From Archangiaceae bacterium (GTDB taxonomy: Bacteria; Myxococcota; Myxococcia; Myxococcales; Myxococcaceae): a stretch of DNA of 38,639 nucleotides. The stretch is from contig JAACJQ010000146.1 in assembly GCA_016879935.1 (NCBI GenBank), positions 1-38,639 of the forward strand, read 5' to 3'. Position 1 is the first letter of the stretch. The number at the start of each line of letters is the position of its first letter. Position numbers and translations under genes: made by a program. Below are positions 1 to 38,639 of the stretch, in pieces. Below the pieces are notes generated by a model, which made no database searches, was not told the DNA's origin, and saw nothing but the letters and a program-made list of their open reading frames with translations.

Positions 1-263
1 AACTTTCCATCGACCTCGCCGACGTCGAAGCCGGCGTCACGCAGCGTGCGCTGCAACCGCTCCACATCTTCTCCGCGCGAGCCGCGGCGCAGCACCCGCG
101 TCATCGGCACGTCGTTCGCCGGTCTCGCTGCCGCGACGCTCGCATCGAACCCGTCACGCACCTGCAGCAGCTCGGTCTGCGGCCGCTGCACCTCTTCGAC
201 CCGCCCGGTCGCCGTCGTCTGGCGAACCTGCTGCGGCGTCGAGACTGCAACTGACTTGATCAT
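1..263 (-). CDS. Peptidoglycan-binding domain protein (C-terminus beyond window)
   Basis: The gene reads leftward from an ATG at 263-261, preceded by AGGAG eight bases upstream, and runs off the window at base 1, so only about 87 N-terminal residues are visible. The first ~50 residues are polar and low complexity. They lead into VLRRGSRGEDVERLQRTL and then AGFDVGEVDG, the start of a PG_binding_1 three-helix repeat (pattern G-x-x-G-x-x-V-x-x-L-Q-x-x-L). That family binds peptidoglycan and is usually fused to a lytic or muramidase domain, which would lie outside the window. There is no signal peptide, so export would need another route such as a phage-tail-like or contractile apparatus. The domain call is good; the catalytic partner is unknown. 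Confidence 0.8.
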   Translation of the reverse strand, partial: MIKSVAVSTPQQVRQTTATGRVEEVQRPQTELLQVRDGFDASVAAARPANDVPMTRVLRRGSRGEDVERLQRTLRDAGFDVGEVDGK

Positions 264-402
264 CTCGAAGCTCCTCGTTTCGAACTGCGTTGTGCGAGGA
301 GGATGCGAAGGCCTGCCGCGCCCGTGCATTGCGAAGAACATCAGCCGGTTGCCGGAAATGCCGCGGAGAACGCACGCGAAACTGTCAACAGACGAGACAG
401 CC

Positions 403-1116
403 TCAGACGAAGCGCCAGTCGTGTGAGGGCACGATGACGGGAGACGGCATCAGCCCACGCGCGCGTTCGAGCTCGAAGTGTGCAGCCCACAGCGCGCGGC
501 AGAGCGCGTCGAGCACGTAGCGGAGCGGCCTTGGCGACGAACCCTCGAGCGCATCGAGAAACGAAACCACGTCGTGCACGCCAGCCAGCAGGCGAACTTC
601 ACCGCGAGAGATGGGCCGATCGCGCTCGTCGACGATGGCGTGACGCGCGAGCACCTCGTTCACCATCGCGTGCCCGCCCTTCTCTTCGAGCACGCGGCGC
701 AGCACGTTCGCCAGGTGCCCACGGTCGAGCAGGAGCGACTGGCGCTTCCACACCTTGCGGGGCCGCAGATCGAACGCCTCGCGGTGCGAGAGGTGAACGA
801 GCGCGTGATCTCCGATGAGGCCCTTCGGCAACACGCCGCGCAGGTGCCGTACGCGCGAGTCCTTCGGCAGGTGCTTCGTCGTCTGGGTGGCCCAGCGAAT
901 GAACGGGTTCACCTTGTCGGAGCTGCGGCGACGGTTCACGACGAGCCGCACCTCGCGATCGCTCGACTCGTACACGCCGTCGATGTCGTCCCACGCCTCG
1001 GGGTCGTTCGAGAGCGACGCCATCACCGTCGACACCTGCCGCCGCACCGCGCGCTTCACCCTCGCCTTCTCACGGCCTGCGCTCCGCCACCTCGAGGGCA
1101 GAATGGAGCGCGCCAT
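403..1116 (-). CDS. Hypothetical basic cytoplasmic protein (237 aa)
   Basis: I do not recognise the family. An upstream ATG at 1140 is in frame, but AAGGAG sits directly before the ATG at 1116, which I take as the start (protein begins MARSILPSRW). The N-terminal 35 residues are strongly basic. The rest is mixed alpha/beta with many Arg, His and Leu and no transmembrane segment or signal peptide. A run near residues 95-125 (LPKGLIGDHALVHLSHREAF) and a second around 160-190 look like ordered core. Codon third positions are GC-rich throughout, supporting a real gene. It is divergent from the sigma-factor operon at 1263, with a 146-bp gap between them. Role unknown. Confidence 0.7.
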   Translation of the reverse strand: MARSILPSRWRSAGREKARVKRAVRRQVSTVMASLSNDPEAWDDIDGVYESSDREVRLVVNRRRSSDKVNPFIRWATQTTKHLPKDSRVRHLRGVLPKGLIGDHALVHLSHREAFDLRPRKVWKRQSLLLDRGHLANVLRRVLEEKGGHAMVNEVLARHAIVDERDRPISRGEVRLLAGVHDVVSFLDALEGSSPRPLRYVLDALCRALWAAHFELERARGLMPSPVIVPSHDWRFV

Positions 1117-1141
1117 GTCCCTCTCCTTGTCGGTTCGCATG

Positions 1142-1224
1142 GGCCGGCCAGACGTGGCTGGCCAAAACGGCTGACAAATGGCTCCACGAACTTGAAATCA
1201 CTGAGAAATCAGCCCATGAAACAG
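1142..1224 (+). promoter_or_regulatory. Divergent intergenic region: hairpin plus AT-richer promoter candidate for the ECF operon
   Basis: The region starts with an inverted repeat, GGCCGGCC-AGACGT-GGCTGGCC (1142-1163), 8 bp with one G-U pair. A stretch from 1172 to 1224 then has clearly lower GC than the surrounding DNA and contains TTGAAA at 1192-1197. This is the most promoter-like sequence before the sigma gene, but no convincing -10 is visible. An ECF-type, self-regulated promoter is expected here and cannot be proved by eye. Confidence 0.3.
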
Positions 1225-1262
1225 ATGGCGCCCCTCACCCGTAGGTCACTTCGAAAGCCGGC

Positions 1263-1805
1263 ATGCAGAGTCCGAGCGACGAGGAACTCATGGAGCGCTA
1301 CCAGGAAGGTGACGCAGGCGCGATGGAGGTGCTCTTCGAGCGCCACGCGTCGGGCGTGCACGCCTTTCTCGCGCGCATGGTGCAAGACCGGGCGCTCGCC
1401 GACGACCTGCTGCAGACGACGTTTCTCTCGGTGGTGCGCTCGGCCGACCGGTATCAACGCGGGCTGAAGCTGGTGCCGTGGCTGCTCACCATCGCCGGCA
1501 ACGCCGCGCGCGACACGCTGCGGAAGAAGAAGCTGCAGGTCGAGGTGCTGCACGACGACGATGACGGTGTGCCGGTGGAGCCGAGCGTCGAGCCCGCGCT
1601 GTCAGACCCCGGTCAACGACGCCGCATCGAGACCGCGTTCGCGCAGCTGCCGGCGCAACAGCGCGAGTGCGTCATTCTTCACAAGCTCGAGGGCCTGTCG
1701 TTCGAGCAGATCGCCCAGATGCTCGACATCACCGAGACCGCCGCCCGCATTCGCGCGCACCGCGGCTACGACAAGCTGCGCGAGCTGCTGGAAGAGAAGA
1801 ACTGA
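1263..1805 (+). CDS. ECF-type RNA polymerase sigma-70 factor
   Basis: This 180-residue protein has the compact two-domain layout of extracytoplasmic-function sigma factors. Region 2 (about residues 8-80) contains FERHASGVHAFLARMV and the core-binding ADDLLQTTFLSVVRSADR. Region 4 (about 120-175) contains LPAQQRECVILHKLEGLSF followed by the helix-turn-helix EQIAQMLDITETAARIRAHRG. An acidic linker with an Asp run near residues 99-104 separates them; there is no region 3 or 1.1. The stop overlaps the next gene's ATG (TGATG), so sigma and anti-sigma candidate are probably made together. It likely reads an envelope signal and transcribes its own operon. There is no good Shine-Dalgarno before the ATG. 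Confidence 0.93.
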   Translation: MQSPSDEELMERYQEGDAGAMEVLFERHASGVHAFLARMVQDRALADDLLQTTFLSVVRSADRYQRGLKLVPWLLTIAGNAARDTLRKKKLQVEVLHDDDDGVPVEPSVEPALSDPGQRRRIETAFAQLPAQQRECVILHKLEGLSFEQIAQMLDITETAARIRAHRGYDKLRELLEEKN

Positions 1806-2455
1806 TGACGAACGACGTGCCACTTCCGCCTGCTCCGAAGCCGGCGTCGAACGACGCGCTGGCGAAGGCGCGCGCGGCCATGCGCAGCGAGCTGACGAAG
1901 CGCCGGCCCGCGAGCTGGACGGCGAACGTGGCGAAGGCGTCGGGCACCATCATCGGGCTCTGCGTCGTGGTGGCAGGCGTGATGTTGACGATCGGCGCGT
2001 GCACGCTCGACTTCCTCTCGACGCGGGCCATCACGCTCGCCTCGCTCATCACCGTCGGCGTGGTGACGACGTGGGCCTCGCTGCGACCGCAGGGGCGCGT
2101 GGGCCGCATCGCGTCGGTGGGCCTCGTGGTGCTCTCGGCGGTGCTGCTGGTGGTGATGCGCGGCGCCGGCACTCCTTCAGACTCGCCACACTGGGTGTGC
2201 ACGGTGAGCCACTTCGCAGTGGGGCTCGCTCCCGCGGCGGTGGTGATTGTGCTGCTGCGGGGCATGGCGCCCAACCGGTTGCGCAGCATCGTTGCCGGGC
2301 TCGCGGCCGGCACCACGGGCGCCTTCGTCGGAGAGCTCGCGTGCGCCAAGCCTGCCGGCCACGTGGCGGTCTTTCATCTCTCGGCGTGGGTGGCCGTCGC
2401 CCTCGTCGTCACCCTCGTCTCTTCCAGGCTGACACCCCGGAGCTACGCACCATGA
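1805..2455 (+). CDS. Multi-TM anti-sigma factor candidate, NrsF/DUF1109-like
   Basis: The 216-residue protein starts at the ATG overlapping the sigma-factor stop. The first ~40 residues are cytoplasmic and helical (ALAKARAAMRSELTKRRP), suitable for sigma binding. About six membrane segments follow, near residues 45-65, 72-90, 98-118, 130-155, 160-178 and 190-210. Periplasm-side Cys and His residues recur: HWVCTVSHFAVG in the middle, and GLAAGTTGAFVGELAC followed by a late His. The Gly-rich helix followed by a Cys and aromatic/His residues matches the NrsF (DUF1109) pattern of membrane anti-sigma factors. Location right after an ECF sigma gene is the strongest support. The family assignment is by pattern, not alignment. 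Confidence 0.72.
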   Translation: MTNDVPLPPAPKPASNDALAKARAAMRSELTKRRPASWTANVAKASGTIIGLCVVVAGVMLTIGACTLDFLSTRAITLASLITVGVVTTWASLRPQGRVGRIASVGLVVLSAVLLVVMRGAGTPSDSPHWVCTVSHFAVGLAPAAVVIVLLRGMAPNRLRSIVAGLAAGTTGAFVGELACAKPAGHVAVFHLSAWVAVALVVTLVSSRLTPRSYAP

Positions 2456-2724
2456 TTCTTCGTGAAGACGTCGACCAGGCCGCCGTGCGCATCGGCCAGC
2501 GCGTGACGGTGCTGTGTGGTGACGACGAGACGGCTGACGAGCGGTTTCACGGCCAGCGCGGTGTGGTCGTGGGCTTCTTCGCCGATGACGTCGAGCTCGT
2601 GCGGGTCGAGGTCGAAGGTCTGGGTGAGGAGTGGTTCTTCGTGAACGAGCTGATCATCGAGCCGATGCGACTCCGGCGAACGCCCCGAGCCGCCGCCCAG
2701 GAGCAGCTCTCGGCGTTCTCCTGA
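2452..2724 (+). CDS. Small beta-rich (SH3/KOW-like) conserved-type protein, 90 aa
   Basis: The ATG at 2452 overlaps the stop of the anti-sigma candidate (ATGA), and GGAG lies nine bases upstream. That makes this the third cistron of the sigma operon. The protein alternates short beta strands and turns: IGQRVTVLCGDDE, then GQRGVVVGFFADD, VELVRVEVEGLGEEWFFV and NELIIEP. This resembles an SH3-like barrel of the KOW or DUF1918 style, with the typical 'G-x-x-G-x-V' turn. No catalytic motif, signal peptide or membrane segment is seen. It could modulate the sigma/anti-sigma pair, but that is only inferred from coupling. The gene ends directly against the stop of the convergent lipoprotein gene. Confidence 0.72.
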   Translation: MILREDVDQAAVRIGQRVTVLCGDDETADERFHGQRGVVVGFFADDVELVRVEVEGLGEEWFFVNELIIEPMRLRRTPRAAAQEQLSAFS

Positions 2725-4257
2725 TCAGGGGTTGCCCGCGCGCTTGATGGCGAGGAAGAACGGGCTCGCGGTGGTTCCGGTCGTGACGAGCAACAGCTCG
2801 CCCGTCGGGTGAACGTTGCGCAGCGCGAGCGGCAGCAGTTCTCGATAGTCGGAGCTGGTGACGGGCGCGTTCGTCAGCGGAATGTTCGACACCCCACCCG
2901 TCGTCGCGTCGAACACGTCGATCTGCGCACGAACGGACGTGAACGCGTACACACGGTCGTCGCTGCCGTATTCGATCTGCGTGTCGATCACGCCGTCGAA
3001 GTCGCGACGGGTCGGCTGATCGCTGAGCGACGTCGGCGCGGTCGCGAACATCGACAGCTTGCGCTGCGTGCCCTCGGCGTTGACGAACAGCACCGCGAAG
3101 GCTGCGCTCTTGTACGACGTGGCGACGTCAGCGACGAAGAACCCGCTGGGCGGTGACACGAGGTGCTGCGCGGTGACGTCGGAGGTGCCGTCGAAGAACA
3201 CGAGGCCCCTGCTGCGGTCCCACGCGATGAAGGTGTTCAGGGCCCGGCGCGGAACGAAGTTCACCACGCCCCTGAAGTCGGAGGTGATGGTGAACTGCTG
3301 CTGGTCTTTCACGAGGCGGTACACCGTCGAGGTGTCGACCGTGTCGCGAACGAAGCGGCTGACCGTGCCCGTCGACGAGACGGCGACGCCGCGCGAGAGC
3401 CGGGTGCTCTCGGTGTCGAAGCGCTCGGGCGGCGCCACCCGCGGGAACTTCGTGGTGCTCACGCCGGGCAACACCACCCACACGTCTTCGTTGGGCGCCA
3501 TGTCAGGCCGACCGATCGACGCGCCCATCGACGGGTTCGTCAGCGGAGGAGACACGGTCGTCTGTGCGCTCGGGTACGAGTACACGACCCCGCGAATCGG
3601 CTCCCCGGCCGGCCTCGAGGCGTACACGACCTTCGCCCTGGCGACGCCCACGCTGAAGGGCGTGAAGGGCTTTGGAATCGGGTCTCCCAGGCGCGTCATG
3701 CAGAGGCCCATCGGGCTGGTGCACGGGCCCGGTAGCGCACAGGGCATCGCGCTGGTGCCGCACACGTTGACGATGATGGCGCGCTGCACCCCGGCGGCAC
3801 CGAGCGCCAACGAGCTGGTCTCGATGGTCACCGAGCTCTCGGTCGACGCCGTCTGAGCCACGCCAGACCAGCCATCGGTGGAGCGCTGCCACACGCGGCA
3901 CTCGGCGTCGGTGTTCGGGAACGCGGCGCGCGCTGCGGGGTCGAACGGGTACGTGATGCGAACCGGTGCCTTCAGCTTCGTGGTGACGGGCTCGATGGCG
4001 AACAGCGGGCCCACCCGAAAGCCATCACCCGGCAACGGCGTCTCGTCGTCACCAGGCACGAACGAGAACTCGACCTCGGTGTCGAGCGCGCCTGCCGGCA
4101 CCTCGAGCCTGGCGCCAGCCAGCCCATCGGTTTCCGGCGCCGTGAGGCTGCCACCCGCAGGCCCGAGCTTTCCCGACAGCGCGACCAACTCGACTGGCTT
4201 CGAAGGTGTACAGCCAATGACGGCAAGGGTCGCGACGAGAGCTCGCCAGGTGCGCAT
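2725..4257 (-). CDS. Secreted lipoprotein with ZU5-like N-terminal domain
   Basis: The 510-residue protein begins MRTWRALVATLAVIGC, a lipoprotein signal with Cys16 as lipidation site. Residues ~28-150 read like a ZU5-type beta domain: LGPAGGSLTAP, LEVPAGALDTEVEFSF, FAIEPVTTKLKAPVRITYPF, then an AECRVWQRSTDGWSGV strand pair. A Cys-rich turn (VCGTSAMPCALPGPC) follows near residue 165. The remainder to the C-terminus looks like a beta-propeller or sandwich of repeated strands (VVFDGTSDV, VYAFTSVRAQIDVFDATTG). It is probably anchored to the outer membrane and exposed to periplasm or surface. No enzyme motif is visible. The stop codon abuts the stop of the convergent gene, forming TGATCA with no gap. 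Confidence 0.8.
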   Translation of the reverse strand: MRTWRALVATLAVIGCTPSKPVELVALSGKLGPAGGSLTAPETDGLAGARLEVPAGALDTEVEFSFVPGDDETPLPGDGFRVGPLFAIEPVTTKLKAPVRITYPFDPAARAAFPNTDAECRVWQRSTDGWSGVAQTASTESSVTIETSSLALGAAGVQRAIIVNVCGTSAMPCALPGPCTSPMGLCMTRLGDPIPKPFTPFSVGVARAKVVYASRPAGEPIRGVVYSYPSAQTTVSPPLTNPSMGASIGRPDMAPNEDVWVVLPGVSTTKFPRVAPPERFDTESTRLSRGVAVSSTGTVSRFVRDTVDTSTVYRLVKDQQQFTITSDFRGVVNFVPRRALNTFIAWDRSRGLVFFDGTSDVTAQHLVSPPSGFFVADVATSYKSAAFAVLFVNAEGTQRKLSMFATAPTSLSDQPTRRDFDGVIDTQIEYGSDDRVYAFTSVRAQIDVFDATTGGVSNIPLTNAPVTSSDYRELLPLALRNVHPTGELLLVTTGTTASPFFLAIKRAGNP

Positions 4258-4307
4258 GCGAGTTCGCTAGCACGAATCTCGGGCTCGTCAGGTTGCGAAT
4301 TCTGAAA

Positions 4308-4335
4308 CGCCGCCAGCACCGTGACGCTGGCGGCG
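4308..4335 (-). terminator. Intrinsic-type terminator of the beta-oxidation operon
   Basis: The arms CGCCGCCAGC (4308-4317) and GCTGGCGGCG (4326-4335) are perfectly complementary over 10 bp around an 8-base loop. The hairpin lies 12 bases past the thiolase stop in the direction of transcription (leftward) and is followed by TTTC. The T-run is short, so termination may be imperfect or Rho-assisted, but stem strength and position fit an operon end. Confidence 0.75.
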
Positions 4336-4347
4336 CCGTCGACCGCT

Positions 4348-5529
4348 TCAGTTTCGCCTGTACATCGTCATCACGCAGGCGCCGCCGAGGCCGAGGTTGT
4401 GCTGCAGCGCGACCTTCGCGTTGGGAACCTGGCGCTCTCCTGCCGTGCCGCGCAGGTGCCACACGAGCTCGGTGCACTGGGCGAGACCGGTGGCGCCCAG
4501 TGGGTGCCCCTTCGAGAGCAGCCCGCCCGACGGGTTCACGACGTATTTGCCGCCGAAGGTGTTGTCGCCGTCCCAGATGAACTTCTCGGCTTCACCTTCG
4601 GGGCACAGGCCGATGGCCTCGTAGGTGAGCAGCTCGTTCGTGGTGAAGCAGTCGTGCAGCTCGACGACCTGCACGTCCTTCGGGCCGAGGCCCGCCTTCT
4701 CGTACAGCTTGTCGGCGGCCTGCTTCGCCATGTCGTAGCCGATCATCTTGATCATCGACTGGCCCTCGAAGCTCGACGGGAAGTCGGTCGTCATCGTCTG
4801 CGCGGCGATCCACACCGGGTTGGTGAGACCCTTCTTCTTGGCGAACTCGTCGCTGCAGAGAATCGCGGCGGCAGCACCACACGTCGGCGGGCAGCACTGG
4901 AAGCGGGTGAGCGGGTCGAACACCTCGTCGCTCGCGAGAATCTGCTCGACCGACAGCACCTCGCGGAACAGCGCGTACGGGTTCTTCGCCGCGTGCTGCC
5001 GCGCCTTGTTGGCGATCTTCGCGAAGGTCTCGCGCTTCGTGTCGTACTTCCACCGGTACTCACGGCCGGCACCGCCGAACATCTGCGCCGCGAACGGAGC
5101 CTGGTTCACGCCCTGCTGCTCGTTCATCACGTTGACGTGTTTGTCGAGGGGGTTGGTGCGGTCGGCCCACGACGACGCGAGCGCGCCCTTCTGCATCTGC
5201 TCGAAGCCGACGGCGAGCACGCACTCGGCCAGCCCGCCCTCGATGGCCTGCCGGGCGAGGTAGAGCGCCGAGCTGCCGGTGGAGCAGTTGTTGTTCACGT
5301 TGATGACGGGAATGCCCGTCTGCCCGACGGCGTAGACGGCGCGCTGGCCGCAGGTGGAGTCGCCGAAGACGTAGCCGGCGTACGCCTGCTCGAGCTCCTT
5401 GAAGTCGACGCCCGCGTCCTTCATCGCCTCTTTGATGGCTCCGCTCGCCATCACCTCGTAGCCGTCGGAGGCGCCGGGCTTCTGGAACTTCACCATTCCC
5501 ACGCCGATGACATTGACCTTGCGACCCAT
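4348..5529 (-). CDS. SCP-x-type thiolase / acetyl-CoA acetyltransferase (lipid-transfer protein family)
   Basis: This 393-residue protein is a thiolase of the SCP-x/lipid-transfer branch. The nucleophile lies in NVNNNCSTGSSALYLARQ (Cys82). The C-terminal half has VVELHDCFTTNELL near residue 290 and NPSGGLLSKGHPLGATG near 335-350, carrying the second active-site His; the end is NLGLGGACVMTMYR. The NEAF and CxG patterns of classic FadA-type thiolases are replaced by HDCF and GGAC, as expected for SCP-x. It would cleave 3-ketoacyl-CoA to acetyl- or propionyl-CoA plus a shortened acyl-CoA. It lies 29 bp after the multifunctional dehydrogenase/hydratase gene in the same direction, so the two supply consecutive steps. 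Substrates may be branched or sterol-like, by analogy only. Confidence 0.9.
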   Translation of the reverse strand: MGRKVNVIGVGMVKFQKPGASDGYEVMASGAIKEAMKDAGVDFKELEQAYAGYVFGDSTCGQRAVYAVGQTGIPVINVNNNCSTGSSALYLARQAIEGGLAECVLAVGFEQMQKGALASSWADRTNPLDKHVNVMNEQQGVNQAPFAAQMFGGAGREYRWKYDTKRETFAKIANKARQHAAKNPYALFREVLSVEQILASDEVFDPLTRFQCCPPTCGAAAAILCSDEFAKKKGLTNPVWIAAQTMTTDFPSSFEGQSMIKMIGYDMAKQAADKLYEKAGLGPKDVQVVELHDCFTTNELLTYEAIGLCPEGEAEKFIWDGDNTFGGKYVVNPSGGLLSKGHPLGATGLAQCTELVWHLRGTAGERQVPNAKVALQHNLGLGGACVMTMYRRN

Positions 5530-5558
5530 GATGTGTGCCTTTCGTGAAGTGGTGAAAT

Positions 5559-8516
5559 TCAGACGAGCTGCTTGAAGAAGCCGAGGCGGTGTACCGGTTT
5601 GACCGAGCCGTCGATGCGAACGTCTCCGTGCTGATAGAGCGTCTGCGCCGCGCCGGTCTTCGCGAACTCGGCGAGGGCGTCGTCGCTGAGCGTGATGGTG
5701 GTGTTCGCCTTCGCGTCGGCGCCGTCCTTGATGACGGGCGTGGCCGAGGCGAGGTCAGCGGTGAACGCGGGGCCGTCTTTCACCTTGAAGGCGATGACCG
5801 CGCCGACCTCCTTCGCGAGCGCCGGGTTCTTCGTGAGCCGGTCTTTCAGCGCCGCGATGATGATGGGCGCCTTCGCTCCAGCCGCGGGAGCCGCAAACGG
5901 TGCTGACGCCGAAGCCGCGGGCGCAGCGCCGAGCGCCGCCTCGAACTCCTTGCGATCGATCTTCTTGAGGAAGTCGAGCTTCTGCGACGCCATCACGTTG
6001 CCGCTGATCTTCAGCTTGCCGCCCTGGAACAGCTTCATCGGGTCGGCCTTGCCGCTCACCATGTCGAGCCAGTCGGCGTCGGAGAGGTCGAGCGTGCAGT
6101 CGGCCTTCTCGATGGTGCCTGACTTCACCGAACCACCGCCGTTCTTCAAGTCCAACACCCAGGCGGAGTCGGGGTTCTTCAGGCGGAACTGGTAGACGTT
6201 GCCGACGCCCTTCACGAGGTCGGGGTTCTTCGACAGGTACGCGCCGATGGCCTGGAAGGTGATGGCCGAGGTGACCGTCGCTGCCGCCGCAGGCGCTGGA
6301 GTTGCCGTCGCAGGAGCCGCGACCGCCGACCGGTCCATCTTCTTGAGGAAGTCGAGCTTCTGCGACGCCATCACGTTGCCGCTGATCTTCAACTTGCCGC
6401 TCTGGAACAGCTTCATCGGGTCGGCCTTGCCGCTCACCATGTCGAGCCAGTCGGCGTCAGAGAGGTCGAGCGTGCAGTCGGCCTTGTCCACCGTGCCGGC
6501 CTTCACCGCGCCGCCGCCGTTCTTCAAATCCAACACCCAGGCAGAGTCGGGGTTCTTCAGGCGGAATTGGTAGACATTGCCGACGCTCTTCACGAGCTCG
6601 GGGTGCTGGCCGAGGTACGCGCCGATGGCGTCGAACGTCGTGGCGGCGTCGAGCTTCGGAGCAGCCACCGCAGCGGGCGCCGACTTCGCCGCCTCCTTCG
6701 ACTTCGGCTTTGGAATCTCGGCGTACAGCTCGACGGCCGCGTTCGAGATGCAGACCTTCTCGCGCTCGACGACGGTGGCGCGAACGATGATGCGCAGGTC
6801 GTTCTCCTTCCACATCTCGATCTTGAGCGTCTCGCCGGGGAACACCGAGTCGGCGAAGCGAACCTTGATGCTCTTGAAGAGGCGCGGGTCGCCCTTGCTG
6901 AACGCGTTGACGACGGCGCGGCCGACGAAGCCGAAGGTGCACAGCCCGTGGAGGATGGGCTTCTGGAAGCCGAACATCGACGCGAACTCGGGGTCGACGT
7001 GCAGCGGGTTCCAGTCGCCCGAGAGGCGATAGAGCAGCGCCTGGCTCTCGCTCGTCTTCTCGGTCACCACCGCGTCGGGCGGCCGGCTGGGCGGCACGTT
7101 GATGTCGGCCGAAGGGCCACGGTCTCCGCCCCAGCCACCGGTGCCACGCGCGAGAATCGAGATGTCGTTCTTCACCAGCAGCTCGCCCGACTGCGCATCG
7201 TAGGAGTCGATGTGCATGACGACGATGGCGTTCTTGCCCTTGTCGAAGATGTCGGTGATGCGCCCCTTGTGCACGAGCTCGGCGCTCGGCGGCAGCGGGC
7301 GAACCAGCTCGGTGTACTGCTCACCGTGCAGCACGCGGTCGAGCCCGTAGTTGAGCCCCGGCGCCGTCTTGCCCTCGGCCATCGACTTGAAGAGCGCGTT
7401 GAGCGCGGGCACCACTCCGTACGTCGGCAGCGCGTAGAAGCCGTCGCCGTTTCGCTCGAAGACGACGTGCAGGTCGTTGGGGTCGGTCGGGTTCTTTCCA
7501 GCGCCGACGCCGAGCGCATAGAGGGCGAGGTCGCGTTCGTCGTAGCGCGAGCGCACCTCGGCGAGCTCGGCGCCCAGGGCCGCGTCGACGTCGATGAACT
7601 CGTTGCCGCCCTTCGACTTCGACGAGAGGTTCGACATCACGGGCCCGAGCGCCTCGGTGATGTTCGCCGGGTGCGTGGCCTTGCCGAAGTCGGTGACCTG
7701 CTCCCACGCGTTGCGGAGCGCCTCGGGTGTGATCTCACGGCCGAGCTTGAACGTCTTGCCCTCGGTGCGCTCCCAGCGGAGCTTGCCGAAGAAGCCCGCG
7801 CCGACCTCGAACAAGCCGCCGTTCTCGGTGCACTCCTCGTGCGCGAGCCAGCCGACCAGCGGCGTCACGTACTCGGGCTTGAGGTTCTCGAGCATGTCCT
7901 TCGGCATCACGGTCTCGGTGAGGCGCGAGGCAGCGATGGGCGCGATGGCGTTGCTGCGCACGTTCTTCTTCTCGCCCTCGATGGCGAGCGTGTTCGAGAA
8001 GCCGACGAGCCCCAGCTTCGCGGCCGAGTAGTTCGCCTGACCGAAGTTGCCGTAGATGCCCGCGGCCGAGGTCGTGAAGATGATGCGGCCGTAGCCCTGG
8101 TCACGCATGTACGGCCACGCGGCGTGCGAACAGGCGAAGGCGCCGTTCACGTGCACGCGCATGATCAGGTCCCAGTCGTCCTTCGTCATCTTCTGGAAGC
8201 TGACGTCGCGGAGAATGCCGGCGTTGTTCACCAGCACGTCGATGCGCCCGAACGCGTCGATGGCCGTCTTGACGATCTTGTCGCCGTTCTCGACCGAGTC
8301 GTAGTTGGCGACGGCGGTGCCGCCGGCTTCCTTGATCTCGGCGACCACCTTGTCGGCCGCCGCAGACGACTGGCCCTGCCCGTGCGCCGTGCCGCCGAGG
8401 TCGTTCACCACGACCTTCGCGCCGCGCTTGCCGAAGAAGAGCGCGTGGCTGCGACCCAGCCCTGCGCCCGCGCCGGTGATGACCACGACCTTGCCGTCGA
8501 AGCGAAGCTCACTCAT
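5559..8516 (-). CDS. Multifunctional beta-oxidation protein: SDR dehydrogenase + MaoC-type hydratase + three SCP2 domains
   Basis: I start at the ATG at 8516 (MSELRFDGKVVVITGAG), which has AGAGG upstream, rather than the in-frame GTG at 8543; this gives 985 residues. Residues 1-~240 form a short-chain dehydrogenase with GAGAGLGRSH, VNNAG and the catalytic Ser plus YSAAK. Residues ~310-600 are two hot-dog halves of 2-enoyl-CoA hydratase 2, with YRLSGDWNPLHVDPEFA and ILHGLCTFGF. Three SCP2 lipid-binding domains follow (~625-735, ~755-865, ~880-985), joined by Ala/Pro linkers. The order SDR-hydratase-SCP2 is that of peroxisomal MFE-2 (HSD17B4, one SCP2). It would hydrate enoyl-CoA and oxidise the (3R)-hydroxyacyl-CoA, feeding the thiolase downstream. 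The first two SCP2 domains are near-identical; the third is divergent. Confidence 0.92.
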   Translation of the reverse strand: MSELRFDGKVVVITGAGAGLGRSHALFFGKRGAKVVVNDLGGTAHGQGQSSAAADKVVAEIKEAGGTAVANYDSVENGDKIVKTAIDAFGRIDVLVNNAGILRDVSFQKMTKDDWDLIMRVHVNGAFACSHAAWPYMRDQGYGRIIFTTSAAGIYGNFGQANYSAAKLGLVGFSNTLAIEGEKKNVRSNAIAPIAASRLTETVMPKDMLENLKPEYVTPLVGWLAHEECTENGGLFEVGAGFFGKLRWERTEGKTFKLGREITPEALRNAWEQVTDFGKATHPANITEALGPVMSNLSSKSKGGNEFIDVDAALGAELAEVRSRYDERDLALYALGVGAGKNPTDPNDLHVVFERNGDGFYALPTYGVVPALNALFKSMAEGKTAPGLNYGLDRVLHGEQYTELVRPLPPSAELVHKGRITDIFDKGKNAIVVMHIDSYDAQSGELLVKNDISILARGTGGWGGDRGPSADINVPPSRPPDAVVTEKTSESQALLYRLSGDWNPLHVDPEFASMFGFQKPILHGLCTFGFVGRAVVNAFSKGDPRLFKSIKVRFADSVFPGETLKIEMWKENDLRIIVRATVVEREKVCISNAAVELYAEIPKPKSKEAAKSAPAAVAAPKLDAATTFDAIGAYLGQHPELVKSVGNVYQFRLKNPDSAWVLDLKNGGGAVKAGTVDKADCTLDLSDADWLDMVSGKADPMKLFQSGKLKISGNVMASQKLDFLKKMDRSAVAAPATATPAPAAAATVTSAITFQAIGAYLSKNPDLVKGVGNVYQFRLKNPDSAWVLDLKNGGGSVKSGTIEKADCTLDLSDADWLDMVSGKADPMKLFQGGKLKISGNVMASQKLDFLKKIDRKEFEAALGAAPAASASAPFAAPAAGAKAPIIIAALKDRLTKNPALAKEVGAVIAFKVKDGPAFTADLASATPVIKDGADAKANTTITLSDDALAEFAKTGAAQTLYQHGDVRIDGSVKPVHRLGFFKQLV
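5961..6261 (-). repeat. SCP2 domain repeat, copy 2
   Basis: This segment encodes the second SCP2 domain and matches 6339-6639 at a constant 378-bp (126-codon) offset. Long stretches are identical base for base, for example around the codons for CTLDLSDADWLDMVSGKADP. The similarity at synonymous sites implies recent duplication or continuing gene conversion. Confidence 0.9.
6339..6639 (-). repeat. SCP2 domain repeat, copy 1
   Basis: This is the partner of the repeat at 5961-6261 and encodes the first SCP2 domain. Differences are scattered single bases, many in third codon positions, with no indels across about 300 bp. The linker between the copies (Ala/Pro/Thr-rich) does not share this similarity. 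Confidence 0.9.
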
Positions 8517-8652
8517 GCGTGCGTCCTCTCGAGGGGCCACCACGGCGGCCCGAAAACGTGCGGAACGCAGGCTTCACAGCAGAAGATTGATTCCAGAGTC
8601 AACATCGCGCGCGTGTCCCTCCGCACACAACTGGAGCAGACTGCAACCCCAC

Positions 8653-11154
8653 ATGCGTGCGCTCTCCGCAGCCCTCAAGGTCCTCCTCGGCCTCACGCTC
8701 GGTGTCGTCATCGCCGAGTTCGCCTTTCGCGCGCGTGACGACGGCGCGTTTCCGCACCTCAACCTCTACGAAGCCGACGCCACGCTCGGGGTGAAGCTCA
8801 CGCCCGGCGCCGAGATGCGGCTCAAGCTCGGCAAGAACCCGACGACGACGATTCACACCAACGCGCTCGGGTTTCGCGGCGCCGACTGGCCCGCCCCGGC
8901 AGCGAGCGACGTGCTCGTGGTGGGCGACTCGCAGGTGTTCGGGCTGGGCGTGGAGGACACGGAGACGTTCTCGGCGCAGCTCGCCACGCTGCGAAAGGTG
9001 AACGTGCTGAACGCCGGCGTGCCGACGTACGGGCCAGGCGAGTACACCGCGCTGGTCGAGCGGCTCGTCGCCGAACGCAAGCCGAAGCACGTCGTCTACG
9101 TGATGAACGTGTCGAACGACCTCTTCGAGCTCGGCATCGCCAACACCTCGCGACACCAGGTGTGGGACGGCTGGGCCGTGCGCACCGAGACCGCGCCGGG
9201 CAGCACCACGAACTTTCCGTTCCGTCATGCGGTGATGAACCGTTCACACCTCGTGTACGCGCTGCGCAGGCTCGTCGCGGGGAACGCGAACCTCGCGCAG
9301 GAGAGCGCTGGCGAAGGCACGTGGAAGGACATCGTGACCGCCTCGTCGTCTGCGAAGCCCCTCGAAGACACCGACAGCGCGACGCGTGAAGCGCTCGAGA
9401 AGCGGAACAGCACGACGAAGCAGCTCGACGAGCTTCAGCGCGACCTCGACCGCCACCTCAGCGAGCACATTCAGCAGAGCGAGGGCTACGCGCAGGCGGC
9501 GAAGGTGCTGCCCGTGCTGCAGAAGGGAGACCCCCGCGACATCGTGTCGGTGCCGTTCCTCGAGGGCGCACGCTCGGTCGAGATCACCGCGTACCAGCTC
9601 TACACCGCTGCGCTCGGCATCGAGGGCAACGAAGACAAGCTGCTCGCGCTGGCCGAGAAGACGAAGGACGCCGAGCTGAAAGCGCTCGTGCAGAAACGAA
9701 AGGCGCTGCGAGACACACTCGGCTCGGCGTTGAACTCGGTGAACGCGCACGCGCCGACGCCGCTCGAGGCGATGCTCCAGCGCACGAAGGCCGCCTGCGA
9801 CAAGGCCGGCGCGACCCTGCTCGTGGTCGCGCTGCCGCTCGACGTGATGGTCTCGAAAGACGAGTGGAAGAAGTACGGCAAGGAGCCGACCGACCTCTCG
9901 GTGACGCAGGTGCTGCTCGACGACATCGTCTCGCGCGCGCAGGCGGTTGGGGCGCTGGCGCTCGACCCCACCGAGGCGCTCCGCAAGGCCGAGCCGGGCG
10001 CGTTTCTCGATGGCGACCTGCATCTCACGCCGAAGGGGCATCAGGCGCTCGCGACCGCCATCAACGCCTCGCTCGACACGCCGCCGAAGCCGAAGAGCAC
10101 GCTCGTGTTGCCCGAGGGCCGTTCCTGGCCTCCAACCGAAGACGAGTGGCGCGCGGTGGCCGAGGTGAACGTGAAGGGCTCGACCGCGGCGAACTGCGAC
10201 ACGCGGCAGGTGCGCGAGTGGTTTCGAATGATCTGCAAGAACCAGTACTCCGACGAAGACGGCCCTGGTCTCACGCTGTCGTCCATCGAGGTGACGAGCG
10301 GCGGGCATGGTGACGTGCTCCTCGAGGGCTCGTACAGCGAACGCCGCGTGCTGCTGCCCATTCTCGAGGGAGACACGGCGAGCCTGCGGGTCGACTGGGA
10401 AGACCACTCGCGCGTGCTGACGCTCGAACACCCGAAGGGCGGCGAGCCGAAGCGAGCCTTCGGCGAGGCGGTGAAGCACGCGGTGGTTTCGGCGAGAGAG
10501 CCGGCGCGCCTCGACGAGAACGGCATGCCCTGCCGCGGCGCCCGCTGCCTCATCGAGTGGGCGAACCCGCTGCGGGCGGTCGCGTGCAGGGAAGGAACGG
10601 TCGCCGCGGGAGCGCTGCGCCGCTGTGCGAGCCCATGCTCAGACCAGCACCCGTGCGCGAAGGGCTCCTGCCACCCGTGGCCCACCGGCGACTTCTGCGG
10701 AGCGCCGGGAGATGCGCCTCGTCTTCGCGCGATTGCTGAAGCCGTTTCGCTGGCGAAGCCCACGCGCGACGGCGCGCATGTTGATGGCTTTCGCGCGCGC
10801 AGAGCGCTCGAGCTTCTTCGACATGATGGAGGCGGCGAACACCACCACCGATCTCTCGCGACGGGCGACGTACCTGAGCCACGCCGTCGACGAGAATCGG
10901 CACGCGCAGATGTTCTCACTCCGCGCGCTCGAGCTCGACCCGACGCTGGCCTTCGACGACTCGCTCTCACGCGCCGACTTCGAGCACCTGTTCACGAGGC
11001 TGGGAGAGGCGCGGTTTCTGGCCTTCGTGCACCTGGGCGAGAAGCGGGCGTGCGCGCAGATGGTGATGTTCCGCGACGAGCTGCTCTCGTTCGAAGGCAC
11101 GCCGCGGGCCGACACGAAGACGCGCGCGCTGCTCGACGCGGTGATGGTCGATGA
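8653..11154 (+). CDS. Membrane-anchored SGNH/GDSL hydrolase-like protein (open frame runs into next gene)
   Basis: The protein begins MRALSAALKVLLGLTLGVVI, a single N-terminal membrane anchor. An SGNH hydrolase core follows: block I VVGDSQVFGLG (Ser93), block II NAGVPTYGPGEY, block III VMNVSNDLFE, and the C-terminal DGDLHLTPKGH with Asp455/His457. A long charged helical insertion (about 230-330) splits the core. After residue ~500 comes a separate domain, then a Cys-rich tail with eight Cys ending DFCGAPGDAP near base 10713. Beyond this the frame stays open to 11154, but the sequence looks like the out-of-frame reading of the ferritin-like gene (Arg-rich, no fold-like pattern). The true product is probably ~685 residues. 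It likely removes or transfers O-acyl groups on an envelope glycan or lipid. Confidence 0.8.
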   Translation: MRALSAALKVLLGLTLGVVIAEFAFRARDDGAFPHLNLYEADATLGVKLTPGAEMRLKLGKNPTTTIHTNALGFRGADWPAPAASDVLVVGDSQVFGLGVEDTETFSAQLATLRKVNVLNAGVPTYGPGEYTALVERLVAERKPKHVVYVMNVSNDLFELGIANTSRHQVWDGWAVRTETAPGSTTNFPFRHAVMNRSHLVYALRRLVAGNANLAQESAGEGTWKDIVTASSSAKPLEDTDSATREALEKRNSTTKQLDELQRDLDRHLSEHIQQSEGYAQAAKVLPVLQKGDPRDIVSVPFLEGARSVEITAYQLYTAALGIEGNEDKLLALAEKTKDAELKALVQKRKALRDTLGSALNSVNAHAPTPLEAMLQRTKAACDKAGATLLVVALPLDVMVSKDEWKKYGKEPTDLSVTQVLLDDIVSRAQAVGALALDPTEALRKAEPGAFLDGDLHLTPKGHQALATAINASLDTPPKPKSTLVLPEGRSWPPTEDEWRAVAEVNVKGSTAANCDTRQVREWFRMICKNQYSDEDGPGLTLSSIEVTSGGHGDVLLEGSYSERRVLLPILEGDTASLRVDWEDHSRVLTLEHPKGGEPKRAFGEAVKHAVVSAREPARLDENGMPCRGARCLIEWANPLRAVACREGTVAAGALRRCASPCSDQHPCAKGSCHPWPTGDFCGAPGDAPRLRAIAEAVSLAKPTRDGAHVDGFRARRALELLRHDGGGEHHHRSLATGDVPEPRRRRESARADVLTPRARARPDAGLRRLALTRRLRAPVHEAGRGAVSGLRAPGREAGVRADGDVPRRAALVRRHAAGRHEDARAARRGDGR

Positions 11155-11380
11155 GCGGCATCACGAGGCGTACACGAGAACGTTCCTCTCGACGCTCGCG
11201 CCTGCCGAGAAAGAACTTCGCGCGGCGCGCTTCTGGGAACTGCGCCGAGGCTGGTTGCGGCTGGGCGCCACGTCGTCGGGTCTGCTGTTCACCCTGACGA
11301 TGGGGTTGCTCTACGTCATGCTCGCCCCATTGGCTCTCATGGAGCGGCTGAAGCGCCAGCGTGGTGAAGGGTGGCTGTGA
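10712..11380 (+). CDS. Ferritin-like di-iron carboxylate protein with C-terminal membrane helix
   Basis: I start at ATG 10712 (MRLVFARLLKPFRW), giving 222 residues. Four helices carry the complete ferritin-like ligand set: Glu31 (FARAERSSFF), Glu61-x-x-His64 (VDENRHAQMF), Glu110 (HLGEKRACAQ) and Glu148-x-x-His151 (VDERHHEAYT). These could bind two irons and activate O2 for hydroxylation, desaturation or a related oxidation. Near residues 185-205 a hydrophobic helix (SSGLLFTLTMGLLYVMLAPL) suggests membrane attachment, ending in a basic tail. The gene sits between an SGNH hydrolase and a carbamoyltransferase in the same direction. It may hydroxylate the substrate that is then carbamoylated; that link is inferred. 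GGGAG lies almost on the ATG, an unusually tight spacing. Confidence 0.82.
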   Translation: MRLVFARLLKPFRWRSPRATARMLMAFARAERSSFFDMMEAANTTTDLSRRATYLSHAVDENRHAQMFSLRALELDPTLAFDDSLSRADFEHLFTRLGEARFLAFVHLGEKRACAQMVMFRDELLSFEGTPRADTKTRALLDAVMVDERHHEAYTRTFLSTLAPAEKELRAARFWELRRGWLRLGATSSGLLFTLTMGLLYVMLAPLALMERLKRQRGEGWL

Positions 11381-11438
11381 GAAAGTTCGCGCGTCAGCGG
11401 CACGCGAGTGTTCTTCAGCCATTGGGAGTGAGCGCTCG

Positions 11439-13136
11439 ATGAGCGCGACCCTCGGCATCTCGGCGAACTACCACGACGCGGCGGCGGCGCTGGTCGTCGA
11501 CGGAACGCTCGTGGCCGCGATGCAGGAGGAGCGCTTCTCTCGCATCAAGAACGACCCCTCGCTCCCGCTCTCGGCCGCGCGGGCCTGTCTCGCCCTCGCG
11601 AAGCTCGACGCGAAAGACCTCACGCGCGTCGTCTTCTACGAGAACCCGTACCGCAAGCTGGAGCGCGTGCTCACGATGTCGCTGCGCACGTTCCCGCGCT
11701 CGCTCACCCAATTCCCCCGCGCCATCGCGTCGCAGCTGTCGGGAAAGCTGCAGGTGCTCGACGAACTCTCGAGCCGGCTCGGCGTTCGACGTGACCGCGT
11801 CACCCACCGCGAGCACCACGAGTCACACGCGGCCAGCGCCTTCTTCCTCAGCCCCTTCGAGCGCGCCGCCGTGCTCACGGTCGACGCCGTCGGAGAAGAG
11901 ACGACGACCGCCCTCTGGCTCGGCGAAGGCCGTTCCCTGAAGGCGCTCGAGCGCATCGCCTTTCCGCACTCGCTCGGCCTGCTCTACTCGGCGCTCACGG
12001 CCTGGTGCGGTTTCGAGGTGAACGAAGGCGAGTACAAGGTGATGGGTCTCGCGGCGTTCGGCCAGCCGCGGTTCCGCGACGAGTTCACGAAGCTCGTCAC
12101 GCTCGCGCCAGATGGCAGCTTCTCGCTCGGGCTCGACTTCTTCGACTCACACACGAACACCGAGGTCGGGTTCTCGCCGAAGCTCGAAGCGCTGCTGGGC
12201 CCTCGCCGCTCGCCGGGCACGCCGTGGGACCTCACGAGCGACCGTGACCGCCGCGTCGCCGACGTCGCGTGCACGCTGCAGACGGTGCTCGAAGAAGCGC
12301 TGCTCGGGCTCGCCCGCCGAGCGAAGGAACGCACGGGCGCGAACGCGCTCTGTCTCGCAGGAGGCGTCGGTCTCAACGCGGTCGCCAACGCACGCCTCGC
12401 CCGCGAGTCCGGCTTTCGTGACTTCTTCGTTCAACCCGCGGCCGGTGACGCAGGCGCCGCCCTCGGAGCTGCGATTCTCGGTGCGCTCGACCTGGGAGAT
12501 GCGCGACCGGCTCCGCTCGAGAGCCTTGCGCTCGGACTTCCCGTCACGAGTGACGACGCGCGCACCATCGCGAAGAACCTCGGCCTCGTCGCGACTCCGC
12601 TCTCAGGGCCCGACGACGTCGCCGAGCTGCTCGCGAAAGGAGAGATTCTCGCGTGCGCCGAAGGCCGCTTCGAGTTCGGCCCGCGCGCGCTGGGAAACCG
12701 GTCGTTGCTCGCGCTCCCCACGCCCATCGCCGTGAAGGAGCGCCTCAACCGCGTCATCAAACGCCGCGAACCGTTTCGCCCGTTCGCGCCGGCGGTGCTC
12801 GAAGCCGGGGCTCCCAGGTTCTTCGAGCCGTTCGCGGAGAGACTCGCGCCCTTCATGGTGACGGTGGCCGGCGTGAAGGCCGAGGCGCGGCCGTCGCTCG
12901 AGGCCGTCACCCACGTCGATGGAACGGCGCGCGTTCAGACCGTGAAAGCCGACTCCCGCTTCGGAGCCATCATCGACGCCGTCGGCCGCCGCACGGGCAC
13001 GCCCGTCGTGCTCAACACCTCGCTCAACGGCAAGGGCGACCCCATCGTCGCGTCGGTCGCCGATGCGTTCGCGTTCTTCCTCGGGCACTCCGCCGACGCG
13101 CTGGTCGTCGACGACGTGCTGATTCGCAAACCGTGA
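11439..13136 (+). CDS. Carbamoyltransferase, NodU/CmcH/TobZ family
   Basis: The start is ATG 11439 with GGGAG upstream, giving 565 residues, the usual family length. The N-terminal Kae1-like half opens GISANYHDAAAALVVDG and AAMQEERFSRIKND. It has the metal-binding HREHHESHAASAFFLSPF (~123-136), VLTVDAVGEETTTALW, NEGEYKVMGLAAFG and LCLAGGVGLNAVANARL. The C-terminal YrdC-like half has EGRFEFGPRALGNRSLLA (~410), KRREPFRPFAPAV and GTPVVLNTSLNGKGDP. The family makes carbamoyl-adenylate from carbamoyl phosphate and ATP and transfers the carbamoyl group to a hydroxyl of a sugar or natural product. Together with the small DUF5989-type gene behind it, it marks a modification cassette. The acceptor is not known. 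Confidence 0.94.
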   Translation: MSATLGISANYHDAAAALVVDGTLVAAMQEERFSRIKNDPSLPLSAARACLALAKLDAKDLTRVVFYENPYRKLERVLTMSLRTFPRSLTQFPRAIASQLSGKLQVLDELSSRLGVRRDRVTHREHHESHAASAFFLSPFERAAVLTVDAVGEETTTALWLGEGRSLKALERIAFPHSLGLLYSALTAWCGFEVNEGEYKVMGLAAFGQPRFRDEFTKLVTLAPDGSFSLGLDFFDSHTNTEVGFSPKLEALLGPRRSPGTPWDLTSDRDRRVADVACTLQTVLEEALLGLARRAKERTGANALCLAGGVGLNAVANARLARESGFRDFFVQPAAGDAGAALGAAILGALDLGDARPAPLESLALGLPVTSDDARTIAKNLGLVATPLSGPDDVAELLAKGEILACAEGRFEFGPRALGNRSLLALPTPIAVKERLNRVIKRREPFRPFAPAVLEAGAPRFFEPFAERLAPFMVTVAGVKAEARPSLEAVTHVDGTARVQTVKADSRFGAIIDAVGRRTGTPVVLNTSLNGKGDPIVASVADAFAFFLGHSADALVVDDVLIRKP

Positions 13137-13150
13137 AAGACTGACTGCCC

Positions 13151-13312
13151 GTGCTCTCCGTTCGCACCGTCAAGGACCTGGTCGGGCACTTCGCGAAGCA
13201 GAACAGGCTCGTGTTGATTCCGTTGCTGGTGGTGCTGCTGCTGGCGGCCGTGCTGCTCGTGCTGACGCAGGGCCTCGCGTACGTGACACCCTTCGTCTAC
13301 GCGTTGTTCTGA
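13151..13312 (+). CDS. Small DUF5989-type membrane protein (53 aa)
   Basis: A 53-codon reading frame starts at GTG 13151, 14 bases after the carbamoyltransferase stop. The protein has a short polar N-terminus (VLSVRTVKDLVGHFAKQNR), one strong membrane helix (LVLIPLLVVLLLAAVLLVLT) and the end AYVTPFVYALF. Size, layout and the closing 'PF-x-Y-x-LF' match the DUF5989 peptides found next to NodU-type carbamoyltransferases in many bacteria. The family has no established function; its association suggests a membrane partner of the carbamoylation system. There is no clear Shine-Dalgarno, so translation may be coupled to the preceding gene. An in-frame TGA just upstream excludes a longer form. It ends 10 bp from a convergent gene. 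Confidence 0.82.
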   Translation: MLSVRTVKDLVGHFAKQNRLVLIPLLVVLLLAAVLLVLTQGLAYVTPFVYALF

Positions 13313-13322
13313 AGCGCGTCGG

Positions 13323-16300
13323 TCACTCGATGCGCGCCATGGCCACCCGCCATGAACCGGCGCAGCGTTCGGCCCAGGTCACGAAGACGCCATCGGGCGT
13401 GAGCGCGAGCTCGGGGTTGTCGGGCGTGCATGCGAGGTCGTGCAGCGACTGGTCTCCATTGCGCCCGTCGAGCAGCTCCCACGGCGAGTTCGCGCCCCCC
13501 GAGCGCCTGAAGACGTAGAGCTTCCCCTGCGTCACCGCCGCGAGGAGCAGGTGGGTGCCCGTCGTTGTGGCCACCAGGTCGAACGCAGGCGTCGGAGAGA
13601 CGATGGCCGCAGGCAGCGGCAGGTTCGTCGACCAGGGAGAACCGGGGACGTGGGAGTTCAATTGCAGCACGTCGGACGACGCGACGTTCGGCGCTGCCGC
13701 CACCACCGCGCCGATGCCGTTGACCATCGCCATGCGCAACGACTTGGGCGCCGAGCCGACGTAGGTGAGGTTGGGCGACGGGGTGATGGTGGTCCACGCG
13801 TTGATGGCCGCTGACCGCCGCAGCACCAGCGTCGTACCGGTCAGCGTCGCGAGGGCGCGGGTCGTGCCCAGCACACTGCCCGTCGCGCGGGTCTGGCCGG
13901 GCGGCGCCATGCTCGGGGTGCTGTCGACCGTCTCGGCGAGCGACGAGTTCACGATGAAGTCGGGCCACTGGCCCTGCGAGAGCAACCGCGCGACCTGCAG
14001 ACCGTTCGTGGTGAGCGCCGTGGTGAAGAGCGAGGTGCCGTCGGTGAAGAGCGGCCCCGGCGCCGAGGTCGGCCAGTTCACCACGCCTCCCGATTGCGGC
14101 TGGGTGGCCCGGCTCCACGTCGGGCTCGGGCTGCTGGTGTCGAGCGTGAGCAGCGCGCCGTCGGCAGGGCTCGTCCACGCCGCGCCCGACGCCGTGTCGA
14201 CGAGCGCGAACACCCGCGTGCCCGCCGCGACCAGCCGCCGCGAGGGGTTGTTGCCGACGAGACCGCTCGCGCTCGGCGTCGTCACCTCGGTGAGTCCGAC
14301 CGCGTTCGGAGCCACGGGCTGAAACAGCATCGTCTGGTTGTCGCGCCAGCCCGCGATGACGGCGGTCGTCTCGAGAGGCCCGCCGGGCCGAGGGGTGACG
14401 ACGGCGATACCCGGCCTCGGCCCCGTCGGCGCCGTCGAAACGAACGCGCTGTTCACCGTCGTCACCGTGGAGGTGCGCACGGTGAACGGCAGCGTCTGGC
14501 CAGCGGTCTGCGTGCCGCGAGTCGTGTCCTGCAGGGTTCCGCTCAGGCGCACCTCGAGCGTCTGGCCCACCGGCAGCGCGACGTCGGGCACGAGCAGGTA
14601 GCGGGTGGGCGACTCCGCGACGACGACCGCCGCCGCCTGTGATGCGCCGTTGAAGATGCGGGCGTTGAGACTGGTGACGTTGATGACGGGCTCGTCGAAC
14701 TCGAGCACCACCGGCGCGGCGTGGTTGAACGGCTGGGTGCCGACGACTCGCCCAATCGGCCCCGCGCGGTCGGTGATGATGACGCTCGTCTCGGCGGCAG
14801 CCGACAGACACGCCGGCGGCCCACCCGTGCACAGCGGCGGCGAGCGCACCTCGAGGCGGAAGCGGCGCTGCTGGTCACCACCGACGGCAGGAGGCGCCAT
14901 GAAGCTCGCCGTCAGGCTGTCGCTCCCGGTGAGCGCAATGGGAGGTGACGGCGGAGCCAGCTCGAACCACGACGCACTCACCGCGCCGGGAGCGTCGACG
15001 ACGGTGCCCACGAGCGTGACGACAGTGCCGGCATCGACGCTCTGTGGCGCGCTGACGGTGAGTGACAGCCCCGCGTCGGCCTGGCCGGTGAAGGTGATGC
15101 GCGAGGTGTCGCGCGCGCTCACCAACCCGAACGTGTTCTCGACCTCGCAGCCAACCACCACGGACCCCGGCGTGGTCGAGGTGACATCGACGAGCGCTCC
15201 ACGCGGCGTCAGCGTCGCCGCACCCGAGACCAGCACGAACCGATGCGTGAGCTGCAGGTTGCCCTGGTCGGTGCTGTTCGCGCACGAGAGCGTCACCGTC
15301 GTGCCCACCGTCGTCACCGCCGGCTCGAGCACCGCAACGGGCCGGAACGAGACCCGCACCTCGGCGTTCGTCCACTGCGAGTCACGGGTCTGCGGGTCGG
15401 TGACGTAGAGACGAATCTGGTACGTCTTCACCGACGGCGTGACGCTGAAGAAGAAGCTCGCGCGCGAGGCGAAGACCGAGTCCATCACCCAGAAGAGGCC
15501 GTCGGCGACGTCGAGCGACTCCCACGTGTACTGCAGCGGCCGGTTGCCGATGGAGCCGCTGCCTTCGACGGTGAACGAGACGAGGCCCGCGTCGTTGAGG
15601 TCGTCCATCGCGACCACGATGGGGCTCGGGCTGATGATGGCCTCGGGCAGCACGTCGCCTGCGTCGACCCTCTGGCCCGCGTCGACGCCAGCGTCTGGTG
15701 GGCGGCCGGCGTCGATTCCCGCGTCGACCATGCCGGCATCGACCGAACCCGCGTCGGCCTCGACGGGGCCTGCATCGAAGACGCCCGCGTCGGCCAGGCC
15801 GGGGAGCAGCGTGAAGTCGGGCGGCGTCGACTGGCCTGCGATGAGCACGAGGTCTCCGATGAGGGTCTCACCACCCGCGACCAGCACGTTGCGCACGGTG
15901 ACGGTGAGCAACCCGTCTTTCGTCGCGGCGACGTCGTAGGGGCCCGCGCTGAGCGAATCGAAGCGGAAGACGCCGTCGGCCTGCGTCGTCACCTGGGCCT
16001 GCTCGGCGCCGCTGCGACCGAGATGCACGACGACGCCCGCGAGCGCCGCGCCGTCACCACCGACGACCCGCCCGCGCAGCACGCCCGCCGTCGGCGCTCC
16101 CGTCGAGCGCACCAACCGCACCGGCGCGAGCCGCACGTCTTCTCCAGCGCGCGCCATCGCCTCGAGCACCACGAGGTCGTACCCGTCACGGAAGAACGCG
16201 ATGTTCACGGGCCCGTCGGGCAGGTCGGGCAACAGGAACGAGCCGTCGTCGGCGCACGTCGTCGCGTAGGGCCCTTCGGGCACCAGCACCGTCGTTCCGC

Positions 16301-16727
16301 GATGCCCGCCGGCTGCGCTCCCGAGGTCGTCTCGCAAGACGGCGCCGGCGATGGTGGCGTTGAGGCCCAGCGTCACCTGCCCCAGCGCGATGGTCTTGCC
16401 CGGCCCCGCGCCGACGGCGGCGAGGTCGATGACGCGCTGACGGTCGGGTTTGCCATCACCGTCGACGTCGAGCGTGACGAGCACTTCGCCTCGCGCGCTG
16501 GCGATGGGCTCGAGACGGAACAGCCCATCGGTGTTGGCCACCGTCGTGAGGCTGGTGTTCTTCAGCTTCACCTTCGCGTTCGCGGCGGGAATCGGCGTCG
16601 CGCGACCGGGCTTGAAATAGACGAGCGTGCCCGAGAGCGACCCGGCGCCTGGCGGCGAGGGCAAGGTCAGCTCGAGACACGACGAGAGGAACAACGCCAG
16701 CGAACCCCACCACCACGCGCGACGCAT
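13323..16727 (-). CDS. Large multidomain surface lipoprotein (carboxypeptidase-regulatory, Ig-like and C-terminal propeller-like parts)
   Basis: I start at ATG 16727 (MRRAWWWGSLALFLSSC), which gives a clean lipobox; an upstream in-frame Met adds only polar residues. Mature length is about 1,118. Residues ~25-290 hold three carboxypeptidase-regulatory/CnaB-like beta domains, for example GRVVGGDGAALAGVVVHLG followed by DGVFRFDSLSAGPYDV. A linker of repeated VDAG/PDAG units fills ~309-357. Ig-like domains follow (~370-650), then a Big_5-type domain near 656-750 (VGTQPFNHAAPVVLEFDEPV). The last ~370 residues look like a beta-propeller. The protein is probably surface exposed and used in adhesion or matrix binding. 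No catalytic residues are seen. Its promoter region is shared with the divergent gene at 16852. Confidence 0.83.
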   Translation of the reverse strand: MRRAWWWGSLALFLSSCLELTLPSPPGAGSLSGTLVYFKPGRATPIPAANAKVKLKNTSLTTVANTDGLFRLEPIASARGEVLVTLDVDGDGKPDRQRVIDLAAVGAGPGKTIALGQVTLGLNATIAGAVLRDDLGSAAGGHRGTTVLVPEGPYATTCADDGSFLLPDLPDGPVNIAFFRDGYDLVVLEAMARAGEDVRLAPVRLVRSTGAPTAGVLRGRVVGGDGAALAGVVVHLGRSGAEQAQVTTQADGVFRFDSLSAGPYDVAATKDGLLTVTVRNVLVAGGETLIGDLVLIAGQSTPPDFTLLPGLADAGVFDAGPVEADAGSVDAGMVDAGIDAGRPPDAGVDAGQRVDAGDVLPEAIISPSPIVVAMDDLNDAGLVSFTVEGSGSIGNRPLQYTWESLDVADGLFWVMDSVFASRASFFFSVTPSVKTYQIRLYVTDPQTRDSQWTNAEVRVSFRPVAVLEPAVTTVGTTVTLSCANSTDQGNLQLTHRFVLVSGAATLTPRGALVDVTSTTPGSVVVGCEVENTFGLVSARDTSRITFTGQADAGLSLTVSAPQSVDAGTVVTLVGTVVDAPGAVSASWFELAPPSPPIALTGSDSLTASFMAPPAVGGDQQRRFRLEVRSPPLCTGGPPACLSAAAETSVIITDRAGPIGRVVGTQPFNHAAPVVLEFDEPVINVTSLNARIFNGASQAAAVVVAESPTRYLLVPDVALPVGQTLEVRLSGTLQDTTRGTQTAGQTLPFTVRTSTVTTVNSAFVSTAPTGPRPGIAVVTPRPGGPLETTAVIAGWRDNQTMLFQPVAPNAVGLTEVTTPSASGLVGNNPSRRLVAAGTRVFALVDTASGAAWTSPADGALLTLDTSSPSPTWSRATQPQSGGVVNWPTSAPGPLFTDGTSLFTTALTTNGLQVARLLSQGQWPDFIVNSSLAETVDSTPSMAPPGQTRATGSVLGTTRALATLTGTTLVLRRSAAINAWTTITPSPNLTYVGSAPKSLRMAMVNGIGAVVAAAPNVASSDVLQLNSHVPGSPWSTNLPLPAAIVSPTPAFDLVATTTGTHLLLAAVTQGKLYVFRRSGGANSPWELLDGRNGDQSLHDLACTPDNPELALTPDGVFVTWAERCAGSWRVAMARIE
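15655..15790 (-). repeat. Asp-Ala-Gly coding microrepeat (linker)
   Basis: Repeated codon blocks for V/P-D-A-G encode the flexible spacer between the N-terminal beta domains and the Ig-like part of the large lipoprotein. The same style of linker is found at the end of the 27603-27962 gene. Confidence 0.75.
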
Positions 16728-16753
16728 CAGCGCAGTATGCCCTGAGACGCGCC

Positions 16754-16780
16754 CAGTCACTGTGACTGCTTCGGTCACAG
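16754..16780. promoter_or_regulatory. Candidate operator: three GTCAC/GTGAC half-sites between divergent lipoprotein genes
   Basis: CAGTCAC-T-GTGACTG (16754-16768) is a perfect inverted repeat around one base. A third half-site, GTCACAG, follows at 16774-16780, forming a second inverted pair GTGAC-N7-GTCAC. The sites lie 27 bp or more from the start at 16727 and about 72 bp from the start at 16852, where a shared repressor or activator could bind. No regulator gene is adjacent. Confidence 0.45.
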
Positions 16781-16851
16781 CCGCCCCTCTTCAACCCGTC
16801 GGCATCGTTCGTTTTGAGAGATGGCAGGGCGTGTGCTTCGGTGCTCCCGCC

Positions 16852-18195
16852 ATGAACGCTCTCAAACCCACTCTCCTCGCCGCGCTGGCTGCTCTCGCCT
16901 TCACCGCCTGCCCGCCGCCTCCGGGTTCGTGCGCCACCACGGGCAACGGCTCCATCGTCGTCACCTTCGCGGGCCTGCCCAGCGGAGCGACGGGCTCGGT
17001 GACCGCGACCGGATTTGATGGCCTCACGGGCGAGCGGTCGTCGTCGCAGACGCTGACGATGGGCCAGACGTTGATGGTCACCGCCGGCAACTGGGGCATC
17101 ACGGCCGAGAAGGTCGTCGTCGACGACCCGCTCGTTCGCACCGTGTACACGCCGCGCATCTCGGCCCCGAACTTCTGCCTCCCGAAGGACGGCACGCAGG
17201 CCGTCGACGTCACCTGGAGCGTCGTCAGCACCAGCAACGCGCTCTGGGTTGGAAACGGCTCGGGCGGCATGGGCAGCACGCAGGGCTACGCGAGCGCGGT
17301 GCTGCGCAGCACGTCGACGGTGGCGCCGTCGTTCAGCGGCAACCTGGCGGCGAGCCGCGCCATCACCTTCGACAAGGACGGCAATGTCTGGGCGCTGGGC
17401 AACACGGTGAGCGACCCGATGGTGGCGCGCTTCGCCGCGTCGGGCTTCACGACCGGCTCGGTGCCGATGCACGACCGCAGCATCACCAGTCCCGGCGTCA
17501 GCTGCATTCCCGCGACGAAGGCGCTCGCGTTCGACAAGGACGGCAACCTGTACGTCGCCTCCTCGTGCAAGAAGGAGGTCTACAAGCTGCGCGCCCTCGA
17601 CATCACCACCTCGCAGACGGTGACGCCGACCCTCACGCTCACCAACTTCTCGTCGGTCGACGGCCTCGCGTTCGACAAGGACGGCAACCTGTGGGTCGCC
17701 GACGGCACCTCCGACGAGCTGCTGCGCTTCGACGCCGCGAGCCTCACGACGGCCACGGCGCTGCCCACCCGCCGCATCAAGGCGCGCAAGTCTGATCAGC
17801 CCGCCGACCTCACCGCGCTCAAGCCCGACATGCTGGCCTTCGACAAGAACGGCAACCTGTGGAGCTACGACTTCGGCTTGAACCTCGTCTTCTCCATCGC
17901 CGCGGCCGACCTCTCGGGTACGGGCATGGCCAACGCGACGCCGACGGTGCGCATCTCGATTCCCGTGAGCGCGGTGCTCGAGGGCCTCGCGTTCGACGAA
18001 GGTGGCGGGCTGTGGCTGCCCTTCAGCGCGGGCAAGCTGGCGCGCCTCTCGCCTGCCCAGCTCACCGTCAGCAGCGGCGCCGGAGCCCCGACGATGCCCG
18101 ACACCATCATCACCGGCACCTCCATCGGCAGTGCGCAGGGCCCGGCCATCTACCCCGCGCCGAAGGGCACGCCGCTGTTCCACGCCCTGCCCTGA
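16852..18195 (+). CDS. Lipoprotein with NHL/SMP-30-like beta-propeller
   Basis: The start at ATG 16852 gives MNALKPTLLAALAALAFTAC, a lipoprotein signal with Cys20, and 447 residues in all. After a ~110-residue beta domain come five repeats of the form F-D-K-D-G-N-L-W: FDKDGNVWALGN, FDKDGNLYVASSC, FDKDGNLWVADGT, FDKNGNLWSYDFG and FDEGGGLWLPFS. They are spaced roughly 45-60 residues apart, as in NHL or Virginiamycin-B-lyase/SMP-30 propellers. Each likely forms one blade. No catalytic metal ligands stand out, so a binding role at the outer membrane is more likely than enzyme activity. It ends 4 bp from the stop of the convergent gene. Confidence 0.83.
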   Translation: MNALKPTLLAALAALAFTACPPPPGSCATTGNGSIVVTFAGLPSGATGSVTATGFDGLTGERSSSQTLTMGQTLMVTAGNWGITAEKVVVDDPLVRTVYTPRISAPNFCLPKDGTQAVDVTWSVVSTSNALWVGNGSGGMGSTQGYASAVLRSTSTVAPSFSGNLAASRAITFDKDGNVWALGNTVSDPMVARFAASGFTTGSVPMHDRSITSPGVSCIPATKALAFDKDGNLYVASSCKKEVYKLRALDITTSQTVTPTLTLTNFSSVDGLAFDKDGNLWVADGTSDELLRFDAASLTTATALPTRRIKARKSDQPADLTALKPDMLAFDKNGNLWSYDFGLNLVFSIAAADLSGTGMANATPTVRISIPVSAVLEGLAFDEGGGLWLPFSAGKLARLSPAQLTVSSGAGAPTMPDTIITGTSIGSAQGPAIYPAPKGTPLFHALP

Positions 18196-18199
18196 AGCA

Positions 18200-18868
18200 T
18201 CACTGCTCGAGGCAGAGCAACCGCCGCTGCTGGTCGCAGGTGGCCGGTCCATCGTGCTGCCAGGCCTGCCCCGCCAGGCTGCCGACCTCGGCGTTGTCGG
18301 TGGCCGCCGACGATTCCCAGCTGCGGCAGGTGGTGCCCATGTCGCGCTTGCCGTTGGGCAGGTTCCCCGTCCACGCGTCCTTCGTCGCGGGCAGCGCGGC
18401 GCCGGTCTCGTCGGTGGTGAAGGTGCGGCTCGCGTTCAAGTCGGCGAGCGCAGCCCGTGACGGGAGCACCACCACGGGCGCGCCGGCCACGTCACGCGTC
18501 ACCCACGGCCCGACGTCAGCCATGCGGTCGAGGGCGTCGAGCGTGTCGGTGCTGACGTAGGCCTTGAACGTGCCCGGCAGGTTCGCCATCGCCGCGGCCG
18601 CCTGACACTTCGCGTCTGCTCCGAGCACGCCTGACGCGGCCATGCCCTTGAGGTTTCCAGTCCACGTGCGGCTGGTGACGAACGCGCGCTTCATGGCGGT
18701 GGCGCTGCCTCCAGCCGAGCCCCCGCCAGCACTCCCTCCCGCGGCGGACGCGACGCCACCCGCGGCACCGCCTCCTGCGCTTCCAGCATCGGCGAGCGAC
18801 GGAGCACTGCCACACTGCGACGACACGACGAACGTCACGGCGCACACGCACCACTTCAGCGGCTTCAT
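18200..18868 (-). CDS. Secreted lipoprotein with DUF1554 / endostatin-like C-terminal domain
   Basis: The start at ATG 18868 gives MKPLKWCVCAVTFVVSSQC and 222 residues. After a lipobox-like Cys, a Gly/Ala-rich spacer (GSAGGGAAGGVASAAGGSAG) leads into the folded domain. This carries RAFVTSRTWTGNL, LGADAKCQAAAAMANLPG, FKAYVSTDTLDALDR, TDETGAALPATKDAWTGNL and TTCRSWESSAATDNAEVGS, and ends CDQQRRLLCLEQ. The alternating strands, paired Cys and C-terminal L-x-C-x-EQ are those of DUF1554 proteins, which resemble the collagen XV/XVIII endostatin fold and occur widely in myxobacterial and leptospiral secreted proteins. Molecular function is unknown; extracellular ligand binding is likely. An in-frame upstream Met would spoil the signal peptide. 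Confidence 0.82.
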   Translation of the reverse strand: MKPLKWCVCAVTFVVSSQCGSAPSLADAGSAGGGAAGGVASAAGGSAGGGSAGGSATAMKRAFVTSRTWTGNLKGMAASGVLGADAKCQAAAAMANLPGTFKAYVSTDTLDALDRMADVGPWVTRDVAGAPVVVLPSRAALADLNASRTFTTDETGAALPATKDAWTGNLPNGKRDMGTTCRSWESSAATDNAEVGSLAGQAWQHDGPATCDQQRRLLCLEQ

Positions 18869-18971
18869 GGTTCGACCTTTCGAAGGAACGCTCCGGCCAG
18901 CGCCGCGCGCCGAGAGCACGCGCCGCGCCAACCCCCTTCAGAGGAGCGCGCGCCGAGCGATCGTCGGGTGC

Positions 18972-20282
18972 TCACGACGTTTGTGTGGAGGACCCCACAA
19001 CGATGCCTTCGACGGGCACCGCGTGGGCCTTGCCCTTGAGCTTCACGTCACCGAGCGAGACGAGCTTCGTGCGCCGCGCTCCCGTCAGGCGCTCTGCAGC
19101 CGCGACCGAGAGCACCACGCTGGCCGAGAGCTCTTTCGTCGCCGACTCGAGCCGTGAGGCGGTGTTCACCGTGTCGCCAATCACCGTGAACTCTCGCCGG
19201 GCCGCGCTGCCGATGGGGCCTTGCAGCACGTCACCGAAGTGAATGCCGATGCCGTTGTCGAGCGGAGGCAGGCCCGCCGCGGCGAAAGACCCGTTCAGCT
19301 CGACGAGCGCCGCGCGCATGGCCAGCGCTGCGTCGAAGGCGTCGTCACACGGGTTCTGCCGCTCGAGCAGGCCGCCGAACGTCGCCATCACGGCGTCGCC
19401 GATGAACTTGTCGACGGTGCCGCCATGCGCCGACACGGCCGCCACCATCTTCTCGAAGTACGCGTTGAGCCGGCTCACCACCTCGGGGGGCGTCAGGGCC
19501 TCGCTGAACGTCGTGAAGCCGCACAGGTCGCAGAAGAGCACCGCCACCTGTTTGCGCTCACCGGTGATGGCCGACTTCTCGCGCACCAGCTTGTCGCGCA
19601 CGGCGTCGCTGACGTACTGGCCGAAGAGCCCGTGCAGCACCTGCCGTTCACGCTCTTCGTCACGCACGCGGCGCACCAGGTCTCGAGAGGCCTGTGCGGC
19701 TGCGGCGACGAGAAACCCCACGCCCACGACGACGAAGGCCCGCAGCGCTGCCACGCCGCGGTCGGTGAGGTCATAGAAGAAGCCCTGCTCGAGCACGTGC
19801 TCGAGGGTGAGCAGCTTCGGGCGTGCGAGCGCGTGCGAGGCGAAGGAGCAGAGCCCGCCCAGAAAGCCGGAGACGCGCGCCAACGCGGGGTCGAAGGACA
19901 ACCCCGACAGCACCACCGCCACGAGGAAGACGAAGCCGATGGGGCCGAAGAGGAACATCGCCGGGCCGAAGGCGAGCACGGCTGGAGAGACGAGGGCCGC
20001 CACCGTGGGCACCGCGTGCAGCGAGAGCAACAGCACCCACGCGAGCCTGCCGACCACCAGGCCGCGTCGGGCGAGCGCATGGACCACGAAGCCGTGCACG
20101 GCGATGACGCCCACGGTGACCGAAGGCAGGCGCAGCCACGGCGACTCGAGCGACAGGCCGACCGCCACCATCGTGGCCAGCGTCGCGGTGACTGCAGAGG
20201 CGAGCGCTCCCCGGGCGAGGGCCACGTTCGAGGCGCGAGCGATGGCCGTGGCGACTTCGTCGGCTGGCGCGCTTTCACTCAC
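18972..20282 (-). CDS. Membrane class III adenylate/guanylate cyclase
   Basis: The 436-residue protein starts at GTG 20282. Five or six hydrophobic helices occupy about residues 20-200, followed by a coiled linker (RDLVRRVRDEERERQVLHG). The C-terminal catalytic domain (~235-425) has VAVLFCDLCGFTTFSEAL with the first metal Asp, VDKFIGDAVMATFGG with the base-selecting Lys and second metal Asp, and FTVIGDTVNTASRLESATKEL with the transition-state Asn and Arg. All essential residues are present, so it should make a cyclic nucleotide, most likely cAMP, as a homodimer. The membrane part probably senses an unknown signal. It diverges from atpD with 129 bp between. TAGACT six bases before the GTG and no Shine-Dalgarno suggest a leaderless mRNA. 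Confidence 0.92.
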   Translation of the reverse strand: MSESAPADEVATAIARASNVALARGALASAVTATLATMVAVGLSLESPWLRLPSVTVGVIAVHGFVVHALARRGLVVGRLAWVLLLSLHAVPTVAALVSPAVLAFGPAMFLFGPIGFVFLVAVVLSGLSFDPALARVSGFLGGLCSFASHALARPKLLTLEHVLEQGFFYDLTDRGVAALRAFVVVGVGFLVAAAAQASRDLVRRVRDEERERQVLHGLFGQYVSDAVRDKLVREKSAITGERKQVAVLFCDLCGFTTFSEALTPPEVVSRLNAYFEKMVAAVSAHGGTVDKFIGDAVMATFGGLLERQNPCDDAFDAALAMRAALVELNGSFAAAGLPPLDNGIGIHFGDVLQGPIGSAARREFTVIGDTVNTASRLESATKELSASVVLSVAAAERLTGARRTKLVSLGDVKLKGKAHAVPVEGIVVGSSTQTS

Positions 20283-20327
20283 GCCGTCAGTCTATCGACC
20301 CCTTCATGGAGCGCGGCGCATACGTGA

Positions 20328-21914
<1,587 letters not shown>

Positions 21915-21935
21915 TCCAGGTCGGAGCGAATCACC

Positions 21936-22340
21936 ATGGCGAAGCTCAAGGTCGAAGTCGTCACGCCGGAACGTCGCCTCGTGCAGCTCGAGGCCGACGA
22001 GGTCATCGCGCCCGGTGCCGAAGGCCTCTTCGGCGTTCGCCCGGGTCACGCCCCGTTCCTCTCGCTGCTGCAGGCTGGCCCGCTCACCGTGAAGGACGGC
22101 GCGAAGAGCGAGCTGTACTTCGTGGCGGGCGGCTTCGTCGAAGTCGGCGGGCAGAACGTTCGCGTGCTGGCCGACTCGGCGCAGCCCCAGAAGGAAATCG
22201 ACACCGCCGCCGCGAAGAAGCGCATCGGCGAAGCCGACGAGAAGCTGAAGGCCCTCGAGGTCACCGACCCGAAGGCCGAGGCGCTGCGCGACACCATTCG
22301 TCGCGAGCAGAAGCGCATCGAAGTCGCTGCGATGAAGTGA
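21936..22340 (+). CDS. atpC: ATP synthase F1 subunit epsilon
   Basis: This 134-residue protein follows atpD by 21 bp in the same direction. The N-terminal beta sandwich has KVEVVTPERRLVQLEADEVI, PGAEGLFGVRPGHAPFLSLL and LYFVAGGFVEVGGQNVRVLA. The C-terminal two-helix part (KKRIGEADEKLKALE and RDTIRREQKRIEVAAMK) is complete, so it can act in the up/down regulatory movement that blocks ATP hydrolysis. It couples rotation of gamma to catalysis and contacts the c-ring. It ends five bases before a strong hairpin that probably closes the atpDC operon. Confidence 0.96.
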   Translation: MAKLKVEVVTPERRLVQLEADEVIAPGAEGLFGVRPGHAPFLSLLQAGPLTVKDGAKSELYFVAGGFVEVGGQNVRVLADSAQPQKEIDTAAAKKRIGEADEKLKALEVTDPKAEALRDTIRREQKRIEVAAMK

Positions 22341-22344
22341 CGAA

Positions 22345-22379
22345 CACCGCTCGAGGAGCGAAAGACGCTCCTCGCGGTG
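22345..22379 (+). terminator. Hairpin after atpDC, likely transcription terminator
   Basis: CGAGGAGCG-AAAGA-CGCTCCTCG forms a perfect 9-bp stem with a 5-base loop. Five outer pairs (CACCG/CGGTG) extend it past a two-base bulge. It begins five bases after the atpC stop. No T-run follows, so it may work with Rho or as an RNA 3'-end stabiliser. Confidence 0.65.
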
Positions 22380-22479
22380 CCGCTGGTTCCCCGGTTTCTG
22401 AAGTTTCTCGCGTGTCAGCCCGATGAAGATCGGCGCATGGTGCCCGTCGAGGAGCGGCTGTTCTTCAGCGGGAGCGACC

Positions 22480-23844
22480 ATGCGGTGGATTGTGCTCGTG
22501 GTGCTGGCGGCGTCGTGCGCGAGCCCCAGACGGCTGTTGAGCGCCCAGCCCACGACGAGCAGCGCCGCTGTGCTCCCAACCGGGCCGACGGCGGCGCTCG
22601 TGCTGCGTGAGCCCGTCGCGTTGCAGTTCGACCGCCAGCCCTGCCCTGCCTCGCCCACTCCGAAAGGAACCATCCCAAACCTCTTCACCCCGCTGCCGAG
22701 CCCGGCCGGAGCGGTCATCAGCGTCGAGAAGCTCTCAGTGCCCGTCTCGACGGTCTCGTCGTTCTCGGAAGACCGTCAGGGCGTCGCGCTCAGCCTGCTG
22801 CTGGCGATTCCCGAAGGGGGTGGCGCCGAGGTGCTGCCCGCATTGCGGCTGCAATCGGGGGTGCTGGTGCCTGTCACCAACGGGCTGTCAGAGCCGTTCG
22901 TGCTCGACGGCACGCCCGCAGGTCTGCGCTACGGCGAGGCTGCGTCTTTCTGGCATGACGGGGTCTGCGAGGTGCCCAGCGCGGGCTCTCTCGTCGGGCT
23001 GCGCGGTGCCGTCAACGGTGAAGTCGTCGGGCTTCGCACCTGGCAGGGCCACCGAGACGTCGTGCTGCGGCGCACCGATGGCTCGTGGTGGTCGCTCGGG
23101 CCGATTCCTTCCGACCTCGACGTGCGGCCGACCACCGCAGGCGGGCGCATCACCCTGGCGTGGTCGCGGCCGAGCGGCGCGTCGCTCACCGTGGGCGCGC
23201 AGTTTCCCGACGTGGGCCGCACCGAGCTCGTTCGGCGCTACGCGGCCTTCCCACCCCGGTATCTGTACGGCGGGGTCACGCCCGCCAGGTCGTCGTGGGG
23301 CCCGTCGCGGCTCTCTCCACCGTTGATGCTCGACTACGCCTTCGACAGCACTGGCGACCTCACGTTGGAGCGGCCCGCCCACGGCGGCGGTTTCGAGCGC
23401 GTGCTGCTGACGACGCTGAAGCCCGAACGCGGCTGTGACGCGTCACTCGACCGCCGCGACCCGAAGACGAGCGCGACCCGCATCTCGCAGCCGGTCGTCG
23501 TCGCCCTCGACGAAACTCGCTCGGTCGTAGCCTGGGTCGAAGAGCGCCTGACGTGCCGGTATGAGCAGCGCCAACGACCCGAGGCGCCACCGTGCCCCCA
23601 GTGTCCACGTGCGCCGCCACCACCCGACGAGTGGGTGGTGAAGCCGACGAGCCGCACGATGGAGCTCGTTCTGCTCGGCGCTGATTCGTACTCCCGTGAG
23701 CTCGCACGCGTCAGTCTGCCGGCGACGCTCGACGAACACTCCTTCTCGGGCGTGAGCCTCGCCACCCGCGACGACCGGCTCTTCGTCTTCGCGAACAACT
23801 ACGCGCTGGTGCTCGACCAGAAGAAGCTGGAGGCCGCGTGGTGA
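22480..23844 (+). CDS. Lipoprotein of unknown function (454 aa), first of a tandem pair
   Basis: The start at ATG 22480 has GGAG eight bases upstream and gives MRWIVLVVLAASCASP, a lipoprotein signal with Cys13. The mature protein is rich in beta strands and looks like a propeller or repeated sandwich: VVGLRTWQGHRDVVLRRTDG, ITLAWSRPSGASLTVGAQF and VVVALDETRSVVAWVEERLT. A Cys/Pro-rich loop (PPCPQCPRAPPPPDEW) lies near residue 380. The C-terminus ends LFVFANNYALVLDQKKLEAAW. The strand pattern of the last ~150 residues resembles that of the next gene, suggesting a distant duplicate. The stop overlaps the next start (GTGA), so the two are translationally coupled. I recognise no named family. Confidence 0.75.
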   Translation: MRWIVLVVLAASCASPRRLLSAQPTTSSAAVLPTGPTAALVLREPVALQFDRQPCPASPTPKGTIPNLFTPLPSPAGAVISVEKLSVPVSTVSSFSEDRQGVALSLLLAIPEGGGAEVLPALRLQSGVLVPVTNGLSEPFVLDGTPAGLRYGEAASFWHDGVCEVPSAGSLVGLRGAVNGEVVGLRTWQGHRDVVLRRTDGSWWSLGPIPSDLDVRPTTAGGRITLAWSRPSGASLTVGAQFPDVGRTELVRRYAAFPPRYLYGGVTPARSSWGPSRLSPPLMLDYAFDSTGDLTLERPAHGGGFERVLLTTLKPERGCDASLDRRDPKTSATRISQPVVVALDETRSVVAWVEERLTCRYEQRQRPEAPPCPQCPRAPPPPDEWVVKPTSRTMELVLLGADSYSRELARVSLPATLDEHSFSGVSLATRDDRLFVFANNYALVLDQKKLEAAW

Positions 23845-25052
23845 CGGCGCTGACGATGGTGGTGCTCGCAGCGAGCGTCGACGGTGGAGTGACGGGCGAG
23901 CTGCAGGTCACCACCGCCTCCGAAGGCTGCTTCACGAAGCTCTCGGCGACGACGCCAGCGGTGCGCTGGGCCTGGCGGTCGTCGTGCGGGCTCGACTGGG
24001 TGCAGCACCACGCCTTCGTCGGTACGACGCTCGCGCTCGGCAACTACGCCCACCATCCCGTGCAGCTCTTCGACGAGACGCGCGCCGTGAAGGTCGAAGA
24101 CGGGCGGGCCCCCACCTTCGGAGCGCAGCCTGTCGCACGCGTTCGTGAAGCGTTGGAGCGGGGGCTCCCGCCCGGCGTGACCGAGGTGGCGTTCGACGCC
24201 CGCGATCGCTCGGTGCTCGCGATGCGTGAAGGCCAGTTCGTGCGCGCGAAGCGAGACCCGAAGGCCCCGGGCGGCTGGGCGATGGAGCCCGTGTACCCGA
24301 CTCCCGTCGGCTGGGTGAACCGCGCCGCCCTCGCGTGGGACAGGAACGCCTCGGCGAAGGCGCCCTGGACCGTCACGTCGACGCTCGCGTCCACCGGGGT
24401 GCGCACGCAGCTGCACGGCCCCGATGGCTCCGTCCGAGCGTTGCTGGAGGTACCGCGCACGACGGCCGAGGTGACGACCGATCACCTCTCGACCGTGATG
24501 CTGCCTGGCGCGTCGTTGCCCCTCGTCTCGGTGCTCTTTCGTGATGGCCATCACACGCTCTTCGTGCCCGACGCGACCACGACGAGCGGCTACCGGTCGC
24601 AGACGTTCACGCAGGTGCCCATCGCGCTGCCTTCGGTGATGCCTGCCGACGCGTCGACCACCCCAACCTCGCCTCCCCGCCGGTGCAGCGAGACCGTGCT
24701 CGAGCACGTCGGTGAAGCGCGGACACAGCCGACGGTGTTCGAGCATCGCGGCCGTGCCTTCGTCGCCTACGGCGTGCGCACGACGCGGGCACGCTTTCAC
24801 TTTGGGCTGGTGCCGCGTGGCGGGCAGACACCCGAGCACGACTCGTTCGCCTGCGAGTGGGTCGAAGACACGCGCGACGTCACGCCGGCGCTCGTCGTCG
24901 CCGAGGTGCAGGCCGATGGAACGTCGACGGAGCGACTTCGCATCGACCTCCTCGAGCCCGTTCAACAGCTCGTCGTCGACGAGGGGGCTGACCACCTCGC
25001 GGTGATGCTCAAGGGGCAGGAGCTGACGGTGCTCTCGCTCGACCTGCGCTGA
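23841..25052 (+). CDS. Exported beta-rich protein of unknown function (403 aa), second of a tandem pair
   Basis: Two adjacent GTG codons (23838 and 23841) are possible starts. I prefer 23841, which overlaps the previous stop as GTGA and lies seven bases after GGAGG. The N-terminus (VTALTMVVLAASVDGGV) is a short signal-like helix without a lipobox Cys. The body is beta-rich, with FTKLSATTPAVRWAWRSSCG, AFDARDRSVLAMREGQFVRA, FEHRGRAFVAYGVRTTRARF and the closing AVMLKGQELTVLSLDLR. The spacing of strands parallels the C-terminal half of the preceding lipoprotein. A coupled pair of similar exported proteins suggests a two-component envelope complex. No motif gives a function. Confidence 0.72.
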   Translation: MTALTMVVLAASVDGGVTGELQVTTASEGCFTKLSATTPAVRWAWRSSCGLDWVQHHAFVGTTLALGNYAHHPVQLFDETRAVKVEDGRAPTFGAQPVARVREALERGLPPGVTEVAFDARDRSVLAMREGQFVRAKRDPKAPGGWAMEPVYPTPVGWVNRAALAWDRNASAKAPWTVTSTLASTGVRTQLHGPDGSVRALLEVPRTTAEVTTDHLSTVMLPGASLPLVSVLFRDGHHTLFVPDATTTSGYRSQTFTQVPIALPSVMPADASTTPTSPPRRCSETVLEHVGEARTQPTVFEHRGRAFVAYGVRTTRARFHFGLVPRGGQTPEHDSFACEWVEDTRDVTPALVVAEVQADGTSTERLRIDLLEPVQQLVVDEGADHLAVMLKGQELTVLSLDLR

Positions 25053-25171
25053 AGCTCGCACCGTTGCGCATGACGACGACGACGCTCGCGCGCGCGTCAC
25101 GTCGCCGGGAGACACTGCCCGGTCCCCGCCCCCTCTGGCCGTCGGGACCGTGACCTGCGCAGACTCCCGCC
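25053..25171. other. Intergenic gap, no gene seen
   Basis: This 119-bp gap is GC-rich throughout. The only notable element is CAGACT at 25160-25165, exactly six bases before the next ATG, which may be a -10 box for a leaderless mRNA. I see no terminator hairpin after the preceding gene. Confidence 0.4.
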
Positions 25172-25405
25172 ATGCGCTTGCTGCTCCTCCTGACGCTGCT
25201 CTCGTTGTCCGCCGCTGCCCAGAAGCCGCAGGAGCCACGCGCTCCGAAGACCGAGTTCACCTTCGACGGCGACCTCATCGAAGGCACGGGCGACGCGCCC
25301 GACGTCGAGCTCGTGCAGAAGACCCAGCGCCCGAGGCACGACCGGCTGCTCAAGGTACGCGACTCGTTTCGCCGCGAGGTGCTGGCGTCAGTGAGCCAGC
25401 TCTGA
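25172..25405 (+). CDS. Small secreted protein, 77 aa, unknown function
   Basis: The protein begins MRLLLLLTLLSLSAAAQ, a clear Sec signal peptide with likely cleavage after AAA or AAAQ, leaving about 60 residues. The mature part is charged: TEFTFDGDLIEGTGDAPDVE, then VQKTQRPRHDRLLKVRDSF and RREVLASVSQL. The last third is a basic amphipathic helix. There are no Cys, so no disulphides or haem. It is 15 bp upstream of the haem-c repeat protein in the same direction and probably shares its operon. The pattern 'FDGDLIEG' plus a basic C-terminal helix feels conserved, but I cannot attach a family name. Confidence 0.72.
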   Translation: MRLLLLLTLLSLSAAAQKPQEPRAPKTEFTFDGDLIEGTGDAPDVELVQKTQRPRHDRLLKVRDSFRREVLASVSQL

Positions 25406-25420
25406 GGTAGACGGGAGCGC

Positions 25421-26548
25421 ATGACGCCGCTCCTCTTCAGTGCGCTGGTCCTCGCCGCACCCGATGCCGGCACCTCGACCACGCCGACCCAGGCCGTGAT
25501 GCGCGGCGCGCTCGAAGCGCTGTTCGGTCTCGAACCCATCATCGCGAACCCCGAGCGGCTCAGAGACCCACTCCAGGCCGAAGACATCGGCCGCCGCCTC
25601 GACGTGCTCGCGAGCCTCAAGCACGCCTTCCCCGCCGACGCGAAGGCGCAGGAGCCCGCCACGGCCGCGCTGTCGGGCCTCTTCTCGCAGTACGCACTCG
25701 AGACGCGCCGCCGCTTCACCTTCGGCGACCGGGAGACCGTGCCGGCCCGCGTGCGTACGCTGATGAGCCTCTGCTTCACCTGTCACAGCCGCGAACGCGC
25801 GCCGGCCGACTACCAGGACATGGAGAAGCACCTCGAGGCGATGAAGCTGTCGCCGTTCGACAAGGCGCTCTACCTCGCGGCGACGCGGCAGTTCGACAAG
25901 GCCATCGACGAGTACGGCGCCGTCATCGCGCAGCCGGCGAAAGACGAGAAGGCCGTGCTGCTGCAGGCGCGCGCGATTCGTGAGCTGCTCACGTTGCTGG
26001 TGCGCGTGAAGGACGACGCGAAAGCGACCGACGTCTTCCTCGAAGGGCTCGGCCAACGTGACGACCTCGCGCCCTTCCTGAAGCGGCCGGTGGCGGCGTG
26101 GCGCAAAGACGTCGCGACCTGGCGAAAGGAGAACTTCGACGCGCAGCGCGCCTCGGCGAAGGAGCTCTTCGTCAAGGCGAAGGCGCTGGTGACGAAGGCG
26201 AGCGGGCCGCGCAGCTACCTGCCCGACGAGACCTACGACGTGGCCTACCTGCGGGCGAGCGCGTACCTGAACCTCGCGCTGCACAAAGACCCGAAGCTGC
26301 CGCAGCGGGGTGAAGCGCTCTTCCTGCTCGGGCTCTGCGCGGGGGCGCTCAAGTCTCCCCTGCTCTGGGACGTCGACCTGCTCTTCTTCGAGGCCTGCGT
26401 GCGCGAGAACCCGAAGACGGCGCTGGCGAAGCAGTGCTTCACGCAGCTCTCCGACCGGCTCTACTTCGGCTTCACCGGCTCTTCGGGAACGCACCTGCCC
26501 GAAGACGAGCTCGAGCGCCTCTCGACCCTTCGCGCGCTGGCCGAGTGA
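25421..26548 (+). CDS. Periplasmic repeat protein with single c-type haem motif
   Basis: The 375-residue protein starts at ATG 25421 with GGGAG upstream. Its N-terminus MTPLLFSALVLAAPDAG is a short signal peptide. One CxxCH haem-attachment motif is present at Cys118-Phe-Thr-Cys121-His122 (MSLCFTCHSRER). The rest is almost all helical, with paired helices resembling TPR/Sel1-like repeats: FDKALYLAATRQFDKAIDEY, EKAVLLQARAIRELLTLLV, YLRASAYLNLALHKDPKLP and GEALFLLGLCAG. A single haem in a helical scaffold suggests a redox sensor or an electron-transfer adaptor. The distal haem ligand is not obvious. The neighbouring small secreted protein may be its partner. Confidence 0.8.
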   Translation: MTPLLFSALVLAAPDAGTSTTPTQAVMRGALEALFGLEPIIANPERLRDPLQAEDIGRRLDVLASLKHAFPADAKAQEPATAALSGLFSQYALETRRRFTFGDRETVPARVRTLMSLCFTCHSRERAPADYQDMEKHLEAMKLSPFDKALYLAATRQFDKAIDEYGAVIAQPAKDEKAVLLQARAIRELLTLLVRVKDDAKATDVFLEGLGQRDDLAPFLKRPVAAWRKDVATWRKENFDAQRASAKELFVKAKALVTKASGPRSYLPDETYDVAYLRASAYLNLALHKDPKLPQRGEALFLLGLCAGALKSPLLWDVDLLFFEACVRENPKTALAKQCFTQLSDRLYFGFTGSSGTHLPEDELERLSTLRALAE

Positions 26549-26549
26549 C

Positions 26550-27455
26550 GTGAGCACATCGAAGCTGTCTCCCCGCGCCGCACACGCGTTGCTGCACGTC
26601 ACGGTGTTCGTCTGGGGCTTCACGGCCATTCTCGGCCGGCTCATCAGCATCTCGGCGGTGCCGCTCGTCTGGTACCGCCTGCTCATCGTCATTCCGGTGA
26701 TGGCGCTGGTGCTGAGGCTGAAGAAGCAGTCGTTCTTCACGAAGCCGAAGACGCAGCGCGCGTTCTGGGCCATCGGCGTGCTCGTCGCGCTGCACTGGCT
26801 CTGCTTCTACGGCTGCATCAAGTACGCGGGCGTGGCGGTGGCGGTGTTGTGCCTGTCGTCGCTCACCTTCTTCACGGCGCTCATCGAGCCGCTCGTCTTC
26901 AAGCGCGGCGTCGTGGTGGCCGAGCTGCTCATCGGCGTGGCGGCCGTCGGCGGCGTGTCGTTGCTGGTGAAGTTCGAGACGAACGCGACGCCGATGGGGC
27001 TTGGGCTCGGGCTGCTCTCGAGTCTGTTCTCTGCCGGCTTCGGCACACTCAATGGTGTCTGGGCCCAGGGCGAGCCGGCAGAGCGCGTCACGTTGCACGA
27101 GCTGACGAGCGCGCTGCTGGTGACGTCGCTCGCCTTCGCCGTGTGGGACTTCGTGCCGCCGTGGGCGTTGAGCGCGAGTGATGGGCTGTGGCTGATGCTG
27201 CTCGCCATCGTGTGCACGGTGTTCCCGTGGCTGGCGAGCCTGCGCATTCTCGAGACGCTCTCGCCGTACACGCTGGCGCTCGCCGTCACGCTCGAGCCCG
27301 TCTACTCGCTGGTGCTCGCGTACGTGCTGTTCCCCGGAGAAGAGCAGCTCACCTGGCGCTTCTATTCGGGCGCCGCCGCGCTGCTTTCGCTCGTGTTGCT
27401 CAACGCATGGCTGAAGCGGCCGAAGCGGGAGCACCGCTCCGCAGCCACGGCCTGA
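26550..27455 (+). CDS. EamA/DMT-family permease (10 TM)
   Basis: The start is GTG 26550, one base after the preceding stop. The 301-residue protein has about ten hydrophobic helices in two homologous halves. The first half has ALLHVTVFVWGFTAILGRLI, VPLVWYRLLIVIPVMALVL, FWAIGVLVALHWLCFYGCIK and VAVAVLCLSSLTFFTALIEP. The second has FSAGFGTLNGVWAQ and LRILETLSPYTLALAVTLEPV, the family's 'LEPv' signature near the end. A basic tail faces the cytoplasm. DMT transporters of this class export or import amino acids, nucleosides or similar small metabolites; the substrate cannot be told from the sequence. Whether it belongs functionally with the haem protein upstream is unclear. Confidence 0.9.
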   Translation: MSTSKLSPRAAHALLHVTVFVWGFTAILGRLISISAVPLVWYRLLIVIPVMALVLRLKKQSFFTKPKTQRAFWAIGVLVALHWLCFYGCIKYAGVAVAVLCLSSLTFFTALIEPLVFKRGVVVAELLIGVAAVGGVSLLVKFETNATPMGLGLGLLSSLFSAGFGTLNGVWAQGEPAERVTLHELTSALLVTSLAFAVWDFVPPWALSASDGLWLMLLAIVCTVFPWLASLRILETLSPYTLALAVTLEPVYSLVLAYVLFPGEEQLTWRFYSGAAALLSLVLLNAWLKRPKREHRSAATA

Positions 27456-27496
27456 CCACGCCGTCATGTCGCGCGTGTCACGGTCGGTTCGCAGCG

Positions 27497-27514
27497 TGGG
27501 AGGGAGCTCTCCCA
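27497..27514. terminator. Hairpin after the permease gene, weak terminator candidate
   Basis: TGGGAG-GGAGCT-CTCCCA gives a 6-bp stem 41 bases past the permease stop, with no T-run. The rest of the 147-bp gap (27456-27602) holds no other clear signal apart from a GGGGAGG ribosome site for the next gene. Confidence 0.3.
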
Positions 27515-27602
27515 ACCCGCCGATTCGACTCGTCTGACGCGTTGGCCGCCGCTTTGCTCTTCGCGCCCCGCACACCGCTGGGCCGGGGAGGAACTCAGTC
27601 AC

Positions 27603-27962
27603 ATGTCACTGTCGAAGTGTCCGTCGTGCGTTGGCGTCGTGCCGAATCAGGCGACCACGTGTCCACATTGTGAAATCCCGCTCGCTCCGAAGTCGTCGCT
27701 GGGGAAGGTCGCGCTCGGCCTGCTCGGTGGCCTCGGCGCCTCGATGACGTTGATGGCCTGCTACGGCGCGCCTGCCTCGAGCTGCTACCAGCGCGTTCAG
27801 CTCCCCGACGGCGGCAGCACCACCGACTACGTCTGCGATGACGAGCGAGACGCGTCCATCGCCATTCCCGGTGATGCGGGCGTGCGCGATGGCGGTGCCA
27901 CCGACGGCGGCGCTTCGGATGCCGGCGTCACCGATGCGGGCGCAGGCGACGGCGGACCCTGA
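27603..27962 (+). CDS. Zinc-ribbon + membrane/lipobox peptide with ACYGAP motif; candidate radical SAM substrate
   Basis: This 119-residue protein has four parts. Residues 5-24 form a zinc ribbon (CPSC...CPHC: Cys6, Cys9, Cys20, Cys23). Residues 34-51 are one hydrophobic helix (LGKVALGLLGGLGASMTL). Cys53 sits in MACYGAPASSC, lipobox-like, and is followed by Cys61 and Cys78 in a short polar region. The last 35 residues are an acidic DAG/DGG repeat tail. The Cys-x-Tyr-Gly-x-Pro motif after a hydrophobic helix recalls the small lipoproteins (C-x-YG-x-P) encoded beside radical SAM/SPASM enzymes in Bacteroidetes. The radical SAM gene starts 5 bp downstream. A modification target is inferred; a simple membrane zinc-ribbon protein is the alternative. 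Confidence 0.72.
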   Translation: MSLSKCPSCVGVVPNQATTCPHCEIPLAPKSSLGKVALGLLGGLGASMTLMACYGAPASSCYQRVQLPDGGSTTDYVCDDERDASIAIPGDAGVRDGGATDGGASDAGVTDAGAGDGGP

Positions 27963-27967
27963 GCGCC

Positions 27968-29197
27968 ATGTCACGCCGGCAAGACCTCTCGGCTGCGTGG
28001 CACCCGGCGTACGTCGTCTGGGAGCTCACGCTCGCGTGTGACCAGCCCTGCACGCACTGTGGTTCGCGGGCAGGCACGGCGCGCGAGGGTGAGCTCTCGA
28101 CCGAGAAGGCGCTCTCGGTCGTTCACGAATTGAAAGAGCTCGGCGCGCGAGAGGTCGTGCTCATCGGCGGAGAGGCCTACCTGCACCCGGGCTTCCTCGA
28201 CGTGGTGGCGGCGCTGAAGAAAGCGGGCATTCGGCCCGTGCTGACGACGGGCGGCCGGGGCATCGACCGCTCGCTCGCCTTCAAGATGGCAGGCGCGGGG
28301 CTGTTTCAGGCCTCCGTCTCCATCGATGGCCTCGAGCCCACGCACGACCTCATGCGCGCGGCGAAGGGCAGCTTTCAGTCGGCCACCGCGGCCATCGGCT
28401 TCATGCGCGAGGCGGGCATTCGTGTGTCGGCGAACACGAACGTGAACCGGCTCAACCTCGGCGACCTCGAGGCGCTGTTCGAGCACCTTCGCGCGCAGGG
28501 CATCACCGCCTGGCAGGTGCAGATCACCGCGCCGCTTGGGCGGGCGGCAGACCGGCCCGCGATGCTGCTCCAGCCGTGGGACCTCATCGAGCTCGTGCCC
28601 CGCGTGCTCGCGCTGAAGCAGAAGGCGTGGGCCGAGTCGCGCATCGCCGTGATGCCGGGGAACAACCTGGGCTACTTCCACCCCGACGAACCGAAGCTGC
28701 GGTCGCTCTCGGGCGCGCCTGCCGATGACACGTGGGGCGGCTGTCACGCTGGCCGCTTCGTGATGGGCATCGAGGCGAACGGTGGCGTGAAGGGCTGCCC
28801 GTCGCTGCAACCGTCGTACATCGGCGGCTCGTTGAAAGACGCGTCGCTGCGGTCGATCTGGGAGTCGTCCGAAGAACTCGCCTTCACGCGAAACCGCACG
28901 ACCGAAGCGCTGTGGGGTTTCTGCAAGACCTGCCCGTTCGCGAAGGAGTGCCTCGGCGGCTGCACCTTCACCGCCCACGCGGTGCTCGGCCGGCCCGGCA
29001 ACAACCCGCTCTGCTACTTCCGCGCGCAGTCGCTCAAGAAGCAGGGCAAACGGGAGCGCCTGGTGCTGAAGGAGAGCGCTCCCGGTCGGCCGTTCGACAA
29101 CGGCCGCTTCGAGCTGGTCGAAGAGCCGTTCGATGCACCCGACGTGAAACCGCCGACGCCACGCGAGCTGGTGAAGAAGCGGGCGCCGGCGAACTGA
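27968..29197 (+). CDS. Radical SAM / SPASM-domain peptide-maturase-like enzyme
   Basis: The 409-residue protein has the radical SAM cluster motif ACDQPCTHCGSRAG with Cys24, Cys28 and Cys31 (Cx3Cx2C). The TIM-barrel elements are VVLIGGEAYLHPGF (GGE, SAM amine binding), PVLTTGGRGI, ASVSIDGLEPTHD and VSANTNVNRLN. A C-terminal SPASM region (~255-360) supplies further Cys: WGGCHAGR, GVKGCPSL, WGFCKTCPFAKECLGGC and NNPLCYF, enough for two auxiliary 4Fe-4S clusters. This architecture modifies ribosomal peptides or protein side chains. It follows the zinc-ribbon/ACYGAP gene by 5 bp and probably acts on it. A basic Lys-rich tail ends the protein. Its stop abuts the msr gene's stop (TGATCA). Confidence 0.92.
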   Translation: MSRRQDLSAAWHPAYVVWELTLACDQPCTHCGSRAGTAREGELSTEKALSVVHELKELGAREVVLIGGEAYLHPGFLDVVAALKKAGIRPVLTTGGRGIDRSLAFKMAGAGLFQASVSIDGLEPTHDLMRAAKGSFQSATAAIGFMREAGIRVSANTNVNRLNLGDLEALFEHLRAQGITAWQVQITAPLGRAADRPAMLLQPWDLIELVPRVLALKQKAWAESRIAVMPGNNLGYFHPDEPKLRSLSGAPADDTWGGCHAGRFVMGIEANGGVKGCPSLQPSYIGGSLKDASLRSIWESSEELAFTRNRTTEALWGFCKTCPFAKECLGGCTFTAHAVLGRPGNNPLCYFRAQSLKKQGKRERLVLKESAPGRPFDNGRFELVEEPFDAPDVKPPTPRELVKKRAPAN

Positions 29198-30286
29198 TCA
29201 ATCGCGCATGAAGTGGCAGGTGTACCCGCCAGGGTTCTTCTCCAGATAGTCCTGGTGGTAGTCCTCACCCTTCCACCACTTCTTGAACGGCTCGATGGTG
29301 GTGGCGATGGGCTTCTTCCACTTCCCCGCCTTGTTCACGCGCGCGATGACCTCTTCGGCCGTCTTCTTCTGTGCGTCGTCGACGGGGAAGAGCGCCGAGC
29401 GGTACTGCGTGCCGACGTCGTTGCCCTGACGGTTGGGCGTGGTCGGGTCGTGCATGCGGAAGAACCACTTCTCGAGCAGGTCCGAGTACGAGATCACGCT
29501 CGGGTCGAAGACGACCTTCACCGACTCGGCGTGGCCCGACTTGCTGTCGTGGGTGTCGTCGTACTTCGGGTTGTCGAGGTGACCGCCGGTGTAGCCAACC
29601 TCGGTCTCGACCACGCCGGGAATCTTGCGGAGCAGATCCTCCATGCCCCAGAAGCAGCCACCAGCGAGGTACGCCGTCTCGGTCTTCACGTTCGTCTTCT
29701 CCTTCGCGCCGACGCTCTGGAACAGCTTCGCGTACTCGCCGTAGCCCTCGGCCTCGAGCTTCGCGACGGGGATGAAGCGCAGCGACGCCGAGTTGATGCA
29801 GTAGCGCAGACCGCCCTTGTCGCTGGGGCCGTCATCGAAGACGTGGCCGAGGTGGGCGTCACCCGACTTCGAGCGCACCTCGACGCGCACCATGCCGAAG
29901 GCCATGTCTTTGTGCTCGGTGACGACCTGCTTCTGAATGGGCTTGGTGAAGCTCGGCCAGCCCGAGCCCGAGTCGAACTTGTCGGTCGAGCTGAAGAGCG
30001 GCTCGCCGGTGGTGACGTCGACGTAGATACCGGCCTCGTGGTTGTCCCAGTAGGCGTTGCGAAACGGCGGCTCGGTGGCGGCTTCGCAGGTCACCTTGAA
30101 CTGCTCGGCGGTGAGCTTCTGCTTGAGCTCGTCTTTGGAGGGCTTGAGGTAGTTCTTCACGGGCAGCTCCTGTTCGGTGGCGGTCGAGGTGTTGGCGCCG
30201 ACGCGCTTCGTCTTCGCCGCCTGCGCCCAGGCGACCGCAGCGACGGCGAGGACGATTCCAACCAGCAGGAAGACGAGGCGATTCAT
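29198..30286 (-). CDS. msrBA: Periplasmic bifunctional methionine sulfoxide reductase MsrB-MsrA
   Basis: I start at ATG 30286 ([20 protein letters not shown]), which has GGAG nine bases upstream and gives a Sec signal peptide; total 362 residues. The MsrB domain comes first (~45-175), with [24 protein letters not shown] and the nucleophile in [11 protein letters not shown] (Cys163). The two CxxC pairs that bind zinc in many MsrB proteins are absent. The MsrA domain follows (~205-362), with [10 protein letters not shown] (nucleophile Cys211), VGYTGG, GHAESV and [19 protein letters not shown]. It would repair both R- and S-methionine sulfoxide in exported proteins. The resolving partner and electron donor are not encoded nearby. 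The order B-then-A is reversed relative to the common PilB layout. Confidence 0.94.
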
Positions 30287-30401
30287 CGTGTCGGGCTCCA
30301 TGGTTCGTTCGAAGACACGAGGCTTACGCCACGTGCCCGAAGCTGGTTTCGCCCAATCGGGTGGAGCGCGCCGAACCGACTGATTCGACTCGAGTTTCGG
30401 C

Positions 30402-31394
30402 TCAGGCGCGCTCGAACAAGGCGCCCGCCCAGGTGAGCCCCGAGCCGACGACGCACAACGCGATGGCCTGGCCGAGCTGGTCGCTGCCCCAGTGCTCCGA
30501 GAACACGCTCGGCGCGCCCGACGAGCCGACGTTGCCACGGGAGTCGACGTTGAAGAGATGACGCCCTTCGGGCACCTCGCAGCGGCGGGCGACGGCCTCG
30601 AGCATGCGCAGGTTGGCCTGGTGGCCGATGAAGGTGAGGTCGTTCACATTGCCGCCGCGCTTCACCCAGTCGGCGCGCAGCACCTCGTAGACTTCGCTGG
30701 CGCGTTTGACAGCGAACTTCTGCACCTCGGCGCCCTGCTGCGTGAAGTGACCGAAGCGCGGCACCTTCACCTTGTCGGCGCCGGCGGGCTCGCCCTTGAG
30801 GTACGTCGACGTCACCTTCCACGGCCCGGGAATGCGGGGCGAGACGATGGCGGCGGTGGAGCAGTCTCCCCACAACACGCAGCTCGAGCGGTCGCTGTAG
30901 TCGACGACGCGGGTCGAGTTCTCGGGGTTCACCAGCATGATGAAGTCGGGCAGCTTCTCGGGCCGCATGGCCTCGATGAAGTAGAGCTGGCTGCAGAAGC
31001 TGGAGCAGGCGCTCGCGACGTCGAGGGAGGGGCCATCGACCCCCAGTGCTTCGGCCACGCGGTTGGCCTCGGCGGGAATGCACTCGTCGGGGCTGCAGCT
31101 GCCCGAGAGCACCATGCCGATGTCTTTGACGGTGAGCTTCGCGCGCTCCAGCGCCAGCCTGCCCGCACGCGCGCCCGTCTCGGCGTTCGACAGCGTGGCG
31201 GCCTCGATGGCCTGCCGCGGGTCTTTGTTCTTCGTCTCGCGAATGTAGTCGAGCGGCAGCACGGTGTGCCGGGAGCGGATGCCGACCCGCTCCATGATCC
31301 ACGCTTCGTTCGTCTCGATGCCGAGGCTCTCGAGAAACGCGTTGGTGACGAGGTTCTCGGGGTGAAAGTGACCGATGGCGTGCAGGTACAACAC
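30402..31394 (-). CDS. 3-oxoacyl-ACP synthase III (FabH/KAS III) family protein
   Basis: The 330-residue protein begins at GTG 31394, which lies 8 bases after GGGAGG. It has the KAS III triad: Cys130 in [11 protein letters not shown], His258 in [10 protein letters not shown] and Asn288 in [14 protein letters not shown]. The N-terminal half has ERVGIRSRH and [12 protein letters not shown], and [15 protein letters not shown] marks the dimer core. Such enzymes condense an acyl-CoA starter with malonyl-ACP or carry out related ester/thioester condensations. No other fatty acid genes lie beside it, so a specialised role (branched starter, secondary metabolite) is as likely as housekeeping FabH. 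Its leader can fold to hide the ribosome site (31399-31432). Confidence 0.9.
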
Positions 31395-31432
31395 GGAAGA
31401 ACCCTCCCAACGGTGGAGCGAAGGGAGGGTTC
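31395..31432 (-). promoter_or_regulatory. Shine-Dalgarno-sequestering hairpin in the KAS III leader
   Basis: On the leftward strand GAACCCTCCC and GGGAGGGTTC are perfect 10-bp complements (31423-31432 and 31399-31408) around a 14-base loop. The second arm holds the ribosome site GGGAGG, eight bases before the GTG start. When folded, the start region would be closed, so translation could be controlled by a protein, RNA or ligand that opens it. Confidence 0.6.
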
Positions 31433-31436
31433 GTAG

Positions 31437-31935
31437 CCCGCGGGGTGTCAGGCTTGCGTCAGCGCAAGCGAAACATTTGGTCTGCTTTCGTCAGATGGGG
31501 TTCGAAGGACGACGCCGACGTTCGAGTGCCCGCAGGGCCGCTTCTGGCTCTTCGACGACTCGGCGACCGCGCTCGATCAGATCACCCTCGGCGAGATGAA
31601 CGACGAAGCCGCGGCCTTTCTCACCGGAGCCTTTCAGTTCGCCATCAACACCCGCTACGTCTGGAAGGGCCGCAAGGTTCGCTACATTCATGATTGGCGC
31701 ACGTGTGGCGGGTACACGACGAGCGGACTGGGGGCGTCAGGGTCACTCGATGACCGCTGAGACCATCATCGCCTTGTCGCCCAGCTCTTCGGCGTTCGTG
31801 CGCATCGCCGTCGCCACCGCGACGATGGTGATGAAGGGCCTCAGAATGAAGATCGACGTCCGAGAGTCGCTCGACGACGTCGTCTCAGAGCTTTCTCGTT
31901 CGACGGCCGTTTCTGCTGAAGCCCTGCGGTGGTGA
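31437..31935 (+). pseudogene. Frameshifted gene remnant (about 140 codons, start missing)
   Basis: Frame 0 is open from 31437 (after TAG) to TGA at 31758. It gives fold-like sequence with strong GC third positions from base 31521: FECPQGRFWLFDDSATALDQ, MNDEAAAFLTGAFQFAIN and YVWKGRKVRYIHDW. It has no ATG, GTG or TTG start before the ATG at 31596. Near 31710-31730 the coding character moves to the +1 frame, which continues DWGRQGHSMTAETIIALSPS, AFVRIAVATATMVMKG and LRMKIDVRESLDDVVSEL to TGA 31935. The parts read as one ~140-residue alpha/beta protein broken by one indel and perhaps a second near the 5' end. If instead both parts are real, the ATG at 31750 overlaps the first frame's stop. No family name can be given. 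Confidence 0.55.
31452..31469. other. Perfect small hairpin
   Basis: GCTTGCG-TCAG-CGCAAGC is a 7-bp perfect stem with a 4-base loop. It lies between the KAS III gene's leader hairpin and the remnant at 31521. It could be a leftover terminator or a regulatory stem in the KAS III leader; no T-run is present on either strand. Confidence 0.35.
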
Positions 31936-31955
31936 CCCGGCTACCATCGCGCGTC

Positions 31956-33353
31956 ATGCGCTCGTTGGTCCTCGCTCTTTCGCTCGCCCTGCTCGGCTGC
32001 CCAGCCACTCACCGCTACCCGCAGCTGATCAAACGCGAGAGCGCTCCCGCCCCAGTCACCATCTTCCGCGACGTGCGGGTGTTCACCTCGACGGGCACCA
32101 CGGCCCTCGAGCATCAAGACGTGCGTGTCGACGACGGCCGCATCACCGCCATCGCGCCGACGGGCACCGACGTGACGGGAGCGCGCGTCATCGAAGGCGC
32201 GGGCAAGACGCTCATTCCCGGCTACGTCGACTTTCACGTTCACCTCACGGGCAGCCCGGCGCCGCCGTGGGCCGTCGCGTGGCCCGACGAAGCGCACAAC
32301 GCCCGCGCGCTGCTCGCCTCAGGCATCACCAGCGCGATGGACGCGGGCGGTGAGCTCGAGAAGCTCAAGGCGCTGTGGAAGTCGCAGGGAGAAGCGTCAT
32401 GGCTGGGGCCGCGCTTCTGGTACTCGGGCCAGATCGTCTCCCTCAAAGACGGCTACCCGACGTCGATGGTGAACATCCTCTACCCGTGGCCGGCGAACCT
32501 GGCGGCCGACCAGCGCTTCGCGGGGCCCATCTCGACCGAGGTCGAAGCCATCGCCGCCGTCGACTGGCGAATGCACAACGGCGCGCACCACATCAAGCTG
32601 GCCATCGCGAGCGTGCCCCTCAACGCGCAGACGATGCCGCCCGAGCTCGTGAAGGCGACGGTGACGCGCGCGCACGAGAAGGGCGCCAAAGCCGTCGCGC
32701 ACATCGACACGGCGGTACACGCGCTGCGAGCCGCACGCGCCGGGGTCGACGCGCTCATGCACGGCATTCACCTCGGAGAGCTCAGCGCCACCGACGCCGC
32801 CGAGCTCAAGGCCGCGAACCTCGTCGTCTCGCCCACGCTCGTCGTCTTCGACCGCGCCGAGAAGCTGCTCGAGTTCCGCTTCGAGCCGACCGAGATGGAG
32901 AAGCGCCTCTACCCTGCTTCCTTCCTCACGCCGTTCACGCCCGAGGTGAACCGGCAGCAGACGCTCGACCCGAAGCTGCTCGAGTGGCTCGGCAAGCTGA
33001 AGGCCGACCACGACAAGCGGCTGGCCGCGGTGAAGACGCTCTACGACGCCGGCGTTCCGATTCTCGCGGGCAGCGACGCCTCGGGCTCCATCGGCTGTCT
33101 GGCGGGCGGCGCGTTCCTCGACGAGCTGCGCCTGCTCTCGGAGGCCGGCATTCCCAACGCCGACGTGCTGCGCGCGGCGACGGTGCTGCCTGCACGCTTC
33201 ATCGCCGGAGACGCCGCCGACTTCGGCACCATCGAGCCCGGCAAACGCGCCGACCTCGTGCTGCTCGACGGCAACCCGCTCGACGACATCACCGTCACCT
33301 CGAAGCTCGTCACCGTGATGCAGGGCGGCGCCGTCATCGAGAAGGTGGAGTGA
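31956..33353 (+). CDS. Lipoprotein amidohydrolase family protein
   Basis: The start at ATG 31956 gives MRSLVLALSLALLGCPATH with Cys15 as lipidation site; total 465 residues. The metal-dependent amidohydrolase fold is complete: VDFHVHL (His94, His96), a likely carboxylated Lys214 in HHIKLAIAS, His249 in AVAHIDTAV, MHGIHLG (His269, His272) and Asp374 in AGSDASGS. The small beta sandwich surrounds it, ending FGTIEPGKRADLVLLDGNPL. This resembles imidazolonepropionase/prolidase-like enzymes that cleave cyclic amides or dipeptides. As an exported lipoprotein it would act in the periplasm or at the surface. The stop overlaps the desaturase start (GTGA), so both are translated together. TACCAT lies eight bases before the ATG and no Shine-Dalgarno is seen. 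Confidence 0.9.
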   Translation: MRSLVLALSLALLGCPATHRYPQLIKRESAPAPVTIFRDVRVFTSTGTTALEHQDVRVDDGRITAIAPTGTDVTGARVIEGAGKTLIPGYVDFHVHLTGSPAPPWAVAWPDEAHNARALLASGITSAMDAGGELEKLKALWKSQGEASWLGPRFWYSGQIVSLKDGYPTSMVNILYPWPANLAADQRFAGPISTEVEAIAAVDWRMHNGAHHIKLAIASVPLNAQTMPPELVKATVTRAHEKGAKAVAHIDTAVHALRAARAGVDALMHGIHLGELSATDAAELKAANLVVSPTLVVFDRAEKLLEFRFEPTEMEKRLYPASFLTPFTPEVNRQQTLDPKLLEWLGKLKADHDKRLAAVKTLYDAGVPILAGSDASGSIGCLAGGAFLDELRLLSEAGIPNADVLRAATVLPARFIAGDAADFGTIEPGKRADLVLLDGNPLDDITVTSKLVTVMQGGAVIEKVE

Positions 33354-34141
33354 AGGCCGACGCGCGACTCCTTCGCTGGGCCGCGCTCGACGTGGTCATG
33401 ATGCTCGCCTGCTGGGCGCTCTCGGCGCTCGGCCCGTGGTGGACGTCCCTGGTGATGGCCCCGGTGCTCGGTGGCCGCATTCACGCGCTCGGTGTCTTGC
33501 TGCACGACGCCTGTCACCTGCCGGGAACGAGCCGCTCCATTCGCGTGCTGGAGGCGCTCGGCGGCTGGCCCATCGGCACCACGGTGGAGTCGATGCGCGC
33601 ACACCACCTTCGCCATCACGCCCGCACGAACGCGTCGAACGACCCGTACCTCGTGCCGCGTCACGCGCTGGGAGACGTGAAGCTCTTCGTCGTGTTGCTC
33701 GGCATCTTTCCCTTCTGGGTGCTGCGCTCGTTCATCGGCGTCGGCACGCTGGTGTTCCCTCGGCTCACGAAGACGTACGCCGCGCTGCTGGTCTCGGGCG
33801 AAGACGACGCGGCCGGTGTGCGAGACGTCGAGCGCGCCCGCCGGGTCGAGTGGCCCGTGGCCCTCACGTGGGCGACGCTGCTCACGGTCACCGCCCTCGC
33901 GCCGACGACGATGGCGCGGCACTGGTGGCTCCCGCTGCTCTGGGCTGCGGTCTTCAACGCCTGCCGCTTCCTCGCCGAGCACACGCTCGCGCCACCCGAG
34001 GCGGGCCTCGACGAGACGACGCGGGAGTTCACCAGCCCGTGGCTCGCGCCGTTCGTCTTCCCGCACTACGTCGGCCTGCACCGCACGCATCACCGCTTTC
34101 CCACCGCGTCGTGGGAGACGCTGCCCTCACTTCGCCGCTGA
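33350..34141 (+). CDS. Fatty acid desaturase family membrane protein
   Basis: The start is GTG 33350, overlapping the amidohydrolase stop, giving 263 residues. Three His boxes are present: HDACH (52-56), HHLRHH (85-90) and HRTHH (244-248). They would bind the di-iron centre of a membrane desaturase or hydroxylase. Membrane helices lie near 12-50, 112-135 and 170-205. The protein is compact compared with typical 300-350-residue desaturases and lacks a cytochrome b5 or ferredoxin domain. Substrate could be a membrane acyl chain, ceramide or carotenoid. Coupling to an amidohydrolase raises the possibility of an N-acyl substrate, which is speculation. The last 15 bases overlap the convergent small gene. 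Confidence 0.9.
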   Translation: MKADARLLRWAALDVVMMLACWALSALGPWWTSLVMAPVLGGRIHALGVLLHDACHLPGTSRSIRVLEALGGWPIGTTVESMRAHHLRHHARTNASNDPYLVPRHALGDVKLFVVLLGIFPFWVLRSFIGVGTLVFPRLTKTYAALLVSGEDDAAGVRDVERARRVEWPVALTWATLLTVTALAPTTMARHWWLPLLWAAVFNACRFLAEHTLAPPEAGLDETTREFTSPWLAPFVFPHYVGLHRTHHRFPTASWETLPSLRR

Positions 34142-34384
34142 ACGTTTCGCGTCGAGCTCGTGCAGACCAGGCCGCTGCCGTTCGACCTCGGCGGCTGCGT
34201 CGAAATCGGCCGGGCCCCAGCTGCGCCCGATGCGGTTCGCTTCGTCGAGCGAAACGTCGAAGGCGTAGTCGTTCACCGCTCCGTCCCACCGCAGCACCAT
34301 GAGCAGGTCGTACTGCTGGTTCACGAAGTGCAGCTCGTGCCGCTTCGTCGCCTCGTTCCACTGCGCGTCGGTGAAGAGGGCCAC
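34127..34384 (-). CDS. Small hypothetical protein, 85 aa
   Basis: Reading leftward from GTG 34384, the frame gives VALFTDAQWNEATKRHELHF, then VNQQYDLLMVLRWDGAVNDY, AFDVSLDEANRIGRSWGPAD, and a charged tail ending KRSAAK. The upstream part of this open frame is Arg/Pro-rich and unlikely to be coding, whereas this segment has a balanced composition and protein-like beta/alpha pattern, so the gene starts near 34384. TATCGA 11-12 bases upstream may be its -10 box. It overlaps the end of the desaturase gene by 15 bp on the other strand and diverges from the RimK-type gene. I recognise no family. Confidence 0.62.
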   Translation of the reverse strand: MALFTDAQWNEATKRHELHFVNQQYDLLMVLRWDGAVNDYAFDVSLDEANRIGRSWGPADFDAAAEVERQRPGLHELDAKRSAAK

Positions 34385-34444
34385 GCCGGGTCGATAGCAC
34401 GCCGGCCTCGCCTCCTGCGCCGGGCGCGCTACGGTGGCGGCTGC

Positions 34445-35350
34445 ATGTCCCGCGTGCGTCACGAGCGCCTCTGCATTCTGTCGCGTCAGAAGTCGTTGTA
34501 CTCGACGGCGCGGCTCGTCGAAGTCGCCGAAGCGCTGGGGGCACGCCCCATCGTGATGGACACGTTGCGCTGCACGATGGTGGTGGGGCCCGGCGGTTCG
34601 AAGCTGCTCTACCGCGGCGTCGCCGTCGAAGGCCTGTCGGCGGTGATTCCCCGCATCGGCACCAGCGTCACCGCGTACGGCATGCAGGTCGTCAACCAGC
34701 TCGACTCCATGGGCGTGCCCGTCGTGAACCGCGCGAGCGCCATCGCCCGGAGCCGCGACAAAGTGCGGTGCCTTCAGCTGCTCGCCGCGGGCAACGTCGC
34801 CGTGCCGCGCACCGTGATGGCCAGCGACACCTCGCACATCGTGCGGCTCGTCGAGGCCGTCGGCGGGCTGCCGTGCGTCATCAAGCTGCTGCGTGGCACG
34901 CAGGGCGTCGGCGTGATGCTGGCCACGACGATGACCGAAGCGCGCACCATCGTCGACACGTTCACCTCGCTCGGCCAGGAGATTTGTCTGCAGGAGTTCA
35001 TCGCCGAGTCGTCGGGCCGCGACGTGCGCGCGCTCGTGGTCGGTGACCGCGTCGTCGGCGCCATGCGGCGGCAGGCGCGCGCGGGCGAGTTCCGCAGCAA
35101 CATTCACCGCGGCGGAGAAGGCAGCCCCATGACCCTCGAGCCCGCGTACCGCGAGACGGCGGTGAAGGCCGCGAAGCTGGTGGGCCTCGACATCTGCGGT
35201 GTCGACATGCTCGAGGGGCGCGATGGCCCTCGCGTCATGGAGCTCAACTCGTCGCCCGGCTTCGAAGGCCTCGAGCGCGCGACGAAGCAAGACGTGGCGA
35301 GCGAGATGGTGAAGTTCGCGCTCGAAGTCGCGGCGCGCCCCCGGAGCTGA
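34445..35350 (+). CDS. RimK-type ATP-grasp alpha-L-glutamate ligase
   Basis: The start at ATG 34445 gives 301 residues, the size of RimK. The N-terminal domain has LCILSRQKSLYSTARLVEVA, AVIPRIGTSVTAYGMQVVNQ and VPVVNRASAIARSRDKVRCL. The ATP-grasp core follows: LPCVIKLLRGTQGVGVML (ATP Lys and glycine loop), QEFIAESSGRDVRALVVGD, MRRQARAGEFRSNIHRGGEG (substrate/phosphate loop) and the metal ligands in GVDMLEGRDGPRVMELNSSP. RimK adds glutamate to ribosomal protein S6; relatives make F420, glutathione-like or poly-glutamate products. The full set of conserved residues suggests an active ligase. No partner gene is adjacent. Its last codons resemble the repeats that follow it. Confidence 0.93.
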   Translation: MSRVRHERLCILSRQKSLYSTARLVEVAEALGARPIVMDTLRCTMVVGPGGSKLLYRGVAVEGLSAVIPRIGTSVTAYGMQVVNQLDSMGVPVVNRASAIARSRDKVRCLQLLAAGNVAVPRTVMASDTSHIVRLVEAVGGLPCVIKLLRGTQGVGVMLATTMTEARTIVDTFTSLGQEICLQEFIAESSGRDVRALVVGDRVVGAMRRQARAGEFRSNIHRGGEGSPMTLEPAYRETAVKAAKLVGLDICGVDMLEGRDGPRVMELNSSPGFEGLERATKQDVASEMVKFALEVAARPRS

Positions 35351-35405
35351 GCGCACCAACAGCTCGCTACCCGGGACTGAAGTTCGGCGCGGCCAAGCAC
35401 GACGT

Positions 35406-35451
35406 GGCGAGCGAGTTGGTGGAGGAGCTCGGCATCCGTCGACCCGCAGAG
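35406..35451. repeat. Intergenic direct repeat, copy A
   Basis: This 46-bp unit matches 35506-35551 at 42 of 46 positions, exactly 100 bp apart. Its left part, with bases 35401-35420, also matches the 3' end of the RimK-type gene (35291-35310) at 19 of 20 positions. It lies in a 297-bp gap (35351-35647) in which I find no gene. Confidence 0.8.
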
Positions 35452-35505
35452 TCGGTCGAGTCCCCGCTCGGCTGAACGGACTCGCCGCGCGACAAGACAG
35501 GGCGC

Positions 35506-35551
35506 GGCAAGCGAGTTGGCGGAGCAGCTCGACATCCGTCGACCCGCAGAG
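35506..35551. repeat. Intergenic direct repeat, copy B
   Basis: This is the partner of 35406-35451. The shared end CATCCGTCGACCCGCAGAG is identical in both copies, while the first half carries the four differences. Weak similarity continues past the unit into the next ~30 bases. Confidence 0.8.
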
Positions 35552-35647
35552 CGTTCGAAGTTCCACTCGACCGCAGCGCGACGAAGAACGACGCCCGGCC
35601 GCACCTCGCAGCGGAACGGAAGGTCGTGCTGAGGTGTCGACCGTCAG

Positions 35648-36502
35648 ATGCTCGCGTTCGCGCTCCTGGGGTCGATGGCGGCTGCGCAGGTCGACTTCCC
35701 CGACCGCTGTCCGGCTCCGCTGCTGGCGACCTCGTTCCATCGGGGCCGCGTCACCACGGCACCATCGGGTGGCGTGGTGCGCGCGGCGACCGACGATGCG
35801 CTCGAGGTGCAGCTGTGCGCGTACGAGAACCACCTCGTACGCGACGTGCGGCTCACCGTTCGTGGCGGCCGGCGCACGTTGACCACCGGAGCCACCGTGA
35901 ACCCCGGAGACGAGCTCAGCCGCGGCGGCGTCGTGACCCTCGACGGACTCTCACCGGCGGCCTTCTTCGAGCAGCACCCGTTTCTCTACGACCCGAAAGC
36001 CGAGCCCGTGCTCGTGGTGGTGAACGTCGAAGGCCACGAAGCGCGGCGGTACGAGCGCGGGCAGCGCACGCACGCGTGGGAGGTCGGGCGGGGGCAGGCC
36101 GAAGGCGTGAAGACGCTGCGCGGCGACCTCAAGACGCCTCGAGGCCTGTACTTCGTCACCGACAAGTCCACCGGCCCGTTCAGCGGCGACTTCGCGGGCT
36201 ACTACGGTGGCCACTGGGTGAAGGTGAACTACCCCAACGCCTTCGACGCTTCGCGCGGCGTGCAGGAGCAGGTCATCTCCTCCGAGCAGTCGGCCACCAT
36301 CGCGCGCACCTGGTGGCGACGGGGCCTCACCGCGCAGAAGACGAAGCTGGGCGGCGGCATCGGCTTTCACGGGTGGATTGCGCCGTGGCGCGGCGAGGTC
36401 GAAGGTTTCGGCCTCTCGTGGGGCTGCGTGGTGCTCCACCCCGAAGACGTCGCCGGCTTCTACGCCACCATTCCCGTCGGCGCGGCCGTCGTGCTCGAGT
36501 GA
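35648..36502 (+). CDS. Secreted L,D-transpeptidase (YkuD-like) family protein
   Basis: The protein begins MLAFALLGSMAAAQ, a short Sec signal peptide; total 284 residues. A beta-rich N-terminal part (~15-115) precedes the YkuD-type catalytic domain. There VLVVVNVEGHEARRYERGQR starts the fold, GDLKTPRGLYFVTDKS is the substrate strand, GGGIGFHGW holds His241, and LSWGCVVLHPEDV holds the nucleophile Cys260. In typical YkuD proteins the last motif is S-H-G-C; here the His is replaced by Trp258, so chemistry or substrate may differ (related Slt35/ErfK-like murein endopeptidase-type proteins vary here). It would act on peptidoglycan cross-links in the periplasm. The gene ends one base from the convergent surface-protein gene. 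Confidence 0.86.
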   Translation: MLAFALLGSMAAAQVDFPDRCPAPLLATSFHRGRVTTAPSGGVVRAATDDALEVQLCAYENHLVRDVRLTVRGGRRTLTTGATVNPGDELSRGGVVTLDGLSPAAFFEQHPFLYDPKAEPVLVVVNVEGHEARRYERGQRTHAWEVGRGQAEGVKTLRGDLKTPRGLYFVTDKSTGPFSGDFAGYYGGHWVKVNYPNAFDASRGVQEQVISSEQSATIARTWWRRGLTAQKTKLGGGIGFHGWIAPWRGEVEGFGLSWGCVVLHPEDVAGFYATIPVGAAVVLE

Positions 36503-36503
36503 A

Positions 36504-38639
36504 TCAGTTCACCTCGTAGCAGCCCATGTCGGGGTTGCTGCCCGCGGGAAGCGGCCGAGGGCCGCCGGTGACGTCGACGGTCGGGGCTCCCGCGTTTCCA
36601 CCCGCTCCGCGTGCTGGTGACGAGTTCTGCAGGCTGAAGTTGCCGTTGCCGGCGTTCACGAACTGCGGGTTTCCCACGAGGTTGCCGTTCGCGCCCGTCA
36701 GCATGTTGATGGCCGTCTGCGTGGTGAGGGTCGAGCTGCCTTCGTCGAGGTAGAGCGAGGTGGTGCCCTGCGTGAAGAAGAGGTTGTTCGCGAGCGTCAC
36801 GGGGTCGGTGCCGGGTGTCGACTCGCGGAAGGCGATGCTCACCGCGCCGCCACCCTGAGAAGGGCCCGCGAAGATGATGTTGTTGCGCCACACGCCACCC
36901 TGAAGCTGCGCGGCGCTGCCCATCGGCGCGGTCAGCTGCACTCCGAGGCTCGTGAGCGTCGAGTTGCCGCCACCGTTCGTCGGCGTCGAGATGATGGTGT
37001 TCGAGTGGAAGGTGGGTGACGGCGTCGAGTTGTCCGAGCGCAGCCGCAACGTGTGCACGACGCCCACGCTCGTCAGACACGGGCCCGCCACGATGAGGTT
37101 GTTCGTCACGCTCGATGCCGAGCCTTCGATGCTGAGGCCCGCGACCGCCGCGTTGTTGCCGCACGCGACGCCGTTCGCGCCGACACCAAGCAGGTTCTGC
37201 CGCAGCGCGGGCGACGAGTTACGAATGAAGACGTGGTTCATGGCCGTGGCCGGGCCCGCCATGAAGGTGTTGTTCACCACCTCTTCACACGAGCCACGGC
37301 AGCTGGCCGGCTGGTTCCCGCAGGTGCCGTCGCACGCGAGCCCCACCGAGTTGGTCGAGCCGACCGCGCCGCCCATCGCCGTGACGCCCGACACCGAGCA
37401 CCGCGCGTCGAAGCCGCTCATGTTGCGCAGGCCGGCGAAGGAGCACACGAGCCCGAACGCGTTCTCCGGGCCCTGGCCCAGCGAAGGAGCGCCAGTGGCG
37501 CCGGTGAACGTCGCTCCGCCCGCAGGGGCGCCTTCGAACCGAACCGCGCAGCCATCGAGCGCGGCAGCACCAATCGCGCTGCTGTTGTTGCCGCCGACGA
37601 CGCCACCACTCGCGGTCACGTTGCGAACGATGGGCGTGGTGCCGCCCGGGCTCAGGGGCGGGCAGGCATCGAAGAGCACGCCCACGCCCACGCGCGAGGG
37701 GTTCAACACGTTCGGCGTACGTGGGCAGCCCGTGGCCGTGACGCTCTCGACGCGCACGCCGCTGGCGTCACCGGTGGAGGCCAAGCCGAAGCAGCTCGCC
37801 GCCGCGCCCGCCGCGTAGGTGCCGCGGGTGAAGGTCGAGCCGGCTGCAGACGACAACGAGACGCCCGCAGAGCTGGTGTTCGCGTTGCCAGCGTTGAAGT
37901 CGACGTTCGTGACCGCCACGCGCCCGAAGGTGACGGCCAGTCCGATGCTCGTGGCCTGGCCCTGGCCCGCGTTGACGACACTGGGCACCCCGGCTCCGCC
38001 CTGCAGCGTCGGGCCCGCCATCGCGATGGAGGAGCCACTGACGTCGACACCGATGGCGTCGTTCGCGGTACCGATGGCGATTTGCGGAACGTCGACCGAG
38101 AAGTCGCGCAGCACCGGCGCGCTCGAGGTGATGGTGATGCCGGCGACACGACCCGCGCCCAGGCCGGGCCCGTTCTTCTCGACCGCGAAGCCGTCGAACG
38201 CCGTCGCAGCCGTGATGCCGGCGGGAAACTTGAGGCCAGTGGCGGCGGTGTTGCGCAGCTGCGTGCGAGGCCCGGTGCGGGCCCAGGTGAGGTTGCCCGC
38301 GCTGCCCGTCACCGACCAGCGGCCCTCGAGGGAGCGGCCTTCGGCCATGGTGAGGTCTTCGCTGTACGTGCCGACGTTCGCGCCGAAGCGTGCAGCGACC
38401 AGCACGCGCGGCAGGTTGTTCATCTGCGCGAGCTGAATACCGCGAGCGATGGTGTCGACCGGGCGATTCGAAGTGCCGGGGTTGGTCGCGTTCGCGCCGG
38501 GGCAGTTGGTGCAGACGTAGACGTCGGTCTGCGCTGCGCCACCCGCGGTGCTGCCACCGGCCGTCATCGCGCCTCCGGAAGCCCCACCTGCGACGGAGCC
38601 TCCAGCGACGGCCGTGCCACCAGCCACGGCGCCACCACC
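36504..38639 (-). CDS. Surface protein with right-handed parallel beta-helix (N-terminus beyond window)
   Basis: The frame is open from the window edge (38639) to TGA at 36504, giving 711 residues; the real start lies outside. The visible N-terminus is a low-complexity Ala/Gly spacer (GGTAVAGGSVAGGASGGA), as follows a lipobox in related proteins. The body has a DVYVCTNCPGANATNPGTSN opening, then RPVDTIARGIQLAQMNNLPR and VLVAARFGANVGTYSEDLTM. That is the 'DUF1565/pectate-lyase-like' start of a beta-helix. Many short strand-turn units follow, with Asn-rich turns such as VTNNLIVAGPCL, FHSNTIISTPTN and WRNNIIFAGPSQ. It ends with GNLVGNPQFVNAGNGNFSLQ and GSNPDMGCYEVN, the typical C-terminal cap. 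It is likely a surface adhesin or polysaccharide-binding protein. Confidence 0.86.
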   Translation of the reverse strand, partial: GGGAVAGGTAVAGGSVAGGASGGAMTAGGSTAGGAAQTDVYVCTNCPGANATNPGTSNRPVDTIARGIQLAQMNNLPRVLVAARFGANVGTYSEDLTMAEGRSLEGRWSVTGSAGNLTWARTGPRTQLRNTAATGLKFPAGITAATAFDGFAVEKNGPGLGAGRVAGITITSSAPVLRDFSVDVPQIAIGTANDAIGVDVSGSSIAMAGPTLQGGAGVPSVVNAGQGQATSIGLAVTFGRVAVTNVDFNAGNANTSSAGVSLSSAAGSTFTRGTYAAGAAASCFGLASTGDASGVRVESVTATGCPRTPNVLNPSRVGVGVLFDACPPLSPGGTTPIVRNVTASGGVVGGNNSSAIGAAALDGCAVRFEGAPAGGATFTGATGAPSLGQGPENAFGLVCSFAGLRNMSGFDARCSVSGVTAMGGAVGSTNSVGLACDGTCGNQPASCRGSCEEVVNNTFMAGPATAMNHVFIRNSSPALRQNLLGVGANGVACGNNAAVAGLSIEGSASSVTNNLIVAGPCLTSVGVVHTLRLRSDNSTPSPTFHSNTIISTPTNGGGNSTLTSLGVQLTAPMGSAAQLQGGVWRNNIIFAGPSQGGGAVSIAFRESTPGTDPVTLANNLFFTQGTTSLYLDEGSSTLTTQTAINMLTGANGNLVGNPQFVNAGNGNFSLQNSSPARGAGGNAGAPTVDVTGGPRPLPAGSNPDMGCYEVN

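Follow-up and report, generated by a model that had tools for sequence, protein, structure and literature searches.

Two adjacent genes on the forward strand of the window, the whole stretch of 38,639 nucleotides of Archangiaceae bacterium DNA that was analysed, probably form a two-gene system that belongs to the splicease branch of the radical SAM/SPASM peptide maturases. The first gene encodes P0001 (27603..27962), a small precursor- or lipoprotein-like protein of 119 residues, and the second encodes P0002 (27968..29197), a radical SAM/SPASM enzyme of 409 residues. The features listed in the initial annotation, namely the coordinates of both open reading frames, the cysteine motif, the hydrophobic helix, the sequence MACYGAPASSC, the 5-base gap between the genes and a complete radical SAM/SPASM enzyme, were all recovered. 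Computational support for the assignment came from the co-occurrence and adjacency of the two proteins, the invariance of a Tyr-Gly pair, the kinship of the enzyme and the recurrence of xYG partners beside its relatives.

Spliceases are radical SAM enzymes that excise a tyrosine fragment from the peptide backbone, and the PlpX and PlpXY spliceases were reportedly described by Morinaka et al. in 2018 and Scott et al. in 2022. PlpXY excises tyramine at X-Tyr-Gly, with MYG and LYG as natural sites, and acts on the tag PIRPLYGLPI (PlpA tag LYGLP) with no requirement for a leader (PMC10533398). The passage of PMC10533398 that cites Scott et al. 2022 gives 939 predicted splicease systems, and the present loci may already be listed among them.

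The enzyme and its relatives

P0002 matched the Pfam Radical_SAM and SPASM models. The CxxxCxxC motif consisted of Cys24, Cys28 and Cys31, while the seven SPASM cysteines were Cys259, Cys277, Cys319, Cys322, Cys328, Cys332 and Cys349, and all ten were fully conserved across the 14 rows of an alignment of relatives (A2). The AF2 model had a pLDDT of 82 and the nearest solved folds, none of them close, were SkfB, PqqE and SuiB.

The best NCBIfam match was TIGR04103 (nif11-class maturase 3), the family that includes PlpX, at 424 bits against a cut-off of 725. The score against TIGR03913 was 362 bits (cut-off 591.75), and P0001 was not a DUF1843 protein. PlpX itself was assigned to IPR026482 in a review. 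With the TIGR04103 model, a paralogue of P0002 (L063) scored 628 bits and a Nostoc plasmid enzyme, 47% identical to P0002, scored 853 bits, above the cut-off. In a tree that was built by a quick method, had long outgroup branches and used the Nostoc plasmid enzyme to stand in for PlpX, the window-type enzymes made up a single clade (SH-aLRT 99), whose sister group includes members of both TIGR04103 and TIGR03913.

Like the PlpX and PlpXY systems, the pair combines a radical SAM/SPASM enzyme, with CxxxCxxC and a seven-Cys SPASM domain, and an adjoining precursor with an X-Y-G(-x-P) motif. It differs in that the enzyme falls below the family cut-off, that neither an adjacent PlpY nor a Nif11 or NHLP leader is present, and that P0001 is instead composed of a zinc ribbon, a helix, a lipobox and a single YG. 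Two of these differences, the TIGR04103 score and the lack of PlpY, with which PlpX works, argue against the splicease assignment, as does Cys as X, for which no tested precedent was met in the literature examined; no PlpY-like RRE was seen among the flanking genes at the locus. These genes, for an EamA transporter and MsrAB on the other strand, looked unrelated to the pair. A RimK-like gene in the window (34436-35350) recalls the one near the Aureibacter enzyme and is probably a coincidence.

The small protein and its Tyr-Gly motif

P0001 is a real gene, with a dN/dS of about 0.17-0.23 when compared with three orthologues from the same genus, indicating purifying selection, and 41 full-length copies in the phylum. 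An antisense open reading frame (27606-27974) was without support, the sense frame being the one under purifying selection, and was rejected. The copies were retrieved from 195 phylum genomes with the A3 alignment of the small protein (27 rows) as the profile, and the matches below these 41 were nearly all fragments covering the ribbons of other proteins.

The enzyme adjoined the small protein in 38 of the 41 copies, in both co-directional and divergent arrangements, and the three non-adjacent partners (G155:C77, G107:C152 and G107:C973, at a contig end) were all in enzyme-bearing genomes. A relative of P0002 was present in 53 of the 195 genomes, and thirteen loci with enzyme relatives were retrieved from other genomes. 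The partner was found in 35 genomes, all within the 37 with an enzyme of the window type (fragmentary or damaged in some cases), and in none of the other 158 (Fisher p ~1e-36, uncorrected for shared ancestry). The two enzyme genomes without a partner had either a decayed enzyme (G071) or a contig edge (G017). The enzyme-substrate pairing proposed in the initial annotation was supported, with no genome having the small protein without the enzyme, and P0002 very probably acts on P0001. Among cultured relatives, Pyxidicoccus caerfyrddinensis CA032A and Sorangium cellulosum So ceGT47 have both genes. One genome (G068) has two partners in tandem. In another (G153:C172, L014/L032), an intact enzyme adjoins a partner from which most of the helix and the CYGA sequence are missing through an in-frame deletion, possibly an assembly error.

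The only invariant residues in A3 were Cys6, Cys9, Gly11, Cys20, Cys23, Tyr54 and Gly55, and the same seven were invariant in a second alignment, A4 (32 rows). The invariance of Tyr54-Gly55 in both alignments exceeds chance. These two residues lie in the sequence CYGAP (residues 53-57, 27759..27773), within the stretch M51-A-C53-Y54-G55-A-P57-A-S-S-C61. The conservation expected earlier for the whole CYGAP motif held for the YG, while the Cys and the Pro were usual but variable: of 38 unique partners, 31 had Cys before the YG and the rest had Leu, Val, Ile or Ala, and 33 had a Pro three residues after the Tyr. Cys53-Tyr54-Gly55 is very likely the site of modification, and CYGAP is proposed as a splice site by comparison with the XYG sites of spliceases (PMC10533398). 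This resemblance, overlooked in the initial annotation, is the best lead to what the chemistry may be.

The YG motif lies at the end of a single hydrophobic, signal-anchor-like helix (residues 33-54, 27699..27764) that was apparent from both the AF2 model and the hydropathy. These residues include a lipobox-like sequence, LMAC (residues 50-53, 27750..27761). A hydrophobic helix followed by a lipobox-like Cys was present in 43 of 43 partners, the Cys being preceded by Ala, Ser or Asn (Asn in 4 of the 43) and located 1-8 residues before the Tyr of the YG motif, in agreement with the membrane or lipid anchoring predicted earlier. The position of this Cys, at residue 44-62 in the partners and residue 53 in P0001, is unusually distant from the N-terminus and argues against a canonical lipoprotein signal. 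Since the lipobox Cys is separate from the YG when X is not Cys, its role would appear to be lipidation and not that of X, and lipidation at Cys53 is somewhat favoured.

The N-terminal zinc ribbon core, C6xxC9-x10-C20xxC23 (27618..27671), gave a weak DZR match, below threshold, and was modeled by AF2 with a pLDDT of 83-90. On the other side of the YG motif, Cys61, Asp69 and Cys78 were at least 90% conserved (A4) and strands were predicted at residues 63-66 and 72-75, suggesting a Cys61-Cys78 beta-hairpin (CYQRVQLPDGGSTTDYVC, 27783..27836). The DAG/DGG-rich tail (residues 87-119, 27861..27959) is disordered (pLDDT <50). It was discarded as a specific feature, as dozens of unrelated open reading frames in this genome have the same composition, and it is not a conserved element, since a MopE-like metal-binding sequence replaces it in some relatives.

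YG motifs and zinc ribbons beside related enzymes

Whereas the window-type enzymes adjoin a protein with a zinc ribbon, a helix and xYGx, the Nostoc TIGR04103 enzyme adjoins a Nif11 precursor that ends in ALYGLPPELF. Sister enzymes of the TIGR04103 type from the same taxonomic family (L075-L087) are accompanied by short precursors ending in xYGLPPP, mostly after a GG leader; a LanC-like gene, by our reading of the sequence, adjoins two of them (L084, L085). The partners of other related enzymes had the motifs RYGVIRPP (five repeats), RYGLR (four repeats), KYGL(I/V) (several repeats) and xYG in the form LYGxx (ten repeats). The gene downstream of the paralogue L063, a third enzyme copy in this genome (G000:C161), encodes a tail-anchored protein in which VYG[AM]P occurs four times (L063:2680-3234), and a similar tail-anchored VYGA(A/P) protein lies upstream of the enzyme at L056.

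In a third clade, the C-terminal end of the enzyme is fused to an extension in which a hydrophobic segment precedes a lipobox-like Cys and (E/D)YGVxPP repeats (L090, L091, L093, L094 and L096, in genomes G165, G164, G194, G003 and G157, respectively). These proteins are apparent enzyme-substrate fusions, and such distant relatives of P0002 may carry out the modification in cis on a lipoprotein substrate that is part of the same chain. Tandem small genes with tails of the form APECQ...xYGVxxYGxG were seen downstream of the enzyme at L092 (2134-3713), and on an Agathobacter rectalis plasmid a short open reading frame ending in GPVMYGTGVRM (L151:2683-2898) lies just upstream of a distant enzyme relative.

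The TIGR03913 GDL-motif maturases, which occur with DUF1843 peptides, resemble the pair in belonging to the sister group, in having a zinc ribbon and in that several of the peptides carry PYG or LYG. They differ in that their ribbon is fused to the C-terminal end of the enzyme, while here it is in the substrate, and in that their short peptides have no membrane helix. The DUF1843 peptides beside TIGR03913-type enzymes (L099:2159-2872, L100 and L152) had PYG, LYG, MYM, MYA or LYA near the N-terminal end; the replacement of YG by MYM or LYA in some of them suggests that the chemistry may vary across the wider family.

Ribbons of similar spacing were found at the C-terminal end of the enzyme in Azospirillum and Aureibacter, at the N-terminal end in Tropicibacter, as a separate gene just downstream of the enzyme (L064, L065, L068, L074 and L083) and on the substrate at L088 and in the window type. 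The ribbon of the substrate resembles those fused to enzymes in spacing only, all of them having the generic double-zinc-ribbon spacing. The participation of the ribbon in recognition, suggested in the initial annotation, is a reasonable proposal given that related enzymes have a ribbon of this kind of their own, and the chances are about even that the ribbon of P0001 docks the enzyme, acting in cis as part of the substrate and replacing PlpY.

Proposed reaction and alternatives

By analogy with PlpXY, the reaction is likely to be excision of tyramine at the YG motif, which would leave a product lighter by 135.07 Da (C8H9NO). One point against this reading is the location of the YG at the distal end of the helix, which would require modification to precede export. 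The zinc ribbon and helix would jointly serve as leader and signal, and the modified P0001 would then be inserted in the membrane. Cleavage at the lipobox Cys53 by signal peptidase II would free a lipidated product that carries the ketoamide at the surface of the membrane and, beyond it, the small disulfide hairpin and then the flexible acidic tail. A comparable order, with modification before export, is thought to apply to MNIO-modified bufferins, whose precursors have Sec or lipoprotein signal peptides, although the enzyme class and the Cys motifs are unrelated (PMC12452194). As to the role of the product, one guess is that it is a covalent protease-directed or cross-linking surface group.

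A different radical reaction on the same substrate, such as a Tyr54/Cys53 cross-link, a thioether or an epimerization, with no tyramine excision, is unlikely but deserves consideration. SPASM enzymes are chemically diverse, P0002 is under the curated TIGR04103 cut-off, and the prevalence of Cys as X would suit thioether chemistry. The Tyr and Gly are constant, however, while 7 of 38 partners have Leu, Val, Ile or Ala as X, and the nearest family is that of the spliceases, whose above-cut-off member has an xYG precursor.

It is improbable that P0001 is left unmodified and serves as a zinc-ribbon membrane anchor or scaffold that brings the enzyme to another substrate. Such a function would fit the recurrence of zinc ribbons as accessory domains of related enzymes, the three partners located apart from the enzyme, though in genomes having one, and the G153 partner that lacks the helix and CYG, but the latter is a single case that could be an assembly error, the invariance of the YG would be left unexplained, and relatives have multiple or fused YG repeats. 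Still less probable is the parallel drawn in the initial annotation, that the pair is a myxobacterial version of the Bacteroidetes radical SAM/lipoprotein pair TIGR04133/TIGR04134. Both consist of a small lipoprotein adjoining a SPASM enzyme, and the Bacteroidetes lipoprotein presumably shares the lipobox and a YG-x-P motif. The enzyme similarity is low, with a TIGR04133 score of 127 bits (cut-off 425), well under the TIGR04103 and TIGR03913 scores, and the parallel was abandoned. No partner reached the 39.8 bits of the TIGR04134 profile. In the genome search the profile was silent in this genome but also in all 14 controls, a weakly informative result with no positive control.

With the splicease assignment, an orphan enzyme-lipoprotein pair found across the Myxococcota gains a specific reaction that can be tested against an exact predicted mass. 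The electrophilic backbone group would then be borne by a protein anchored in the membrane instead of a secreted peptide. Zinc ribbons may replace RREs for docking in this branch of the family, shifting between the enzyme, a separate gene and the substrate, and the apparent enzyme-substrate fusions would offer single-gene systems for splicing studies.
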